64,000 bases of DNA, taken from a virus. Positions 1 through 64,000 of this stretch are shown here, one piece after another. The stretch spans positions 124,001 to 188,000 of the IMG/VR virus record IMGVR_UViG_3300025132_007963. One strand, 5' to 3'. Made by a program: the position numbers and the translations under genes. The notes beneath the pieces are model-generated. The model was not told where the DNA came from and searched no databases. It saw only the letters and a program-made list of their open reading frames with translations. Within the stretch, counting starts at the first letter, position 1, and every line of letters begins with the position of its first letter.

Positions 1-1600
1 TTACATCTGCGTCAATAAACAACTCAGGAACATCTAAACCTCTTGCTCTAAGCATGGCATCCACAAATGGATATGGCTTTTTATTAAAATCCTCGTACCT
101 TTCGTGCTTTAGGCTCGACAAAGATTGAATTTGTAACCACAAATTATCACAATACGATGCAATTATTTGTGATAATTTTTTTAAATTACCATCAATACCA
201 TCTTCATCCACCATAAATTCTGGAAAACTGAAAAATAAATTTGACGTATTTGAATAATCGTAAGCTCTACCTAGTTCTTTTTTGTCTTGAATGTAGGCCG
301 CAACTTTTGGATTTTCAACATGTATAATTGGATCTTTAAATTCTGTTGCGGAAGCCGAAGATTCCACAATCGCAGATTTAACTGATCTGGCCACTGAACT
401 ATAGCCAACCCAAGCACCATTCGTTGCCCGACCGGCGTAATCTAGAACAACTTGGTCTATACTAGATGACGTTGATATACCTTCATTAAATTTATAATAA
501 ACACCTAACTTTGTGTTTGAATCATCTGTATTTGTGCCGCCATGTACTTGAGTAAACCAATTAAGAGATATTTCTTTTTCTGTTCTTCTTGTTTTCCAGT
601 ATCTAAATTCATCAATTGATCCGGATAGTTTACCAAAACCTAAACCTGGGTTTATATTGACAGGTATGGAGAAATCTGTGTTGTCTGACTTTCCGGCTGC
701 TAGGGCACCTATTGTTCCAATAAGTGGCCTATTGATAGCTCCAATGGTTGAACCAGTTTCAAAATAATGATTAAACTGACCGTCGACATAACAAGTTACT
801 CCAACTGCGCTACCAGTGTTCCTGAGAGCAAAAGCATAATGATGCCATTCACCATCAGAAGCACTATTGTATAATCCTGCAGCTCCGGAAACATAAGAGT
901 TTATAAAACCAGAAGAGCCAGATCGATAGGTTATAACCCACGGAGAATCTTCTTGTGGTCGAGTTCTATCTAGCTCAATAGTAAAGCGACCATACTTATG
1001 GTCGCCTGGCTGTGAACCAGATGGCCAAACATCTAAAATAACCTCTTTTTTTGTTAGGCTTTGATATCCAGATTTTTTTAACCAAAACTCTACAGTGTTA
1101 CCCTTAGCACCATTTATCTCTAAGTTTGATGTTCTATTACTAGCAGTTGACCAAACATTATTAATGTTTGGCCCGCCTTTAATTAATATATATTCTTTTG
1201 TAGCTGGGTTGGCGTAATTGCCAGATAAAGATACTCTGGATCCCCAACCTGATGGGGAAAACTTTGCATACCCGGTTGATCTAGGGTAGCCATCTTTGAA
1301 AACGTGTAAGTCTAAACCGTTTGATTCATTAATCCATTTTTGTTTTTCGTGAGCTGAACCGTCGTAAGGATACAGTTCGTAAATTCTTTTTGTTGCTACA
1401 TTATAATATTCTTCAGCAGATCCAAATTTTGCAAAATTAGAAGCTGTGGCATAATCTACATGTGGCTCAAATCTAAACTTATCTTCAATATATGAATCTA
1501 CAAAAAACTCAGATTCTATATCTTGTTTAAGATCTTCAACAGACTTATTAGCTAAGACGTGTTTAGACGCCTTTTTATCAAACAGATCTTTTAAGCTCAT
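1..1600 (-). CDS. LamG-domain virion structural protein (3' end outside window)
   Basis: The frame is open from the ATG at 1600 to base 1 (533 codons), so the C-terminus is missing. The middle of the protein looks like a LamG/concanavalin-type lectin domain: EWHHYAFAL near residue 248 and SIDEFRYWKTRRT near residue 330 are typical Laminin_G_3 strands. Such domains bind glycans and occur in structural proteins of marine T4-like phages. It lies last in the leftward baseplate operon, 7 bases after the stop of the 760-residue gene. A tail-associated or adhesin role is inference; the fold assignment is fairly secure. Confidence 0.85.
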   Translation of the reverse strand, partial: MSLKDLFDKKASKHVLANKSVEDLKQDIESEFFVDSYIEDKFRFEPHVDYATASNFAKFGSAEEYYNVATKRIYELYPYDGSAHEKQKWINESNGLDLHVFKDGYPRSTGYAKFSPSGWGSRVSLSGNYANPATKEYILIKGGPNINNVWSTASNRTSNLEINGAKGNTVEFWLKKSGYQSLTKKEVILDVWPSGSQPGDHKYGRFTIELDRTRPQEDSPWVITYRSGSSGFINSYVSGAAGLYNSASDGEWHHYAFALRNTGSAVGVTCYVDGQFNHYFETGSTIGAINRPLIGTIGALAAGKSDNTDFSIPVNINPGLGFGKLSGSIDEFRYWKTRRTEKEISLNWFTQVHGGTNTDDSNTKLGVYYKFNEGISTSSSIDQVVLDYAGRATNGAWVGYSSVARSVKSAIVESSASATEFKDPIIHVENPKVAAYIQDKKELGRAYDYSNTSNLFFSFPEFMVDEDGIDGNLKKLSQIIASYCDNLWLQIQSLSSLKHERYEDFNKKPYPFVDAMLRARGLDVPELFIDADV

Positions 1601-1607
1601 TAACTAA

Positions 1608-3890
1608 TCACTCAACTCTAAATTTAAATATCTCTTCTTGCTCTACGTTTCTCCCATCAACTTCGAGAGAAAGCTTAAGGCCGTATGCATAGTTTTCTTC
1701 AAGTAAAGACATATCTAAGTCAAAATAATTACCGTTTATATCATATGAAAGTTTTGTATATGGGTTTCCACTACCTGATCCATATGTTATAACATCAAAA
1801 TCGTCTTTAATTCTAAAAATCCTATAATACGCTTTTTCAACAATGTACGGCTCAATTGTTTGAGTTGCCTTAGTATAAATATTTGGGCTCCAATCTTTTT
1901 CTCTAATAAAAACTCTAAATCTAACCTTGTCTGATTGTGAGTAGGAAGGTTTTAAGTTTTTAATTGAAGTTGCATACCTTGTATTTGGCATATAATTTAA
2001 AGATTCTATCTTCTTTACAGTGAAAACAGAACCAGTTACCAGTTGTATACCTTGAAGAACGCCTGTTGGTTTACTCCAAACCTCAAATATTTCTTTACTA
2101 GATCCGGTGAATGCAAAAGATGCAGAATAAATTCCAGTTGACACCCAACCACCTGAAACAACTGTTGAATTATTAGTTGTCACTCCGCCACCAATGGGTA
2201 AGCTTATTGGCTTTATTACATTATTCTTTATATTTCCTGATGGGAAAACTTGTAGATGTATGCTAGTGTGAGCATCATTGCTACCCGAAGCACCACCAAG
2301 AACTGGTATATTTCTGAGTTGGCCACGCACAAAATTGTATAAATATAGAGTGTTTAAGTTATCTTCACCAGAAGCTAAGGAACTACTTCTAAAAAAGTTA
2401 GCTCGATCATCCAAGATTGAATCGTCCCATCGAGCCTCAATTGCTGGTCTCTTATAGAAAAATTCAGATGTTCTAGAAAAGAATTTTTTAGTGTAATAAG
2501 ATCTTCCTCTAGTGCCGTCCTCAAAAGACCCTGACATTTTTAGCATGACGCCATAATTTTCTCTATCTGTATCAACAGTATCTTCAGCTGCTAACCACTC
2601 TTCGACAAGTGCAGTTATGTTAACATCTAAATTTTCTGTACCGATTGAAAAATTCTTAACATAGTGCGGTAAATTTTTACCAGGAGTGTATCCAACCTCA
2701 TGAAAGTCTCCTCCAGCATTTACCCAGCGAGATTGACCACCTGATTGAACTGTTGCAACAGTTAAATAATCATTAGTTATACTACCTGTAAAAGAACCCG
2801 AAACACCCGCAGTGCTGTTATTCACAGATCTAACTGTTGCCCCCGTTGAATCTTCAGTGTCTTCAACTGATATAGAGGCTGATATTTTTATGTCTGCATT
2901 GTGTATTGACCTTTTAATTTGTCTTGCAATATGGTTAACTGTTGTGATGGCAGAAGAGGTTAAAGGCACAGCAACCTCAGTTCCTTGGGGGTTTGGGCCA
3001 CCCTGTGAAGTTCCACCGGTGAAGTTTGTTACAGATATACCATCAGGACCTGCGTCTGTCAGTGCCGTTGAAACATTCCCTTGAGTTCCACCTACAGATT
3101 GAGTTACGGTTACAACCCCAGCCACCCGGGTTGCTTCAAACTCTGTTAAACCATTTAAAGCCGTAGTTAAGTTTGCCGCTGTGTTTGCGGCAGAGCCGTT
3201 AACAATTGCAAAAGTGGGGCTAGTTGTGTTTGAGTTTGTTGTTGCTCCACCATGAGCTGTTACAGTCATTGTGTAAGTTGTACCAGCAGTAGAATCAAAT
3301 ACTATGGTGTCAGCAGCACCCATGTTTCCAACATTTGCAATGGTAAAAGAAGCTGTTGCTTTTGAAGAGTTATCAAACCAAAAGTTATATTTTACATTAT
3401 CGCCATTATGTAAAACAAAATATTTTCCCTCTAGATTTGTCTTTATTGCAGTTCGAACTTTTATATCCGTTGTGTGTGCTAGTTTTGTTGTTGACGCCTT
3501 TACCCAGTTAGAAACACCTTCGTCTGAATATTCTTCCATATCCAAACCTTGGCCCTCTGACCAGGATTTCGAAATAGGTAGAACTTGCATATCGAAATTT
3601 TTTGGTAGTGTTTGACCATGAGGTGTATTAAACATTCTCAAAAAAAACTTTACACTACCAGATTCTGGTATGGTGCCGGCAGATCTGTCTGTTTTCACTG
3701 TACTAATTGGAAAGTTAACTAAAGCTCTTGCTTTCTCAACAGATGCCGATGTGGCATGACCATAAATTGAAAAAACCTCTAATACGTCTGAAGCTCCCAT
3801 GTTAGATCCTGTTCCGCGAGTTTGGAGATCTTGCTTGAAAGCGTTTGTTATTGTATTATCAGCTGTTGCAACATATCTTTTTATAGCCAT
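1608..3890 (-). CDS. Virion structural protein, 760 aa, with inserted repeat-like domain
   Basis: I do not recognise a named family. The N-terminal 150 residues and the C-terminal half look like a phage tail/baseplate protein. Residues about 165-300 form a Thr/Ser/Gly/Ala-rich segment of short beta strands (TYTMTVTAHGG, AANLTTALNGL, VTVTQSVGGT, TNFTGGTSQGG) resembling the Ig-like or adhesin-like insertions seen in marine phage structural proteins. The ATG at 3890 follows the gp6-type gene stop by one base and has no clear SD, so translation is probably coupled. Position in the baseplate operon supports a structural role. Confidence 0.75.
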   Translation of the reverse strand: MAIKRYVATADNTITNAFKQDLQTRGTGSNMGASDVLEVFSIYGHATSASVEKARALVNFPISTVKTDRSAGTIPESGSVKFFLRMFNTPHGQTLPKNFDMQVLPISKSWSEGQGLDMEEYSDEGVSNWVKASTTKLAHTTDIKVRTAIKTNLEGKYFVLHNGDNVKYNFWFDNSSKATASFTIANVGNMGAADTIVFDSTAGTTYTMTVTAHGGATTNSNTTSPTFAIVNGSAANTAANLTTALNGLTEFEATRVAGVVTVTQSVGGTQGNVSTALTDAGPDGISVTNFTGGTSQGGPNPQGTEVAVPLTSSAITTVNHIARQIKRSIHNADIKISASISVEDTEDSTGATVRSVNNSTAGVSGSFTGSITNDYLTVATVQSGGQSRWVNAGGDFHEVGYTPGKNLPHYVKNFSIGTENLDVNITALVEEWLAAEDTVDTDRENYGVMLKMSGSFEDGTRGRSYYTKKFFSRTSEFFYKRPAIEARWDDSILDDRANFFRSSSLASGEDNLNTLYLYNFVRGQLRNIPVLGGASGSNDAHTSIHLQVFPSGNIKNNVIKPISLPIGGGVTTNNSTVVSGGWVSTGIYSASFAFTGSSKEIFEVWSKPTGVLQGIQLVTGSVFTVKKIESLNYMPNTRYATSIKNLKPSYSQSDKVRFRVFIREKDWSPNIYTKATQTIEPYIVEKAYYRIFRIKDDFDVITYGSGSGNPYTKLSYDINGNYFDLDMSLLEENYAYGLKLSLEVDGRNVEQEEIFKFRVE

Positions 3891-3891
3891 C

Positions 3892-5688
3892 TTACAATAT
3901 ATTCCCCTTGATATCCACGTTAGGGTATTTTAATTCAAAAATATAAGTTCTTGGTGGGATTATAGATCTCCCGTCTGTGGATGTCTTTTCTTTAATATCA
4001 CAAATAGTTTCCGAATATGGCGCGCCAACTTTATTTATAATGCGGACATCCTTTACATCTAAAATGCCCTCAACGCCTTTTAAGGCAGACCAAAAATCAG
4101 ATATATACAAAGGTTCGCCTAGCTCTTTCTGTACTTTAAATTCATCTTCAATAGCTTTCGAGGCCAACCTCAATGTTGCAAACTTATTGCTTTTTGGATT
4201 AACCACCACATCATATTCTATGCCAATATTTACAATATAGCCATCTAAAATATCTATCGTATCATTAATCATCCTAACCCCATCCAGCCAAGTTTTTAAG
4301 TTATTTTTGATTGTTGGATTAGTTTTTGTCAAATGACCTTCTCTGTTTTCTGATAGTACATAAATATTTAAATTTCTTTTGAAGGAATCCGGATCTTTTT
4401 CAACGCAACAACGCTTTACTGCTCCAAATTTAGCTGGCATTGAATAAATTAAACTTTCGTAGTCTTCTCTTGTAACCGCTCTATTTTGAGTTGCAAAAGT
4501 ATTTAAAGCTCTAATCTTTATTTCTTCTGTGCTGGGTAAAGATACATCGCCTAATATTGGTTTTTCATTTGTCACTTCCAAAGATGAAACAACAAAATCT
4601 CTAGTGTCCTCTGACAATAGTGTAATATTTTTGAATTCTATAATTGGCTCCACAACTTTTGTTACGGAATTAGAAGAAGCATTAACATTGTCTTCTGTAT
4701 TAGATCTATAAACTATTCTAAGTGTTGTGCTTGATGGGGCTACGCCAAACTTATCTGTTGAACCTAGACTGGTTGGGTCTAAACTTGCATCAGAAACAAA
4801 ACTTCTGCCATGTCTCTTGAGCACAACATCGCTTGTATCTGCCAGTGATCCACTTAACAATTCTGAGTCTGACCCGTATCCAAACTGTATGAACGTTGTA
4901 TCATCATCGTGTTCAACAACAAACCTTCTTGGCACAGCGACCTTTTTCATTAAATTTGGCACGCCGTCATTTGTGCTATTTGTGTTTGGGATTGGCTTAA
5001 ACACAACATCTTGGGATAAGTGATCCACTTGTACAAATTCATGACCCTCTGAATCAAAAACAGAAACGACGTCTGCAATATTTTCACCAGGAAGCTCCAC
5101 TCTTAAAAATCTTTTAAATGCTCCAACTGTCTCAAACTCTTCCAAAAGTTCTCCAGAAACAACCTGGCCTTCGGACTTAATTGCATAATAAGTTGGTGCA
5201 CCGTTAGTTTCATCAACTCTAGCTACAATTATTTTATTTTCTGTATTAGAAAAATCAACATCTTCTAAAAGTGTAAACACGCCACCTTGATCTGAGGAGA
5301 ACCTAGTTCCTTCTTTTAGTGTAGCCGCAAATCTCATATCAGGTTCACCAGTGCTTGTAGAAGCAGGTATAAGGAGAAACAATTGTACAACGCCATAAGA
5401 GGACGGAGATTTGTTAAACTTATACCCTAATGTACGAGAGAGTTTTAGAATATTTTTATATTCAGCAGCAGTGTCTAGAAAAGATTCATTTGCTTGATAA
5501 TCCAAATAAAACGATAGCATATCTCCAATATACGCTACAGAATCTACTACAAATGAACCAAAAGATGCTTCGTTGAAGTCCTTATACGTATTTGGGTAGT
5601 ACCTTCTTGCATGCTCCAAGAGATCTCTTCTTATTGAAGTAAAGTCTCTGCTAGTATATTTTATTGGAATTATTTTATCGTCTGGCAT
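3892..5688 (-). CDS. 6: Baseplate wedge protein, T4 gp6 / baseplate J type
   Basis: The N-terminus (KYTSRDFTSIRRDLLEHAR, then FGSFVVDSVAYIGDMLSFYLDYQANESFLDTA over two neighbouring segments) is the characteristic start of gp6/J-family wedge proteins. In T4, gp6 dimers join neighbouring wedges around the hub. The length of 598 residues is close to T4 gp6. The middle segment with AVTREDYESLIYSMP is the usual baseplate-J core. It follows a gp25-type gene by 22 bases, the order seen in contractile-tail baseplate operons. SD-like AAGGGA lies about 10 bases before the ATG. Confidence 0.93.
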   Translation of the reverse strand: MPDDKIIPIKYTSRDFTSIRRDLLEHARRYYPNTYKDFNEASFGSFVVDSVAYIGDMLSFYLDYQANESFLDTAAEYKNILKLSRTLGYKFNKSPSSYGVVQLFLLIPASTSTGEPDMRFAATLKEGTRFSSDQGGVFTLLEDVDFSNTENKIIVARVDETNGAPTYYAIKSEGQVVSGELLEEFETVGAFKRFLRVELPGENIADVVSVFDSEGHEFVQVDHLSQDVVFKPIPNTNSTNDGVPNLMKKVAVPRRFVVEHDDDTTFIQFGYGSDSELLSGSLADTSDVVLKRHGRSFVSDASLDPTSLGSTDKFGVAPSSTTLRIVYRSNTEDNVNASSNSVTKVVEPIIEFKNITLLSEDTRDFVVSSLEVTNEKPILGDVSLPSTEEIKIRALNTFATQNRAVTREDYESLIYSMPAKFGAVKRCCVEKDPDSFKRNLNIYVLSENREGHLTKTNPTIKNNLKTWLDGVRMINDTIDILDGYIVNIGIEYDVVVNPKSNKFATLRLASKAIEDEFKVQKELGEPLYISDFWSALKGVEGILDVKDVRIINKVGAPYSETICDIKEKTSTDGRSIIPPRTYIFELKYPNVDIKGNIL

Positions 5689-5710
5689 ATGCTTTGTGTC
5701 CCTTTTAAGA

Positions 5711-6109
5711 TTAAATAGCTCCCGGGATTGTTATTTCAAGATTATCCACAGTATCCAGGGGCAATATTTTATAATTTATTATGATTGTCAAAAGATTACT
5801 ATCGCTTTCAAATGATGCGTTTGGGCCTCCAAAATCAACATCCTCTAGCTCCACGAAGGGTAAATATATTTTAAACTGATCATAAATTCTAGATTTTATT
5901 CTTCCGAAACTTCTTTCATGATTTTGTTCAAACAATAAACTCCTAACACCACAGCCAAATTCAGGATCCATAACTTTTTCGCCTGGCGATGTTAAGACAA
6001 GCGTTCGAACGTTTTGCTTTATTGAATCAATAATAGATCTATTTAGTGCATAGCCAGCACCCTCTCTTTCATTTGCTACCAAGGGTAACTTTGGTGAAAT
6101 TCCAGACAT
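5711..6109 (-). CDS. 25: Baseplate wedge protein, gp25-like
   Basis: This 132-residue protein has the gp25/GPW_gp25 fold signature: SIKQNVRTLVLTSPGEKVMDPEFGCGVRSLLFE, read over residues about 29-60, with the conserved EFGCGVRSLLFE core. In T4, gp25 links the wedge to the inner baseplate and the sheath initiation site. Length is typical. A good SD (AGGAG) stands 7 bases before the ATG. It sits between the giant structural gene and the gp6-type gene, as expected for a baseplate cluster. Confidence 0.93.
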   Translation of the reverse strand: MSGISPKLPLVANEREGAGYALNRSIIDSIKQNVRTLVLTSPGEKVMDPEFGCGVRSLLFEQNHERSFGRIKSRIYDQFKIYLPFVELEDVDFGGPNASFESDSNLLTIIINYKILPLDTVDNLEITIPGAI

Positions 6110-6123
6110 TTTAAAACTCCTAT

Positions 6124-9100
6124 TTAATCATCACAAACTTTAGAATTAACATTACCATCTTCATCAAACTCTTCTGTCGTTCTTTCTTGGTTTTCATTAC
6201 AGTTGGCTTCTTTAAGTTTCTTACTTGCCTCTTCTCCCGGTAGTTCAGGCATTGCCAAGGCTAAAAGCCCAGGAGGTAACAGTGGCCCACCATAACCCTC
6301 TGGTCCAAGAGCGCTGTTAAATGTACCAACTACATGCTTTATACTATTAAGTAGTGGTTTAAAATCTCCCTTAGTGAAAAAAGTGGGAAACGCAGTTATT
6401 AAATACCAACCAATACCTTTTGTAATGTCCATTGGAGCGCCAAGTGTTATAGGCATAAATTTATCTCTACTTTCGTTTTGACCACCTAGTAGGTTTGGTT
6501 GTTTTCCTCTTCCCATCTTAGCTGCAGCGCCGCCCAGAGAACCCATTGTTAGTCCCTTTGGAAGTTCACATGGATTTTCCATAAATATTTGAGCCATCTG
6601 TTTGTAGCCTGGATCTAGAAATTGAGCTTGGCCTCTTATCATAGTTGGAACAGCCATCAAAATCATTTTACCGATCATGGCTGCAATATCACCCAACGAA
6701 ACATCAGCTTCTGGGGCGAGCCCATCCCCCATTTGTGATGATAAGATATTATTGTAAAGCGAATTATTCTCAGATAGTAAGTCGCCTTGATTTCCTATGT
6801 CTAAAGAATTTGAAGAAACATTACTAATTGTGTTAAAGATCCTCAATATAGTACCTCTTGTTGGTACAAACATGTTATCTAATCTTCTATTGTCTTTAAA
6901 TATTTTTAACGATTGATGAAAATATAAACTGGTATATCTGTCTAATGGAAATACAAAATCAAACAAATAAGACATATCTTCATTTTCAGGTGATATTTTT
7001 GTTCTTCTATTGTTTTCATCTTTGTTACCATATCCAAACATTTTAGTTACTAAAATATCAAAATATTTATCATGAAGTTCAATTTTATTTCTTGCTTGTA
7101 TGTTTTGATAAGCATTATTGGCACCGGCAGATCGAAAATCACTGTCACTTTCATTCCTTCGATTTATAAAATTTTTGATGTAAGAAGCTTCTTGATCGCT
7201 GACAAGACAACTTGGCCTATTAAAAGCTGAATAACCGTGTTGATCTTCTGAAGCTCCATCATTGTTACCTCGGACCATAGTGTAATTAACATATTGCCCC
7301 AAGCAATCCATGGGAACTTCTACTTCAACTATCGGAGTTGGATATATAAAATTTGTAGAATCTTTAAAAAGCATGCCCGTCTGGCGTTGATCATCTGTTT
7401 CCCTTATACTTAGACGAAGCTTGTTTGTACCAAAAAGTATGGCTGCTTTTTCTGAATTTGTATTAACAAAAGCTTCGCCTTCACCGTAATTGTCTGATCG
7501 TAAATCTGCATGGACCACCCTATTTAGAGAATCTGTGTCAAGAAAAGCTTTGACGTTATTTGCGGATAATGAAGCCAAGTATGATTTGTTTACTATAGAC
7601 AATAATGAATGTGGGCCGAAGAGAGCATCATTAAAATTTTTATCAAAAGAAACCGGGATATATCTTCCAGTTTCAACTTGAGAACTATCGAGAGCACCCA
7701 AATCTCTTACAGCAGTTGACAAAAGCTCTTTCTGATCCTGCCTCATTGTATCGGCAGTGCTGGGGCCTGTGTTGGCGCCAAAGTCGAACCCTTGACCAAT
7801 AGTGATATTTTGTAATTCTGTATTGAAATCGTGACCATCAATACGATTGCTAGATACAGCAAAAGGTGGAGCAACATACCCAAACTCTGTTGTCGAAATA
7901 ACTCTTGTATCTGTAAAGGCACGTGCAAATGGTGCGCCTTGTCTTAACGTGCGCTGAATAGGGTCTGAGATTGTTTTTGCTTCAGAATAATTATCAAGCG
8001 GCCTGAGAGTGTTGATGAGTGAGGGCATAAGATCCGAGGTCATTAGCGCGGGACCACCACGGGCGCCCTGCTCAAGGCTTGGAATTCCCTTTCTTTGTCC
8101 ACTATGTATTTCTTTGGGGTCAATTGAATCAACTTCTTTTCCGGATCCGACACGGCGAACAGATTTTTGCTGAGCGTCTGCTGTAGAGATTCTTACTTGA
8201 ACCCGGCCAGCAGGGGCCACGGCTAATGCTGCAGCGGTTTCCTCACTCCTACTAGGCCTAGGGTCTGTCGAAGATTGAATTGTTCCAAAGTCTACTCCTG
8301 GGTTATATTCTTTTCTTTCTTCACTTGGAATATTGGCATACATCATATCTCCAACACCTGGTTGAAAAACCAATCTTAAGCCAACTGTGACGCCTCCATT
8401 TAAAACTCTATTTTTTAACGCTATTATATCTTCATCAATGTCATTGTTCTGCAAAACCATTTTCGTTAACTTTTGACCAATTTGAGTTTCTGTAATCCGT
8501 TGTGAAGCTCCGGCGAGGCCAAACATTCTTTTAAGAGTTTGAAATTCTGCATTCTTTAATTTAAACTTTTGCAATTCTTGAAGGCCCACATTATATTGGG
8601 CATGTGAATTTTGTATATCTGCAGAAAGGCCAGCAATAGTAGTCGGTGCTGCTCCTTTAACATGATAAAGAGATTCTCGCTCATTAGACCCAAACGGTGC
8701 AAACAATAACAAGAGATCTTCTAGATCTCTCAAGGAAAATGCGCCAGTATATTTGGCTGGGTGAAAAACTGCCATTGCATAACTCATTGGTAATCCGACA
8801 AGATGTAAATGATTTTTTTCTCCAGTTCGATTATTGTAAATTATATCAGTCAGTTGCCTTAATATATCTTCATCTAGTTTGTAATAAGTTTCTAAATAAA
8901 ATTTACCTTGATTTAAATCTTTGCCAGCCTCTTGCGATATGTATGTCGAATCCTTATTTTGTTCAATGTATTCAGAAATGTTTGTAGTTATTTTATCGGA
9001 TAATTTACCTCTCTGGGTAGGTTGCATTAAACTTTCAAAACTTTCAACAGTTACTCTTTCTGGTATTTTAAAAGGCTCGTCGCGGCGCAGCAGATCTTCA

Positions 9101-12100
9101 TTAACAATTGTTGGGTCAAATTTAAAATCATTTTCTGATATCGGCGCAGTTAATCTTCTTTCATAATCATCTAAAATTTCATGATAATATTCATCCTTAA
9201 AAGAACTCCACTCAGGCTTAAAGCCATTTTCACTTATTTTTTTGGTTAAAGATCCTATTTTTGAAATAACAAATTTTTCAAAAAATATGTCTATTGCTGT
9301 GCTTATAGAACTTTCATTTGTCATTTCTAGTATTTTGCTTCTAATATTTATAGCTGCAGTTTTGCCTAGCTCACTTTCAAGTGACTTCTTTACTAAACTT
9401 ATAACGTGTTTTTCTTCCATGACCCGGGTGAGGTCAAACCTGCCTGCTAAATATAATTGTTTAAAAATATACTCAATGACAAATGTCAGCACATATAAAA
9501 CTGCTAATGTTTTTAAATTAGCCTCTTCTAGCGGACCAGGTTTTGAGAAGTCTCTATTTTGCGGTGCATTCTTTGGCTCGCACAAAGAATTTTGCATATC
9601 TTTTAATGTTTCATCTATTAACTCTTGAAAGTCAATTAGCGGCGGTATCTTTTCTAAACAAAAACTGCCATCATCTTGTGGAACTTTTTTAAATTCTTGT
9701 GTCAATCTTGTATTAAGTGTGTTCATTTCAGCCAAGTCAAAAAACTTAGACTTCGATATACTATTTGATATTTTGTCTAAAAATCTATCAACCATAAGTG
9801 AATAAGGTCCATTTTTAAGTTCTCTCCACCATTGATCTCCAACATAATTCTTTTTTCCAAAAGACTCAACAAGCCCCGGGGGAGCTGCAACTAAATTCGA
9901 TCTACCAGACCCTAATCTCTTTGCACCAAATGCAATTTTATTAAATAATTTCTTCTTATCTATTAGCTTTAAGTAATATGATGGGTTATTGCCTTCAGAT
10001 GTCTTTATAGCTGTTTGTATACCGCTCTCCCACGATTTAATAAACATATCTGCAAACGCTCCGCCTCTAAGTGAAATCTCAGGAATACCTTCATCACTGA
10101 ACATATCTAATGCTCGTTTACGACGAGTTGCAAATCTTTCTGGTAGTTTTTTGACATAATTTTCTAACACATTTGTTCTGACGGAGCCTATAGAATAACA
10201 ATCTTTTAACGATGAACCTACGGTAGCAGTTCTTCTATCAATAAAATTATCTCTGTAGACCACTGCAGTTTCATCACTGACTTGTACTAAATTAAAAGCA
10301 TTATTTTCTACCGGGGCCACTGTTTGAAAACTGGGTATATTAATTTGTAGAAAATGATCTACTCTATACGCGCTTGTTGATTGCTCTCCATGCACGCCTA
10401 CGGAATTTAATATATCAATTTCATAAAAAGAAGAGTAATCCTCTGTTCCAATCCTATAGTCAGTTTTATATAGTTGATTTTGCCCGTCTAATAAAAGTTT
10501 TTTCAGTTCATTTGCTTCAGACTGCATTGTACTAAAATATTTTTGAGCCTGTTGCTCTGTGGTATCGCCGTTGTATTTAATATCTATGCCGCCATCTTTA
10601 ATCTCCAGGCCAGATATGGCGTCACTAAGGATATATGGTGCACCATCTTCGATAGAAACAGGTCTTTTACCTAGAACTTCTCTTACTACTTCGTTATTTT
10701 CGTCGTAAACAAGCTCTCCGTTACTATCTCTTAATGGCTGACCCAGGATATCTTCAACAATTAATTTTCCTGGCTTATATAACGCGGGAGGTGGCTCAGG
10801 TGGATCACCTGCCGCGCTTTGAGCCAATATTTGATTTATTAAATGTTTGTATTGTAAGTCTAAGATTACATCAAATTCGGGATCGTCTGGACCCATAAGC
10901 CTAGTATAGGATGAATAAAAAGATGGAACATATCCTTTCAAATCAAATTTAAACATATGTTCTACAGATGACAACACTGTGCCTGTTGTTATTTTTGATA
11001 ATTTACTAAAATTAGGATTATCATAAGGGCCGGCGCCGGCGCCTAAGTTGCTTGAATCCGGACACCCTGAGCCAGCTGGAGAGACCCCCGGTTTACTATA
11101 GCCCAATCCAGCATCTGCTAGTAAATCTTTGAGCGGGTCTTTCTCAAGCAATCGATTAATTCCTTCTCTTTTGCTTGCTGCATCTTCTAAAGCTCTGTTG
11201 ATTTCATCTGGTGTTGCGCCCTCTTCTAGCAATTGTTGACGGAGAGGTTTTCTGTCTTTTTCAAAACAAAGATCATCTCCAACAACAATGTTTGACAATC
11301 TAGACATTTTTTCACACATAGCAGGATCAATAAAAGATCCTAAAATTTCAAAAAAGTCAGCTATCTCATCATCACTATCCATAAATTCACTGAATTGAGA
11401 TTCAGAGTTAATTATGATTTGTTTTACTATCGCCATTGTTTGTGCGGTTGCAGTTCCATCAAATAGAGAACATATTTCACTTGGAGTTAAAGCTAATGAT
11501 ATCTTGTCAAAAATATCTGCAGCTCCAGACAATGCCTCCGGAGGGATATCCATTTCTTCTAAAGCTTGTTGTGACTTCTTGAAAGTTTCAGCTTTATCTG
11601 CGATTGTAGGGTCGTTTAGGCCATCGCCATTATCTTTTCCATCTCCCATCAACTCTGACATAGCTAAAGCACCGAAATCTATTAAATCCTGACAATCTGG
11701 TGCTTGCAAGAGATCTAATATCGCCCTGACCAGTCCGCACAGAAAAGCAATTATTAGATCGATAATTGCAGCTTCTATTATTGGAATTATAAAGGCTATT
11801 GGATCAAAAGTTGGTAAGTCTGGAATGTCTGGTATGGTAAAATCAAAGTCCCATTGAAACTCTGGTGGCCATGGAAAATCAGGTAAACATTCCGCATATT
11901 TACAAAACAGCGCTGGAAAGTCGAACTTATTTAAAAATTCATCAAATAATTCTTCTAGAGTGCACAAATCCCCCAATGGCAGCATGTCATTTATGTTATA
12001 AGTTTTTCCGCGCTCCACTGTAAATACATCATCTCTCCACTCGATAGCATCTATTTGATCGCCTAAAGATTTTAATTCTTCTTCAATCTTACTTACGTTA

Positions 12101-14091
12101 GATTTGATCGATGGCATCATTTTAACAGATATTAAAGATTTAGGCCTCGAAGGAATAACTACGGGAGTTGGATATGTGTACTTTAAAAAGAAACCTATGG
12201 CTCCAGATGATGCTGCATCATTACAACCAAATAGTCCACCGTTACCATCACGGTACATTTGATCTAGGTGAAAAAAGTAGGCCATAGTTTTTGGGTTGTT
12301 CCATGGTGGTCCCGCAGGAGAAATGGCAGTTCCTGTGACAATCTCCATTCCAGCTGTCAGGACAAGAGGATCCTCTCCCTTTGGCAGATATGTTATCGAG
12401 GTGATAGAAGCACCGACAACTTTTAGTATAGATTGAGAACTACTTATTGATCTTTGTTTTTTTACCTCACTAAACGTAATCTGTAATTTACCGCCATTTA
12501 AGCCTGCTTCTAGTATATTAATACCATTTACTGCAAGTATTGCCGTTAAGCCCGTGAACGTCGATCCTAGGCGGTCTGCTTCCTTTTGAGGGTTAACAGG
12601 GGGCTTGAGTGCTCCCCCGTCTGCTTTAAACTTATCTAAGTCCTTTTGAAATCCAATCATTTTAGTTTGCACAGATGCCAAATACGTATTTAAAAACATT
12701 AAATCATAAATTTGGGTGCCTGGGAAACTTTCAGACGCAACGTTCTTTGCAGCATTATCAGCAGAAAATAAATTTCGAAACCTAGCTTTTGCTGCGCTAT
12801 GAATTCTATTTTTTACTGATTCTGCACTAAGTTTATTCAAAAGGCGTCTTGGGTCAGGGTTTTGTAATACTCCAGTGCCTGGCTGAAGTAATCTTTCTGC
12901 ATCTCTTGCAAACTTTTTAGAGTATTTTCTAGCCGCTTGAGTTGCCTTTCTTCTAACTTGTCGCGTAGTTTTAGAAAAGTTTTTAACACCTGAAGTGACT
13001 TGTTCGGCTACTTCGTATACCTCTCTTCCGGTTTCATAAATCTGTTCTGCTGTTTCAACTACATCTTGCACAGTGGTGGCATTACTGATTGGTACTTTTT
13101 CAAACATCTCTGCTCTTACCATAACCGTAAATTTAAATTTGGAGCCAGGACGTCGGGTTGGGCTATGTATTTTCTTTATAGATGCAAAAATTGGAGGAGC
13201 GCCCGGTTCTAAAGATTGGCCAAAAAAAACACTAACTGTATTATTTCTTTCGGCGTTCATGCTTTGTAGCAAGTTTTGAGATTCAACAGTCATTCTAAAT
13301 TCTTGTTGTTTCCTTAGACCACTAGCATCTATTCTATTTTGACTTCTTAACACTGGTTCGAACACAGTTGAATTTGGCTGATCGCCTTCTACAAGCCATG
13401 TTTTTCTACGCTTATAGAAATCAAATATTTTTCTAGTGCCCTCTTGTAGAGCCCTTTCTGCAGCTCTGTATATGGTTCTTCTATTAGTTTCTTCACCAAC
13501 CCTGTTATTAACATCACTTCTACTAAGATTAGATATGTGAGTGTAATAGTAAAATTTACCATCTGTAGTGGGATTAGTTGGCGTTTCCAGTGGATCTCTT
13601 TCTGCCAAAGCCTGAAGGGGATCTATATTTGTACCCTTTAGTTGAGTTCTTATAGCAGCTAACTCGTCAAGTGTTTGCTTAACAGCTACTGCGATACTTA
13701 TGCCTGAATGATTAACTGAGCGACCTAAAGGAGACCTCTGACCCGTTTTGGTCATGACCATAGCTTTAAGTGTTGCATCACCAATCTGACCTTTCTCGGC
13801 GCGCCAGAGAGGATGATCTGTATCAACAAACTCTATTTCAATGCCAGCAATTTCTGTTTGTGAAGATCCAAGATTTCCGATTTCTATTATTAAGTCTCGA
13901 TTTCTGTTTTGAAATTTTATTAATTCTTTTTTTGTTCTTTCATCAAAAAAATCGCCAGCGCCAAAATCTATGCCTAAAAATCTTTTAATTGCAAGTATCT
14001 GCAAACCTTTGTCACCCTTCTTATAAGGGGTGTCAAAAACCATTGTTTTAGCATTTCTACTTTCACTAGTTGCAATTAAAAATGACGCCAT
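6124..14091 (-). CDS. Giant baseplate-associated structural protein (2655 aa) with N-terminal peptidoglycan-binding-like domain
   Basis: Residues about 18-115 look like a PG_binding_1 domain: KGDKGLQILAIKRFLG, then FDERTKKELIKFQNRN and IGDATLKAMV, the repeat pattern of that fold. The rest is not recognisable as a known enzyme. A stretch rich in Pro and Phe lies near residues 700-780, and DGKDNGDGLNDP near residue 817 resembles a calcium-binding loop. The gene fills one eighth of the window and lies between the gp25-type and 616-residue genes, so a baseplate or tail-tip role is likely. No frameshift is seen over 7968 bases. The function is inferred from position only. Confidence 0.8.
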   Translation of the reverse strand: MASFLIATSESRNAKTMVFDTPYKKGDKGLQILAIKRFLGIDFGAGDFFDERTKKELIKFQNRNRDLIIEIGNLGSSQTEIAGIEIEFVDTDHPLWRAEKGQIGDATLKAMVMTKTGQRSPLGRSVNHSGISIAVAVKQTLDELAAIRTQLKGTNIDPLQALAERDPLETPTNPTTDGKFYYYTHISNLSRSDVNNRVGEETNRRTIYRAAERALQEGTRKIFDFYKRRKTWLVEGDQPNSTVFEPVLRSQNRIDASGLRKQQEFRMTVESQNLLQSMNAERNNTVSVFFGQSLEPGAPPIFASIKKIHSPTRRPGSKFKFTVMVRAEMFEKVPISNATTVQDVVETAEQIYETGREVYEVAEQVTSGVKNFSKTTRQVRRKATQAARKYSKKFARDAERLLQPGTGVLQNPDPRRLLNKLSAESVKNRIHSAAKARFRNLFSADNAAKNVASESFPGTQIYDLMFLNTYLASVQTKMIGFQKDLDKFKADGGALKPPVNPQKEADRLGSTFTGLTAILAVNGINILEAGLNGGKLQITFSEVKKQRSISSSQSILKVVGASITSITYLPKGEDPLVLTAGMEIVTGTAISPAGPPWNNPKTMAYFFHLDQMYRDGNGGLFGCNDAASSGAIGFFLKYTYPTPVVIPSRPKSLISVKMMPSIKSNVSKIEEELKSLGDQIDAIEWRDDVFTVERGKTYNINDMLPLGDLCTLEELFDEFLNKFDFPALFCKYAECLPDFPWPPEFQWDFDFTIPDIPDLPTFDPIAFIIPIIEAAIIDLIIAFLCGLVRAILDLLQAPDCQDLIDFGALAMSELMGDGKDNGDGLNDPTIADKAETFKKSQQALEEMDIPPEALSGAADIFDKISLALTPSEICSLFDGTATAQTMAIVKQIIINSESQFSEFMDSDDEIADFFEILGSFIDPAMCEKMSRLSNIVVGDDLCFEKDRKPLRQQLLEEGATPDEINRALEDAASKREGINRLLEKDPLKDLLADAGLGYSKPGVSPAGSGCPDSSNLGAGAGPYDNPNFSKLSKITTGTVLSSVEHMFKFDLKGYVPSFYSSYTRLMGPDDPEFDVILDLQYKHLINQILAQSAAGDPPEPPPALYKPGKLIVEDILGQPLRDSNGELVYDENNEVVREVLGKRPVSIEDGAPYILSDAISGLEIKDGGIDIKYNGDTTEQQAQKYFSTMQSEANELKKLLLDGQNQLYKTDYRIGTEDYSSFYEIDILNSVGVHGEQSTSAYRVDHFLQINIPSFQTVAPVENNAFNLVQVSDETAVVYRDNFIDRRTATVGSSLKDCYSIGSVRTNVLENYVKKLPERFATRRKRALDMFSDEGIPEISLRGGAFADMFIKSWESGIQTAIKTSEGNNPSYYLKLIDKKKLFNKIAFGAKRLGSGRSNLVAAPPGLVESFGKKNYVGDQWWRELKNGPYSLMVDRFLDKISNSISKSKFFDLAEMNTLNTRLTQEFKKVPQDDGSFCLEKIPPLIDFQELIDETLKDMQNSLCEPKNAPQNRDFSKPGPLEEANLKTLAVLYVLTFVIEYIFKQLYLAGRFDLTRVMEEKHVISLVKKSLESELGKTAAINIRSKILEMTNESSISTAIDIFFEKFVISKIGSLTKKISENGFKPEWSSFKDEYYHEILDDYERRLTAPISENDFKFDPTIVNEDLLRRDEPFKIPERVTVESFESLMQPTQRGKLSDKITTNISEYIEQNKDSTYISQEAGKDLNQGKFYLETYYKLDEDILRQLTDIIYNNRTGEKNHLHLVGLPMSYAMAVFHPAKYTGAFSLRDLEDLLLLFAPFGSNERESLYHVKGAAPTTIAGLSADIQNSHAQYNVGLQELQKFKLKNAEFQTLKRMFGLAGASQRITETQIGQKLTKMVLQNNDIDEDIIALKNRVLNGGVTVGLRLVFQPGVGDMMYANIPSEERKEYNPGVDFGTIQSSTDPRPSRSEETAAALAVAPAGRVQVRISTADAQQKSVRRVGSGKEVDSIDPKEIHSGQRKGIPSLEQGARGGPALMTSDLMPSLINTLRPLDNYSEAKTISDPIQRTLRQGAPFARAFTDTRVISTTEFGYVAPPFAVSSNRIDGHDFNTELQNITIGQGFDFGANTGPSTADTMRQDQKELLSTAVRDLGALDSSQVETGRYIPVSFDKNFNDALFGPHSLLSIVNKSYLASLSANNVKAFLDTDSLNRVVHADLRSDNYGEGEAFVNTNSEKAAILFGTNKLRLSIRETDDQRQTGMLFKDSTNFIYPTPIVEVEVPMDCLGQYVNYTMVRGNNDGASEDQHGYSAFNRPSCLVSDQEASYIKNFINRRNESDSDFRSAGANNAYQNIQARNKIELHDKYFDILVTKMFGYGNKDENNRRTKISPENEDMSYLFDFVFPLDRYTSLYFHQSLKIFKDNRRLDNMFVPTRGTILRIFNTISNVSSNSLDIGNQGDLLSENNSLYNNILSSQMGDGLAPEADVSLGDIAAMIGKMILMAVPTMIRGQAQFLDPGYKQMAQIFMENPCELPKGLTMGSLGGAAAKMGRGKQPNLLGGQNESRDKFMPITLGAPMDITKGIGWYLITAFPTFFTKGDFKPLLNSIKHVVGTFNSALGPEGYGGPLLPPGLLALAMPELPGEEASKKLKEANCNENQERTTEEFDEDGNVNSKVCDD

Positions 14092-14105
14092 AACTTAAAC
14101 TTTAC

Positions 14106-15956
14106 CTAATTGTTATTATTGTATCTACTTCTAATACATCGCGGAGCACCTGACTTTAAATATCTTAGTCTAAAACTATTCATATTCCATTTTTCCGCAA
14201 CAATGGAAAATGATTCAACAGAAACCAACTCAATCAAAGATCCAATGCACGCTGGTAGTGCGACTGGAGATGGCAAAGTTGGTGCGCCAAAAAATGGTGA
14301 TATGTGAAAATGTGCTGCTAGCGCTGCATCAAGTTGTGCAATATTATTTACACACCCTTGTACAGTTCCTGTTATTTGTTCTATTATTTTACACAAATCA
14401 CTAAATGCAGAAGTTACATTATTACCTAGTAGCATTGGCTGTAATCTTTTATCATCGTTACCAGCAATAATATCGATACCTGCTGTCTTGGTTATTCTAC
14501 CACCTTGAGAATTTTTAGCATCCCCACGTGTAATTAACTTTATGCCTTCTCTACCTATAACTCTTATACCATCTGCTTTGAGCGCTATAGCAGATCTAGC
14601 TACTTTGTTGCCTATTCTGCCCTTTGCTAATTGAAAATTATCATCGACATCTGTTTTTTGACTAATGTATATTCTAGCTGCGTCCATAACTGAGCCGTAT
14701 TCGCTCTCAATTTGCACAGGCATTGGATCTACATATATTGGCTTACCTTTAAAATCAACAGACCTCGGCACAGGGCTCATTCTTCCTGCAACTAGATCTA
14801 TTGCGGCGCATTGAGTGTGGCCGCTTCCACCATACCCAGATGCTCTAGAATCTATTCTGTCCCTACCCAAAACTATCCATGCATTATTTTTATTGTTTAT
14901 TACTTTTTCAGTATTAAGTTCTACAAAGCCAGGTACTGCTTCAATCATGATGTCACCAGCAATACCCCTATTTCTACTTAACGCAACTGTATCCATGTTA
15001 GAGAGAATCTCTTGTTCTTGTTTAGATAGGCCAATTAACTGCACAGACCCTTTTACATTAGGTTGGCGCAAATTTAAACTAGCCTCTTTATCATCATCCT
15101 TTAAAGGATTGAGGCCTCTTTTAGCTATATCTAGGGCGGCGCCGATGCCGGCTTGGGCGGTAGCCGCAGCATCTTCAGCATCTCCACGCAATCCAATTGG
15201 TGTATCTGGATTTAGGTTGGATGCAATTTTATTTATTTTTGTTTGTATTTTATTGGAGGATACATCTTTTTCTATTTTCGCTTCAAATCTTTCTTCTTCT
15301 ATATCCTCTTCAAGCTCTCCGAGAGGATCTTCTGGTCCCAAAAATTCTGGATTAGCATCAAAAGAATTAACGGTTGGGCCTGAGCCGATAAGACCAGCTG
15401 ACTGTGATGAACCCAAAGGTGCTCCAGTAGCTAAATTAGCTGCTTCGAAATCTCTAGTTTTATTATCTAAAAAGGCTCCGTCTTGACCAGCCTGGGCTCT
15501 TTGAATGTCATCTTGAAAGGGTGGTGGTGGTGAAACAACAGAGGGACCTGCCACAATAGTGTTTTGGTCATCAGGAGCTATTTCGTCACTATTTATGTTT
15601 ATAGACCGTTCAGGTACAGAATCTTCCGTTGTTGGACTTGAGACAACTGATTGCTCTGCATTAATAATTGCTCCTGCTTCGTCGCGGAAGAGAGCAACAT
15701 TAGCGCCATCGGCTGCATTGATAGATGCTTCATCAAAATTTTCAAATGTAATATCATAATTGCCTTGATACTCGGCATTAGCCCATTGTTCTGCCTCTTC
15801 TTTCATCAAAGAAATCGAGGAAAGAGATATGCTTCCTGGGTTTGTTGCCGAGAATTTTTGAGTTCTTTCAATTACACCTGTCTCGATATCAACCACTCGA
15901 AGCACAGCTGTTTTGTTCATATCATTGCTTACGTATATTTTAACTCTTCGTGCCAT
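14106..15956 (-). CDS. Virion structural protein, possible baseplate spike
   Basis: This 616-residue protein is translated 15 bases before the giant gene. The first 110 residues resemble an N-terminal domain of phage structural proteins (MARRVKIYVSNDMNKTAV). Residues 110-260 are acidic and low complexity. The C-terminal half has regular short strands (AIALKADGIRVIGREG, IKLITRGD, GGRITKTAGIDIIAG) reminiscent of the beta-helical part of gp5/VgrG spikes, and a spike role is inference from that. The C-terminal tail ends in NNNN. An SD-like AGAGA precedes the ATG. It neighbours the peptidase-bearing baseplate gene. Confidence 0.7.
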   Translation of the reverse strand: MARRVKIYVSNDMNKTAVLRVVDIETGVIERTQKFSATNPGSISLSSISLMKEEAEQWANAEYQGNYDITFENFDEASINAADGANVALFRDEAGAIINAEQSVVSSPTTEDSVPERSININSDEIAPDDQNTIVAGPSVVSPPPPFQDDIQRAQAGQDGAFLDNKTRDFEAANLATGAPLGSSQSAGLIGSGPTVNSFDANPEFLGPEDPLGELEEDIEEERFEAKIEKDVSSNKIQTKINKIASNLNPDTPIGLRGDAEDAAATAQAGIGAALDIAKRGLNPLKDDDKEASLNLRQPNVKGSVQLIGLSKQEQEILSNMDTVALSRNRGIAGDIMIEAVPGFVELNTEKVINNKNNAWIVLGRDRIDSRASGYGGSGHTQCAAIDLVAGRMSPVPRSVDFKGKPIYVDPMPVQIESEYGSVMDAARIYISQKTDVDDNFQLAKGRIGNKVARSAIALKADGIRVIGREGIKLITRGDAKNSQGGRITKTAGIDIIAGNDDKRLQPMLLGNNVTSAFSDLCKIIEQITGTVQGCVNNIAQLDAALAAHFHISPFFGAPTLPSPVALPACIGSLIELVSVESFSIVAEKWNMNSFRLRYLKSGAPRCIRSRYNNNN

Positions 15957-15980
15957 TAACTATCTCTTTTTTAATTAAAC

Positions 15981-17363
15981 CTAAGCCCAATCATTACCAT
16001 ATTTTTTATTTGCAGCTTGATTCCAATAAGTGAATTCTCTTTGTACTTTTTCTAAACTATATAAAGATAACAACTCTTCCCCAAAAGTAGTTTGCCCAAG
16101 CCTTAGACCATCTGTGTTTTGGAAATGCCACCACTCAGCTCCAGTATATTTGCCGCCTCTAAAAAAAGATTTTCTACCTCTAATTCCTTTAAAGCCAAAT
16201 TGTGATGCTAATTGTGTAAAGTTAAAAAACCTTCCCTCTACCGTTTGTTTTGATATAGAGGTTTGGCCGCGTTTAGATGTAACCTTTTCTGCTTCCAGCC
16301 GAACAACAGGAACAGATGAATTTTGAGTTCTGCACCAAACTATAAATCTTCTGGGGTCGTTAGAATCTCTAACGCAAACGTATGGGTCTCTCTCAGGATT
16401 ATTCATTCCAGTAGGCAATGCGAGATCAAAAGCTCTACCAAGATAATGTAAAGATAGTGCTGATCTTGAACTGTTTGTTTTTGATTGTAGTGGTCGGATA
16501 CCACCAGCAGATGTCATAACTCCACCTCTACCTAAAACTGCTTGTCTTAATTGATTATATTTTTCTGCTATGTTCGCTGCTAGTCTAAAACTAGCATATC
16601 CATCATAACCAGGCACCTTATCTGCATCAACTCTGACTAATTTTGTCTTTTCTCCAGAGGCACGTGCTTTCATGGCGGCTGACATATCCGATAGCGACAA
16701 GTTAGAGTTCGAGGATTTATTTCCAACTCTTCCAGTGCCACCCTTTCCAAAAAGGCCTGCGATGCTGCCCCTGGTTTTATTTCCAGCGTTAAAATCACTA
16801 GCACCACCTAGATCATAAGCGGGTGTATTAACTCCATCGTCAACCATACCATGAAATATTCCATAATGCGCATCTGGACCAGCATATTCAACAATACAGT
16901 CTTGGCCCAAAACTGCTTGTTCACGCTGAATGGAATAAAATTTAGGAAATCTATAAATTCTTTTTAAATCTACAGAAGGCCCCATTGTTTCTTCTGGTGT
17001 AGGTAACATCGCAGTTGAGCCCCCCGCAGGTGCAGCGTATACAACTAACACTTCATCAGTTAAATCTCCGGTGGTGCTATTCTTAATCATCGTTGATACA
17101 ATTGGATTTAACACAGTCTCAACCTGAACGTATTCGTAATATACAACTTTTGCAACTCTAGTGCCTGATTTTCCGTCATCTTCTCTGATCGGTTGATTTT
17201 TGTCTATGTGATCTCCAAAAGAGTTTGCTAGAAAATCAATTTGAGCGGCTTGACCTGGGGTTGTATTTAGTTGCGAAAAGCTCCGAAACTCGTTTATTGG
17301 ATTTCCTTTTATCCCATAATCAGGGGACTGAAATGTTGATAAATTTTTTAAAGTATCTACCAT
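15981..17363 (-). CDS. Baseplate protein with C-terminal M15 zinc D-Ala-D-Ala peptidase domain
   Basis: The C-terminal domain (residues about 260-420) has the M15/VanY signature: SLHYLGRAFD gives zinc ligands His306 and Asp313, and EWWHF gives Glu410 and His413. M15 enzymes cut peptidoglycan stem or cross-link peptides. The first 170 residues are a separate domain that probably attaches it to the baseplate. Placed among baseplate genes, it is likely the tail-borne wall-cutting enzyme, in the position occupied by lysozyme in T4 gp5. SD GAGGA lies 6 bases before the ATG. The enzyme class is clear; the exact bond cut is not. Confidence 0.88.
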   Translation of the reverse strand: MVDTLKNLSTFQSPDYGIKGNPINEFRSFSQLNTTPGQAAQIDFLANSFGDHIDKNQPIREDDGKSGTRVAKVVYYEYVQVETVLNPIVSTMIKNSTTGDLTDEVLVVYAAPAGGSTAMLPTPEETMGPSVDLKRIYRFPKFYSIQREQAVLGQDCIVEYAGPDAHYGIFHGMVDDGVNTPAYDLGGASDFNAGNKTRGSIAGLFGKGGTGRVGNKSSNSNLSLSDMSAAMKARASGEKTKLVRVDADKVPGYDGYASFRLAANIAEKYNQLRQAVLGRGGVMTSAGGIRPLQSKTNSSRSALSLHYLGRAFDLALPTGMNNPERDPYVCVRDSNDPRRFIVWCRTQNSSVPVVRLEAEKVTSKRGQTSISKQTVEGRFFNFTQLASQFGFKGIRGRKSFFRGGKYTGAEWWHFQNTDGLRLGQTTFGEELLSLYSLEKVQREFTYWNQAANKKYGNDWA

Positions 17364-17656
17364 TATTCTTCCTCAGAGTTTTTTTGTATCATATCAAATA
17401 AGTCATTGATTTCTTTTTCGCTTATGTTTTCTGATTTTATTGTGTCCTTTTGCAACAATGCAGACAGTTTTACCAACTGCTCATTTGACCTTTGAAGTGT
17501 TTCTAGATATTTTGCTGCTATCAGGCCGACTTCTTTGTGTCGATCTTCAGATACAGTCATGTACCTCATTAAGCTCATTAGTAGTGTTGAGGCTGCAGCT
17601 CTGTCCTCTTTTATGTTTTTTGTTGCGCGAGATATGTATTGGTCTAAGTCTTTCAT
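17363..17656 (-). CDS. Conserved small protein of unknown function, 97 aa
   Basis: A helical, charged 97-residue protein with no recognised domain. Its stop overlaps the start of the peptidase gene (TAATG), so the two are translationally coupled. It is the first gene after the late sigma factor. The sequence just upstream of its ATG reads TATAAGTA on the minus strand, one base off the T4 late -10 box TATAAATA. The spacing to the ATG would leave no leader, so this is only a hint of a late promoter. Confidence 0.7.
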   Translation of the reverse strand: MKDLDQYISRATKNIKEDRAAASTLLMSLMRYMTVSEDRHKEVGLIAAKYLETLQRSNEQLVKLSALLQKDTIKSENISEKEINDLFDMIQKNSEEE

Positions 17657-17682
17657 TACTTATAAATAGATTTAAAATTAAT

Positions 17683-18378
17683 TTAGTAATCACCCCTGTC
17701 CCATTTTATTTTAAAAATTCTATATTTTTCACGAAGTTTATTTAAGTTATTAACTATCTGTTTTGTGTTTAGGCCTGTTATTTCTCTTAAATATAGATAA
17801 ATTGCTTTCTTATTAAAGATCTCTATCTCTTGTGCGTTTTCAAGCAGAATTTTAACTGCACTAATAACTTTTTTCTCATTAGGCTTTAAGTTAGCATTAT
17901 CCCATCTATTCATCTCACTCATTAAGAACATCCAAAATTCTTTTTCTTCTCTAGCTGTTAAGTATGCTTCGTCATTGTTTATTAAATCTTCATGTTCTGA
18001 TTCTTTGATAAGCTCTTCGTAGCTTACCTCTTTCTTTGTTTTGTTAGAATTTTTTTTAAGTTTGTGTATAAACCAATGCTTAGTTATAACACTGAAATAA
18101 GAAAAAGCTTTAGAGCCCTTATTGGGATCGTATTTATCAAGTATCGTTGTTAACCAAACCTTACACTCTTCTTTTAAACAATCTATATTTGGAATATTAG
18201 TAAATTTGTAAGTGTAAGTTATTTTTTCTACCATCTCGTTAAAGGCGGGTTGTATATAATCAATATATAATTGTGTCCTGATAGTATTGTTATTTGTTTG
18301 AGTGTAATCAATAATTGCTTGTTCATGAACTTTGGTAAAATAGTGATTTTTTGTTCTTGGCCTTCTTTTCTTTGTCAA
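17683..18378 (-). CDS. 55: T4 gp55-like late sigma factor
   Basis: The 231-residue protein has a sigma region 2-like core: CKVWLTTILDKYDPNKGSKAF followed by SYFSVITKHWFIHKLKKN, the pattern of gp55-family late sigma factors. A C-terminal helical domain with YLREITGLNTKQIVNNLNKLR may bind DNA. In T4 such a protein directs host RNA polymerase to late promoters with the clamp. The start is TTG at 18378, chosen because AGGAG lies 7 bases upstream and TTGA overlaps the upstream stop. It stands directly before the structural operon, consistent with late control. Confidence 0.85.
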   Translation of the reverse strand: MTKKRRPRTKNHYFTKVHEQAIIDYTQTNNNTIRTQLYIDYIQPAFNEMVEKITYTYKFTNIPNIDCLKEECKVWLTTILDKYDPNKGSKAFSYFSVITKHWFIHKLKKNSNKTKKEVSYEELIKESEHEDLINNDEAYLTAREEKEFWMFLMSEMNRWDNANLKPNEKKVISAVKILLENAQEIEIFNKKAIYLYLREITGLNTKQIVNNLNKLREKYRIFKIKWDRGDY

Positions 18379-18686
18379 GGTGCGTCTCCTGCATCATCCT
18401 CTACGTCTTCTTCCACGATAAGGGTATATATGTCTTCGCATTTATCAATTTCTATCAAAACCTCTCTGGAGTGATCCATTAAGTTCTGTAGAGATTCATC
18501 ACCGTAATACATCTCAAGCTCATTTAAGGCCTGGACATGGTCTTTAAAAGACGTGAAAGATTCTTGCATACCCTCTAGATTAGAGGAGACAACAGACAGC
18601 CTTCTAGCTGCTTGAACTGCATAATAAATCAACGTCACATTTATTATTATCGAGACAGACAATAAAGCTGATAGTGTGTAAACCAT
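18375..18686 (-). CDS. Small membrane-anchored protein, 103 aa
   Basis: The N-terminus (LSALLSVSIIINVTLIYYAV, residues 5-24) is one hydrophobic helix, so the protein is probably anchored in the inner membrane with a charged, helical C-terminal part exposed. It ends with acidic residues (EEDVEDDAGDAP). No family is recognised. Its stop overlaps the TTG of the sigma factor (TTGA), and its ATG overlaps the stop of the zinc-ribbon gene (TAATG). A role in lysis or membrane association is possible but not supported further. Confidence 0.7.
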   Translation of the reverse strand: MVYTLSALLSVSIIINVTLIYYAVQAARRLSVVSSNLEGMQESFTSFKDHVQALNELEMYYGDESLQNLMDHSREVLIEIDKCEDIYTLIVEEDVEDDAGDAP

Positions 18687-18937
18687 TATAATTGCTTATT
18701 TTTTAATTCCTTCTTTTCATTTTTGAGTTCAAGTTTGGCCTCTTCTATATGTTTCTTAACAACATCACCTGTTTTTTCTTTTGTATGATCAAACTTAAAA
18801 CTAAAGGTAGAACTTGGAATTTTAGTAATACAATCCTTAGAGCCGCAAAGATCACAAACGTTATATTCTTCGCTCATTAGGTGATATACTTCAAAAGTAT
18901 CCTCGCAGAATGAGCATTTGTAAGAATACTTGGGCAC
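18686..18937 (-). CDS. FmdB-type zinc ribbon protein, 83 aa
   Basis: Starts with PKYSYKCSFCEDTFEVYH and carries a second CDLC pair near residue 31, the four-Cys zinc ribbon of the FmdB/CxxC regulatory family. The C-terminus is Lys/Glu-rich. Phages of this type often carry such small ribbons, with an unknown, possibly transcriptional, role. The start is GTG, overlapping the upstream TAG, with GGAAG as SD. A second ribbon of the same type lies at 49490-49690. Confidence 0.8.
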   Translation of the reverse strand: MPKYSYKCSFCEDTFEVYHLMSEEYNVCDLCGSKDCITKIPSSTFSFKFDHTKEKTGDVVKKHIEEAKLELKNEKKELKNKQL

Positions 18938-19158
18938 TAATCGCTTCCAATGGTTTCAAAATTATCTATATTTGAATCTTCATTGATTTCCTGGTTTTGG
19001 TCAATCTTAAAATTTGGAGGATTTAGAACCATTAATTTCTCATTTTCATCAACCTGAAAATTCATATCTCTTAAAACAGGAACTATATCACTTTGCTCAA
19101 GCAAAGACTTTTGCAAAGCCATCATTAATGCACCTAGTGCTTGGTCAGATAATTTCAT
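18937..19158 (-). CDS. Conserved small protein, 73 aa
   Basis: The open frame begins 10 codons earlier, but the ATG at 19158 (MKLSDQALGALMMALQKSL) has a clear AGGAG 8 bases upstream, and starting there avoids overlap with the APS kinase stop. The protein begins with a predicted helix and ends in a polar, acidic tail. Its general shape resembles small conserved proteins of T4-like cyanophages, but I cannot name a family. It is likely co-transcribed with the neighbouring zinc ribbon gene. Confidence 0.7.
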   Translation of the reverse strand: MKLSDQALGALMMALQKSLLEQSDIVPVLRDMNFQVDENEKLMVLNPPNFKIDQNQEINEDSNIDNFETIGSD

Positions 19159-19162
19159 AATT

Positions 19163-19699
19163 TTACTCCTTTGTGTTCCTAAGAACAAAATCTATTAAAG
19201 TTTGCACAGATGTATCTAAATCTTGTGCATCTGTATTTATAACTAAATCAGCATCTTCTGGTGCCTCGAATGGATCAGATATACCAGTAAAGTTATTAAT
19301 TCTATCTGAGTGACCTTCTGGTAGGAGAGCCCTCTTATATAAACCCTTTGGGTCTCTTTGGATTAGTGTATCTAAATTGCATTCAACGTACACAGTTTTT
19401 GCCAAAGCATTGTTTGCTTTCACTTCTTTTCGTATATCGTCGTATGGATTAATTGCAGACATTATACATATTACATTATTTCTAGACAAAACCTTACCTA
19501 CAAAAGAAAGTCTCCTAATGTTTGTATTTCTATCTTCTTTAGAAAAACCTAAGTCTCTACAAAGGCCCTCCCTATACTCGTCGCCATCTATAACCTCGAC
19601 ATTATAGCCCATTTCCCGAAGCACGTTAGCTGCAGCAAAAGTCATTGTTGATTTGCCGGCGCCACTCATACCTGTCATTTGTACAAATATACCTTTCAT
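19163..19699 (-). CDS. cysC: Adenylylsulfate (APS) kinase
   Basis: APS kinase makes PAPS, the sulfate donor for sulfotransferases, from APS and ATP. The protein shows the P-loop GMSGAGKST (residues 10-18), DGDEYREGLCRDLGFS, the DRNTNIRR helix and DPKGLYKRA, all hallmarks of CysC. Its 178 residues are near the usual length. The start was set at the second ATG (19699), which overlaps the upstream stop as TAATG and has GGAG 7 bases before it. Two sulfotransferase-like genes lie downstream at 21791 and 28076, giving it a purpose. No ATP sulfurylase is seen in the window. Confidence 0.92.
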   Translation of the reverse strand: MKGIFVQMTGMSGAGKSTMTFAAANVLREMGYNVEVIDGDEYREGLCRDLGFSKEDRNTNIRRLSFVGKVLSRNNVICIMSAINPYDDIRKEVKANNALAKTVYVECNLDTLIQRDPKGLYKRALLPEGHSDRINNFTGISDPFEAPEDADLVINTDAQDLDTSVQTLIDFVLRNTKE

Positions 19700-20103
19700 T
19701 ACCATTCTCCCATTAAATATTGAACTACCAAATTGTGGATTGACGGATCAACATTGCCCTTCCAATCCACACTACCATCTTCTATATGTTTTCGAATACT
19801 TGTTGCCGAAATAAAACCTATGTCTTTTGGTGGCACATGTTCGTTTATCTCATAACCGACACCACGTCCATAATTCACACTTTCGACGTCTGGAATTGAT
19901 ATAGCCACAACATCATTTTCTTTATACACTTCATTGATCATGTTCAAAGTTTGTTGTGTGGTGAACGGGTTTTTATCATCTGGTGGAATATCCCTAACTG
20001 CAATCAAAATTGGTATACCCTTGGAAAGCTTTTGATCAATTAACCATTTGTGGCCATTGTGAAATGGTTGCCACCTACCTATAAACATTGCTCTTTTACT
20101 CAT
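19699..20103 (-). CDS. NadM-like nucleotidyltransferase
   Basis: A short HxGH-type nucleotidyltransferase of 134 residues: GRWQPFHNGH (residues 9-18) binds the nucleotide and ISATSIR (98-104) is the second conserved motif. The closest pattern known to me is archaeal-type NMN adenylyltransferase, which would make NAD, but members of this fold also activate sugars or alcohol phosphates. It overlaps the sugar dehydrogenase and the APS kinase, so it may act in the glycan pathway. It lacks the QxRNPxHxxH motif of ATP sulfurylase. The substrate is unresolved. Confidence 0.8.
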   Translation of the reverse strand: MSKRAMFIGRWQPFHNGHKWLIDQKLSKGIPILIAVRDIPPDDKNPFTTQQTLNMINEVYKENDVVAISIPDVESVNYGRGVGYEINEHVPPKDIGFISATSIRKHIEDGSVDWKGNVDPSIHNLVVQYLMGEW

Positions 20104-20941
20104 CTGTTATTGCTCTTCCTTTCAAATTTTCCCAGTCTTTCTCTGGGCGAACTTCTAGATTAGTTTTCCACGCACCATTTATAACGTTTGTGTTGATACC
20201 AACGCTTTCTGCAAATGTCATAAACGCGTTAATATCTTTTGGAAAACAACTACCTCCAAAGCCCCAGCGACCGTCCGGACCTGGTACGCTAAGGTGGGAA
20301 TCTCCAACTCTTCCATCTGCTACAAAACCCGCTAGAGCTTTATCCCAATCAACACCAATCTTGTCTGATACAAGACGCATCTCGTTTGCAAATGCGACTT
20401 TAACAGAAAAGAAAACATTATTAAAGTATTTAATAAACTCGGCGGTATCATAGTCCATTTGCATAATGTTGGAATGATTAAATCTCATCTTGTATAGACT
20501 AGCCACTTTATTTGTAAATATGTCTGGCCCTCCCAATACAATTCTAGCTTGATTTAAAAAATCATACCTAGCGTGTCTTTCTGTTAAAAACTCTGGATTA
20601 AAAACAAAATTTAAATTTGGAAATTTTTCTTTAAAAGACCGTGTTGTACCGGGGACAATTGTAGATTTTATAACCACAACATTGTCTTGTCGATCACTGT
20701 TATTTTCAATGTCTGCGAGAACCGATTCTACTATACCCAAATTTATTGAGCCATTTTTATTCATAGGAGTTGGGACGCAAACAAAAACAATGTCTGAATT
20801 AACTGTTTCTTTTAATGAGTTAGAGCTTTTATTTTTATCTTTGTCGTACACTCTAACCGGTAAGACTGGCACAAAACCAAATCCTATTGCTTGACCAACA
20901 AATCCATTGCCTATTATTCCAATGTTTTGAATATTACTCAT
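20096..20941 (-). CDS. Short UDP-glucose/GDP-mannose dehydrogenase-family protein
   Basis: Oxidises nucleotide sugars to uronic acids in its family. The Rossmann motif IIGNGFVG is at residues 9-16 and the catalytic Cys motif GFGGSCFPKD is present (Cys232). KSTIVPGTT and NPEFLTE are also typical. The length is 281 residues, against about 430 for the family: the C-terminal nucleotide-binding domain is missing. The start was moved to the ATG at 20941, which overlaps the epimerase stop by 8 bases. Whether the short form is active is unclear, but the catalytic core is intact. Confidence 0.85.
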   Translation of the reverse strand: MSNIQNIGIIGNGFVGQAIGFGFVPVLPVRVYDKDKNKSSNSLKETVNSDIVFVCVPTPMNKNGSINLGIVESVLADIENNSDRQDNVVVIKSTIVPGTTRSFKEKFPNLNFVFNPEFLTERHARYDFLNQARIVLGGPDIFTNKVASLYKMRFNHSNIMQMDYDTAEFIKYFNNVFFSVKVAFANEMRLVSDKIGVDWDKALAGFVADGRVGDSHLSVPGPDGRWGFGGSCFPKDINAFMTFAESVGINTNVINGAWKTNLEVRPEKDWENLKGRAITDE

Positions 20942-21782
20942 CTTTAAACTCCATAAAACAGTCTGTAATGCCCTCAACTATATTAACTTCGGGTTTCCAA
21001 CCCAGGCTTAAAAACTCGCTGATATCTGCTTTTGTCAATCTAACATCGCCCGGGCGTTCAGCAACATATTCAAATTCTACACGGGGGAGCAAATTACTAA
21101 CAATATTTTTCATCTCGTTCAAAGAAATATTGTCTCCAGTTCCAACGTTAAAATATTTACCAATTAATTTATTGTTATTCATGTTATTCATACAAAAAAT
21201 GTTAGCGGATACAACGTCGCTCACATGAGCCATATCTCTTCGTTGTTCTCCGTCTCCTGTAATATAAGGAACTTTACCTTCTTTAATGTATCTTCTCCAG
21301 TTTGCAACACATGTTGCATATGGCCCCTCTGCTTTTTGATCTTCTGAGTATACGTTAAAGTATCTCAGCGCTACAGTCTTGAGGCCATACAGTTCATTAT
21401 ACAACAAAGTTTCTTGTTCTGTAACTAATTTAGATAAAGCATACGGACTAGCTGGGCCGGAACCGTTTCCAACAACAGAGGATGAACTAGAATATACGAC
21501 AAACGCGTTTACTTGTTTCGCAAACTCTAAAGTTATAGAGCCTGCCATAATGTTATTTTGCATAACGTGCACAGGGTTTTCTACACTATACTGTACTCTG
21601 GGAATCGCTGCCAGATGAAAGATAACATCTGGTTTAAAATTATGATGCTTTTCTTGATATCCTTCTAAAATATCCTCATTATCTTTAAGATCAATTCCCA
21701 TTACTTCGTGACCTGAAGCTGTCAATTCTCGGCACAGATGAGTGCCTATATATCCTTTGTGTCCTGTAACTAAAGCTTTCAT
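20934..21782 (-). CDS. NAD-dependent sugar epimerase/dehydratase
   Basis: An extended short-chain dehydrogenase: TGHKGYIG (residues 6-13) binds NAD, YSSSSSV gives the catalytic Ser and PYALSK gives Tyr114 and Lys118. It probably epimerises or dehydrates a nucleotide sugar for the glycan cluster; the substrate cannot be told. The C-terminal RPGDVRLTKADIS motif is common in UDP-glucuronate/UDP-GlcNAc 4-epimerases. The length of 282 residues is slightly short. It overlaps the dehydrogenase gene downstream. Confidence 0.88.
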   Translation of the reverse strand: MKALVTGHKGYIGTHLCRELTASGHEVMGIDLKDNEDILEGYQEKHHNFKPDVIFHLAAIPRVQYSVENPVHVMQNNIMAGSITLEFAKQVNAFVVYSSSSSVVGNGSGPASPYALSKLVTEQETLLYNELYGLKTVALRYFNVYSEDQKAEGPYATCVANWRRYIKEGKVPYITGDGEQRRDMAHVSDVVSANIFCMNNMNNNKLIGKYFNVGTGDNISLNEMKNIVSNLLPRVEFEYVAERPGDVRLTKADISEFLSLGWKPEVNIVEGITDCFMEFKDE

Positions 21783-21790
21783 TTTATTGT

Positions 21791-22492
21791 TTAAATAATA
21801 TTCCCATAATTAAAGTCTGATAGTTGCTTGTTGAATTCTGCTAGTTGTTCACGACTGGTGCATTTGTTAACATAAGCAGTTGGGTTTCTTCCAATGTGTG
21901 CGCCATTTAAAGCTCTTTTGTCATAATTGGTATGTGTGGATTGTTTTTTTCTTTTCAAGATAGATGGGTTCCATTCATACACCCAGTCTTCTACATAATC
22001 CGGGTAGTTTGAAAAATTATGCTCTTTTTCTATCCCAAAGGTATCAACTAGTTGTTGTTGGATATTGTCAGGCTCAGTCAATAAATCCTCATATTTAATT
22101 TCAATATTTACAATATCTTTAAATTCTTTAGACTGCTTCATGCTGTCAATCCACCTCTGTGGAGTTACGTAACCACCATCAGACAATACAACATCTCTAC
22201 CATCTCTGACCACATTGATTATTCCAATCTCATTATCGATGATCTTTTTTTTCTGTTCTTTAAACTTAGTCTTATTTCTATAGTACTCATTACTAAGCAA
22301 ACAAGGAGGAAGTCTCTTTCCTATAATAAAATTATTATCAGATTCGTATTCTAGAAAATCATCTAATGATATCTCATGACCATTGAAGCCCTCTTTGTAT
22401 AGAACATCAGTGCTTTTAAATGCATAAAACATTCTTAAAAGCAAGGTTGTTCCAGTTTTTGCACATCCAGTTATAAATATTTTTTTAGACAT
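21791..22492 (-). CDS. Sulfotransferase-family protein
   Basis: Residues near the N-terminus (ITGCAKTGTTLLLRM) form the 5'-phosphosulfate loop, and NVVRDGRDVVLS near residue 100 forms the 3'-phosphate site, so the protein should bind PAPS. IKYEDLL is also usual in the family. The start was placed at the ATG at 22492, which overlaps the upstream stop (TAATG) with GGAG before it. Together with the APS kinase it could sulfate a sugar of the surface glycan. The acceptor is unknown. Confidence 0.85.
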   Translation of the reverse strand: MSKKIFITGCAKTGTTLLLRMFYAFKSTDVLYKEGFNGHEISLDDFLEYESDNNFIIGKRLPPCLLSNEYYRNKTKFKEQKKKIIDNEIGIINVVRDGRDVVLSDGGYVTPQRWIDSMKQSKEFKDIVNIEIKYEDLLTEPDNIQQQLVDTFGIEKEHNFSNYPDYVEDWVYEWNPSILKRKKQSTHTNYDKRALNGAHIGRNPTAYVNKCTSREQLAEFNKQLSDFNYGNII

Positions 22493-23109
22493 TATATCTC
22501 CCAAGTCTTATATTCAGGTAGCTTTGTTTTGTTGCTATCATGCATTCTATAGCGATAGAAGGGAATTTTTAAGTGATGTATGCTATATTTATCACCTAAT
22601 CTTTTTCTTAGCTCTTCTTCTTCCTTGTGCCTCATCTTGGGATTATAGGCTCCAAGACTAATAAATAAATCCTTACGATACATTATACCACAAGAAATGT
22701 TATCTTTTTCAGCATATTTTCTCTCAATTGTATTTTCATAATTATCTACTAAAAGATAATCAGACGACACGCAAAATGCATCATGATTTGCTTCAAGATA
22801 TCTTTTCATTATAAATGCCATATCTTTATTAATATAATCATCTGCATCAACTCTAAAAAAGAATTGCCCTTTGGCGTTCTGTATGCCTAGATTAGCAGCT
22901 GATGATACACCTGAATTTTTCTTTGTTTTAAAAAGCCTAATGTCCTCAGAGAACGGCCTTATTCTTTCAATAGAATCGTCAGTGCTACAATCATCAACAA
23001 CAATAACTTCTATGTTTACTCTTTCTTGATTAAGGCAGCTTCTTATACATCTAGTTATATAACTGCCATAATTGTAGTTTGTTATAACAATGGATACTTC
23101 TGGGATCAT
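22492..23109 (-). CDS. Family 2 glycosyltransferase
   Basis: A GT-A fold transferase: VSIVITNYNYGSYI at the start, VDDCSTDDS, and the DXD-type FRVDADDYI near residue 80. It should add one sugar from a nucleotide donor to a growing glycan on the cytoplasmic side. At 205 residues it is a minimal catalytic domain without a membrane segment. Start ATG overlaps the NeuB-like stop (ATGA). Donor and acceptor are not predictable. Confidence 0.88.
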   Translation of the reverse strand: MIPEVSIVITNYNYGSYITRCIRSCLNQERVNIEVIVVDDCSTDDSIERIRPFSEDIRLFKTKKNSGVSSAANLGIQNAKGQFFFRVDADDYINKDMAFIMKRYLEANHDAFCVSSDYLLVDNYENTIERKYAEKDNISCGIMYRKDLFISLGAYNPKMRHKEEEELRKRLGDKYSIHHLKIPFYRYRMHDSNKTKLPEYKTWEI

Positions 23110-23822
23110 GTCAATCTACCATTCAATATATTTAATTCTTTTACTAAATCTTTGTATGTTTTTAAACTCGCTGCGTCAAAAGAGCAGGCATGTGCACCTT
23201 CAAATTGGGACTGAGCATTTATATTATTTGAATAGTGCTTTTCAATAATTGATGCACCTCTGTTATACGCCTCCAAAACAGCGGCTATTCCAATAGTGTG
23301 ATCACTGTATCCCGCGTATTGCTTTTCGTGAAATTGATGTGGCATCATGTTTAAATCCGGATCATATAATTTTGTAGGATATTTTGACACACAGAAGAGA
23401 TACTTTATCCTACCATTATCAAAACCAAATGGAAAGCTCAATCTTTCAATTTTTCCTGTAGAAATTATGGTTGGTTTGTTATCAGCTAATATTTTTTGAC
23501 ACAAGTCGGGACTGTCCACAACTAGCCTGCTAGCTATTTTGTGTCTTTTCATACCCACTTCTTGTGTCCACTCTAACCTCTCTTCATCAAAGATAGAGGC
23601 CATGGCTTCAATTCCTAGTGTACTACAAAAACTATACCATTTAAAAAAATCTTTTTTAGCTATATCTCTATACTTTCTATCTTGTGTACCGAAATATTTT
23701 TCTGAATCCATGAGCTGTACTTTTACAACATCTGCTCCAGCTGAAAACGCATTCAGTGTCATTCTTTTTAATTCAGATAGTGAACCATGATGCTGGTTAC
23801 ACAGATCTACTATAATTTCCAT
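23106..23822 (-). CDS. neuB: NeuB-like sialic/nonulosonic acid synthase, no SAF domain
   Basis: NeuB condenses phosphoenolpyruvate with an N-acyl hexosamine to give a nonulosonic acid. Seen here: AGADVVKVQL, the IASRLVVDSP strand, ISTGK, YPTKLYD and the signature GYSDHTIG with the following GASIIEKHY. The usual protein has about 345 residues with a C-terminal antifreeze-like SAF domain; this one stops at 238, so the SAF domain is absent. SD GGAG lies 9 bases before the ATG. NeuA follows in the same cassette, so a nonulosonic acid pathway is well supported. Confidence 0.87.
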   Translation of the reverse strand: MEIIVDLCNQHHGSLSELKRMTLNAFSAGADVVKVQLMDSEKYFGTQDRKYRDIAKKDFFKWYSFCSTLGIEAMASIFDEERLEWTQEVGMKRHKIASRLVVDSPDLCQKILADNKPTIISTGKIERLSFPFGFDNGRIKYLFCVSKYPTKLYDPDLNMMPHQFHEKQYAGYSDHTIGIAAVLEAYNRGASIIEKHYSNNINAQSQFEGAHACSFDAASLKTYKDLVKELNILNGRLT

Positions 23823-24519
23823 TTAAAAAATCTCCAATAACTTTTGGTGTTTTGCTTCTTATTTCATTCATAATTTCAGGCGTCATGTTTTTTACCTGGA
23901 AAAGCTTGCCTTTATTTAACAGCGGAGTACCCTTAGCTAACCCTGTTAATATATTATAACCGTATTCTTCCAATAAGTCAAATCCGGTAATGCAAGTTTT
24001 CATGAAAATATCCTCTGGACTATCATCGATTGTGATACCTTGCGTTTGTCTTTGTGCTATAATATTTCCAGTATCAATATTGTTGTCAACATAGTGAATT
24101 GTTGCGCCGATGCCCTTGGGGTTGTTTTCATAAATCGCCCAATACGGACTATCAACTCCGCGATATTCTTGAACTATACCTGTATGTAAATTAACAAAAC
24201 CTTTTTTTGGTATCGTGATTATTTCTGGTGGGAGTAAAGGACCACCAAAAACAAAGCCTACTTCTGGATCTAGAGATCTTAATAGTTCTTTAGTCCTACT
24301 AGAAAAAGCACTATTACCTCTGGTCGAAACAACTTGACACCATTTTGGAAAATTAATTTCTTTAAAGTATTTTGCCTCCGATCTTACAAAATCCTCATTG
24401 TCGTTTTTTTTATCAATAACTAAAACCATAGATATTTTAAGTCTTGCTTTTGATATAAGCCTGTCGATAAATGCGACATGCCTAGGGCTGTTTGATGTTA
24501 TAGCTACTATGTTTTTCAT
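23797..24519 (-). CDS. Sugar formyltransferase-like protein
   Basis: Has the formyltransferase core: NLHTGIVQEYRGVDSPYWA around residue 130 (a variant of the HxSLLPxxRG loop) and the following IGATIHYVDNNIDTGNII with the catalytic Asp. In this family N10-formyl-tetrahydrofolate is the donor and amino sugars are acceptors. It lies between NeuB and the PIG-L deacetylase, so it probably formylates an amino group freed on a nonulosonic acid or its precursor; that link is inference. It overlaps both neighbours. Confidence 0.82.
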   Translation of the reverse strand: MKNIVAITSNSPRHVAFIDRLISKARLKISMVLVIDKKNDNEDFVRSEAKYFKEINFPKWCQVVSTRGNSAFSSRTKELLRSLDPEVGFVFGGPLLPPEIITIPKKGFVNLHTGIVQEYRGVDSPYWAIYENNPKGIGATIHYVDNNIDTGNIIAQRQTQGITIDDSPEDIFMKTCITGFDLLEEYGYNILTGLAKGTPLLNKGKLFQVKNMTPEIMNEIRSKTPKVIGDFLNGNYSRSV

Positions 24520-25199
24520 AATTTTATCGGCAATCTTCCCATTCTACTAAACGCTTCACCACGATAAGAATCTATAGAGTATCCTCTAACTCTTGAAATA
24601 CCATCAATATAGGACATAATTTTATTTAAAAGGCCGTGTTGTGAAAAATACTCTTCCATTGCCTCTACTTTAAAGTTGTATGTTTCTGATATATCGACAA
24701 CAACGTCAGGGTTAGGGTGAGGATCTAGTATTTCATATGACCAGAGATCTTTAACTAAATGAGTTTGCCCTAAGTCTTCTAGTATGTTTTCTGCTGCCTT
24801 CCAGCATGCCTCTTCCACTAATGTTGAAGTTCTCTTGTGATCACGATGCTTGCATACAGAATTGTGAGTAATCACCAAATCAGGCTTAACACTTCGTATT
24901 ACTTTTATAACTTTGTGAAAAGTACTTTTTTTATTTGATACTTTCTGGCATTCTAAACCTAAAGAGTGTATCTGTGATATGCCTAATATTTTTGCTGCAG
25001 CGTTTGCTTCTTTCATCCTTGTGTCGATTATATTTTCTGGGTTTGTATTTTGTTCTATGCCTGTTGAACCATCTGTCATAAAACAAACATGTACTTCTGA
25101 TCCCTCAAGAGACCACTTCTTTATTGTCCCACCAGCACCAATTGTTTCATCATCTTGGTGAGCAGCAAATATTAAAACTTTATCTGGAGATGAAATCAC
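24516..25199 (-). CDS. PIG-L/LmbE family deacetylase
   Basis: N-terminal VLIFAAHQDDETIGAGG is the metal-binding AHxDDE motif of PIG-L de-N-acetylases, and ITHNSVCKHRDHKRTS carries the distal His residues. These enzymes remove acetyl groups from amino sugars. Two starts are possible: TTG at 25217 without SD and GTG at 25199 with AGAGAA upstream; the latter was chosen. Position between a formyltransferase and NeuA suggests deacetylation followed by reacylation of a sugar. Confidence 0.85.
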   Translation of the reverse strand: MISSPDKVLIFAAHQDDETIGAGGTIKKWSLEGSEVHVCFMTDGSTGIEQNTNPENIIDTRMKEANAAAKILGISQIHSLGLECQKVSNKKSTFHKVIKVIRSVKPDLVITHNSVCKHRDHKRTSTLVEEACWKAAENILEDLGQTHLVKDLWSYEILDPHPNPDVVVDISETYNFKVEAMEEYFSQHGLLNKIMSYIDGISRVRGYSIDSYRGEAFSRMGRLPIKL

Positions 25200-25755
25200 G
25201 TGTTGTTCTCTTTTCAATAAATTTTATATCTTCAACAGTGTGAACATCATGTACATCGCAAACAAACACGCCCGATTTTGTACTTAGATCTTTTTGAAAA
25301 ACATACCAATTTTTCATTATTCGAAACGCTGCATTTTGCATTAAGTTCGGACCCACGCTCATAAGCTCATTTCTATCATTTTCAATAAATGTTTTAAGTG
25401 CAGCATCAAGTGTCTCAGCTGTTATCTCTGGTGAATTCGCCTGAAGCGAAACTACAATCTCTGGAGGCCTATAAGTATTATCGATAAAGGTGACTGCAGA
25501 TCTTATTGCTTCCATCTTGTACACATGATCTCGGGCCAAGCGCGGGTCTCTATTGTGTACTCTTGCTCCGTACTCTAAAGCAACATCTTTTATCTCTGTA
25601 TCTTCTGTAGATACCCACACCGAAGTTATTAGTTTGCTTTCCTTGCAGGCTTTGATAGACCATGCTAGAAGAGGATGACCCCAAATTTTGTGTATGTTCT
25701 TGCGAGAAAGTCTTTTAGACCCACCTCGCGCAGGGATAATTGCAACGATATTCAC
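25180..25755 (-). CDS. neuA: CMP-nonulosonic acid cytidylyltransferase (NeuA-like)
   Basis: IIPARGGSKRLSRKNIHKIWG at residues about 6-26 is the CTP-binding signature of NeuA/KdsB-type enzymes, and LQANSPE matches the following substrate loop. The protein would activate a nonulosonic acid as its CMP derivative for transfer. It is 191 residues, a little shorter than stand-alone NeuA proteins. The start is GTG at 25755; no ATG is available after the preceding stop. It belongs to the NeuB cassette. Confidence 0.88.
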   Translation of the reverse strand: MNIVAIIPARGGSKRLSRKNIHKIWGHPLLAWSIKACKESKLITSVWVSTEDTEIKDVALEYGARVHNRDPRLARDHVYKMEAIRSAVTFIDNTYRPPEIVVSLQANSPEITAETLDAALKTFIENDRNELMSVGPNLMQNAAFRIMKNWYVFQKDLSTKSGVFVCDVHDVHTVEDIKFIEKRTTRDFISR

Positions 25756-25759
25756 AAAC

Positions 25760-26797
25760 TCATAATATCACATCAAATATTTTTTTGCAACAATTTTTAT
25801 GATCAAATAAGTGTTCTTTTCTAGCTTTTTTAAATTCTTTTTTTAAATCAGTTTTAGTGAGATATTCTATAGCTGCTGTAAAGTTACCCAAACTACAGTC
25901 AGTTTTAAGCTGCACACAGTAATCATAATTGTACAAGTACTCATGTGTTACTCTGTATGGTCTCTTAGAACCATTTCTAATCGCTGGCTTTATATCAAAA
26001 TTAATAACTGGTGTGTCATGCATGACGCATTCCTCAATCGTTGTAGATCCAAAATTAATTACAACGTCCGAAACTTCTAAAAGCTCTTGGGTAGTGTGTG
26101 GGAACCAAGAGGGGTCTTCAAAACAGACATCACCTTTTTGAGCTGCTAATTTAGGAAAATCATTCTTTGTATTAATATAAAAATTAACTATTGGATCTTT
26201 GCCTCTTGTTTTAAACAGTGTTGTGTACCCTAAGCTATTTAGATAATCTGATATGTCCCACCAGTTCGAAGCTGCCTCATCCCTACCTTTCGGCATCATC
26301 AATAAAGCTCTTTTTCCTTTTTTGAGTTTGTATTTTTTTAGTATATCTCTACTTTGCAATTTTATATCATATTTTGGTATACCCAAATATAAATTTTTTT
26401 TATTTGTAAGATTGTAATATTCCGCACAGAATTTACTTGGCATTAAGACATGATCAACTTTATCGATATACGCTTTAAAAGATTCTATAAAATCTGTTTG
26501 ATATGTCGTTGCTATTATTTTGACGCTTGGATTAATTCTATCTAAAAACTCTACACCTGTTTTTTCATTAATAAATAAAATACCTTCAGCTTTTTGTACT
26601 TCGCTAATTGGTCTAATATATACAAAGTTTTCTTGTGCATATTTTTTTAGCTCATCTAGATGTAAAAGTGGGCAGTTGTACTTGTTAGACGCACCAGTAT
26701 AAAATATGCACTTTAAGCCTCTTTTTCTAGCTTCCGTAACCAATGGCGCATAGTATCTTAAATGCGTCATTTCTAAAAAAATAAAATTAATATTCAT
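25760..26797 (-). CDS. GT-B type transferase, CDP-glycerol transferase-like
   Basis: The 345-residue protein has the two-domain look of a GT-B enzyme. The second half contains LLEVSDVVINFGSTTIEECVMHDTPVINFD, read as two strands around residues 240-270, which is the nucleotide-binding region typical of the CDP-glycerol:glycerophosphotransferase and related transferases. LLMMPKGRDEA also fits. The product could be a phosphoglycerol or sugar linkage. The start ATG overlaps the upstream stop (ATGA). The specific activity is not assured. Confidence 0.68.
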   Translation of the reverse strand: MNINFIFLEMTHLRYYAPLVTEARKRGLKCIFYTGASNKYNCPLLHLDELKKYAQENFVYIRPISEVQKAEGILFINEKTGVEFLDRINPSVKIIATTYQTDFIESFKAYIDKVDHVLMPSKFCAEYYNLTNKKNLYLGIPKYDIKLQSRDILKKYKLKKGKRALLMMPKGRDEAASNWWDISDYLNSLGYTTLFKTRGKDPIVNFYINTKNDFPKLAAQKGDVCFEDPSWFPHTTQELLEVSDVVINFGSTTIEECVMHDTPVINFDIKPAIRNGSKRPYRVTHEYLYNYDYCVQLKTDCSLGNFTAAIEYLTKTDLKKEFKKARKEHLFDHKNCCKKIFDVIL

Positions 26798-27372
26798 TGC
26801 TCATTCACCTTTGAAATAATATAATAGCGGCCTTTTGGATCTTTAAACGAAACATAATCTGTTATTTTGATTTTATGGTCGTCAAACATTTGCTTGGTTA
26901 ATAAATGGTCTGGGTCAGTAACAGAATATTTTAATCCAACTTGGTTGTAAAAACTTGGCAAATAACAAACCAGATTGTTAGTTTTCCAACTCATCGTGTT
27001 ATCTTTTATGTTGCCTGATACAAAATCAGAAACAAACACTTTGTTAGATTGCACTGTTTTTCGTATCTGCTTTATAAGATGACTGGAGGATTGTACAAGG
27101 TAGGTTAACCTCAAGCACAAAACTAAGTCATAATTTTTTATACCCCAGTCATTATGGACATCCCACTTATTTTGGTTTTCTATATCAAAGAAATGGTGTT
27201 CACAATTTAAAAACAAACTCTTTAAACTTTTAAACATTTCAATATTCGTCATGCTTGGATCTTTTGGGTCCTGTTGACCTAGCCAAGCTATCTTTAAATT
27301 ATTAAATGATTTTAAGTTATTCCTCAAATACATTCTGTATCTAGGTTTTAAAAAATCATCAGATACCCCCAT
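26794..27372 (-). CDS. Unrecognised protein of the glycan cluster, 192 aa
   Basis: I do not recognise this protein. The order of strands and helices, with YDLVLCLRLTYLVQSSSHLIKQI near the middle, faintly resembles a class I methyltransferase after motif IV, but the glycine-rich SAM loop is not visible. It overlaps the GT-B gene downstream and the deacetylase gene upstream (TAATG), so it is translated with them and probably acts in the same pathway. Confidence 0.6.
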   Translation of the reverse strand: MGVSDDFLKPRYRMYLRNNLKSFNNLKIAWLGQQDPKDPSMTNIEMFKSLKSLFLNCEHHFFDIENQNKWDVHNDWGIKNYDLVLCLRLTYLVQSSSHLIKQIRKTVQSNKVFVSDFVSGNIKDNTMSWKTNNLVCYLPSFYNQVGLKYSVTDPDHLLTKQMFDDHKIKITDYVSFKDPKGRYYIISKVNEQ

Positions 27373-28079
27373 TACAGATTATCCATAAAAACAAACTCAA
27401 TGTCATCTTGATGTTCTTTAATAAAATCAACTAGATCTTTTGTATACTTTCGGTCTAAGTAATTTCTGTCCCATTCGCAAGCATGATATACAATTCCACA
27501 ACTTTCTTTTATTTCTAGGGGCCTAAAAGGAGGAAAAATTGTTGAGTAGTTTGATTTATATTCTTTGTCTTTTTCCTGATAGGATTTTAGTGCATAATCT
27601 ATGTCGGTTACTGCAAATAACTCAAACCCCTCTTCATTTAGCGCGTCCCATGCATCAGGACCCATTCTCCAGGCAGGTGGCCTAAAAATTGGCTTAAATA
27701 CGTCTGCCAGGCCTGCTTTGGCAACTCTACTCTTCATTGACTTAGCTCTACTAATGGCATCGTCATATGTTATATCTAAAAATTCATTATTATCATTTTC
27801 CCAAGGTATGCCATGATAATAACCGTGATAACAAATCTCATAATTTTTTTGTGGTAGATCTTTCAATGCTTTACAAAAATCAGGATATTTCCATATAACC
27901 AAGGGGTCTCTTGTGACGACCCCATGACGTTGAGTTCTCCAATATGCTATTGGCACAAATAGACTAAACTTGATATTTGGGAATATTTCTATTAACTCTT
28001 TACACCTATCCAATACTTTTAGAGATGCTTTCGGATGAGGTGAAACATCATCAATACTTATATTAACTCTATATTTCAA
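27372..28079 (-). CDS. Polysaccharide deacetylase-superfamily protein
   Basis: Shows the NodB-like fold motifs: SIDDVSP (residues 8-14) with the metal-binding Asp pair, YHGYYHG near residue 84 with paired His, and FRPPAWRMG near residue 132. Enzymes of the family remove acetyl groups from polymer or lipid-linked sugars. The start is TTG, overlapping the upstream TGA as TTGA. It lies among glycan genes. The substrate is unknown. Confidence 0.8.
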   Translation of the reverse strand: MKYRVNISIDDVSPHPKASLKVLDRCKELIEIFPNIKFSLFVPIAYWRTQRHGVVTRDPLVIWKYPDFCKALKDLPQKNYEICYHGYYHGIPWENDNNEFLDITYDDAISRAKSMKSRVAKAGLADVFKPIFRPPAWRMGPDAWDALNEEGFELFAVTDIDYALKSYQEKDKEYKSNYSTIFPPFRPLEIKESCGIVYHACEWDRNYLDRKYTKDLVDFIKEHQDDIEFVFMDNL

Positions 28080-28990
28080 ATTTTAAGACCATCTAAAAAT
28101 TTCTTAATCAAGCTATCGAAACGATTTCTATCTAAGTCTTGTAAGTACTCTTCTTCCGAGTAATATCTTATGAATTCTTCACCAAAAAGTTTTGAAAATT
28201 CCGTCGACATAACTTTTGAATCTGCTTTTTTCTTCCATTTATTTAAAAATGATGGATTTTCTTTTCTTATGTAATTGTATTCACCAGGACCTAGTATTTT
28301 GCCGTGATTTGGGCAGAAAAGCACATCTTCAACTCTACCAGACCTAATTGATAGTTCTTTTATACCTAGAGTAGTAGAACAATGTGGACATTTCTTTAAA
28401 GTTTCTAAATCTTCATTAGACTTTTCTGTAACTCCTAAAGTTTGAAAACATCTACTTAGCTCATCATCAATGTTAAACATAAAGTGCTCAAAACTAATAA
28501 TGCAATCTCTATCTGGATTATAGACTTGTGATAATTCAAACAAAGAAGTCAAAAAGGTAGTCTTAAACCAATTAAAAACAGTGCTGTCTTCCACTCTTCT
28601 ATTATATCTTTTATCTCCATACTCACCCCATTTCTTTATCCATGTGTAATAAAACGAAACTGGGTTACGAAAAATATACAATAAAGGAGTTTCAGGATGA
28701 AAATTTTGATGATATACCACTCTCTTTAAGGGTGGTTTATTAAGAATAAGCCATTCAGTATTGGTAACATTTTTTTTAGGTAATAACTGTTCGTTATTTA
28801 CTTGAGATGACAAGAAAACTCCCTGAGACAGGTGCCTCTTAAGATCTCCTTTTGTGGTACCGCCTTGTGATGCAAAAGCTGATTCTTTTAATGCGACTAA
28901 TTTTTCATGACCATGTAACTTATGTAAAATAAGGTGAGAGCCTATGCCACCGCTGGCAGTTATTAATGCTGCTATTTTAGGAGCTGACAT
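28076..28990 (-). CDS. Sulfotransferase-like protein with inserted zinc ribbon
   Basis: The N-terminal ITASGGIGSHL (residues 10-20) and LLYIFRNPVSFYYTWI (103-118) match the two PAPS-binding motifs of sulfotransferases in place and spacing. A zinc-binding segment is inserted at residues 201-229 (CPHC and CPNH). I do not know this combination from characterised enzymes. SD AAGGGAT precedes the ATG. It may sulfate a second position of the glycan, using PAPS from the upstream CysC. Function is inferred from the motifs. Confidence 0.65.
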   Translation of the reverse strand: MSAPKIAALITASGGIGSHLILHKLHGHEKLVALKESAFASQGGTTKGDLKRHLSQGVFLSSQVNNEQLLPKKNVTNTEWLILNKPPLKRVVYHQNFHPETPLLYIFRNPVSFYYTWIKKWGEYGDKRYNRRVEDSTVFNWFKTTFLTSLFELSQVYNPDRDCIISFEHFMFNIDDELSRCFQTLGVTEKSNEDLETLKKCPHCSTTLGIKELSIRSGRVEDVLFCPNHGKILGPGEYNYIRKENPSFLNKWKKKADSKVMSTEFSKLFGEEFIRYYSEEEYLQDLDRNRFDSLIKKFLDGLKI

Positions 28991-29885
28991 TTTTTATCCC
29001 TTTTATTATTTTTATATACTCTTCGACTACATCATCATTTGTTTTTTCGTAAGTTAAAACTTTCTGTTTATATTTTTTATATTGCGAGACTATCTTTTTT
29101 ATCGCACTAATCATTTCTGGAAATGAATAATAACTAAGACCGTAGTTTTTACAGTAATCATTTATACTTCCACCCTCTTCATGATACACAACCGGGAGGC
29201 CGCAGGCTAGTCCCTCTAGCACATGGTTTGCGCCAGCCTCTTCTATCGATGCTGTTATATAGATATCATGCTTTGGTAACTCTATGGCTAACTCACTTGC
29301 ACTAATCGGCTCTATATGATTTTTAAAATTTATATTATCTGGTTTTCTTCCAACATATGTAAATTCAAAGTCATCTTGTTCATCTAACATTTCATAAAGA
29401 TGAAATCCTTTTTTTGGATTCATAGACCAGTGATGTGTTACCAGTTTAGGTTTATCTGAGACTGTTAAATCTTCAATTTTTGCATCGTGAAAAACACTCA
29501 TTGGACAATTATATATTACTTTGCAATTTTTACCCTCAAATCCAATATATTCTTTCGCCCAATCGCTTGGAAATATAAAAAAATTAGAATAATTTAAGGT
29601 TTGCTTAACAAGACTGGTTAATTCTGGTTTGCTGTGCGTGCCCAAATCTCCAACTCTTTGAATTATTTTGGTACTATTTTTTTGTTTATAGTTGATAAAG
29701 TGCTGATACCACTCTCCATGAGCATTTGGCCTAGGGTCGATGCAAAATATAACGTCTATGTTATCCTCTAGCCTAAAAACAACATCATAGCCTCTTTTTT
29801 TCAATGCATCAACCAGCTTATTAACGGTCTTTATACCACCGCCCCATGGGCCAATCTTAGGTTCTCTGTTAATGTAAATCTTCAT
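28977..29885 (-). CDS. GT-B glycosyltransferase (family 4-like)
   Basis: The C-terminal nucleotide-binding half is clear: ITASIEEAGANHVLEGLACG, then LPVVYHEEGGSINDYC, a GT4 E(x7)E-type motif. The N-terminal half has the acceptor domain with VDALKKRGYDVVFR. Length is 302 residues, short for GT4 enzymes. It overlaps the family 2 transferase gene by 17 bases. It adds a sugar to the cluster's glycan; the identity is unknown. Confidence 0.82.
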   Translation of the reverse strand: MKIYINREPKIGPWGGGIKTVNKLVDALKKRGYDVVFRLEDNIDVIFCIDPRPNAHGEWYQHFINYKQKNSTKIIQRVGDLGTHSKPELTSLVKQTLNYSNFFIFPSDWAKEYIGFEGKNCKVIYNCPMSVFHDAKIEDLTVSDKPKLVTHHWSMNPKKGFHLYEMLDEQDDFEFTYVGRKPDNINFKNHIEPISASELAIELPKHDIYITASIEEAGANHVLEGLACGLPVVYHEEGGSINDYCKNYGLSYYSFPEMISAIKKIVSQYKKYKQKVLTYEKTNDDVVEEYIKIIKGIKNVSS

Positions 29886-30795
29886 ATATCTCTGATTCTT
29901 TGGCCTTTATCCAATTACCAGACATATCAATCGGTAATCTCCAATCAATGCTCTTGGCAATTTCTTCTATGTGTATTGGGCTTTCTCTATCAAACCACTC
30001 TTCTGGTAGATTTTCATAATCGATAATTTCATAGTACTTAACGCCATCACTAGGTGGCTTATACGTGCCAAAACGACGTGATTTTCTAACACGTGCATTC
30101 GAACCATCTTCATGAAATATCCCTATTGAAACGGGTATTGTTGGTGCAGAATAAAATATTCTCTTATTTTTAGTTAAGATTATATTTGCAACTTTTTCTA
30201 GCATCTTTGTTTCAGAATCTTTGCCACCTTCATGTGCATAATTGTCAACATCCCATGGGTAAATCATATCCATAGTTTTTTTAGACACCATACAATTCAT
30301 TGCACCCATTATTGGGTTTCTTTGGTAATGATACAAAAACTTAAAATTGTTCTCACCTAGAGTATTAGAATAATTTCCTTGATTGTTTCTAACTCTTCTT
30401 TGTGCATCAAATGAAATACAGCCGGTTGTGTCTTCATAAAACTGTAAAAAATTTACGTATTCCTGAAGCCATTTTCCCCTGACAACAAACTGTACATCAG
30501 CTGGTATTGATGCTATAAACTCACCAGTTGCATTTTCAGATATGATATTTAGAGCCTTAGCATATTCGTTGGGTGGGTCTCTCTCTATTTGACGAAATAC
30601 AGTGTGTCCTCTGCTCTCTAAGTTTTCTAAATACTCGGTTGTACCATCTTCAACAGAAGCGTTATCAACAACGATTATTTCCTTATTATTATAATCTTCT
30701 GTACACAAAAGAAATGATTCTACACAACTCTTTAGATAAAAAAGCCTATTACAATTTACAAAACCAAATGTAACTTTTGGCAGCTCGTCCGACAT
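29869..30795 (-). CDS. Family 2 glycosyltransferase
   Basis: VTFGFVNCNRLFYLKSCVES and IIVVDNASVEDGT open a GT-A domain, and ASIPADVQFV supplies the DXD-like acidic site. The 308-residue length leaves an extra C-terminal region of about 60 residues without a known match. SD AGGAG lies 8 bases before the ATG, an unusually good site in this overlapping cluster, after a 46-base gap downstream of WecB. It is part of the glycan cluster. Confidence 0.85.
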   Translation of the reverse strand: MSDELPKVTFGFVNCNRLFYLKSCVESFLLCTEDYNNKEIIVVDNASVEDGTTEYLENLESRGHTVFRQIERDPPNEYAKALNIISENATGEFIASIPADVQFVVRGKWLQEYVNFLQFYEDTTGCISFDAQRRVRNNQGNYSNTLGENNFKFLYHYQRNPIMGAMNCMVSKKTMDMIYPWDVDNYAHEGGKDSETKMLEKVANIILTKNKRIFYSAPTIPVSIGIFHEDGSNARVRKSRRFGTYKPPSDGVKYYEIIDYENLPEEWFDRESPIHIEEIAKSIDWRLPIDMSGNWIKAKESEIYEDLH

Positions 30796-30841
30796 TATTG
30801 TTCTCCTAATATATTAATTTAATGGATTATTGAAGCGTGTG

Positions 30842-31918
30842 CTAGATAATCCCTTTTATTATCCTTGCAATTCTTTCACCTGATTTGCCATCCCACAATT
30901 TTGGTTTTGCAAAAGGTATGTCTCTATTAGCATTTAAGGATGTGATACTTCTCTTTATATCTGCATACGTGTCAACCAACCTGTTTGATCCCTCCGAGAT
31001 CGTAGAAGGCCTTTCTGTATTTTTACGAAGCGTTAAGCATGGAACGCCCAAAGCAGTAGTCTCTTCTTGTACACCGCCCGAATCTGTTACAACAACATAG
31101 CTATTTTTCATCAATGACACAAACTCAAAATAACCAACTGGCTCTAGAATGTTTATGTTGTCTAAGTTCTCCAATTTTTCTAGTAGTTTAAATTTACCAA
31201 AATTGTTTTTTGTTCTTGGGTGCATGGGAAAATAGACTTTTTTATCGATGCCTTCACATATCCGTACAATTTTATTTAGACCTTCCAGATTATCAACGTT
31301 AGAAGGTCTATGAAGAGTTAATAGCACATACTCTTCATCTAAAGCCTTGTTTGGTATTTTTTTAGAAATCGTATAGAGAGAATCGATCATTGTATTTCCA
31401 ACAAAGAAAATACTAGATTTTTCTTGCCCTTCATTAAGAAGGTTTTTAACAGCTGAACCTTCAGTTACAAAGTGATAATCACTAATTGTGTCAACAATTG
31501 TTCTATTTATCTCTTCTGGCATTGTTCTATCAAAACTTCTCAGACCAGCTTCAACATGAGCAACTTTTATCCCCAGCTTAACTGCTGCTAGTGCAGCTCC
31601 TAAAGTTGAATTAACGTCACCGTAAACTAAAAGCAAATCAACATTTTTATTCATTAGGTATTTTTCAATACCAGTTATAACTTCTGCGACCTGGGCACCT
31701 TGAAATTTAGAGGACTTAATCTTAAGATTGATGTCTGGCCTAGGCATATCCAATGCTTCAAAAAATATACTTGATAGATTTTTATCGTAGTGTTGACCAG
31801 TGTGAATTAAAATTTGCTTAACATCGTCACCCATTAAGCTTTCTACTCCTTTTAGAACAGGAGCACATTTAACAAAATTTGGCCTGGCACCAACAACGTG
31901 AACTATGTTTTTAGTCAT
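30842..31918 (-). CDS. wecB: UDP-N-acetylglucosamine 2-epimerase (WecB type)
   Basis: Converts UDP-GlcNAc to UDP-ManNAc in its family. Motifs seen: GARPNFVK, HTGQHYDKNLS, HVEAGLRSFDRTMPEE, HPRT and the UDP-binding TDSGGVQEE with GVPCLTLR. The length (358) is typical of the non-hydrolysing form. It may feed the NeuB branch or make a ManNAc-derived residue. The ATG overlaps the stop of the formyltransferase gene by 8 bases. Confidence 0.93.
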   Translation of the reverse strand: MTKNIVHVVGARPNFVKCAPVLKGVESLMGDDVKQILIHTGQHYDKNLSSIFFEALDMPRPDINLKIKSSKFQGAQVAEVITGIEKYLMNKNVDLLLVYGDVNSTLGAALAAVKLGIKVAHVEAGLRSFDRTMPEEINRTIVDTISDYHFVTEGSAVKNLLNEGQEKSSIFFVGNTMIDSLYTISKKIPNKALDEEYVLLTLHRPSNVDNLEGLNKIVRICEGIDKKVYFPMHPRTKNNFGKFKLLEKLENLDNINILEPVGYFEFVSLMKNSYVVVTDSGGVQEETTALGVPCLTLRKNTERPSTISEGSNRLVDTYADIKRSITSLNANRDIPFAKPKLWDGKSGERIARIIKGII

Positions 31919-32882
31919 GTAGTATATTATCTCCCGGCTGTAGTCCTATAGTTTGCGCCCAATCATCAGCCCACACTTCAGGAGAATTACCAAAAGACAC
32001 CCTCCTAATCCACAGTGAGCTTCGGCCTGATTGTACTAACAAACCTTTGCCGTTTACAGACCATATCTTACCATCGTCTGCAATTGAATTAAAGACCGGA
32101 CTGGCATCAAAACTTAGAGATGTTTCCCATATATGAAGTTTGCCAAATTTTGTATTCAAAAAAGCACCAGGATATGGATGAGTTAATGCCCTAACGTAGT
32201 CATTAACTTTGGTTGAGCCCCAGTTTAAAAAAACTTCTCCGTCTTCTGGTTTCCTTTTGTGATATCTTGTAGCGTACTCGCTGTTTTGTTCTTTGGGTGT
32301 AATGTGATTTAGTGCAATTTTTGGAATTGTTCTTTTTAACATTTCAACAGAAGTTTGATTTACTTTTAAATATGCAGTTCTAATATCATCTCTAGGTTCT
32401 ATATCAAATGGTTCAAAATCTAAGATAGCGCCCGTATCGGTTTTTGCCTCCATCACAAAAAGACTATTTCCCCAGGGTACAGTTTTTCCTTCGCTTTCAA
32501 TTATTTTCCAATTAATAATTGCGGCTCCTCTGCCAACTGGAAGGGGAGATGGATGAATGCCAATGCAATATTTTTTTGGTATTTCTAAAATACGAGGTTT
32601 GAAAATTTGAGACCAACCACACTGTAAAATGATATCTGGATCTTTATCTTTTATCCAGTTCATTTCAAAATTGATATCATCGGTGTTAGCAACAATAAAC
32701 TCGCCGTTCAGATCTTTTAGACTATCATAGTTTGATTTTGTTGCTCCCTTTTTAGGACAAAGGGACATTATTCCTGTGATTTCGCATACATCTTTGATTG
32801 CATGAATAGCATGCCTAGCTAAAGGCGTACACCCTATCACAACAACTTTTAAGTTTGGGAGGTCATAATTTTGTTTGCCCAT
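31911..32882 (-). CDS. Formyltransferase of the ArnA/methionyl-tRNA formyltransferase family
   Basis: Carries GIHPSPLPVGRGAAIINW (residues about 106-123), the folate-binding loop with catalytic His, and EAKTDTGAIL with the catalytic Asp; NYDxxK-like DYVRALTHPYPGAF matches the C-terminal subdomain of sugar formyltransferases. It should formylate an amino sugar nucleotide. It is the second formyltransferase of the cluster. It overlaps the SGNH hydrolase gene by 34 bases. Confidence 0.87.
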   Translation of the reverse strand: MGKQNYDLPNLKVVVIGCTPLARHAIHAIKDVCEITGIMSLCPKKGATKSNYDSLKDLNGEFIVANTDDINFEMNWIKDKDPDIILQCGWSQIFKPRILEIPKKYCIGIHPSPLPVGRGAAIINWKIIESEGKTVPWGNSLFVMEAKTDTGAILDFEPFDIEPRDDIRTAYLKVNQTSVEMLKRTIPKIALNHITPKEQNSEYATRYHKRKPEDGEVFLNWGSTKVNDYVRALTHPYPGAFLNTKFGKLHIWETSLSFDASPVFNSIADDGKIWSVNGKGLLVQSGRSSLWIRRVSFGNSPEVWADDWAQTIGLQPGDNILHD

Positions 32883-33406
32883 CGATTTGCTATCTCCTTG
32901 TGGCCAGCGTTTGTAAAATGCACTCCGTCAACATAATGTTCTTCGACGCCAGACATATCACAAATATCTAAATTTAGTTCTACAGATAGCTTCATAATAA
33001 CATCATTATAAACTTTTATCAAGTTAGAATTTTTAAAATAAAGTGGTGTTAAGCCTAATTTTGGCAAAGTTGAAATAATGATATGCAACCCATGTATCCT
33101 GCAGATATCTATAATTTGCCTTAAGTTATCTTCATAGATTTCTGGTGGAGTTGCTTTTTGCGTGTCGTTTGTTCCAATCATCAAGAATGCTATTTTTGCT
33201 GCCTTGTGAGCAGAGCACGCACCCCAGGTTCTTTTTAACAAGTGCACACTAGTTTCACCACTAATTCCATAATTGTGACAAATATAAATCTCTCCAGTTT
33301 TCTCTTTCATTATCTTAGATAATTCAATAGTAGGAGATCGATCGTATTCATCTCTAGCTCCATAAGTAATTGAGTCGCCCAAGCAAACTATCTCATTCCA
33401 AATCAA
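32849..33406 (-). CDS. SGNH/GDSL hydrolase-like esterase
   Basis: All four blocks of the family can be seen: GDSITYG with the nucleophile Ser, the GISG turn, GTND with Asn, and DGVHFT with the Asp-His pair. Such enzymes remove or transfer O-acyl groups on glycans. Without a signal peptide it should act in the cytoplasm. The start is TTG, overlapping the upstream TGA (TTGA). 185 residues is typical. Confidence 0.85.
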   Translation of the reverse strand: MIWNEIVCLGDSITYGARDEYDRSPTIELSKIMKEKTGEIYICHNYGISGETSVHLLKRTWGACSAHKAAKIAFLMIGTNDTQKATPPEIYEDNLRQIIDICRIHGLHIIISTLPKLGLTPLYFKNSNLIKVYNDVIMKLSVELNLDICDMSGVEEHYVDGVHFTNAGHKEIANRWANKIMTSQT

Positions 33407-34437
33407 TTTTCTGTCTCACTTTCATTTAGTGTTTCATTTACCAGATCCAATATAACATCATTCATGTCTTTAATGCACATGATGTCTTTATATCTTGTAA
33501 CCAGATTACCATCAACTATTCTGTATTTTGCTACATCATGATAACTATAGTTTATCATCACTGGATATAGACGGCCTTGCACAGGAGTTGGTATACTTCT
33601 ATAGTCTTCCTTGCTAAAATTTCTTTCATATGACGCGTTTATTTTTTCTAGTGTCATATAATAATTGGCCGGCCTACTCTTGGTCAAGTACACAACATCT
33701 TGTTCTTGGGTGCTTACAACACACGTTAGATTATCGTAATCAAAAAGATCTCTTACTCTAGTTGTAATGTTGCCTAGTTTCTCTACGTAATCATTTCTGA
33801 CAAAGATTAAGTTTGAACCAGTACAAGCTACAATTTGATACCCCTTGTTATTTCCCAACTCAACCATTGGCTTAATACCAGCACCACCAGATAGATAAGG
33901 TTTTATTTCATCAATGTAATCTATGTTTGGTGGCACAGTTTGATTGTATTCAATGCAAACACATTTTGGTTTAAATTCTTTAATTGTATCCCATACGTAA
34001 TAATCATTACCATCTACGTCAATAGACAAAAAATCAAAATCTTTACTAACGGTAAATCTATAAGCTTGTTCGGCTTTTTCACTTGTCATGAGTAGAAGCT
34101 CATCAAAAGAAACACCTCCTTCCTCATCCCCTGAGCGTTCGGGGTACGGACTAACAAATGCATTAATACAAATAATTTTATTTTGTTTGTTGTCAGTAAA
34201 AGAGTTTGCCAGCTCACTTAGTTTTGCAAACTGTTCTTGATTATTTTCAATTAATATTGCGTTCCAGTTGTTCTCTGCCCACAAAAAATAAGTGTTAGAA
34301 TTCCAAACTCCATCAGCGGCGCCGAATTCTACACACGTACCATGTTCTATTTCTAGTCTTCGAAATATCTCAGATAGTATTCCATTCTCTCCATCTGCAG
34401 ATGTTTTATTATGTTTATAATCATTTAAATTGTCCAT
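33403..34437 (-). CDS. FkbM-like methyltransferase
   Basis: The SAM-binding motif is GTCVEFGAADG (residues 33-43), followed by LIENN (motif II) and FLSIDVDGNDYYVW (motif III/IV), as in FkbM-type O-methyltransferases. The 344-residue length includes about 120 C-terminal residues of unknown role. It likely methylates a sugar hydroxyl of the glycan. It abuts the epimerase gene by one base. Confidence 0.75.
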   Translation of the reverse strand: MDNLNDYKHNKTSADGENGILSEIFRRLEIEHGTCVEFGAADGVWNSNTYFLWAENNWNAILIENNQEQFAKLSELANSFTDNKQNKIICINAFVSPYPERSGDEEGGVSFDELLLMTSEKAEQAYRFTVSKDFDFLSIDVDGNDYYVWDTIKEFKPKCVCIEYNQTVPPNIDYIDEIKPYLSGGAGIKPMVELGNNKGYQIVACTGSNLIFVRNDYVEKLGNITTRVRDLFDYDNLTCVVSTQEQDVVYLTKSRPANYYMTLEKINASYERNFSKEDYRSIPTPVQGRLYPVMINYSYHDVAKYRIVDGNLVTRYKDIMCIKDMNDVILDLVNETLNESETEN

Positions 34438-35385
34438 CTAGATCTTGTAATACTCCTTCATCCATTGTACGGTTTCCCAGACACCCTCTTCCAGGGTTAC
34501 TGTATCTTTGTGATCTAGATCTTTAACAGATTTTGAATTATCAACTAGTTTGTGTTTTGTTGTTAATATTTCACTATGCTTCTTATATGTAACAAGGCTT
34601 GGATCTGCTTTAGTATACTTCACAAGCAGCTCTGCTAAATGCTCAATAGTATGTTCTGACTTAGAAGCAATATTGTATATTTCACCATCAATAAAGTTAT
34701 CTGCTATATTTGCAAGAGTTCTCACGCTATCATATATATACGTGCTTGTTCTAGAGTGGCCTTTATAGACAGTTATTGGCTTGCCGTTTAGCAAATTATA
34801 AGTGAACAAACAATTAACACTTCTAAAAGGGTGATACCACTCTCCAGGACCGTAAGTATTAAAGAATCTAACCAGCACTGTTTCTGTATTAAATTGTTCT
34901 CTGGAGTTATATACCTGCATTTCGTTAACTCTTTTGCTCATAGCATAATCATTCATTTGCGGAATTGGAGTTTTATCTAGTACATCCTCATACATAACAC
35001 CCTCGTAGTCTCCATACACCTCAGAGGAGGAGCAATGCACTAGTTTAAATCCATGCTTCTCTTGTAGCTTGATAATGTTTTTCATTCCAATCGCATTAGA
35101 CTTCCAGACTTTTTCGTAAAAGTGTTCACCATTCCATCTACCAAATTCAGCAGCGCAATTATAAACTAAGTCTGGCTTAACGTATTCAACAACTTGTTGT
35201 ATTTGTCTAAATTCGCCTATGTCACATCTAAAGTAATCATCATCTTTGATTTTACCCATGCCGTGGCCGTAATTTCTACTTGTATGGAATAAATCTACGC
35301 CAAACACTTTATGGCCTCTAATCTGGAGTATCTCTTCTAATTTACTGCCAATAACACCTTGAACGCCTGTTACTAAAATTTTCAT
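34438..35385 (-). CDS. NAD-dependent epimerase/dehydratase, sugar nucleotide type
   Basis: TGVQGVIG (residues 6-13) is the NAD loop, HCSSSEVYGDY holds the catalytic Ser, and YAMSK the Tyr-Lys pair. The YGPGEWYHPFRSV segment is typical of dehydratases acting on GDP- or dTDP-sugars. 315 residues, complete. It overlaps the carbamoyltransferase gene by 4 bases. The exact sugar is unknown. Confidence 0.88.
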   Translation of the reverse strand: MKILVTGVQGVIGSKLEEILQIRGHKVFGVDLFHTSRNYGHGMGKIKDDDYFRCDIGEFRQIQQVVEYVKPDLVYNCAAEFGRWNGEHFYEKVWKSNAIGMKNIIKLQEKHGFKLVHCSSSEVYGDYEGVMYEDVLDKTPIPQMNDYAMSKRVNEMQVYNSREQFNTETVLVRFFNTYGPGEWYHPFRSVNCLFTYNLLNGKPITVYKGHSRTSTYIYDSVRTLANIADNFIDGEIYNIASKSEHTIEHLAELLVKYTKADPSLVTYKKHSEILTTKHKLVDNSKSVKDLDHKDTVTLEEGVWETVQWMKEYYKI

Positions 35386-37016
35386 TTGCTTTTCCTCTCA
35401 ACTAGTATGCCATGCTCATAAAAATAAAGAAAGTCAATTTCAGTGCCCAGATAACAGTTTATGGCATGTTCTGGTGTTTCACAAATTGGCTCTCTATCAT
35501 TAAAGCTGGTATTAAGTAGTATTGGCACTCCGCTCTTTTGTTGCCATAATTTAATAAAATTGTAGTACCAATTATTGTCGTTTTCCGTAACCGTTTGTAG
35601 TCTAGCAGTTCCATCAAAATGTACAACTGCAGGCACTTCTTTCTTTTTGTCCTCTTTAAAATGCAAAACAAAACTCATGTAAGGACTATCTTGATCAACA
35701 ACAAACCACTTACTAGCTTCATCTCTCAAAATTGAAGGAGCAAAAGGCCGGAACCATTGCCTGTGCTTTACCTTTTCATTAATCAAGTCTTTCATATTAG
35801 CATTTCTAGGATCTGCCAGAATGCTTCTATTGCCTAACGCCCGTCTTCCGCTTTCTGAACCACCGCCAAAAACTGCCACTATTTTTTGATCCGCCAGCAA
35901 ATCAACAACTTCTTCATTGGTAGAGGCGGTTGCAACAATCTTATCATCATATTGTTCTATTGTACTTTGAATAACTTTTTTTGTGGTCCTTGTTTTGCTT
36001 CCTAGGTATGGAGTAAAGTTATCCTCCCACTGAATTCTAGGGTTGTCCAATATATGGTGATGTAAATATTGTGCTGCACCGATGGTTAAGCCTCCATCAT
36101 GTGGTGTGGGAGTTACATAGATATTTTTATCTGGAAACCATTTCAGTACTTTTCCCATGACAACAGAATTAAGAGAAACACCGCCTGCAAAGCATATGTT
36201 TTCGTAGTTGTTTGAATCGATGAATATACTTAGCAAATCTCTCATATAGGTTTCTGTCGCTTTTTGTAATCCAGCTGCAAGATCAAACTTTTCTTGATCT
36301 CCTCTATCTGCAATATCAGTCCACCTTCCAAGATACGGATGTCTAGGATCTGTGCCAACATAAGCACCGCGAGGTTGGCCTGGTGGCTTAAACGAAACAG
36401 CTGCAGAATCAAGGCTGAGCATTCTATGAAAATCTTTATAATATTTATCCGGATCTCCCATAGCTGCCATAGCCATTACCGTACCTGCCTGATGGCCTCT
36501 TGGCCAGCCAGATTGCAACCTGAACACGTATCTGGTAACACGTGTCCAAACGCCACCAATGTTAACATCGCTAATTGGAGTTACCAACAATGGCTCTACT
36601 TTATTTTTGTTTCCTTTCCAAATAGTAAAAGCGGTAATTAAGCCACTTTCACTCTCGAAGCCGCCGCCATCCATGGTAAAAATTAAAGCATTATCAAAGT
36701 TACTAGAGAAAAAAGCATTTGCTGCATGGCATTGGTGATGCCCTAAAACATGAATTTCTCCACCATTACCTTTTACAATGTCTCTCATTTTTTCTAGAGA
36801 CTTAGGGTGGTTTTCTAGTTTTTTAAATGAATAGTTTGTAGCAAAGTGTTTTATATCTTTAAACTGCTTATATTCATCAAACAAAAACTGTATACCATCT
36901 CCTGCTGGTTCTTTTTCTCTGATATACCTTTCATATTCCGCATGTACAACGGGTTTACCATCGTTTAATACACAAAAAGAACAATCATGACCGGACCATG
37001 CGCTAGCTATTTTCAT
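35382..37016 (-). CDS. Carbamoyltransferase, NodU/TobZ family
   Basis: Transfers a carbamoyl group from carbamoyl phosphate to a sugar hydroxyl. MKIASAWSGHDCSF and the metal-binding LGHHQCHAANAFF are diagnostic, as is ESGRRALGNRSILADPR and the late VPILLNTSFNDREPI. The length of 544 residues is normal. The ORF can open at a GTG three codons earlier, but the ATG at 37016 has AAGG 8 bases upstream and follows the cupin stop directly. It adds another decoration to the surface glycan. Confidence 0.93.
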   Translation of the reverse strand: MKIASAWSGHDCSFCVLNDGKPVVHAEYERYIREKEPAGDGIQFLFDEYKQFKDIKHFATNYSFKKLENHPKSLEKMRDIVKGNGGEIHVLGHHQCHAANAFFSSNFDNALIFTMDGGGFESESGLITAFTIWKGNKNKVEPLLVTPISDVNIGGVWTRVTRYVFRLQSGWPRGHQAGTVMAMAAMGDPDKYYKDFHRMLSLDSAAVSFKPPGQPRGAYVGTDPRHPYLGRWTDIADRGDQEKFDLAAGLQKATETYMRDLLSIFIDSNNYENICFAGGVSLNSVVMGKVLKWFPDKNIYVTPTPHDGGLTIGAAQYLHHHILDNPRIQWEDNFTPYLGSKTRTTKKVIQSTIEQYDDKIVATASTNEEVVDLLADQKIVAVFGGGSESGRRALGNRSILADPRNANMKDLINEKVKHRQWFRPFAPSILRDEASKWFVVDQDSPYMSFVLHFKEDKKKEVPAVVHFDGTARLQTVTENDNNWYYNFIKLWQQKSGVPILLNTSFNDREPICETPEHAINCYLGTEIDFLYFYEHGILVERKSK

Positions 37017-37017
37017 T

Positions 37018-37377
37018 TTAATCACCTTTTATAATTCTGTAAGAATCGCTGTCGAAATGTTGTGTTGAAAATTCAAACAACTCTGTATTTTCTAAAGCAA
37101 TTACCCTGTGTCTAAGTCCAATGTAAACATGAAAACTGTCACCTGGGTTTAGTGTAACTTCTTTTGCTGTATTTATATCGTCGTCATCAGAGTACAGCAC
37201 TCTGACTTTTCCAGATTGTATATAAAATACCTCATCTTTTATTTTGTGGAAATGCCATGAACATTTTTTTCCTTTATGAAAAAAAAGTAATTTACCACAG
37301 TATTTGTCGTTATTCACAATCCATTTTTCATATCCCCATCCTTTAGGGACATGTTTAATTTGCGAAGAAGTCAACAT
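37018..37377 (-). CDS. Cupin-domain protein, sugar-phosphate isomerase type
   Basis: A single cupin barrel of 119 residues: GYEKWIVN, the metal motif SWHFHKIKDEVFYI (HxH and Glu) and LNPGDSFHVYIGLRHRV. Similar stand-alone cupins match the type II mannose-6-phosphate isomerase domain. It may isomerise a sugar precursor or bind sugar phosphate. It overlaps the HAD-like gene by 23 bases. Confidence 0.82.
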   Translation of the reverse strand: MLTSSQIKHVPKGWGYEKWIVNNDKYCGKLLFFHKGKKCSWHFHKIKDEVFYIQSGKVRVLYSDDDDINTAKEVTLNPGDSFHVYIGLRHRVIALENTELFEFSTQHFDSDSYRIIKGD

Positions 37378-37681
37378 CTTTCATTCCCTTATCATCAATA
37401 AATATGTCAGCGTCTGGCTTGCCCATAAACAATTGATGATATTTCACTCCCCATTCCTGTAGTTGGTTTTCAGTAAAAGTATACAAACATTTATATGCGC
37501 CCAGTTGATCATTTCCAGTCCTACCCATGCCTCTAGCAGTTAACAAAAGTATTGTGTGGCCCTCATCGTACAGTTTATTTACCACATCTATTCTTTCTTT
37601 TACTGGCGTTGAATCTTTATAATCACCGCTATCTGGATAGTGAGAACAAATTGTACCATCAATATCAAAACAATATATCAT
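37355..37681 (-). CDS. Small HAD-superfamily phosphatase-like protein
   Basis: FDIDGTIC (residues 5-12) is HAD motif I with the nucleophile Asp, LLLTARGMG is motif II, and GKPDADIFIDD holds motifs III and IV. At 108 residues it is a cap-less capsule-synthesis HAD phosphatase. It sits beside an HldE-like kinase and nucleotidyltransferase, so it could supply the phosphatase step between kinase and nucleotidyl transfer in a heptose-type pathway (GmhB analogue); that is inference. Confidence 0.83.
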   Translation of the reverse strand: MIYCFDIDGTICSHYPDSGDYKDSTPVKERIDVVNKLYDEGHTILLLTARGMGRTGNDQLGAYKCLYTFTENQLQEWGVKYHQLFMGKPDADIFIDDKGMKDVDFFAN

Positions 37682-38469
37682 TCTAAATCCTTCAAGGAAA
37701 CAACATAATTTCCAAATCTCTTGACAGATATCCTAGCACATTTATTTGCAAAATTAATCGATTGTTCCATATTATTTGTCGACATATAGGCTGTAACTAG
37801 TGCAGACAAGAAGGTGTCACCGGCGCCGCAAACATCAAAGACATTTTCTGGCTCTGTTGGAAATAGCTTCCCTTTCCATTTTGCACCTGCAGAACCTAAA
37901 GTTACAATCATCTCTGAAGTATCATCAACCTCTTCTATCGACTTAAATTCCTTTTCATTAATTTTTATGATACAGCCCTTATAGCAAGTTAAATCTTTCT
38001 TTTTAGAATCAACAAATATTGGTTTTCCTAGAGTAGATAAAAGATTTACTAAATCAGTACAACTCTCATATGTTAAAAAGCCCTTATTATAATCTGAAAT
38101 GACAACGCAATCAAAATTAAAATTCATGTTTTTGACTGTCTTCAATAAACGCAAGTCAATAGAATTGATTAAATCTTTATCACCCTCGCCCTTATCAACG
38201 CGTAGTAGGTGCTGCATTGATCTTTGGTCGACAAACCTTTCTTTAATTATTTTTTCTGGATTTGTCAGAAGAATTGTATGGTGCCCAAGTGCTTTTAAGT
38301 TATTTTCTACATTAAGTGACATACCGGGTTTCTCCTCGGTATACATTATTTTTAATACTGGGACCGGAGCTTCTGGGCTTAATCTTTCACACACGCCATA
38401 GTTATAGACATCTGTGCAAGAATCACCTATCACTAAGATCTTGAATGATTTGAGTTGTTGAGTATCCAT
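37678..38469 (-). CDS. HldE kinase-domain-like PfkB carbohydrate kinase
   Basis: PfkB fold: VIGDSCTDVYNYG and the RLSPEAPVPVLK stretch are diagnostic for the RfaE/HldE1 heptose-7-phosphate kinase, and VFDVCGAGDTFLSALV is the ATP-binding and catalytic motif. Length is 263 residues, shorter than the 310-residue domain. It overlaps the nucleotidyltransferase gene by 47 bases in another frame, so the two halves of HldE are separate here and in reverse order. It points to an ADP- or GDP-heptose-like sugar. Confidence 0.85.
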   Translation of the reverse strand: MDTQQLKSFKILVIGDSCTDVYNYGVCERLSPEAPVPVLKIMYTEEKPGMSLNVENNLKALGHHTILLTNPEKIIKERFVDQRSMQHLLRVDKGEGDKDLINSIDLRLLKTVKNMNFNFDCVVISDYNKGFLTYESCTDLVNLLSTLGKPIFVDSKKKDLTCYKGCIIKINEKEFKSIEEVDDTSEMIVTLGSAGAKWKGKLFPTEPENVFDVCGAGDTFLSALVTAYMSTNNMEQSINFANKCARISVKRFGNYVVSLKDLE

Positions 38470-38824
38470 CTATAAAATTAAAAACTATAACATTGTCACA
38501 CTGCTCAGCGCCAACAATATCTTCTTTCTTGTAATCTCCACCTTTTACAATTGTATTAGGCTTAATTTTCTTAACAAGTTCGAGAGGAGTATCTTCACTA
38601 AAAATAATAACCTCATCTACATACTTACATGATTCTAGCATAAATTTTCTATCTTTTTGACTAAAAACGGGCCTCCATTGTCCCTTTAGTTTTTTTACGC
38701 TTTCATCAGAATTTAAACCCACTACAACGTGGCCTAGGCTTTTGCAAAATTGCAATAGTTCAATGTGTCCACGATGGAGCACATCAAAACAACCGTTTGT
38801 AAAAATTATTCGTTTTTTTGGCAT
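38423..38824 (-). CDS. HldE nucleotidyltransferase-domain-like protein
   Basis: FTNGCFDVLHRGHIELL (residues 7-23) with HxGH, GLNSDESVKKLKG, RPVFSQKDR and VKGGDY are the motifs of the RfaE2/HldE2 family that activates heptose-1-phosphate. 133 residues is normal for the single domain. A sigma70-type promoter ends 5 bases before the ATG, so a leaderless transcript is likely. It works with the kinase gene that overlaps its 3' end. Confidence 0.88.
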   Translation of the reverse strand: MPKKRIIFTNGCFDVLHRGHIELLQFCKSLGHVVVGLNSDESVKKLKGQWRPVFSQKDRKFMLESCKYVDEVIIFSEDTPLELVKKIKPNTIVKGGDYKKEDIVGAEQCDNVIVFNFIDGYSTTQIIQDLSDR

Positions 38825-38829
38825 GATTT

Positions 38830-38858
38830 ATATTAACAGAGCGATAAAATTTTGTCAA
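38830..38858 (-). promoter_or_regulatory. Sigma70-type promoter, TTGACA-17-TAATAT
   Basis: On the minus strand -35 TTGACA (38858-38853) and -10 TAATAT (38835-38830) are 17 bases apart. The -10 box ends 5 bases before the ATG at 38824, so transcription should begin at or next to the start codon, giving a leaderless mRNA. It lies inside the 3' end of the GT9 gene, within an otherwise continuous operon. Confidence 0.6.
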
Positions 38859-39663
38859 GAACTAAATTTTCATTATGCTCTTTTGCTTCCTTTTTGCATT
38901 CTTGACACTCGACCTTTAAGCCACAAGGTCCGTGGCTTGATATATCGATATTTATATTTTGTGGATACGCGACCATCACCACATCTTGATAACCTGTTAT
39001 GATTACAACAGAAGGGGTGTTTACAGCCGTAGCAGCATGCACTAGACCGCCTTCTGTACTAGTAAAGGTCTTTGCACCTTCAATTAGCAGTGTAGCCTCT
39101 CTAAAGGACGTTTTTGACCTAAAATCAATAACATTATCTAACAAAGGAGACGTGCTAAGTCCAACTTGTACAACTTGAATGTGCTTTGATAATTCATTGA
39201 CTATATTTTGCCATTTACTAAAGGGATATGCTCTATTAGGAGTATAGTTTGTTTTTGAGTGTGGTTCAATGACAACATATTCTTGACTAAGGGTTGCTTT
39301 TAGTTTATCTACCTTTTCCCTTTCAGTAGACGAGAAGTATAATTCACATTTAAGTTCTGGATCTGAAATATTATAAAATTCGCACATCTGAGCTATCATA
39401 TGTTTGTCATATCTATGATACGCCTTTAAGGGTGTGTCACTCTTGCAATAGTTAGCTTCGGGGTTGTTACAGAACATTGGAAAAAGCCTTACTTTATCTC
39501 CGTCCTTGTATATTAGAGGGTTATTTTCAAAAACAGGGCTTCTGACTATTTTGTGTATGTTTTTGCCGTCACCCTCACAAGGCAAAATTTTTGCGTCCTC
39601 TGGTAGGCTTTTTGAAATCTCCCTAGCAACTGCTGTCCAAGCTAAATAACCACCTAGGCCCAT
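38833..39663 (-). CDS. Family 9 glycosyltransferase (heptosyltransferase-like)
   Basis: Starts MGLGGYLAWTAVAREI, close to the GLGDxLxxTPxxR opening of ADP-heptose:LPS heptosyltransferases, and has VVIEPHSKTN and TSTEGGLVHAATAVNTPSVV, the donor-binding region. The usual first strand is absent, and an in-frame stop upstream excludes a longer form. The C-terminus has Cys residues (CGLKVECQECKKE). Adjacent HldE-like genes strengthen the heptose link. No SD is visible. Confidence 0.8.
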   Translation of the reverse strand: MGLGGYLAWTAVAREISKSLPEDAKILPCEGDGKNIHKIVRSPVFENNPLIYKDGDKVRLFPMFCNNPEANYCKSDTPLKAYHRYDKHMIAQMCEFYNISDPELKCELYFSSTEREKVDKLKATLSQEYVVIEPHSKTNYTPNRAYPFSKWQNIVNELSKHIQVVQVGLSTSPLLDNVIDFRSKTSFREATLLIEGAKTFTSTEGGLVHAATAVNTPSVVIITGYQDVVMVAYPQNINIDISSHGPCGLKVECQECKKEAKEHNENLVLDKILSLC

Positions 39664-39682
39664 GACAAATTATTTTTCATTA

Positions 39683-40648
39683 TTAATCACCACAATATTT
39701 GATCATCAGTTTATACGCATCGTTCGCGTATCTTTCATATCCAGCATGTCTTAGAATATATTCACGTGGAGATAGGGGTGCTTGTAATTTTCCGTCCAAA
39801 AATTCTTTTACTTTTTCGACATAGGGTTGAGCAGCATTATCTTTTCTCTTAATATATTTTTCTGTCATCTTATCTGTATCATGAACCCAAAAGTTTTGAT
39901 CAAAAATACTAGGAGTGTTGTTTGGTGATCCAATTATAGGCGTGTTTAAAAACATTGCTTCATAGGTTGCAATACCAGGGCACTCATCTAAGCTCAAATT
40001 CAAACAACACCTTGCCTTAAGTAACAAATCAAAGTAGTCTTCTCTAGTGTAATCACCATACCTAACAACTTCATATGAAATATTATTCTTTTCTAGTTCG
40101 TCAATGATACCAACGTAAAAACTATCATAATTGTCATCATATCTACGTTTTTTAGAATAAACAAGGCAGTCAAATTCAGGTTGCTTGTTTTCTATGATGC
40201 TAGGATCGATATCAAATACAACACATTTATCTAAATAATCTGCTTTATGTACCAAGTCTTTTCTTAAAAACTTTTTTACATGATTATTATAAAACTCTAC
40301 TTGGTCAATATACAGATCAAATTCAACGTTTTCAACAAACCAGTTATCCCAGGGATCTGCAGGGCCGATATCGGGATAATCTAATAAAACGTTTGGACCT
40401 ATAACAATCTTACTATTTTTAAATTCCTTAAGCTTTTCGTATAGTTGTGGATGAAAGCCTTTTGCATAGAACCAAAAAACGTCATATGAATCTAAATTAT
40501 CATATGTTTCAAGTTCCCAAAGCTCATCTACTTCAAATCTGCCAAGCTTATCCTGATTAAGAGCGTCAACGTGGTGACTAAAAGTAAGGCCCGGGCCACG
40601 GTCACCACCTGGTCTAGAGCACATCAAAATTTTAAATGTTTTATTCAT
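39683..40648 (-). CDS. GT-B glycosyltransferase
   Basis: The C-terminal part has LSLDECPGIATYEAMFLNTPIIG, a GT4-like donor motif in which a conserved Glu stands in the TYEAM stretch. The N-terminal part (CSRPGGDRGPGLTFSHHVDA) is the acceptor domain. 321 residues. It overlaps the next glycosyltransferase by 4 bases (ATGA). Assigned to the glycan cluster; specificity is unknown. Confidence 0.78.
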   Translation of the reverse strand: MNKTFKILMCSRPGGDRGPGLTFSHHVDALNQDKLGRFEVDELWELETYDNLDSYDVFWFYAKGFHPQLYEKLKEFKNSKIVIGPNVLLDYPDIGPADPWDNWFVENVEFDLYIDQVEFYNNHVKKFLRKDLVHKADYLDKCVVFDIDPSIIENKQPEFDCLVYSKKRRYDDNYDSFYVGIIDELEKNNISYEVVRYGDYTREDYFDLLLKARCCLNLSLDECPGIATYEAMFLNTPIIGSPNNTPSIFDQNFWVHDTDKMTEKYIKRKDNAAQPYVEKVKEFLDGKLQAPLSPREYILRHAGYERYANDAYKLMIKYCGD

Positions 40649-41406
40649 ACTAAACTTTCTAGCCTTTCATAAGGTTTTTTTTGTTTAAGTTCTGCTTCAA
40701 TCCTTAATTGATCTGACCTATGAGCCCTATCGACTGCAATTGGGTTTGATCTGTTATAGACATATAGTATATCTTGGATATCTCTAAAGTGTTCTGGTCC
40801 CGACATTTCGACCATCGGATACATTATAACCCTATCCCACGTAAACTTATAAATACCACCATCTTTTCGATCTATCATATCCTCTATCTTAATTTTTTCA
40901 AACAATTCTTTTCGAAAAGTCCTTAAATGAGAGAGTGTCCAATGTTGGTGTCTAATATTCTCATTCCAAAAGTTTGGTGGCATCTCTGGCCTTACAACTC
41001 TACCACCAATGTTTTCAATATAAGACCCAGCGGTAATCCAGACTTCAGGGTCCTGATAGACTTCATTTAATTTACTTAAAACATTTTTATTAATAAGCCA
41101 ATCGTCACCGTCAAGAGCAACAACAATAGATCCTGGCTGTGCAGAATTGACACAACTAATTAAATTTTCTAATGCTCTTACATTTTCATCATTGTGTATG
41201 ATTGATAGTACTCCACCTTTTGGTTTTTTAAACCAAGCTTCAAGAATACTATCCGCTATTTTAGCAGTACTATCTGTCGACGCGTCATTGACATAAACTA
41301 TATCAAACTTATCATAATCTTGCTCAAGTGCAGATCTTAAATTTTTTTCAATCCACTTCTCACAATTATATGCTGGTATTGCTATAGTAAAATGGTTTTT
41401 GATCAA
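40645..41406 (-). CDS. Family 2 glycosyltransferase
   Basis: HFTIAIPAYNCEKWIEKNLRS, YVNDASTDST and VVALDGDDWLI give the GT-A fold with DXD-type DGDD. The start was set at TTG 41406, which overlaps the upstream stop as TTGA; the alternative TTG at 41421 lies within the previous gene. About 253 residues. It adds one sugar in the cluster's glycan. Confidence 0.85.
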   Translation of the reverse strand: MIKNHFTIAIPAYNCEKWIEKNLRSALEQDYDKFDIVYVNDASTDSTAKIADSILEAWFKKPKGGVLSIIHNDENVRALENLISCVNSAQPGSIVVALDGDDWLINKNVLSKLNEVYQDPEVWITAGSYIENIGGRVVRPEMPPNFWNENIRHQHWTLSHLRTFRKELFEKIKIEDMIDRKDGGIYKFTWDRVIMYPMVEMSGPEHFRDIQDILYVYNRSNPIAVDRAHRSDQLRIEAELKQKKPYERLESLV

Positions 41407-43496
41407 AATGATTTTTCCCAAAAGAACGAAGGCCTTGATTGCAAATATTCAACAATGGTATCCGTACTTGAATTAAACCAATCTTCGTCACAGTGCTGTA
41501 CGTTTTCATTCATTTCTAATTCACATCCCAATAATTTAGCCTCAATTATAAATCTAGGGCACGTGTCTAGTCCTGTTGGCTTAAAGCAGACACCCTTAGC
41601 AGCAGCTAGTTTATTTAAAAATTCAACAGGAGGGACGTTCCACAATACTTCATACTCTAGATTATTTTTCTTGCACCACTCCTCTGATTCTTTAGCTCCC
41701 TTAACCCAGCTATTAGATCCAAGAACAACCCATTTATTACTTTTTTGCTTAACCTGAGTTTTTAAATTGTTTATATATTCAAAGAACTCATTCGTAAAAA
41801 GAGAAGATAGCACAGTCATGTTGTCTTGTTTTATGTCAGACAAGTGATTTGTATACATTTCTTTTTGCTTTTCTGACATAAAAAAGGTTGATTTAGCGTT
41901 GTTAACAAACTTTGTGATCAAAGAACCTAAATCTGTATTTGAATAATCACAATCTTCGCCCTCAACCATGGAATATAGCAGAGGATTTCTATGCTTACAG
42001 AATTTATAATCAAACTCTATAAAAGAATATTGTAAGTTACTTTCTCCTAAAAATCGCAAAACATCATGATTTAAGGCTGATATATTCCCAAATACCCAAT
42101 TTGAACTTTCATGCTTCTGTAACAGTTCAGTTGTAAGCGCTCCAGAATTTATAAAAGCTACTTTTTCTGATGGACACGTATCAATTAAAGTTTGCAAGCT
42201 CATTTCTGCTCCGCCGGCGTATTGAGACATGAACGCATCACTAACAAAAATATAATCAGGTTCATGAAGAACGCCTGCTGGTAAAAGAGCTTCTACCATT
42301 CTATCATATATTACCTTTTGATCAAAATTCTTAAGTATGTTAGCTTTAAGTTTTTTGGCCCAAGATCTATACATATCATTGTTATTGTAGAGGCCTCTTA
42401 GTTTTCTCTTAAAATCAATCTTGTTTGGAAAACACCACATTGAACCTTCTGGAAGTATATCTTTCCAGACAGCTTCTTTTTGCACGGGGGATAAAACATA
42501 ATCTACTCTGGCAAAAAGAGCTTTCTTTTTGTTTTTCTTTGTCTTGTTATCCCTTACATTTGCGTATAGAAAATCCAAATGTCCACTCCAACCTGGAGCT
42601 AGGACAGGTAGACCGTTAGCTGCAGCTTCAAAAAGCGGCAGACCAAAACCTTCTCCGTGCGTGGCACTAATTATGCCTTTTATTTTTTTATGAGTGTATA
42701 ATGAATTCATTTCTTCGATTGTTAAATCGCCATGAAGCAAGTAAATTTTACACTTTCTATCTTGAGCACCTTTTTCTGCTAGTAGTTGCTTAAATCTCCT
42801 AATAGTATACATTTTATCGGCGTAGCTATTTTTTGCCGCATTTGCTTTGACAACCAAACCAACTTCTTCATTTTTGAATTCTTCAATAAACCATCTAATA
42901 GTGTTTTCTAGGTTTTTTCTTACAGACCATTGCGCGACAACAAGAAAATTATTATCATACTCTAGATCTATATTAAAATCGGATGATTTTTCCAAAGTTC
43001 TCACTGGGTAGTGTACAACTTCTACTTTTGCTCCGCAGCCAACCATAGATTGACCACCATCTTCAATTTGCATTGGATATTTAGTATTTTCAAAAACCCA
43101 CTTTGCAAATTCAGATGGCACAATTATCTTATCAATTTCATGGCTTTTTTGTATCCACTTAGGGTCAACTTTTGTTGTCTCAATTCCTGCTGTTACGCAA
43201 ACTGAATACGGGGCTCTTCTTTCAAATTCGTTTGGTATACCAACATGTATATGCATATCAAAATTAGGTGTAGTTTCTTCTTTTGCTAGAACAGCTGACT
43301 TTGCTACCAGTTGATCAATATATTCTCTGTCCTCTCCTTGACCGGTAATCCACCCTGTGGCTCCCCAATTCAAAGGATGCAAGAATATATCTAACATATC
43401 TTCTCTCTGCCTAAGAGATCTTAAAACTAACCTAGTATGTTCCCCATAACCTGATCTTGTTAATGCAGGGCCTGTTACTAAAATTTTATACTTCAT
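41403..43496 (-). CDS. Two-domain glycosyltransferase, 697 aa
   Basis: Residues 1-410 are a GT4 enzyme: TGPALTRSGYGEHTR and ISATHGEGFGLPLFEAAANG with LPVLAPGWSGH. Residues 415-697 form a second region beginning PDYIFVSDAFMSQYAGGAEMS and containing VVLGSNSWVKGAKESEEW and KPTGLDTCPRFIIEAKLLGC, which looks like a second, diverged GT-B domain. Such double enzymes may make a disaccharide step. The second domain's activity is inference. Confidence 0.83.
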   Translation of the reverse strand: MKYKILVTGPALTRSGYGEHTRLVLRSLRQREDMLDIFLHPLNWGATGWITGQGEDREYIDQLVAKSAVLAKEETTPNFDMHIHVGIPNEFERRAPYSVCVTAGIETTKVDPKWIQKSHEIDKIIVPSEFAKWVFENTKYPMQIEDGGQSMVGCGAKVEVVHYPVRTLEKSSDFNIDLEYDNNFLVVAQWSVRKNLENTIRWFIEEFKNEEVGLVVKANAAKNSYADKMYTIRRFKQLLAEKGAQDRKCKIYLLHGDLTIEEMNSLYTHKKIKGIISATHGEGFGLPLFEAAANGLPVLAPGWSGHLDFLYANVRDNKTKKNKKKALFARVDYVLSPVQKEAVWKDILPEGSMWCFPNKIDFKRKLRGLYNNNDMYRSWAKKLKANILKNFDQKVIYDRMVEALLPAGVLHEPDYIFVSDAFMSQYAGGAEMSLQTLIDTCPSEKVAFINSGALTTELLQKHESSNWVFGNISALNHDVLRFLGESNLQYSFIEFDYKFCKHRNPLLYSMVEGEDCDYSNTDLGSLITKFVNNAKSTFFMSEKQKEMYTNHLSDIKQDNMTVLSSLFTNEFFEYINNLKTQVKQKSNKWVVLGSNSWVKGAKESEEWCKKNNLEYEVLWNVPPVEFLNKLAAAKGVCFKPTGLDTCPRFIIEAKLLGCELEMNENVQHCDEDWFNSSTDTIVEYLQSRPSFFWEKSF

Positions 43497-44760
43497 TTAA
43501 ATCTATCAACTCCCAAGACTTATGCTTTCTATTTGACCAAGAGCCTACTTCTTCATGTAGGTTTGTTAGTGTTTTATCCCACAATTCAACATATGAATCG
43601 TGACCATAATTTTGCAAAACATGGTCGCGACCCATCGCTCCCAGTTTATTACGCTCTTCCTCGCTCATGTTGTATATTTTTAAAAGTGCTGCAATAAAAT
43701 CTTCTTTCGAAATTCTATCTTCGTATATGTACGGCACTTGTTGTGAGCCTATAATAGCCTTTGAGGATGGCTCTATACCTACACCAAACCAATTTTCATT
43801 TTCGTCCACTACCTGCTCCTGCAGGCCACCTGTCATATTTACAATTATTGGAGTTTCGCAGGCCAAAGATTCAAGAGTTCCTAAGCCAAACCCTTCTGCG
43901 TCTGATATGTTTATCGTACAATCTGCAACATTATACAGAAATGCTAATTCTTCAGCTGGCATCTTTCTTGTTGATAGTAAAACTTCACCATCCACAAGGT
44001 TTAAATTTTCCATAATCGCTTCAAGGTCTTGTCCGTTTTCGTCTTTTGGTTCTGTGTGCATAATTAAGCATGCATTCTCTTTGCCAACCTTTTCTAGAAA
44101 GTCGTTAAACCACCATATCAGCGTACCCGACTGTTTTCTTCTAGCATTCCTGTTGTTCCAAAAGAATATAAACTTTTTTTCTCCATTCTTCTTAAAGGCT
44201 AAATTATTATTTTTTCTAAAATTATTGATCTCGTCTGTACCAACCCTCTTAAATATCGATGTATTTGTAGTGTGCGGGATCCTAGTTCTTTTTACACCAG
44301 GTGCAACATTTGCAACAATGTCATCGGTAACTTTACTGATTGTAGCTACCATATCATTTGACATATAATATTGTTTATTGAAATTAGGGTATGGATAGTT
44401 ATCCCATACATGATAATAAACTAGAGGTACAACGGACCTAACTTCATTTTCTATGTCCCATAGCCATGGCCAAAACCTTGGATCAGTCATAATCCACATT
44501 ATATCAGGTTTATGATTTTGTAGCATTGATCTAACTTGCTCTTGGTTCCCATAACCATCAACAGGAAAAATTATCCAATCATCTCCATATCCATCTACTC
44601 TAATTGGGTTATAATCTTGATGCTTGATTGCACCTCCGAAACAAACAAAACTGTATCTACCAGTTTTGAGAAGTCCCTCTATCATATATCTAGTTTGAGT
44701 TGCAACTCCGGATGGAGCTAAAGGGTTGTCAGCCAAGACAAAGACTTTAATTTTTTTCAT
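43486..44760 (-). CDS. Family 4 glycosyltransferase
   Basis: PLAPSGVATQTRYMIEGLL near the N-terminus and INISDAEGFGLGTLESLACE then TPIIVNMTGG in the C-terminal half are the GT4 acceptor and donor motifs. HVWDNYPYPNFNKQYYMSND is as in phage relatives. 424 residues, full length. SD AAGGT is 11 bases before the ATG. It is the first gene of the glycan cluster in transcription order. Confidence 0.87.
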   Translation of the reverse strand: MKKIKVFVLADNPLAPSGVATQTRYMIEGLLKTGRYSFVCFGGAIKHQDYNPIRVDGYGDDWIIFPVDGYGNQEQVRSMLQNHKPDIMWIMTDPRFWPWLWDIENEVRSVVPLVYYHVWDNYPYPNFNKQYYMSNDMVATISKVTDDIVANVAPGVKRTRIPHTTNTSIFKRVGTDEINNFRKNNNLAFKKNGEKKFIFFWNNRNARRKQSGTLIWWFNDFLEKVGKENACLIMHTEPKDENGQDLEAIMENLNLVDGEVLLSTRKMPAEELAFLYNVADCTINISDAEGFGLGTLESLACETPIIVNMTGGLQEQVVDENENWFGVGIEPSSKAIIGSQQVPYIYEDRISKEDFIAALLKIYNMSEEERNKLGAMGRDHVLQNYGHDSYVELWDKTLTNLHEEVGSWSNRKHKSWELIDLNEV

Positions 44761-44775
44761 TTTGTAAACTTACCT

Positions 44776-45573
44776 TTAAGTGCAGTGTTTTGTTTTATAA
44801 TATTCGCAGCTTTTACATGATAGCCTATTTTTAATATAATTTTTATTATTAATATGTATTAAAGCTTTTTCTAAAAGTTGCATAGCGTTCTTGATTCTTC
44901 TTGGGCCGTTAGTAACCCTGAATATCTCTACTTTATTCGATTTTGCAGTTCTTTTTAAGAGTGCAAAGTACGTTTCTATGTTTTTTTCATCTATGTTATG
45001 TTTGTTGCTAAAATACCTCTTATAAAAACTCAACTGATATACTGTCATAGGGTCGCTTTTTCTCTGTGCATCCCAGCCCCAAGAGCACGTCTTCCAGTCA
45101 ATTATGTGATACTTGCCGTCAGTTGTTTTAATAACCAAATCAATGAAGCCTTTAAATTTAGTATCAACAAAATCAAACTCAATCATATTTTCCAGCAACC
45201 GCTCTTCAACAGATATCACCTCATAATCACCAAACACGTCTGTTAAATTTGGTAATATATATTCAATTAAGTTTTCCCCTTGAGATTTCATATCTGAAAT
45301 GAGTTTTGGGCGAGTTTCGCAAGTAAGCTTGTTGATTTCTTCATTAAACTTATCATGAAATATTTTTATTAAGATATTATTGTTCTGTGGTTGAATAACC
45401 GCATTTTCACAAACATAGTGGATTGCTGTTCCAAATGCAGTGTATTCGTTTCCAGTGAAAAGCTTCACGCCATCCACATAAGATATTTTATGTTTGCGGG
45501 GGCACTCGTTCCAAGTCTTCAGTTCTGAGAAGCTTATGTGTTTCCTTTGGCTGTGTTGTTTTTGTAACTGCAC
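44776..45573 (-). CDS. PD-(D/E)XK nuclease, Cas4/RecB-like
   Basis: HISFSELKTWNECPRKHKISY begins the domain, FKGFIDLVIK and HIIDWKTCSWGWDA carry the D...DxK catalytic residues, and VYQLSFYKRYF is the following QxxxY motif. The C-terminal CKSCEYYKTKHC, with the early ECP Cys, could hold a 4Fe-4S cluster as in Cas4 and AddB. A replication or repair role is likely. Start GTG at 45573 has a strong AGGAG 6-8 bases before it inside the upstream gene. Confidence 0.87.
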   Translation of the reverse strand: MQLQKQHSQRKHISFSELKTWNECPRKHKISYVDGVKLFTGNEYTAFGTAIHYVCENAVIQPQNNNILIKIFHDKFNEEINKLTCETRPKLISDMKSQGENLIEYILPNLTDVFGDYEVISVEERLLENMIEFDFVDTKFKGFIDLVIKTTDGKYHIIDWKTCSWGWDAQRKSDPMTVYQLSFYKRYFSNKHNIDEKNIETYFALLKRTAKSNKVEIFRVTNGPRRIKNAMQLLEKALIHINNKNYIKNRLSCKSCEYYKTKHCT

Positions 45574-45853
45574 TTCTTCTCCTAGTCGTTGTGGTTTTAG
45601 CCTTAGTTACTTTTTTGGGTTTTTCAACTGAAAGCTTGAAAACCCATTGTCCTTCTAATACAGAATTTTGTGAATAATTGTTAAGTCTTGTCTGCTTCTT
45701 GATCTTGTGAAAAGAAATATTTTCTTTCTCAAGGTGAGAAATAATATCTGCTGTCGATACACTAATCATCGGATCACTTGCAGAGCCTCTTGAGCTTAAC
45801 TTAACATCAACAATCACTTCATCTTTAGTTTTAACTACTTTTATATCTTTCAT
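45488..45853 (-). CDS. Small basic protein of unknown function, 121 aa
   Basis: No family recognised. The N-terminal 80 residues look globular (DVKLSSRGSASDPM, HLEKENISFHKIKK), with a Thr/Lys/Arg-rich tail (KAKTTTTRRRSAV). SD AAGGAG lies 7 bases from the ATG, directly after a perfect sigma70 -10 box. Its C-terminal 86 bases overlap the nuclease start. Confidence 0.7.
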   Translation of the reverse strand: MKDIKVVKTKDEVIVDVKLSSRGSASDPMISVSTADIISHLEKENISFHKIKKQTRLNNYSQNSVLEGQWVFKLSVEKPKKVTKAKTTTTRRRSAVTKTTQPKETHKLLRTEDLERVPPQT

Positions 45854-45857
45854 TAAC

Positions 45858-46541
45858 TTACTCCTTATTATAGTTTAATTTCATTAGTTTGTCAAATAAA
45901 ACTGGACTAATTAGTGCCAATTTATCAAATTCTCTATGATAGTAAAATGCTTCAAACCCATTTGCAAAATATTCTTTTAGTGATGTTGCCGCATATGGAG
46001 AATAAAATAAGTTACCAGCTATAGATGTTAATAGTTTGTACCCTATGTCATGATACAAGTAAGCATCAAAATTTTGTGAATATTCAGGATTCATAAATTC
46101 TTCTTCAGAAACTTTAAATTTATAAGCTATCAATAGTGCGTGCAGTTTTTTTCTTTTAGATAGGAATTCTGCCTTTAGAAGACCATCGGAATATATTAAT
46201 TCTGAATTATATTCATCGACAGAGTGCGCTACTTCATGCACAACATCATCTGCGATATCCATTTCATCTTCTTGCTTGTTAGATATATAAATTTTATCAT
46301 TTGCATATGCAGCGTTTATTTCTCTTTTATTGAGAAACTCAAAATCGCCTATATCAATGCTTTTAATATGTTTAAAATATTTTTTCGGTACTTTAGTTTC
46401 TATTTCGTACATTACATCCTCTAAACTTATATGACTTGGTAACGGGTCATGAATTCTAACCAACATATTCATGAAATAAAATTCATTCATATTGTTTTTT
46501 GTGCGTTCGTTTAGAGTTTTTATGTACGCATCGTCAATCAT
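45858..46541 (-). CDS. Putative zinc metallopeptidase (HExxH), 227 aa
   Basis: DDVVHEVAHSVDEY holds the zinc motif His102-Glu103-x-x-His106, and YAATSLKEYFANGFEAFYY near the C-terminus has a Glu in the right place for a third ligand (gluzincin type). The fold resembles the lethal-factor or ImmA-like minigluzincins. No signal peptide is present, so it is cytoplasmic or packaged. A second HExxH protein occurs at 61539. Family is unnamed; metal binding is well supported by the motif. Confidence 0.72.
   Translation of the reverse strand: MIDDAYIKTLNERTKNNMNEFYFMNMLVRIHDPLPSHISLEDVMYEIETKVPKKYFKHIKSIDIGDFEFLNKREINAAYANDKIYISNKQEDEMDIADDVVHEVAHSVDEYNSELIYSDGLLKAEFLSKRKKLHALLIAYKFKVSEEEFMNPEYSQNFDAYLYHDIGYKLLTSIAGNLFYSPYAATSLKEYFANGFEAFYYHREFDKLALISPVLFDKLMKLNYNKE
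45867..45895 (-). promoter_or_regulatory. Perfect-consensus sigma70 promoter
   Basis: Minus strand -35 TTGACA (45895-45890), 17-base spacer, -10 TATAAT (45872-45867). Both hexamers equal the consensus. It overlaps the 3' end of the HExxH gene and would start transcription about 7 bases before the ATG at 45853, after the SD, so its transcript would be nearly leaderless. It probably drives the 121-residue gene, the nuclease and possibly the whole glycan cluster. Confidence 0.75.
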
Positions 46542-46836
46542 CTTCTTCTTGTTGTTCTTCGTTTTCGGCTAATTCTTGTCCGTATTGAGCATCTGTGAGT
46601 GCTTGATGATATCCTCTAACCCAATTTTCTTCTGCAACCGCCATAAGAAATTCAGGAAACTGATCTGACATCACCTCTATAATGTTTTCGACAGTAACGT
46701 TTCCATCTTCAGGTTCTATCTTTTCCCCAACGAAGCCAACTAGCCATTCCTTCATCTCTGAATCTTTAGGGTCAACTTTTTCTTTTAGCGTTGGGTTTTC
46801 ACCAAGTTCATTTTCGTCTTCAAACTTAATATTCAT
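46534..46836 (-). CDS. Conserved acidic small protein, 100 aa
   Basis: EFLMAVAEENWVRGYHQALTDA near the C-terminus is a helix pattern that recurs in small proteins of T4-like cyanophages, next to PhoH-region genes. The ends are strongly acidic (ENEEQQEEDD). SD AGGAG lies before the ATG. It overlaps the peptidase gene by 8 bases. Function unknown. Confidence 0.75.
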   Translation of the reverse strand: MNIKFEDENELGENPTLKEKVDPKDSEMKEWLVGFVGEKIEPEDGNVTVENIIEVMSDQFPEFLMAVAEENWVRGYHQALTDAQYGQELAENEEQQEEDD

Positions 46837-46849
46837 CTTTTCTCCTAGT

Positions 46850-48172
46850 TTATAAGTTTCTCGCAGCGATATCTGCTACTTTTGATCTTTCACCTTTCAT
46901 TAGTGTTATGTGGCCGGTTATATCTTCTTTCTTTAGCTTTTCCACAACGTATGTTAAGCCGTTCGTTGTGGCATCTACATACACATTATCAATTTGTTCT
47001 ATATCTCCAGTTAGAACTATTTTAGTATTTTCTCCAACTCTTGTTAAAACTGTTTTTATCTCATGACGATTCATATTTTGAACTTCATCAATTATTATAA
47101 TGGCATTAGATATAGACCTGCCACGTATGTAAGTCATTGCTTCAACTTCTATTCGACCCTCTTCGATATGCATATCAAGCGTCATTTTATCATTACCAAA
47201 AAGAAATTGTAAGTTATCTTGTATTGGTGCAAGCCATGGAAGCATTTTTTCTTCTAGTGTGCCAGGTAAAAACCCTATGTCTTTTCCAACCGGTTGAATT
47301 GGTTTTGTTACAACAATCTTATTATACACTCTATCGTTTGCTACCTCTCCAAACGTTTGCTGTAGAGCAGAAGCTAGCGCCAATAGTGTTTTACCAGAGC
47401 CGGCTTTACCAATTAGAGAAACAACCGGTACACTAGGGTCCATTAATAGATCTAGAGCAAAAGTTTGTTCTTTGTTTCTAGCTTTAACACCCCAGATTTT
47501 CTTTTTTGAATTGAAGACTTTCTTCAAAGGTTCAGAATAACCTACAAACCTAACCAAACTAGTCTTTTTATCATTTACATTTGAAACAAGCATTACAAAT
47601 TCGTTTGGGTGCAAAGTTATTTCATCTTTTTCTAGAAAGACAGGCACATCATGATATATATTATCTACTATTTGATCATCCACCAAGTGTGACCTGAAGC
47701 CAGTGTAAAGACCAGAGACATCCTCAACTACCTGCTCTAAATTATAATCTTCACAATCCAATCCCAAAGAATCACATTTAACTCTCATATTGATATCGCG
47801 AGATACAACAATCACATTAGTTTTTGGATTGTTGTTTTTCTCTGATAACGCTGTAGCAATTATTTGATTGTCCGGATTTTCCAAGTCCAAGTCGTCTGGA
47901 AGCGCGAAAGGGTCGTAGCTTTTTACAAAGATTAGACCTTTCTTCTCTCCCAAGCTTACCCCCTTTATGAGGTTACCTTTTTCGCGAAGCTTGTCTAGCT
48001 TTCTAATTATATTTCTAGCGTGTACACCGACCGGATCTTGTCTCTTTTTATGCTTATCGATCTCATCTAATACTTTTAGCGGTATAACGATGTTGTTTTG
48101 CTCAAAAGAATCTATGCAATTTGCGTCTGTTAGATACACATTTGTATCTAGAAGGTAAGTTTTTTTTGACAA
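46850..48172 (-). CDS. phoH: PIN-PhoH ATPase
   Basis: The N-terminal 140 residues are a PIN domain (YLLDTNVYL, IIATALSEKN, VVSRDINMR) and the C-terminal part is PhoH with Walker A GKAGSGKT and Walker B IIIDEVQNM, then LTGDIEQID. PIN-PhoH proteins are RNA helicase-ribonucleases in the known bacterial example. The start is TTG (48172), the only candidate with a SD (AGAGG, 6 bases upstream). Common in marine phages. 440 residues, full length. Confidence 0.92.
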   Translation of the reverse strand: MSKKTYLLDTNVYLTDANCIDSFEQNNIVIPLKVLDEIDKHKKRQDPVGVHARNIIRKLDKLREKGNLIKGVSLGEKKGLIFVKSYDPFALPDDLDLENPDNQIIATALSEKNNNPKTNVIVVSRDINMRVKCDSLGLDCEDYNLEQVVEDVSGLYTGFRSHLVDDQIVDNIYHDVPVFLEKDEITLHPNEFVMLVSNVNDKKTSLVRFVGYSEPLKKVFNSKKKIWGVKARNKEQTFALDLLMDPSVPVVSLIGKAGSGKTLLALASALQQTFGEVANDRVYNKIVVTKPIQPVGKDIGFLPGTLEEKMLPWLAPIQDNLQFLFGNDKMTLDMHIEEGRIEVEAMTYIRGRSISNAIIIIDEVQNMNRHEIKTVLTRVGENTKIVLTGDIEQIDNVYVDATTNGLTYVVEKLKKEDITGHITLMKGERSKVADIAARNL

Positions 48173-48194
48173 AGGGGACCTCTTTCTTTAGAAT
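48166..48194 (+). promoter_or_regulatory. Sigma70 promoter for the plus-strand protease gene
   Basis: Plus strand -35 TTGACA (48166-48171), 17-base spacer, -10 TAGAAT (48189-48194). It overlaps the start of phoH on the other strand and would give a leader of about 70 bases before the ATG at 48272. A weaker hairpin-like GGTTT-TTC-AAACC follows in the leader. Confidence 0.65.
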
Positions 48195-48271
48195 AATTAG
48201 GTTTTTCAAACCAAAAAAAGTAAAAACTTCTGCTTTATTTAAATCTTATTTTATAGTTATTATACAAGAGG

Positions 48272-49063
48272 ATGAAGAAATTATTAATATTATTAATCAT
48301 TAATGCAATCATTTTAGTCCCTAGTTGTATCCACCAACAGACAATTTATGAAAATCAAGCCAACCTTTTAAAGAAGTTTCCAACAAAAGCATTTGTACAG
48401 ATAATTCAAAGAGTAAGATTAACCAACTGTAACGTGCCAGAACTATGTCAACCTAAGACTGAAACCTCTGTTGGTTCTGGCTTATCTTTAGGTCCGCATG
48501 GAGATGGAACAATAATATTAACCGCTGCGCATGTATGTAGAACCAATGTTCCAGAGGGCATTGAATACAAATCTGGACTTTTCATTAGAAATACTGAAGG
48601 TGTCAGTCCAGCTGCAATTATATATACGACAAATCTTGCTAGTGACAAAAGCCTTGATTTATGTTCATTGTACGTGCCCAACATGAAGATTGAAGGGGTT
48701 GGCTTATCGCTAATTCCTCCAAAGGTAGGTGAAACAGTTTACGCTTTAAGTGCACCAGTTGGGGTCTATCACCCACCAACAGTACCGATTTTAAGCGGTA
48801 TATACTCTGGGCCGATCCCAGATAGTAATGCCGTCTTAACAACTATACCCGCAGTGGGAGGTAGCTCAGGCAGCTCTGTTTTAAACGGGCGTATGAAAAT
48901 AGTTGGTGTTATATTTGCTTCTCACGTGGGGTTTCCTCATGCATCAATAGCCAGTAACCACAAGCAAACTAGAAATTTTATTAATAAAACACTTAAAATA
49001 TTTTATAGAGTTTTTAGGAAGAATCCACCCATGAGTTCAGAAGATTGGTCTTCATCTCCTTGA
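48272..49063 (+). CDS. Secreted trypsin-like serine protease, probable lipoprotein
   Basis: The only plus-strand gene. The first 18 residues (KKLLILLIINAIILVPS) are a signal peptide ending at Cys19, close to a lipobox. The triad fits a chymotrypsin-fold protease: His87 in LTAAHVC, Asp129 in SLDLCSLYV, Ser199 in VGGSSGSSV. Two further Cys pairs could form disulfides. Export and anchoring in the host envelope are implied. It has its own promoter and opposite orientation, which fits a moron gene. AGAGG touches the ATG, so the SD spacing is poor. Confidence 0.85.
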   Translation: MKKLLILLIINAIILVPSCIHQQTIYENQANLLKKFPTKAFVQIIQRVRLTNCNVPELCQPKTETSVGSGLSLGPHGDGTIILTAAHVCRTNVPEGIEYKSGLFIRNTEGVSPAAIIYTTNLASDKSLDLCSLYVPNMKIEGVGLSLIPPKVGETVYALSAPVGVYHPPTVPILSGIYSGPIPDSNAVLTTIPAVGGSSGSSVLNGRMKIVGVIFASHVGFPHASIASNHKQTRNFINKTLKIFYRVFRKNPPMSSEDWSSSP

Positions 49064-49184
49064 TTAGAATGAGCCTTTTTGCAAATGCAGTTTTATTATT
49101 TTTTACTGCGGACGTTATTTGATCTTCTAAATCTTTAATCTCAATCTTTAGTTTGTTAATACTATTTTTTTTAATTTTCATCAT
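49014..49184 (-). CDS. Small basic coiled-coil-like protein
   Basis: The frame runs to 49241, but an ATG at 49184 directly after the upstream stop avoids a 56-base overlap. The product of 56 residues is Lys-rich and helical (KIKKNSINKLKIEIKDLEDQ). The 3' end overlaps the plus-strand protease gene by 50 bases, tail to tail. No family is recognised. It could be a chance frame, though the helical pattern and tight spacing favour a gene. Confidence 0.45.
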   Translation of the reverse strand: MMKIKKNSINKLKIEIKDLEDQITSAVKNNKTAFAKRLILIKEMKTNLLNSWVDSS

Positions 49185-49185
49185 T

Positions 49186-49500
49186 CTATTTTTCTGCCTT
49201 TTTAGTTGTTCTAGATCGTATTGTTTTTTTATTATACTCAATATATAATCGATATCTCATATTTATTCCATATCCATCCGGACCCATCAATGGGTTAAAG
49301 TAAACTAATTTTACTAATCTAGATTTTTTAATTGTATCTAAAAAATCCATCGATAACTTATCAACAGTTATTTGATATGTGTCTGAAGAGTTCCAAGTTT
49401 TTTTGTGATTGCTTAAGTTGCAATTCAAATGTGGAAATTTTTCAGATATACCAGTTAAAAACTTGAGTGATTCTTTTGAAGTAATTGCTCTAGTAGCCAT
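49186..49500 (-). CDS. Unknown protein, 104 aa
   Basis: A basic protein of mixed strands and helices (DTYQITVDKLSMDFLDTI, KLVYFNPLMGPDGYGINM, YRLYIEYNKKT). No family recognised. Its start overlaps the zinc ribbon gene by 11 bases, so it belongs to the ClpP transcription unit. Confidence 0.65.
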   Translation of the reverse strand: MATRAITSKESLKFLTGISEKFPHLNCNLSNHKKTWNSSDTYQITVDKLSMDFLDTIKKSRLVKLVYFNPLMGPDGYGINMRYRLYIEYNKKTIRSRTTKKAEK

Positions 49501-49690
49501 CTTTAAACCATTTCCCTTTTAATACAAAATTAGAATTTCCAATAACATTATATAATGTATCCTCATCGTTTGGCCCACTATAACACTTTGGGCAAGGCCC
49601 GGGATCTCTCAATTGAGATTTACTCTTGTAAGACATAAGCCGAGAAGATCTATAATTACAACGTTTACATACAAAGGTATATAAAGGCAT
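49490..49690 (-). CDS. FmdB-like zinc ribbon protein, 66 aa
   Basis: MPLYTFVCKRCNYRSSRLM and PGPCPKCYSG supply two CxxC pairs, and NSNFVLKGKWFKDGY is the usual C-terminal strand of FmdB-family ribbons. It overlaps the ClpP stop by one base. Same family as 18686-18937. Role unknown. Confidence 0.82.
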   Translation of the reverse strand: MPLYTFVCKRCNYRSSRLMSYKSKSQLRDPGPCPKCYSGPNDEDTLYNVIGNSNFVLKGKWFKDGY

Positions 49691-50337
49691 TACTCAATAA
49701 TCTCATCAACTAAGCCATACTTTAGGCACGTCTCAGCGTCCCACCATAAATCATGCTTTAATATGTTGTCCAATTGTTTGGATGGAATTTTTGCATGCGT
49801 CATATACAATTTTTTAATCTTTTCCATGAGCATGTCAGAGTTCTGCATATCATCTTGCATTTCTTGATATTTTCCCCACATATGTCCGGACAATTGATGG
49901 ATCAACATAAAAGAATTTTTATGCATACAGCGGTGGGCTCCTACCATTGACATTAATGTAGCTGCGCTAGCAGCACATCCGTCAATTATTGTCTCTACAG
50001 GGGCTTTTGATGTTAATATATAATCAACTGCTGCTAGGCCAGCAAAAACACTGCCTCCATAACTATTGATATGTATTTTAATAGGATCTATACTGTTTGA
50101 GCCATATGTTAATGCTCTTGATCGCAAATTGATATTTAAATTAGATATCATCTTGTTTAAAGCTAAAATCTTTGGCCTATTAACAGAGGAATAAAAAAAT
50201 ATCTTATTACCAACGCTTTCTACTTTGTTAAAATCTTCAGATGAATTATTCTCAACAGGTGAGTGTACTTTTTTTTCAGCAGTCGACATTTCTTCAAGCT
50301 CTAGACCCCAAGTGTATTTTTTCAAATTATTCTCCAT
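49690..50337 (-). CDS. clpP: ClpP-family serine protease
   Basis: The catalytic triad is visible: Ser124 in CAASAATLM, His147 in LIHQLSG and Asp196 in KHDLWW, followed by YGLVDEI at the end as in ClpP. IHINSYGGSVFAG is the oxyanion strand. The first 40 residues are an extension not found in E. coli ClpP. In phages such proteins may act in head maturation or as a true ClpP with host ClpX/ClpA. ATG 50337 has no SD; a TTG five codons later follows GGAG and could also be used. A tmRNA is encoded 5 kb away. Confidence 0.9.
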   Translation of the reverse strand: MENNLKKYTWGLELEEMSTAEKKVHSPVENNSSEDFNKVESVGNKIFFYSSVNRPKILALNKMISNLNINLRSRALTYGSNSIDPIKIHINSYGGSVFAGLAAVDYILTSKAPVETIIDGCAASAATLMSMVGAHRCMHKNSFMLIHQLSGHMWGKYQEMQDDMQNSDMLMEKIKKLYMTHAKIPSKQLDNILKHDLWWDAETCLKYGLVDEIIE

Positions 50338-50346
50338 GTGATTATT

Positions 50347-50423
50347 TGGTGGACCCCCACGGACTTGAACCGTGAACCTGCCGGTTATGAGCCGGATGCT
50401 CTAACCTATTGAGCTAGGGGTCC
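50347..50423 (-). tRNA. tRNA with CAU anticodon (probable Ile2, decoding AUA)
   Basis: A 77-base cloverleaf: acceptor GGACCCC pairs with GGGGTCC, D stem GCTC/GAGC, anticodon loop CTCATAA, T arm CACGG-TTCAAGT-CCGTG, discriminator A and encoded CCA. The anticodon stem has four firm pairs plus a mismatch. CAU can be Met or, after lysidine modification, Ile for AUA. The neighbouring TilS-like gene, the C4-G69 and C5-G68 pairs and the TTCAAGT loop favour Ile2. Confidence 0.93.
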
Positions 50424-50439
50424 TAACTCTTATAATATA

Positions 50440-51048
50440 CTATAGATCGATGTATGTTTCAAGTATTTTTTTACGAATTGTTTTGCGAATACCTGGATTG
50501 ATCTTTAAAGCATGAGGAATAATGTTATGTCTTGTATAATTTCTCATATAATTTGTATCTTTGTTGCTTGGATCTTCTATCCATTCTAGGCCTTTACGTT
50601 GTGCATACAGAAGAAATGCTTTTCTCTCGGTAGGTAGAAACGGTCTATAGATATTATTTCTTTTGTATGGTATTAGCTTTGGGTTTCCATGCATAGCTGA
50701 CATTAGCCAAGTTTCAACCACATCGTCTAGGTGGTGACCAGTTACAATAAACTTACTTTTTAAACTCTCTAAGAACCCATACCTCTCATCTCTCCAGAAC
50801 TCTTCAAACGACCTTTTTCCTCTATATCCTTTTACCCCACTAACACAGAGCACAAGCTTGTTTTTTGCAGCGTACTCTTTAACAAATTGCTCAGCTTTAT
50901 TTGAGTGTTGTGTTCCGTGATTAAAAAAAGCAAGATCTACTTTTCTTTTACCTTGCAATAAAAAATGGACAATGCTTATGGAATCTACGCCGCCAGAACA
51001 TGCGACTGTAACCCTTCGGGGTATTTTCCCTAAAATCCGGAGCATCAT
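50440..51048 (-). CDS. tilS: TilS-like tRNA(Ile)-lysidine synthase, catalytic domain only
   Basis: TilS changes the wobble C of tRNA-Ile(CAU) to lysidine so it reads AUA. The PP-loop CSGGVDS is at residues 17-23, GHHLDDVVETWL near residue 100, RPFLPTERKAF, and WIEDPSNKDTNYMRNYTRH near residue 160, the TilS-specific block. 202 residues: the C-terminal domains of the 430-residue E. coli enzyme are missing. SD AGGA is 9 bases before the ATG. It is co-transcribed with a CAU tRNA 17 bases downstream, which should be its substrate. Confidence 0.9.
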   Translation of the reverse strand: MMLRILGKIPRRVTVACSGGVDSISIVHFLLQGKRKVDLAFFNHGTQHSNKAEQFVKEYAAKNKLVLCVSGVKGYRGKRSFEEFWRDERYGFLESLKSKFIVTGHHLDDVVETWLMSAMHGNPKLIPYKRNNIYRPFLPTERKAFLLYAQRKGLEWIEDPSNKDTNYMRNYTRHNIIPHALKINPGIRKTIRKKILETYIDL

Positions 51049-51089
51049 ATGTGTGTCCTATTTTTGTATCGATCATCGTCTTTATATTA

Positions 51090-51118
51090 ATATTACCTTA
51101 ACTATATTGAGAAGTCAA
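51090..51118 (-). promoter_or_regulatory. Sigma70-type promoter for tilS-tRNA-clpP
   Basis: Minus strand -35 TTGACT (51118-51113), 17-base spacer, -10 TAATAT (51095-51090), in the 79-base gap after the 159-residue gene. The leader would be about 35 bases to the tilS ATG. The unit then includes the tRNA, clpP, the zinc ribbon gene and two small genes. Confidence 0.55.
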
Positions 51119-51127
51119 ATAAATTTA

Positions 51128-51607
51128 TCAGTTAGTCTCTCTGTTTAAATTTGCTATAGCAGCAATAACGCCCGGTATTTCGTCATCTGGAATTCCATCC
51201 TTCTTTAGCATATCTATAACTTTACCGTGAAGTGCTGGTATTTTGTTGTCAATTGGTATATCTGCATTTAATACTTCTTCGTCCTCTTGTTCCCCAATTA
51301 GAAAATAATCACGTGCTTTATTTAAATAATCTGCAGCAAGAGTTACTTTACTCATCCACCAACTTGGCAGTTCTGTATCTGCTTCAGGGTCTAAGTTATT
51401 CAAAATGTCTCCCGCATCTTCAACAGCTGTCATAAGTTTGCGGCGGGCGGAGGGGACGTCAGAATGACCATCTTCTCCTATAAGATCTTTTATTCCTTTT
51501 TCTCTACTTTTCTTATTTCTATTTACAACTTCAGGACCATACGTATCACGTACATCTTTCATTTCCTGTATAATTATTTGTTTAAGAGTATTGCGATTTA
51601 TTTTCAT
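51128..51607 (-). CDS. Unknown protein, 159 aa, with LKQIIIQEM N-terminus
   Basis: The ATG at 51607 has GGAGG 8 bases upstream; the frame could open 5 codons earlier at TTG. The N-terminus MKINRNTLKQIIIQEM closely matches the start of the 150-residue protein at 52945 and parts of two others nearby. The rest is acidic and helical (SARRKLMTAVEDAGDILNNL). No family recognised. A shared N-terminus suggests shared targeting, perhaps to the head. Confidence 0.72.
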   Translation of the reverse strand: MKINRNTLKQIIIQEMKDVRDTYGPEVVNRNKKSREKGIKDLIGEDGHSDVPSARRKLMTAVEDAGDILNNLDPEADTELPSWWMSKVTLAADYLNKARDYFLIGEQEDEEVLNADIPIDNKIPALHGKVIDMLKKDGIPDDEIPGVIAAIANLNRETN

Positions 51608-51639
51608 TTCGAAAACCTCCAATTAATATAACTAGTTAA

Positions 51640-52266
51640 CTAGTATGAATCAACTCTAAGATTGATAGTTTCACGAACTTTTACCATTCCATGACCATTA
51701 CACCTGTTGCATGTTTGTTCGAACACGTATCCCTTTTGGTTACACGTAGAACAAGGTATTTGTTGTATTATCATGCCTTTCCTAATAACAACAACCCCCT
51801 GACCTTGACAAGAATGACATATTATTTTATTATTTCCGCCTCTACCTTTACAACTCATACATTTTTTATTACGGTTAAATTGTATTTGTTGGCTTACACC
51901 TTTTTTTATTTGTGATAATGACAATTTAAGTTTAAACGTTATTTCATCATCAGTTTGTTCTTTTAATTTGTTTTTTTTATGCTGTGGTCGACCGGTATTG
52001 AACATTTGACTAAACAAGTCACCAAAGCCAAAATCTGCGAAGGGGTTTCCTCCAAAATCAGGAAAATCTCCAGCATGTTGCGAATATTCATGTTCCTGCC
52101 TTTTTTGTGCTGTGCTTATTTTTGAATACGCTTCATTTAATTCTTTGAACTTTTCTTCGTTGCCACCTTTGTCGGGATGATGTTGTGCGGCTAGTTTTCG
52201 AAAAGCTTTTTTAATCTCTGTGTCGGAGGAGTTCTTACCGACGTTTAATATTTTATATGGATCCAT
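51640..52266 (-). CDS. dnaJ: Short DnaJ: J domain plus zinc-finger domain
   Basis: The J domain fills residues 1-70 with the Hsp70-activating HPD at 30-32 (AAQHHPDKGG), followed by a Gly/Phe-rich linker (FPDFGGNPFADFGFGD). Four CxxCxGxG-type repeats follow: CMSCKGRG, CHSCQGQG, CSTCNQKG and CNRCNGHG, which bind two zincs. The protein stops at 208 residues, so the C-terminal peptide-binding and dimer domains of the 376-residue DnaJ are absent. It probably recruits host DnaK. No SD is visible. Confidence 0.9.
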   Translation of the reverse strand: MDPYKILNVGKNSSDTEIKKAFRKLAAQHHPDKGGNEEKFKELNEAYSKISTAQKRQEHEYSQHAGDFPDFGGNPFADFGFGDLFSQMFNTGRPQHKKNKLKEQTDDEITFKLKLSLSQIKKGVSQQIQFNRNKKCMSCKGRGGNNKIICHSCQGQGVVVIRKGMIIQQIPCSTCNQKGYVFEQTCNRCNGHGMVKVRETINLRVDSY

Positions 52267-52280
52267 ATTAGGTGTTGTTT

Positions 52281-52487
52281 TTATTTAGATCTATTATCAG
52301 CGTGTTTTCTAGCTTTTTTAAGCCATTTATGCGTTGCATCTAAATTTAAATGATCAGGTATTTCAATATTAGGTAGAAAACCATGTGCTAAAAAGAAAGC
52401 GGACCTGTACAAGAGGCCCACTCCTATTGAGCCGGCAAATTTTAGATGAGATACATATGTCTCATTGTTTTCTTTAAGGTGGTCCAT
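52281..52487 (-). CDS. DUF6356-like small membrane-associated protein
   Basis: The 68-residue protein from ATG 52487 contains ENNETYVSHLKFAGSIGVGLL and AHGFLPNIEIPDHLN, the order of motifs of the DUF6356 family found in marine bacteria and phages. The middle is one hydrophobic helix. Frames upstream start only with TTG. Function is not known. It follows the Cys-rich gene stop by 5 bases. Confidence 0.7.
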   Translation of the reverse strand: MDHLKENNETYVSHLKFAGSIGVGLLYRSAFFLAHGFLPNIEIPDHLNLDATHKWLKKARKHADNRSK

Positions 52488-52492
52488 TATTT

Positions 52493-52945
52493 TTACCAAG
52501 CTTTGCAAGACCAGTATCTCGCTTTACATTTATCTTTTGCTGTGTGACATTTATGTCTAGCTCTAAAAGATTTCCTTCTTGCTGGGATGTTCTTTTTGAT
52601 TTTCATTTTTTTGTCACCAAAGTTAACCTTTTTTACTCTACTTTTATCTTTTCCGCAACCCTTAACAAAAGCCTTAAATTTTTTAACATCACCCGGAAGT
52701 CTCTTGTTAAGGGTAACTTTCCTGCCTTTGTATTCAGCTTCTGGAATTAGATCGGGGCACTCGCAAAGACCATCGTATAAAACTTCATAAAGGCACTGCG
52801 GACATGGGGTCGTTCCATCTTCACATATAGCGTCTTGTAGATCTTCATAAAGATCAAATTCTTCATCAACTAAAGCATACTCAGAAAGAACCATTTCAGT
52901 TTCTTCTAATACTATTTTTCTTAAGTAATCTTTTTCTACTTTCAT
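52493..52945 (-). CDS. Cys-rich phage protein with ARYWSCKAW C-terminus
   Basis: N-terminus MKVEKDYLRKIVLEETEMVL matches the tag-like start of the gene at 51607. Cys pairs CPQC and CEC lie near residues 48-60. The C-terminal 75 residues (GDVKKFKAFVKGCG, NFGDKKMKIKKNIPARRKSF, RARHKCHTAKDKCKARYWSC) form a basic domain that I have seen as a recurring motif in large marine phages, without known function. It overlaps the next gene's stop (ATGA). Confidence 0.75.
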   Translation of the reverse strand: MKVEKDYLRKIVLEETEMVLSEYALVDEEFDLYEDLQDAICEDGTTPCPQCLYEVLYDGLCECPDLIPEAEYKGRKVTLNKRLPGDVKKFKAFVKGCGKDKSRVKKVNFGDKKMKIKKNIPARRKSFRARHKCHTAKDKCKARYWSCKAW

Positions 52946-53673
52946 CCTTTTTTACCTGCCTTTGATTTTTTTCCTGATTTTTTCGATGTACCACAATCTG
53001 ATGGTGTTGGTCTACAATGTGGATATTTGGCGCGCTTTTCACCTGATTTTCTTCCGCAAGATTTACAAGTTTTGCGACCACCCTTACCCTTTTTACACGT
53101 GTTACAATCTACCCATCCTTTTGATTTTCCTTTTCCACCTGCTCTTGAAAACCATCCATGAAGTCCGGATTTTTTCTCTTTCGAGAAGTCAGTTTTCTTT
53201 TTTTTTTCATCTAAAAAGTCTTCAATTTCTTCATCAATTAAAGAACTTAGATCTAACTCTTCGCTTTCATTCTTTTTAGACTTATTGCCCCAATTTGCAG
53301 CACCCACTTTCCTACATTTAACTAAGGCGCCAGAGGCATATGCAGAGGGCCAAACATCATATCTTGCTCTCACCTTGTGATAACAAGCATCTTTTTTGCC
53401 TTTCTTCTTTTTCTTCTTCTTTTTCTTCTTCTTTCGCTTTTCGTCTAAAAAGCTAGTAATCTCTTCTTCAACTATTTCTGATATGTTTATCTTACCTTTC
53501 GCTAGGATGTAATCACCGTCTGGATGTTCGCCCACTTTTTCATCATCTTTAATGGAGGCTTTAATTTCCTCTTCTGAAGAATCACTTTGTTTTTTCAAGG
53601 CTTTCATTCCTGCAGCTCCACCTTCTTTTTCAAGTACTTTTCTTATAGCTGCTTTCAATTGTTCCTTAGTCAT
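52942..53673 (-). CDS. Lys-rich protein with DUF5872-like segments
   Basis: MTKEQLKAAIRKVLEKEGG opens the protein. Two copies of a short helix, ISEIVEEEITSFLDEKRKK and LSSLIDEEIEDFLDEKKKK, occur near residues 69-85 and 143-160. Between and after them lie Cys/Lys-rich blocks: ACYHKVRARYDVWPSAYASG and GLHGWFSRAGG..WVDCNTCKKG, with PHCRPTPSDC, matching the DUF5872-like pattern of phages. Role unknown; a packaged or DNA-binding protein is possible because it is strongly basic. Confidence 0.75.
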   Translation of the reverse strand: MTKEQLKAAIRKVLEKEGGAAGMKALKKQSDSSEEEIKASIKDDEKVGEHPDGDYILAKGKINISEIVEEEITSFLDEKRKKKKKKKKKKKGKKDACYHKVRARYDVWPSAYASGALVKCRKVGAANWGNKSKKNESEELDLSSLIDEEIEDFLDEKKKKTDFSKEKKSGLHGWFSRAGGKGKSKGWVDCNTCKKGKGGRKTCKSCGRKSGEKRAKYPHCRPTPSDCGTSKKSGKKSKAGKKG

Positions 53674-54661
53674 TTTTTTTCATCCTCTGGGTTTTCTTTT
53701 TCGAAGCCTCTTTGCGTTTTTTTGCGTAGTCATAGGCTTTTTTTAGTCTTGCTTTTACTTTTGGATCTTTTGCATTTTTATAAGCTGCCCTAACTCTTTG
53801 ATGTACTAAATTAATTATTTGTGATTGTCTTTTATGAGATTTATTTTTAAAACTAGCTTTAGAAAAAGTGTCTCTGATGTCCGAAACAGAGCTAAATTTA
53901 ACACTTACAGTATCACTTGGGTTTTCATCTGTGTACAGTCTTCTGCCAGAACCCTTTGGTTTTTTACCAGTGCCTTTTTTGGGATCTTTGCCTTCTTCTG
54001 CTTTGACACAGTTTCTATATTTTTTACCAAACATTATTTTTGTTTTTCTAGTTGGGTGCGTTTTATAACCCTTCTGGCAACGTTCTGCTACTTTTTTAGC
54101 GGTAGCGGTAGCAATTGGGTATACATCTTCATCTGGCATATTTGGATTTTTTCTCTTAATTGCTTTTGCTATCTCTCCTTTCTTTTTATATTCGGCGTTA
54201 GTTAATTTTCTTTCCTCAAGCTTATCCTCATTTCTTTCTTGCCAATCAAAAGATATTTTGTCTTCTGAAATTGGGCCACCTTTTGCCCAAGTTCTACAAG
54301 ACCTGGCAGAATGACATTTAAAATGATGCATCCAACAATAACCCAGCTCGCCATCTTCATCAGAAGTTTGACCAGGCATGCAATCTTTCATCCTAGGAGA
54401 TATATCAAAAGCGGTACAGTTACCGCATTTTGATGCTTTAGCTGCCTTTTCGGTTGTATTCCAGTAATCTGCTATATCTTTCCAATAGTCACCGGGCTCA
54501 TCAACATTTAAAGGCCCATACTGAATATGCTCTGCATGTATTGCAGCATCTCTATTTTTAGTGTTTAGTTTTAAATCTTGAGTAGCTGCAGGGCATTTCA
54601 TACTAGCGGCATCGGCTTTTGCAGTATCAGCTAATTTTTTAAATTTGATCCGAATACTCAT
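53666..54661 (-). CDS. Cys-rich and basic phage protein, 331 aa
   Basis: The first 130 residues hold a cysteine-rich domain (KCPAATQDLKLNTKNRDAAI, SKCGNCTAFDISPRMKDC, GYCWMHHFKCHSARSCRTW) that could bind zinc or an Fe-S cluster. The rest is Lys-rich: KRKNPNMPDEDVYPIATATAK, FGKKYRNCVKAEEG and a helical tail with many Lys. No enzyme motif recognised. It overlaps the Lys-rich gene by 8 bases. It may be a head-packaged protein; this is inference. Confidence 0.73.
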   Translation of the reverse strand: MSIRIKFKKLADTAKADAASMKCPAATQDLKLNTKNRDAAIHAEHIQYGPLNVDEPGDYWKDIADYWNTTEKAAKASKCGNCTAFDISPRMKDCMPGQTSDEDGELGYCWMHHFKCHSARSCRTWAKGGPISEDKISFDWQERNEDKLEERKLTNAEYKKKGEIAKAIKRKNPNMPDEDVYPIATATAKKVAERCQKGYKTHPTRKTKIMFGKKYRNCVKAEEGKDPKKGTGKKPKGSGRRLYTDENPSDTVSVKFSSVSDIRDTFSKASFKNKSHKRQSQIINLVHQRVRAAYKNAKDPKVKARLKKAYDYAKKRKEASKKKTQRMKKND

Positions 54662-54695
54662 TCTATAATAAATAGTTTAAATATTCTAAAGGGTA

Positions 54696-55076
54696 TTAAC
54701 TTTTTTTACTCTTGTAATTTTCAATCGCAGCTCTAATTGCATCTTCTGCAAGCACAGAACAGTGAATTTTTACAGGAGGCAGGGATAAGTGTTCTGCTAT
54801 GTCTTTATTTTTAATTTTTTGAGCATCTTCTAGTGACCTACCTTTAATCCATTCTGTAACCAAAGATGAGGATGCTATAGCGGAGCCACAACCATAAGTT
54901 TTAAACTTTGCATCTTCTATAAAACCATCATCATTAACCTTTATTTGAAGCTTCATAACGTCACCGCAAGCAGGTGCACCGACAATACCTGTACCAACAT
55001 CATTGGATTCTTTATCTAAAGATCCTACATTTCTAGGATTTTCAAAATGATCTATTATTTGTTTTGAATATGACAT
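54696..55076 (-). CDS. iscU: IscU-type Fe-S cluster scaffold
   Basis: All residues that hold the cluster are present: Cys37 with Asp39 in GAPACGD, Cys63 in TYGCGSAIASSS, and Cys106 in KIHCSVLAEDA. LPPVK (99-103), the HscA-binding motif, is intact. 126 residues is the full length of IscU. Its ATG follows the IscA stop without a SD, so translation is coupled. No IscS is present, so sulfur must come from the host enzyme. Confidence 0.95.
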   Translation of the reverse strand: MSYSKQIIDHFENPRNVGSLDKESNDVGTGIVGAPACGDVMKLQIKVNDDGFIEDAKFKTYGCGSAIASSSLVTEWIKGRSLEDAQKIKNKDIAEHLSLPPVKIHCSVLAEDAIRAAIENYKSKKS

Positions 55077-55079
55077 ATT

Positions 55080-55394
55080 TTATACCGAGAAACTTTCTCC
55101 ACACCCACATGTCCTTCTAGCATTTGGATTTTGAAATTTAAAGCCGGTTTGATTTAACTCGTCTATAAAATCAATTTGAGTACCCATCAAATATAAAAAA
55201 CTTTTGGGATCAACATATATATCAACACCTTGACTTTCTATTACGCGGTCATGATCTTTTTTGCTGTCAAATTCTAACTTATACGTAAAACCAGAACAAC
55301 CACCACCTCTCACTCCTGCACGGATGCCAGTTTCTTTTTTCTTTGAAAGTAAATTTTTTATTCTATTTGCTGCTGTTTCAGTTAAGGTTATCAT
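55080..55394 (-). CDS. iscA: IscA/HesB-type Fe-S carrier
   Basis: Carries the three conserved Cys of A-type carriers: Cys33 in GGGCSGF and Cys96/Cys98 in RTCGCGESF. IDFIDELNQTGFKFQNPNA is also typical. 104 residues, full length. A near-consensus promoter ends 6 bases before the ATG. It stands between the tmRNA and IscU. It should pass Fe-S clusters to client proteins, perhaps phage ones such as the Cas4-like nuclease. Confidence 0.95.
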   Translation of the reverse strand: MITLTETAANRIKNLLSKKKETGIRAGVRGGGCSGFTYKLEFDSKKDHDRVIESQGVDIYVDPKSFLYLMGTQIDFIDELNQTGFKFQNPNARRTCGCGESFSV

Positions 55395-55400
55395 ATATTA

Positions 55401-55429
55401 AATATAACAACTCATGAGTATAATGTCAA
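55401..55429 (-). promoter_or_regulatory. Sigma70-type promoter of iscA-iscU, leaderless
   Basis: Minus strand -35 TTGACA (55429-55424), 17-base spacer, -10 TATATT (55406-55401). The -10 box ends 6 bases before the iscA ATG (55394), so the transcript should start at the ATG. No SD stands before iscA, in agreement with a leaderless mRNA. Confidence 0.65.
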
Positions 55430-55436
55430 GAAAAGT

Positions 55437-55738
<302 letters not shown>

Positions 55739-55750
55739 TTAATTTAAAAA

Positions 55751-56848
55751 CTAAGACGCACTAAAATCCACCAAAGTAACTGTTTTTGTTACTCCGCCTG
55801 CTGTAATCTTGATTAAAATATCTCCATCATCTCCAGTTCCTGTGCCGTCAGACATCCATAGAACACTATTGCCCTCTGAAGGATTAGAAGGATCTGAAGA
55901 TTTTTCTTTAAGATTTAAATACCCGTTTATTGTTGTGTTTGCAGAGCCATCAAAAGTAATCGCAGCATTTCCACTATTGTCACGGATATCATTTCCGCGA
56001 ACTCTTATATCTCCATTTACATCTAATTTATAGGCCGGGGAGCAACTAATACCCACCTTTGGGCTGGAAGCATTATACTCAAAGGTCATAACATCTACTG
56101 GATTGAGAACTGGACTTTGTTGGATAACAAGATCATTTCCGTCATTGTGAAAAGCCCAATCAACAAAACCATGGCGATCATTATGGAATATTATAAAGTT
56201 TTCACCATTGCTTCTAGAGTGAACAGATAATATTCCACCGCCTTGGTTATTGAAAGAATTAATTGCAACTGTTTCTCCAAAAGTGTGAGTGGTGCCGTCT
56301 TCCGATGTTATATGAAGGCTGGATTCAGTACCGTCCAACTCTTGCGAACTCCAAAGAGCAACTTTTCCATCTGCCGGTGTATAAACTTTTTTAAGAGATA
56401 TATTGTCAATAGATAATGCTGTGGCTGTACCGATTGTAGCTATACTTAAAGTTGTACCACCTGCCTTTAAAAGTTGCCTGTACGTACCATTACCATCGCT
56501 ACCGACAGCAACAGGACTTGTTGATGGATTAGTTCCGCCCAATGAAATTAACATATTTCCGGCAGATACAGTATCAGAGATTGTAAACTCCAACAAATAA
56601 AGAGAGTTAGTCTGCACGCCACTTACTGTTTGTGTAATTGTAGCGTACACATCTGAATCACCAGCTGCTTTTACTAATTTTCCATTACTATGAGACCAAT
56701 CACTTTCCAACGTCCAATTACTGGAGTCTGAATCAAAAGTGCCATTAGTAACTAATTCGGATCCTAGTTCTGTGGTACCTATCTTAATTGCTTTTAGGAT
56801 AGCCTCAGACCATCCAATCTGTTGCACATCTATTTTTGCTCTTGCCAT
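55751..56848 (-). CDS. Structural or tail fibre protein with carbohydrate-binding module, 365 aa
   Basis: Residues 27-155 look like a CBM 4/9 jelly roll: ELVTNGTFDSDSSNWTLESD and ITQTVSGVQTNSLYLLEFTI. The C-terminal region (YKLDVNGDIRVRGNDIRD, SGNAAITFDGSANTTINGYL) is the strand pattern of tail fibre tips and shaft repeats. A role in recognising a surface glycan is plausible. The SD AGAGG is 13 bases from the ATG. It follows the 31-residue Cys-rich gene by 17 bases. Confidence 0.82.
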   Translation of the reverse strand: MARAKIDVQQIGWSEAILKAIKIGTTELGSELVTNGTFDSDSSNWTLESDWSHSNGKLVKAAGDSDVYATITQTVSGVQTNSLYLLEFTISDTVSAGNMLISLGGTNPSTSPVAVGSDGNGTYRQLLKAGGTTLSIATIGTATALSIDNISLKKVYTPADGKVALWSSQELDGTESSLHITSEDGTTHTFGETVAINSFNNQGGGILSVHSRSNGENFIIFHNDRHGFVDWAFHNDGNDLVIQQSPVLNPVDVMTFEYNASSPKVGISCSPAYKLDVNGDIRVRGNDIRDNSGNAAITFDGSANTTINGYLNLKEKSSDPSNPSEGNSVLWMSDGTGTGDDGDILIKITAGGVTKTVTLVDFSAS

Positions 56849-56865
56849 TAGTAATTAACTTCCTC

Positions 56866-56961
56866 TTAACAACAACCACTCTCACAAGCGCAACAACCAC
56901 AGCAGCAGCAGCAATGCTTAGAATTAAACAAATTAACTAATCTATGTATAAAGCCTTTCAT
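56866..56961 (-). CDS. 31-residue Cys-rich micropeptide
   Basis: An ATG at 56961 with AGGAG upstream opens a 31-codon frame ending at TAA. The first 16 residues are MKGFIHRLVNLFNSKH, a short amphipathic helix, and the last 15 residues contain ten Cys in CCCCCGCCACESGCC. Too short for most gene finders. It stands between the QueF-like gene and the fibre gene. Metal binding is a reasonable guess from the Cys count; there is no family match I can name. Confidence 0.7.
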   Translation of the reverse strand: MKGFIHRLVNLFNSKHCCCCCGCCACESGCC

Positions 56962-56982
56962 AATCTCATCTCCTAGGTATTA

Positions 56983-57405
56983 CTACCAATTATTTTCTAA
57001 TATCATCCAGTCTTTGAATTCTTCTTTGCCACCGCGTATTGCCCAATCAGAATCAATTGTTAGCTTGGAGCTTATTCCACCTCTAGGGTTAAATTCCATA
57101 ACAATCCTTAATCTGGCTGGTTCGTACACATTGACTAAATCATCAAATACTACATTAATGAGTCTTTCATATGAAAATCTTTCACTTCTAAATTGAAAAA
57201 AATATTCTTTAAGGGATTTAAGTTCAATAACAGAATTGGCTGGATACATTGTAATATATGCCACAGCAAAATCTGGTTTGCCAGCATCACCTTCAAATGT
57301 GATTTCTGGATTTTTGATTTTTATCTCGTAAGCTTTTCCGGAAGGATTTTTAATTTTTTTGAGTATTGATGTGTTTGACCAGACTTTATTTATTTCTTTT
57401 TTCAA
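56983..57405 (-). CDS. QueF-like T-fold protein lacking the catalytic Cys
   Basis: GKPDFAVAYITMYP, ELKSLKEYFFQFR, FDDLVNVYEPARLRI and FNPRGGIS match the NADPH-dependent preQ0 reductase QueF along its full length. The base-binding Glu80 is kept and Asp45 is present, but the Cys that forms the thioimide is Glu38 here, and the whole protein has no Cys. So nitrile reduction by the usual route is not expected. The start is TTG at 57405; an in-frame TGA upstream forbids a longer form. Substrate unknown. Confidence 0.82.
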   Translation of the reverse strand: MKKEINKVWSNTSILKKIKNPSGKAYEIKIKNPEITFEGDAGKPDFAVAYITMYPANSVIELKSLKEYFFQFRSERFSYERLINVVFDDLVNVYEPARLRIVMEFNPRGGISSKLTIDSDWAIRGGKEEFKDWMILENNW

Positions 57406-57973
57406 TTTCTTTCATCTCGTCCCTAATTTTGTCAGAATTCCAATCAACCCAATCCGGTACAATATTAGTGAAATTTTCTTCAACTGCTTTATTGTAATTT
57501 GGAGTTTTAGTTTGACCATGCCATTCGATAAACCACTCATCGACGAGATCTTGTATACCAGCCTCTAGTAAGTGGGGAATGATATCATACTCTGCTCCTT
57601 CGATGTCAATTTTTAAAATTGTGTGAGCATCTATTATATTATTTTCTTTTACCCATTTAGCTAAATCAATACAATCGACTTCAACTTTGACATTGGGATC
57701 TGTGCTATATTTACCTTCGACTAAAGACGATCCGGTTCTTGCCCCCCATATTTGAGGATAAAAAGTTTTTTTCTCATCTCTTGTCCACACTGCTATATTG
57801 TGGATAGTTATATTTTCTTTATCTCCATATAAGTCCTCTATAACCTCAAAATTTTCTACTTGAGGCTCAAAAGAATTAATTACAAGATCATCGTCTTTGT
57901 AGTGATCTATTGCCCATGCAATAGATTGGCCCTTATTGGCGCCACAATCAATAAAATGTACTTTCTTTGACAT
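57386..57973 (-). CDS. FkbM family methyltransferase
   Basis: HFIDCGANKGQSIAWAI (residues 6-22) is the SAM loop, NSFEPQVENF motif II, and ILKIDIEGAEYDIIPHLLEAG the family's motif. 195 residues; the rest of the protein fits FkbM. O-methylation of a sugar or other small substrate is expected. It overlaps the QueF-like gene by 20 bases. SD AGAGG is 8 bases before the ATG. Confidence 0.85.
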   Translation of the reverse strand: MSKKVHFIDCGANKGQSIAWAIDHYKDDDLVINSFEPQVENFEVIEDLYGDKENITIHNIAVWTRDEKKTFYPQIWGARTGSSLVEGKYSTDPNVKVEVDCIDLAKWVKENNIIDAHTILKIDIEGAEYDIIPHLLEAGIQDLVDEWFIEWHGQTKTPNYNKAVEENFTNIVPDWVDWNSDKIRDEMKEIEKRNK

Positions 57974-57976
57974 ATA

Positions 57977-58345
57977 CTATACCTCTGTCAGGGTATTACC
58001 CAGATAATCATTAATTTTATTATTCTTTATGAATTTTTTAAGATTAGACTGAGTAATACCTAATAAATTAGCAGCTTCCTTGTGTGAGTTGGTAGCTGAT
58101 AGTGCAAATTTAATTAACGCGTCTTTAATAATGACTGAAGCTTTATTCCATATTGGAAAACCATAAAGCTTTCCATTGACAGTCTCAGCTGCAGTTTCTA
58201 GCTTGAGACTGATCAATTCTTCTAGAGTTAAAGAAGCTAATATAACTTTAAATTCACTAGTAATCTTTTTTTCTTTTAAAAGCTTCTTAGATATACTTTG
58301 ATAATAATTTTTTCCACGGAGTCTTGAAGGAAGCTTTCCATGCAT
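57977..58345 (-). CDS. Fis-type helix-turn-helix protein
   Basis: The C-terminal 45 residues have IKFALSATNSHKEAANLLGI, then TQSNLKKFIKN, the Fis/NtrC-type HTH pattern. The N-terminal 75 residues resemble a helical dimerisation region. 122 residues. It could be a transcription regulator or a DNA-bending protein of the phage. A possible promoter sits in the 83-base gap upstream. Confidence 0.72.
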   Translation of the reverse strand: MHGKLPSRLRGKNYYQSISKKLLKEKKITSEFKVILASLTLEELISLKLETAAETVNGKLYGFPIWNKASVIIKDALIKFALSATNSHKEAANLLGITQSNLKKFIKNNKINDYLGNTLTEV

Positions 58346-58394
58346 TCGATTTTTTTCCTTGGGATTTCATCACTGCGTTAAAAATCACTTGTTT

Positions 58395-58423
58395 AACATA
58401 GCATAAATTTTCGAAAAGTTAAA
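58395..58423 (-). promoter_or_regulatory. Possible extended -10 promoter
   Basis: Minus strand TGC-TATGTT is an extended -10 box (58403-58395) with a weak -35 TTTAAC (58423-58418) 17 bases away, in the gap before the HTH gene. The -35 matches only in part, so this is tentative. Confidence 0.35.
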
Positions 58424-58428
58424 GAAAA

Positions 58429-59208
58429 TTATAACTCAGGATTATCTAAAGCGGTATCTACAGGATCTGCCTTGGCGGCTTCATATTCATCATTAGTGAC
58501 AGGCTCTAAATCTCCAGAAAGCAGCTTTTCGTACTCATCCATGTATAAAAGTGTATTTGCAATTAGATAATCAGAAAAATCTTCTTGATCACTAGTGCTA
58601 TGAAGAGGTCCAAAATAATTAACTAAATTTTTCTCTTGATTTTTGAAAAACATGTTAGCTATATCCCTACCGGTTTCATCCTCACCCTCAATAGCTTTAA
58701 GGTCTTCTTCTTTTTCCTCTTTTTCTTCTTCTTCTGGATCTATTTCATTTCCATCTGCATCAATACCGAGATCAAATGGATTCTCAGGCTCATCTTCAAC
58801 GTTGATACCAACTTCTTCATTAAGGGAAGCACCAGCATCAGTTGCCGCTATTCTGTTTAAAGTATCTTGAACCCATTGTGAAACATGTGCGCGGAAGGAC
58901 TTCCTTTGTGCTTCATCAGTGACTAGTTGCATATAATAGCTCTTTAGGTCTTTTAAAAAGTTGGTTCCAGTTAACATAGCTCGAAGGCGGCTAATGCCAG
59001 TGCTTTCTGAGGGGCTTATTTCTGGGTTTTCTGTCGCTGCTTCGACTATTAAGTCGCTAATTGTCTCGCGAAACGTCACTGCCTCAACTAATTCTTGAAT
59101 ATATTTTTTATTTTTTCTTTCTTGAATAATTCTCACTGCTTTTCGGACTTGTTGTCTTAGCATAAGCTCATGAGCTAATTCTTCTCTAGAAATTGGTGGA
59201 ATGGCCAT
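58429..59208 (-). CDS. Unknown acidic structural-type protein, 259 aa
   Basis: N-terminal helices (REELAHELMLRQQVRKAVRI, IQERKNKKYIQELVEAVTF) are followed by an acidic stretch (EEEEKEEKEEDLKAIEGEDE). No family recognised. Its SD AGGAG is 10 bases before the ATG. It is co-oriented with the ligase-nucleotidyltransferase gene and precedes the HTH gene. A structural or scaffolding role is possible from the charged helical make-up, but not shown. Confidence 0.65.
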   Translation of the reverse strand: MAIPPISREELAHELMLRQQVRKAVRIIQERKNKKYIQELVEAVTFRETISDLIVEAATENPEISPSESTGISRLRAMLTGTNFLKDLKSYYMQLVTDEAQRKSFRAHVSQWVQDTLNRIAATDAGASLNEEVGINVEDEPENPFDLGIDADGNEIDPEEEEKEEKEEDLKAIEGEDETGRDIANMFFKNQEKNLVNYFGPLHSTSDQEDFSDYLIANTLLYMDEYEKLLSGDLEPVTNDEYEAAKADPVDTALDNPEL

Positions 59209-59232
59209 GTAATAATTCTCCTACATATGTAA

Positions 59233-61536
59233 CTAGTGTTTTTCGTTCTCTTCTTCATCAAATTTTGTAAATGGTGACTTAACAGCAGCACCAGCAATTG
59301 CACCGCTAGAAACAGTAGTTTCCTCTAAGTCTTCCTCTTCATCTAGTGCCTCTTTCCCCTCTTTAGCGAAAAATGCATTAGATTGATCAACTGGGCGTGA
59401 TTGGTTAAATGGCGCGCCAAATTTAGTTAAATCTTTCCTACCAGTATCCAAAAGTCTTTTGTGGCCACTAGATGTTCTATTTTTTGCTATTGGTTGCCAG
59501 TCGCCCTCTTCCATCATTTGTTCAACCATAGCCATTAAATATTCTGCCTGAGATGTGTTTTCATAACGCATGGGTGAATCCGTAGGCACTTCTTGCGTTG
59601 GCGCCGCATCAAAACCTAATCTCACTCTTACATCAGCAGGGTTGACAAGAGGCTCTCCAGCTTCATCTTTTGGCAAATATCTAATCAAGTCTTTACCTTT
59701 ATCTAGTGCTTCTCGAAAATCTGTTGCATCAACAGTCCCACATGCATCTCTAGCTGCAGATATATAGTAATCTTTTATATTCCCAGGAATTACACCTGGT
59801 AGCAACTTGTGCGTTGGCTTAGAGCCAAAAAGATGGAAGTCTGCAAATCTTGCATAATCTGGTTTGTTTGTTTTATCACAAGGTTTATCGCTAGCAACGG
59901 GCACTATAAGGTCTCCAGCTCTAGGTATGAAACTTTTAACTGCACCTTCCATAACAGAATAAGATGTTTGTACAGGAGAATTGAAAGGCGAATCAAGAAG
60001 CAGAACCCTTTCAGCAATTCCGGCAGCTTCTACATACAGCTCCCAAACATCTTTTGACATTTCTTTAGTTATAACACGTCCTTCATCGGTTTTTCTTGGT
60101 AGAGGAGAAATAAATATCAAAACCATGTCAACCTTTTCTAGGACTTTTGTAACTGCTTCTAAATGACCAGCCTGTGGAGGTTTAAATTTCCCCGGGAAAA
60201 CAGCTATTTTTCTTTTTACTGCAGGATTATCAACGTCTAAGCCCACTGGTTCGTCTGCCTCTTCTTCTTTTAGCTCTTCAGCTTTTTCAGTATCAATTTG
60301 TTGATCTCGAAAAGAAGATGTCAACCCCTTTGTAATAAACTTACCAGTTATTTTAATTGGATTTTCAACACCAAAAACCTTTTTGCTTCTTAATACGATA
60401 CCTTCATGTTCGATGTCAGTGCCCGTCATATCGCCTATAGGGCTGGTTAGAGCGCTTAATACAACGTCACCTAAGAGTTCAGTTGCATAGAACATTATCG
60501 CGCCGCTAATAGCCAATTTTGCGTCTTCTACGTCCGGTTCAACTAATAGCTTACTAACTGGTGTGCCACCTATAATGGATAGAAAAACTAGTTTGCTTAT
60601 AGCTTTTATCTTTTTTTGACTACCAGATGAAGGGTCAATCACTTTTATCATTTTTTGACGAGGATTGATAATCTCTTTATCTGCTAGCCATTGTGATAAA
60701 GTTTTAGTTATGGTATTTTCATCAACAACTATAGGTATAGGTTTGCTTAAAACTTCAGAAAAATTAACTTTCCCTCCTTCTTTGGCATATACCGGCATCA
60801 CAGTGTAAAAATCATCAAACCCATATCTTTTAGCCACAGGCTTGATTATATCTCGTACTTGTGTCAGAGCTTCTTCGTCGTAAGATATTTCAGTGCCAAC
60901 AGGTTTTACCGGTTCCATTTTCTTTTTAGCAGGGTTAAAAACCATAGGTCTCTCTAGTCCAGGTCTATAGTTGCCCCTTATTTCTTTTTCATAATATTGC
61001 TTGACACCATGAATTGCAATAAAGTCTTGATCATATTTAACAACATTAGTAGCTTTACGAACATACTCACAATTAAAATACTTTGTAGAATCATTCCACA
61101 TATCTAGCGCTATTAATTGATTTTTAAGTTTTGGTAAAGCAGTATTAAAAACATCCAACATTTCTTTGCCAGAATTAATCATACCATGGCCAGGTGTAAA
61201 TCTTTGAGATAGAGTTGTGGTAGTAAGTCCCGCAATATCTAACTTTCCATTTTCACCTTGAGAGCTGGCGCGATCTAGTCTAAACTCTTTGCCCTCAAAA
61301 CCACCTTGCTTAACATCAACCACTTTAACGTTCCAGTTAACGCCATCAAACTTTACAGATGTAGAATCACTGGCCATCAACTTATCTTTAGCTCTTCTTG
61401 TTGCATGTTTAGCTGCTTTTTCAAAGAATTCAAGTAAATCTTTGCCATTATTAACACTTGGTATGTCGAATGGATGAGCCATATGCCCTCCACCGCCACC
61501 TTCTACAAGTAAATCTTGATCACGTTTTTTGGTCAT
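59233..61536 (-). CDS. Polynucleotide ligase-like and nucleotidyltransferase-like fusion, 767 aa
   Basis: Residues about 20-410 show ligase-superfamily motifs: I is VKFDGVNW (Lys62), III YFNCEYV (Glu157), IV EGIVLR (378-383) and V IKITGKF (394-400). Residues 443-625 form an HxGH-type nucleotidyltransferase domain: FPGKFKPPQAGH (447-458) and SPLPRKTDEGRV. The first His of HxGH is Gln here. The C-terminal tail (about 140 residues) is acidic. A covalent-nucleotide enzyme with two activities is likely; the substrates are unknown. It overlaps nothing and is complete. Confidence 0.78.
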   Translation of the reverse strand: MTKKRDQDLLVEGGGGGHMAHPFDIPSVNNGKDLLEFFEKAAKHATRRAKDKLMASDSTSVKFDGVNWNVKVVDVKQGGFEGKEFRLDRASSQGENGKLDIAGLTTTTLSQRFTPGHGMINSGKEMLDVFNTALPKLKNQLIALDMWNDSTKYFNCEYVRKATNVVKYDQDFIAIHGVKQYYEKEIRGNYRPGLERPMVFNPAKKKMEPVKPVGTEISYDEEALTQVRDIIKPVAKRYGFDDFYTVMPVYAKEGGKVNFSEVLSKPIPIVVDENTITKTLSQWLADKEIINPRQKMIKVIDPSSGSQKKIKAISKLVFLSIIGGTPVSKLLVEPDVEDAKLAISGAIMFYATELLGDVVLSALTSPIGDMTGTDIEHEGIVLRSKKVFGVENPIKITGKFITKGLTSSFRDQQIDTEKAEELKEEEADEPVGLDVDNPAVKRKIAVFPGKFKPPQAGHLEAVTKVLEKVDMVLIFISPLPRKTDEGRVITKEMSKDVWELYVEAAGIAERVLLLDSPFNSPVQTSYSVMEGAVKSFIPRAGDLIVPVASDKPCDKTNKPDYARFADFHLFGSKPTHKLLPGVIPGNIKDYYISAARDACGTVDATDFREALDKGKDLIRYLPKDEAGEPLVNPADVRVRLGFDAAPTQEVPTDSPMRYENTSQAEYLMAMVEQMMEEGDWQPIAKNRTSSGHKRLLDTGRKDLTKFGAPFNQSRPVDQSNAFFAKEGKEALDEEEDLEETTVSSGAIAGAAVKSPFTKFDEEENEKH

Positions 61537-61538
61537 GC

Positions 61539-62369
61539 TTACTTAATCCACTCTTTAATTAAGCGACTATAAAGGCTGTCTCTGCGGTCACCAAACCTGC
61601 TTTCATTGAGTGCATTCTCATTTTCTGGTATGCGAAGGTCTTCTTCTTTTTCTTCCAAGAATGCGGGCACTTTACCGTGGCCTTTCTTTCCATCTTTATT
61701 AAGATCTTTACCTTTCGGCTCAGGCTTCAGTGGCATTTTACCCTCTTCCTGGGTATCTTCTTTTTCGGCAGGTTTATCTTTGTTTTTCTTGGCCATGTAG
61801 TCTTTGAGCCCTTGAGGAATTTCTCCCTCCTCCATTTTTTCATCGTCGTCTCGCTTACCACAATCATTTTCGTCTATGTCTTCTTTCTCGCCCTCTTTCA
61901 CCGCCTGGGAGCGCTCGGGGCCAATTCCCAAGCGGTCACGTCGGATGGCGTCTTTCATTGCTCTAGCATCTTTCTGCTTCGCAATACGCTCTGCGTGCTC
62001 TTTGTCTCTCCTGGCCTTTTCCTGCTTCCGAAACTCGGCTTCGTCCCTGTCACGGGTCAGCTCCGCGTATGTTGGCCCTCGGGGGAATTCGTTGAATGGG
62101 TCATGCGCGCCTTCTTCAATATCTTCTCCTTTTTCAAATAATGTACCCGCTTTGGCCCGGGCTTCGCCATCTTTAGTCTCTTCTTCGGAGCCGTCTTTAT
62201 ACCCAACGAGGTACTGAGGGTCATTATCGTTCTTCGTATGGCCTTTCTTTCCATCCTTATAGCCCTTCCTGTACGCCCGACTGGCTTTGCCTTCTTCTAC
62301 AGCTTCTTCATTTTGAAGCATCTCTAACAAACGTTTCTTTATTAGTTGTTTTATCAAATCTTTGTTCAT
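61539..62369 (-). CDS. Possible nested product of the HExxH gene, 276 aa
   Basis: Inside the 421-residue frame, ATG 62369 (MNKDLIKQLIKKRLLEML) is preceded by AGAGGAG with 9 bases spacing, the strongest SD in this region and better than that of the full gene. The product would lack the peptidase domain and be a charged protein rich in Glu, Lys and Gly. The arrangement resembles the nested protease/scaffold genes of some phages; that analogy is inference. Confidence 0.45.
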   Translation of the reverse strand: MNKDLIKQLIKKRLLEMLQNEEAVEEGKASRAYRKGYKDGKKGHTKNDNDPQYLVGYKDGSEEETKDGEARAKAGTLFEKGEDIEEGAHDPFNEFPRGPTYAELTRDRDEAEFRKQEKARRDKEHAERIAKQKDARAMKDAIRRDRLGIGPERSQAVKEGEKEDIDENDCGKRDDDEKMEEGEIPQGLKDYMAKKNKDKPAEKEDTQEEGKMPLKPEPKGKDLNKDGKKGHGKVPAFLEEKEEDLRIPENENALNESRFGDRRDSLYSRLIKEWIK

Positions 62370-62804
62370 TTTATTTTTCTCCTCTTTAATGACAATATTT
62401 GTTTTTAACTTATTGGTTTTTATACCATCTTCCCAATCTCTAAATAATAAATTGCCCAACAAATAGGCTTCTGCTTCGATATTTCTCATATTTGGATCTT
62501 TTTGTGCGTAATCCGGAGAGGTATCGATATCACCATTAAAATCACCTCTTAAATTTTGCATATGATGCACTAGTTCATGAGCAATAGACCTAAGAACGTC
62601 TTTATTGTGTCTTCCGGTGATAAAAACAGTGACACTTTTTTTGGCTGGATCATAATACGCTGTTTTTCCAAGGTCATGGGTAGCATTTTGCTCGTCGTTA
62701 GCAAAAAATAAACGTGGAGGGTCCTTAAAGCCTAGGTGAGACTGGCAATAGCTCATTAGGTGACCAGCGATAGGTCTTAATTTTTCTTCTCTACTACTGT
62801 CCAT
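61539..62804 (-). CDS. HExxH peptidase domain fused to charged region, 421 aa
   Basis: Residues 1-130 are a zinc peptidase domain: SIAHELVHHMQ has His76-Glu77-x-x-His80, and NIEAEAYLLGN has Glu110/Glu112 as the possible third ligand. Residues 146-421 are highly charged and Lys/Glu/Gly-rich, with a short GC-rich insert. A perfect -10 box TATAAT (62835-62830) lies upstream without a good -35. An internal ATG at 62369 with AGAGGAG upstream may give a second product (see separate entry). Which form is used is unknown. Confidence 0.7.
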   Translation of the reverse strand: MDSSREEKLRPIAGHLMSYCQSHLGFKDPPRLFFANDEQNATHDLGKTAYYDPAKKSVTVFITGRHNKDVLRSIAHELVHHMQNLRGDFNGDIDTSPDYAQKDPNMRNIEAEAYLLGNLLFRDWEDGIKTNKLKTNIVIKEEKNKMNKDLIKQLIKKRLLEMLQNEEAVEEGKASRAYRKGYKDGKKGHTKNDNDPQYLVGYKDGSEEETKDGEARAKAGTLFEKGEDIEEGAHDPFNEFPRGPTYAELTRDRDEAEFRKQEKARRDKEHAERIAKQKDARAMKDAIRRDRLGIGPERSQAVKEGEKEDIDENDCGKRDDDEKMEEGEIPQGLKDYMAKKNKDKPAEKEDTQEEGKMPLKPEPKGKDLNKDGKKGHGKVPAFLEEKEEDLRIPENENALNESRFGDRRDSLYSRLIKEWIK

Positions 62805-62848
62805 GTGATATAACCAATTAAAGTATATAATTATACAACATAATTAGT

Positions 62849-63853
62849 TCAAATACTGTCTTTGTTCCCAGAAAACATTATTTCTATATGACGATCATAC
62901 AATTCATCGGATATCCACTTTTTCATATCATCTAATTTTGTAAATTCAAATAAATTGATTCCACTGTATAAACACCATCTTTTAACTTTCTCTAACACAT
63001 CAACTTTGTTAACAACTAGTTTAGTGACACCGTTAATATCAACAGCTTGTTTAAGCATATCAAAATCCATCCAATTAACTTGCCTTGGTCGACCAGTTGT
63101 GGCGCCATATTCTTCGCCAACTTTTCTAATTTCTTCAAATACTGGTTCTGGGCCTTCAAAAGGCTTAGCGCCTACATATGTTTCGTATATTTTTGCAACA
63201 CCCCATACATCTCTGATACATTTTGGGGGAACACCGTTCAATACAGCACTGCCGACTGTACAATGGCTACTAGTAACATAGGGATAATCTCCCCAATCAA
63301 CGTCTAGACCAAAGCCTTGTGCACCTTCAAACAGTATTTTTACTTCACTATATGGTGTATTGTCGTTTTCATAGAGTTCCTTGTACATATCCACAATATA
63401 ATCTTCTAATTCTGGCACGTGTTCCGCTCTGACACCTTTTCTATCGTACTTATCACGATATGCGGGGCCATTACCCCTTTTGGTTGTGCCGATACTAGTG
63501 TCTTTTTTATCTTCGACTAAGTGAAAGTCTGTAATTACATGAGTGTTGCTAGCTATACCTATTAAGCCAGTTGTGTCAATACCTTTTTCTTGCAGTTCTT
63601 CAATCTCTTTAAAGAGCTGTTGCACATTAACGACACAACCCGGGCCGATAATTGATCGGACACCGTAAAACACACCACAAGGTATATGATGAGTTACAAA
63701 TTTCTCCCCCTTATGATATATGGTATGACCAGCATTGCAGCCACCATTATATCGAATTACATGAGTGTAATCATTTTTTTCACAAAGTAAGTGGCTTACC
63801 TTGCCTTTTCCGCAATCTCCGTATTGCAAATCAACAACAACATCAGCAATCAT
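62849..63853 (-). CDS. purA: Adenylosuccinate synthetase-like protein (PurA/PurZ family)
   Basis: Joins IMP (or in PurZ dGMP) with aspartate using GTP. YGDCGKGK (residues 11-18) is the P-loop-like motif with the catalytic Asp13 kept and Glu14 changed to Cys; GGCNAGHT has the catalytic His43; TTGRPRQVNW and VTKLVVNKVDVL are also conserved. 334 residues, like archaeal PurA and phage PurZ, shorter than the 430-residue bacterial PurA. ATG 63853 has AAGGA 5 bases upstream; the earlier TTG is not likely. Function between AMP and 2-aminoadenine synthesis is open. Confidence 0.87.
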   Translation of the reverse strand: MIADVVVDLQYGDCGKGKVSHLLCEKNDYTHVIRYNGGCNAGHTIYHKGEKFVTHHIPCGVFYGVRSIIGPGCVVNVQQLFKEIEELQEKGIDTTGLIGIASNTHVITDFHLVEDKKDTSIGTTKRGNGPAYRDKYDRKGVRAEHVPELEDYIVDMYKELYENDNTPYSEVKILFEGAQGFGLDVDWGDYPYVTSSHCTVGSAVLNGVPPKCIRDVWGVAKIYETYVGAKPFEGPEPVFEEIRKVGEEYGATTGRPRQVNWMDFDMLKQAVDINGVTKLVVNKVDVLEKVKRWCLYSGINLFEFTKLDDMKKWISDELYDRHIEIMFSGNKDSI

Positions 63854-63876
63854 AACTATCCTTTCGTTTGAGCTTA

Positions 63877-63905
63877 ATTTTACCAATGAAAGTATAAAAT
63901 TTTAA
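63877..63905 (-). promoter_or_regulatory. Possible promoter of the purA-like gene
   Basis: Minus strand -35 TTAAAA (63905-63900), 17-base spacer, -10 TAAAAT (63882-63877). Both hexamers are near the consensus (4 and 5 of 6). The leader would be about 16-17 bases to the ATG 63853. Tentative, as the region is A/T-rich. Confidence 0.3.
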
Positions 63906-64000
63906 GGATTTCTATCCCATGGGGCAGGAATTTTTGGATTTAAAAGATCCTCTGTGCTGGTTTCTTCGAATTCACCCTCTTTATTGGGCTTTGGATCTTC
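63902..64000 (-). CDS. C-terminal end of an unknown gene (5' end outside window)
   Basis: The last 32 codons and the TAA stop (63904-63902) of a gene that runs off the right edge. It encodes an acidic end (EDPKPNKEGEFEETSTED) and then LLNPKIPAPWDRNP. No family recognised. It precedes the purA-like gene by 48 bases. Confidence 0.6.
   Translation of the reverse strand, partial: EDPKPNKEGEFEETSTEDLLNPKIPAPWDRNP

What the first reader, a model, noticed from the sequence alone, without database searches (positions are those of the whole stretch)
50347..51048. Phage-encoded AUA decoding pair: CAU tRNA beside a minimal TilS
A TilS-like enzyme with the diagnostic EDPSNKDTNYMRN block lies 17 bases upstream of a tRNA with anticodon CAU, encoded CCA and C4-G69, C5-G68 pairs, under one promoter. 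This would give the phage its own lysidine-modified tRNA-Ile2 to read AUA, a frequent codon in this AT-rich genome. The enzyme is only 202 residues, without the C-terminal domains of bacterial TilS, so it may be adapted to the phage tRNA.
Basis: partly seen in the sequence, partly recalled or inferred. Interest (0 to 1): 0.78.

Follow-up and report, generated by a model that had tools for sequence, protein, structure and literature searches.

The report
Phage TilS–tRNA-Ile2 pair for AUA
A large environmental phage carries, side by side, a tRNA gene for the isoleucine codon AUA and a stripped-down version of the bacterial enzyme that must modify that tRNA; the pairing is conserved in sister phages, and the one-domain enzyme belongs to a large phage-only branch of a known enzyme family.

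Summary
Window 50347-50423 (-) is an intact CAU tRNA and 50440-51048 (-) a 202-aa TilS-type protein, 16 nt apart. A classifier trained on bacterial CAU tRNAs assigns the tRNA to the Ile2 (AUA) class by 41 bits, and still by 17 bits with the whole acceptor stem ignored. The protein passes the curated TilS cut-off, keeps all catalytic motifs, and its AlphaFold model (pLDDT 93) best matches Aquifex TilS, but it lacks every C-terminal tRNA-binding domain of bacterial (type I/II) TilS. It belongs to a phage clade: 56 IMG/VR contigs, jumbo phages MIJ3/PA5oct and two ~640-kb phages. Bacterial relatives are all >=279 aa, apart from one probable phage contig in a bacterial MAG. In the three nearest records the same tRNA follows tilS by 14-16 nt in conserved synteny, although synonymous sites are saturated. 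AUA is 41% of the phage's Ile codons. Most likely the phage makes and matures its own lysidine-bearing tRNA-Ile2. Phage tRNA-Ile2 and phage TilS were each reported before; what is new is the one-domain phage clade and the conserved enzyme-substrate gene pair. 'One promoter' and 'adapted to the phage tRNA' are not shown; activity is untested.

The parts
50440..51048 (-). tilS: 202-aa TilS catalytic (PP-loop) domain without C-terminal tRNA-binding domains
   Evidence: TIGR02432 128.1 bits (cut-off 93.6); PF01171 118.3 bits; PDB 1wy5 E 7.6e-24; AF2 pLDDT 93.4; top fold match Aquifex TilS; no PF09179 or PF11734 in the record
50347..50423 (-). tRNA-Ile2 gene (anticodon CAU, predicted lysidine at C34), CCA encoded
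   Evidence: ARAGORN; Rfam; Ile2 class by 41 bits; covariation
50424..50439 (-). 16-nt gap between tilS stop and tRNA; AT-rich, holds -10-like hexamers
50434..50462 (-). promoter-like TTGAAA-17-TATATT overlapping the 3' end of tilS, possible separate promoter for the tRNA (consensus match only)
   Evidence: TATAAT at a similar place in L061 and L062
49690..50337 (-). ClpP-like head maturation protease gene, 9 nt after the tRNA; conserved downstream neighbour in L061-L063
   Evidence: PHROG phrog_94 E 8.1e-43; synteny

Best explanation
The two genes are a phage-encoded AUA-decoding unit. The phage makes a CAU tRNA of the Ile2 class. The neighbouring one-domain TilS activates C34 with ATP and attaches lysine, giving lysidine-34. 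Host IleRS then charges the tRNA with Ile and it reads AUA, the second commonest Ile codon of the phage. Making the enzyme with its substrate would prevent a pool of unmodified tRNA-Ile2, which in bacteria is charged with Met and reads AUG. Shown here: gene identity, tRNA class, conserved motifs and fold, missing C-terminal domains, conserved adjacency, purifying selection, AUA frequency. Inferred: catalytic activity, that this tRNA is the substrate, charging by host IleRS, expression, benefit in infection.
For: tRNA class. TilS identity and fold. Catalytic residues of Aquifex TilS (D36, H133, D137, R205; their roles are from my own knowledge) map to D22, H105, D109 and R173, all invariant in 32 phage-type sequences. 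Adjacency at 14-16 nt in L061, L062 and L063, where it is the only tRNA on 104-, 127- and 68-kb records, with conserved synteny and dN/dS about 0.08 at saturated dS. Phage tRNA set is Lys-UUU, Leu-UAA, Arg-UCU and this CAU tRNA, which, read as Ile2, decodes AAA, UUA, AGA and AUA, all A-ending and frequent: 52.8, 26.5, 25.0 and 27.8 per 1000. AUA share is at or above composition in the paired phages (0.41, 0.48, 0.49) and below it in most other TilS phages sampled. Unmodified tRNA-Ile2 behaves as tRNA-Met: PMC11938285. A vibriophage CAU tRNA carries lysidine: review PMC13191261.
Against: No activity or expression data. All characterised TilS enzymes described in PMC12514573 use at least one C-terminal domain to contact tRNA, so a catalytic-domain-only enzyme might be weak, need a partner, or be less selective. 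Other TilS phages carry a different tRNA next to tilS (Leu-UAA at +15 in L099) or no tRNA on contigs up to 77.9 kb. T4-like phages carry tRNA-Ile2 and rely on host TilS (no TilS match to a T4-like phage), so a phage TilS is not generally needed.
Confidence: 0.85

Rival explanations
1. The tRNA is an ordinary elongator (or initiator) tRNA-Met and its position beside a TilS gene is coincidence.
For: ARAGORN labels it tRNA-Met from the anticodon alone. CAU tRNAs are common in phages: 408 phage records match this tRNA.
Against: Ile2 class by 41 bits, 17 bits without the acceptor stem. C4-G69/C5-G68 and C29-G41 kept while neighbouring pairs covary. The same pair in three related records.
Confidence: 0.04
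2. The phage TilS mainly tops up lysidine on host tRNA-Ile2 (or remodels other host CAU tRNAs); the phage tRNA is a secondary substrate.
For: Most of the clade's contigs show no tRNA-Ile2 beside tilS, and several show no tRNA at all. Without C-terminal domains the enzyme may be less selective (inference from PMC12514573).
Against: In the window's own lineage the tRNA is directly beside the gene and is the only tRNA on three related records. Most tRNA-less contigs are short fragments.
Confidence: 0.12
3. The pair replaces host tRNA-Ile2 that is cut by tRNA-targeting anti-phage defences or degraded during infection; codon supply is secondary.
For: Phage tRNAs are known to compensate for loss of host tRNAs (Yang 2021, via review PMC13191261).
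Against: AUA use is highest in the phages with the tight pair. No defence context was found or tested here. Not exclusive of the main explanation.
Confidence: 0.12
4. The ORF is a decayed N-terminal remnant of a full TilS and is inactive.
For: It lacks CTD1 and CTD2, and no separate C-terminal domain gene was found.
Against: 51 complete ORFs of 186-241 aa in the clade. dN/dS 0.05-0.13. All catalytic motifs invariant. Confident complete fold.
Confidence: 0.04

Closest known systems
TilS-like proteins of Pseudomonas jumbo phages vB_PaeM_MIJ3 and PA5oct (Imam et al. 2019, PMC6892783)
   Same: Same ~203-aa catalytic-domain-only TilS, 45-46% identical. Same phage clade. MIJ3 also carries one Ile2-class CAU tRNA (L047/L048), which the paper lists as tRNA-Met.
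   Different: There tilS is about 9 kb from the Ile2-class tRNA, with no tRNA within 3 kb. The passages read leave the function unknown and do not mention missing domains or a tRNA partner.
Bacterial type I and type II TilS (E. coli, Geobacillus, Aquifex; PMC12514573)
   Same: Same catalytic domain, motifs and fold.
tRNA-Ile2 genes of T4-like phages (PMC1524935) and lysidine-bearing vibriophage tRNA (Yang et al. 2021, via PMC13191261)
   Same: Phage-encoded CAU tRNA with Ile2 features that reads AUA after lysidine formation.
   Different: Those phages are thought to use host TilS; here the enzyme is encoded beside the tRNA.
Ralstonia jumbo phage RsoM2USA ORF84 (PMC8504454)
   Same: Phage-encoded tRNA(Ile)-lysidine synthase in a tRNA-rich phage.
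   Different: 349 aa as reported, so not the one-domain form. It was not among the tblastn matches to the window protein.

Membership tests
TilS catalytic-domain family (TIGR02432 / PP-loop) | Score above the curated TIGR02432 cut-off | tested here: met
   128.1 bits against 93.6; all 32 members of the phage alignment match the model at E <= 0.001
TilS catalytic-domain family (TIGR02432 / PP-loop) | PP-loop SGGxDS, HHxxD and D-x-S-N...RN..R motifs with catalytic residues | tested here: met
   S18GGVDS23, H105HLDD109, E158DPSN...R169N..R173; invariant in A2 at the catalytic positions
TilS catalytic-domain family (TIGR02432 / PP-loop) | Fold of the TilS N-terminal domain | tested here: met
   Aquifex TilS 1wy5/2e21/2e89 top matches, TM 0.82-0.83 by query length; next family TtuA-type sulfurtransferases E about 4e-9
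TilS catalytic-domain family (TIGR02432 / PP-loop) | Lysidine synthesis on C34 of tRNA-Ile2 | not testable with these tools
   needs biochemistry
Bacterial type I or type II TilS | At least one C-terminal tRNA-binding domain (CTD1, or CTD1 and CTD2) | tested here: not met
   202 aa, aligned only to Aquifex 24-227; no PF09179 or PF11734 in the record; bacterial relatives sampled are >=279 aa except L117
Other PP-loop tRNA enzymes (TtcA, TtuA, QueC) | Score above their own curated cut-offs | tested here: not met
   TtcA 30.2 of 272, TtuA 21.8 of 450; PHROG QueC family only E 1.6e-4
tRNA-Ile2 | CAU anticodon with C4-G69 and C5-G68 (E. coli TilS identity pairs, PMC12514573) | tested here: met
tRNA-Ile2 | Groups with bacterial tRNA-Ile2 and not with elongator or initiator tRNA-Met | tested here: met
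   margin 41.3 bits, 23.7 without 4:69 and 5:68, 16.9 without acceptor
tRNA-Ile2 | Lysidine at position 34 and Ile charging | not testable with these tools
   needs mass spectrometry or acid-gel charging assay

The most novel reading that the evidence does not exclude
The phage clade represents a third type of TilS, catalytic domain only, that picks its substrate from the anticodon arm and body of the tRNA and not from the acceptor stem. Acceptor pairs 4:69 and 5:68 are then free to drift in phage tRNA-Ile2. In phages without their own tRNA-Ile2 the enzyme could even convert host CAU tRNAs (tRNA-Met) into AUA readers.
Probability: 0.2. Interest if true: 0.75.

Novelty: new variant of a known kind. 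Interest (0 to 1): 0.5.

Why it matters
TilS decides whether a CAU tRNA means Ile or Met, and in studied enzymes this choice depends on C-terminal domains that touch the tRNA stems. A widespread phage clade that keeps only the catalytic domain, with its likely substrate encoded next door in one lineage, gives a natural minimal system in which to ask how little is needed for faithful lysidine formation. It also suggests that some phages bring both the tRNA and the modification that sets its meaning, and do not rely on the host for the modification.

Tried and rejected
Single-sequence scan of viral contigs found no relatives; the alignment-based scan found 56. Elongator/initiator Met and TtcA/TtuA/QueC identities were tested and rejected. 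A separate gene for the missing C-terminal domains was sought and not found. The host could not be identified: the tmRNA matched phages only at its 3' end, and the one near match in a bacterial genome (L117, Halobacteriovorax MAG) lies beside phage-type ligase and dehydrogenase genes and is probably a phage contig. AUA is not enriched beyond composition in this genome (0.407 against 0.394), so 'codon bias drives it' is only weakly supported. The clustering without acceptor positions did not split eMet from Ile2 at four clusters, so a supervised score was used; its bacterial labels, other than E. coli, rest partly on the acceptor pairs. The T4 tRNA-Ile scored Ile2 with a small margin (6.6 bits), partly because its positions were mis-framed by my parser. 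The primary paper on vibriophage lysidine (Yang 2021) is not held and is cited through a review.

Full report
Setting. The window is bases 124001-188000 of a 192,821-base IMG/VR virus record. The record has 37.4% G+C, four tRNA genes (Lys-UUU, Leu-UAA, Arg-UCU and the CAU tRNA) and a tmRNA. Baseplate wedge, head maturation protease and PhoH genes mark it as a tailed phage. The host is unknown.

The tRNA. ARAGORN and Rfam agree on an intact tRNA at 50347-50423, minus strand. It has encoded CCA, C4-G69, C5-G68, U12-A23, C29-G41, A37, A38 and A73. I collected CAU tRNAs from 24 bacterial genomes that carry TilS, with E. coli ileX and metU, which are annotated as Ile and Met, and built position-wise scores for the Ile2, elongator Met and initiator classes. 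The window tRNA scores Ile2 65.7, elongator Met 24.4, initiator -15.5 bits. The margin is 23.7 bits when 4:69 and 5:68 are left out and 16.9 when the whole acceptor is left out; leave-one-out accuracy is 42/42, 42/42 and 41/42. Caveat: the bacterial class labels, other than E. coli, were assigned by me, partly from those acceptor pairs. The tRNA covaries with relatives at nine pairs, so it is under selection as a tRNA.

The enzyme. The 202-aa ORF passes the curated TilS domain cut-off, matches solved TilS structures by sequence, and its AlphaFold2 model, built from 32 phage-type relatives (pLDDT 93.4, pTM 0.89), finds Aquifex TilS first. Aquifex catalytic positions D36, H133, D137 and R205 correspond to D22, H105, D109 and R173, all invariant in the phage alignment; the roles of those residues are from my own knowledge of the literature. 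The alignment to Aquifex stops at residue 227 of 317, about where the C-terminal domain starts, and no gene for the missing domains (PF09179, PF11734) is in the record.

The clade. An alignment-based scan of viral contigs returned 56 loci, 51 with complete ORFs of 186-241 aa. MIJ3, PA5oct and two phages of 635-642 kb carry the same form. In the same search of about 85,000 bacterial and archaeal species, the 80 best relatives are all 279 aa or longer except one: a 207-aa ORF in a Halobacteriovorax MAG, on a contig with phage-type genes. The tree separates 42 phage sequences plus that contig from 34 bacterial ones on a branch with 99% support. It is a quick tree, and the bacterial sample is biased to the nearest relatives. 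PHROGs has no TilS family that matches.

The pairing. The three nearest viral records (67-69% identical TilS; L062 and L063 are near-identical, so two independent lineages) have the CAU tRNA 14-16 nt after tilS on the same strand, and it is the only tRNA on each record. The neighbouring genes are syntenic: IscU-like upstream (L061), ClpP-like protease, PhoH and glycosyltransferases downstream. Synonymous sites between the window and these relatives are saturated while dN is about 0.24, so the linkage is old. Elsewhere in the clade linkage is looser: CAU tRNA at +83 in L076, about +490 in L100/L102, about 9 kb away in MIJ3, or absent from fragments. In some, another tRNA (Leu) follows tilS (L099, L115).

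Recognition. Published work states that E. coli TilS uses C4-G69 and C5-G68 as identity pairs, that CTD2 of type I enzymes contacts the acceptor stem, and that type II enzymes lack CTD2 but keep a C-terminal domain (PMC12514573). Of about 14 Ile2-class tRNAs in TilS phages, only six keep both pairs, against 12 of 13 bacterial training sequences. The bacterial figure is inflated by labelling, but the trend fits an enzyme without acceptor-stem contacts. This is inference.

Need. AUA is 27.8 per 1000 codons and 40.7% of Ile codons, close to the 39.4% expected from third-position composition. In the tightly paired relatives AUA is 34-37 per 1000 and above expectation; in most other TilS phages sampled it is below expectation. 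That is two or three lineages and short loci, so a hint only.

Expression. The genes are 16 nt apart and the next gene starts 9 nt after the tRNA, so one transcript is likely. A promoter-like TTGAAA-17-TATATT also lies across the end of tilS, and TATAAT stands 6 nt before the tRNA in L061 and L062. The one-promoter claim is therefore open.

Prior knowledge. Phage tRNA-Ile2 has been recognised since at least 2006 in T4-like phages (PMC1524935), lysidine has been found on a vibriophage tRNA (PMC13191261), and phage TilS was reported in MIJ3 in 2019 with function unknown (PMC6892783) and in RsoM2USA in 2021 (PMC8504454). I found no report of the one-domain clade or of the adjacent pair in the open-access library; subscription papers and preprints were not searchable.

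Verdict. It is a new variant of a known kind: TilS in chemistry and fold, outside types I and II in architecture, encoded beside its likely substrate.

Noticed in passing
window 55437-55738 (-): Phage-encoded tmRNA (Rfam 124 bits, tag ANNDIEFEDYALAA), so this phage carries ribosome-rescue RNA as well as tRNAs.
   Followed up: partly
window 54696-55394 (-): Two adjacent ORFs that look like IscU (scaffold) and IscA/HesB iron-sulphur proteins, next to the tmRNA; the IscU-like ORF is 83% identical in L061.
   Followed up: partly
L099 (about 10741), L115 (about 5340), L105 (about 10655): In other TilS phages the tRNA directly after tilS is tRNA-Leu (UAA or CAA), not CAU.
   Followed up: no
L067-L096: A large sub-clade of TilS contigs shows no tRNA on most of the loci fetched; six of these contigs (24-78 kb) were searched whole with Rfam tRNA and had none. 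The enzyme's substrate there is unknown.
   Followed up: partly
L047, L048 (PA5oct, MIJ3): One of the three CAU tRNAs listed as tRNA-Met in MIJ3 scores as Ile2 by 25 bits, giving MIJ3 TilS a likely substrate.
   Followed up: partly
window 50424-50462; L061 6502-6525; L062 1556-1579: The -10-like TATAAT 6 nt before the tRNA in L061/L062 would place transcription start at or near tRNA base G1, a possible leaderless tRNA.
   Followed up: no
window 46850-48172 and 51640-52266 (-): PhoH-like protein of the long PHROG type (an N-terminal PIN domain is my reading of the sequence) and a DnaJ-like ORF; with the ClpP-like protease these are chaperone/protease-type genes around the pair.
   Followed up: no
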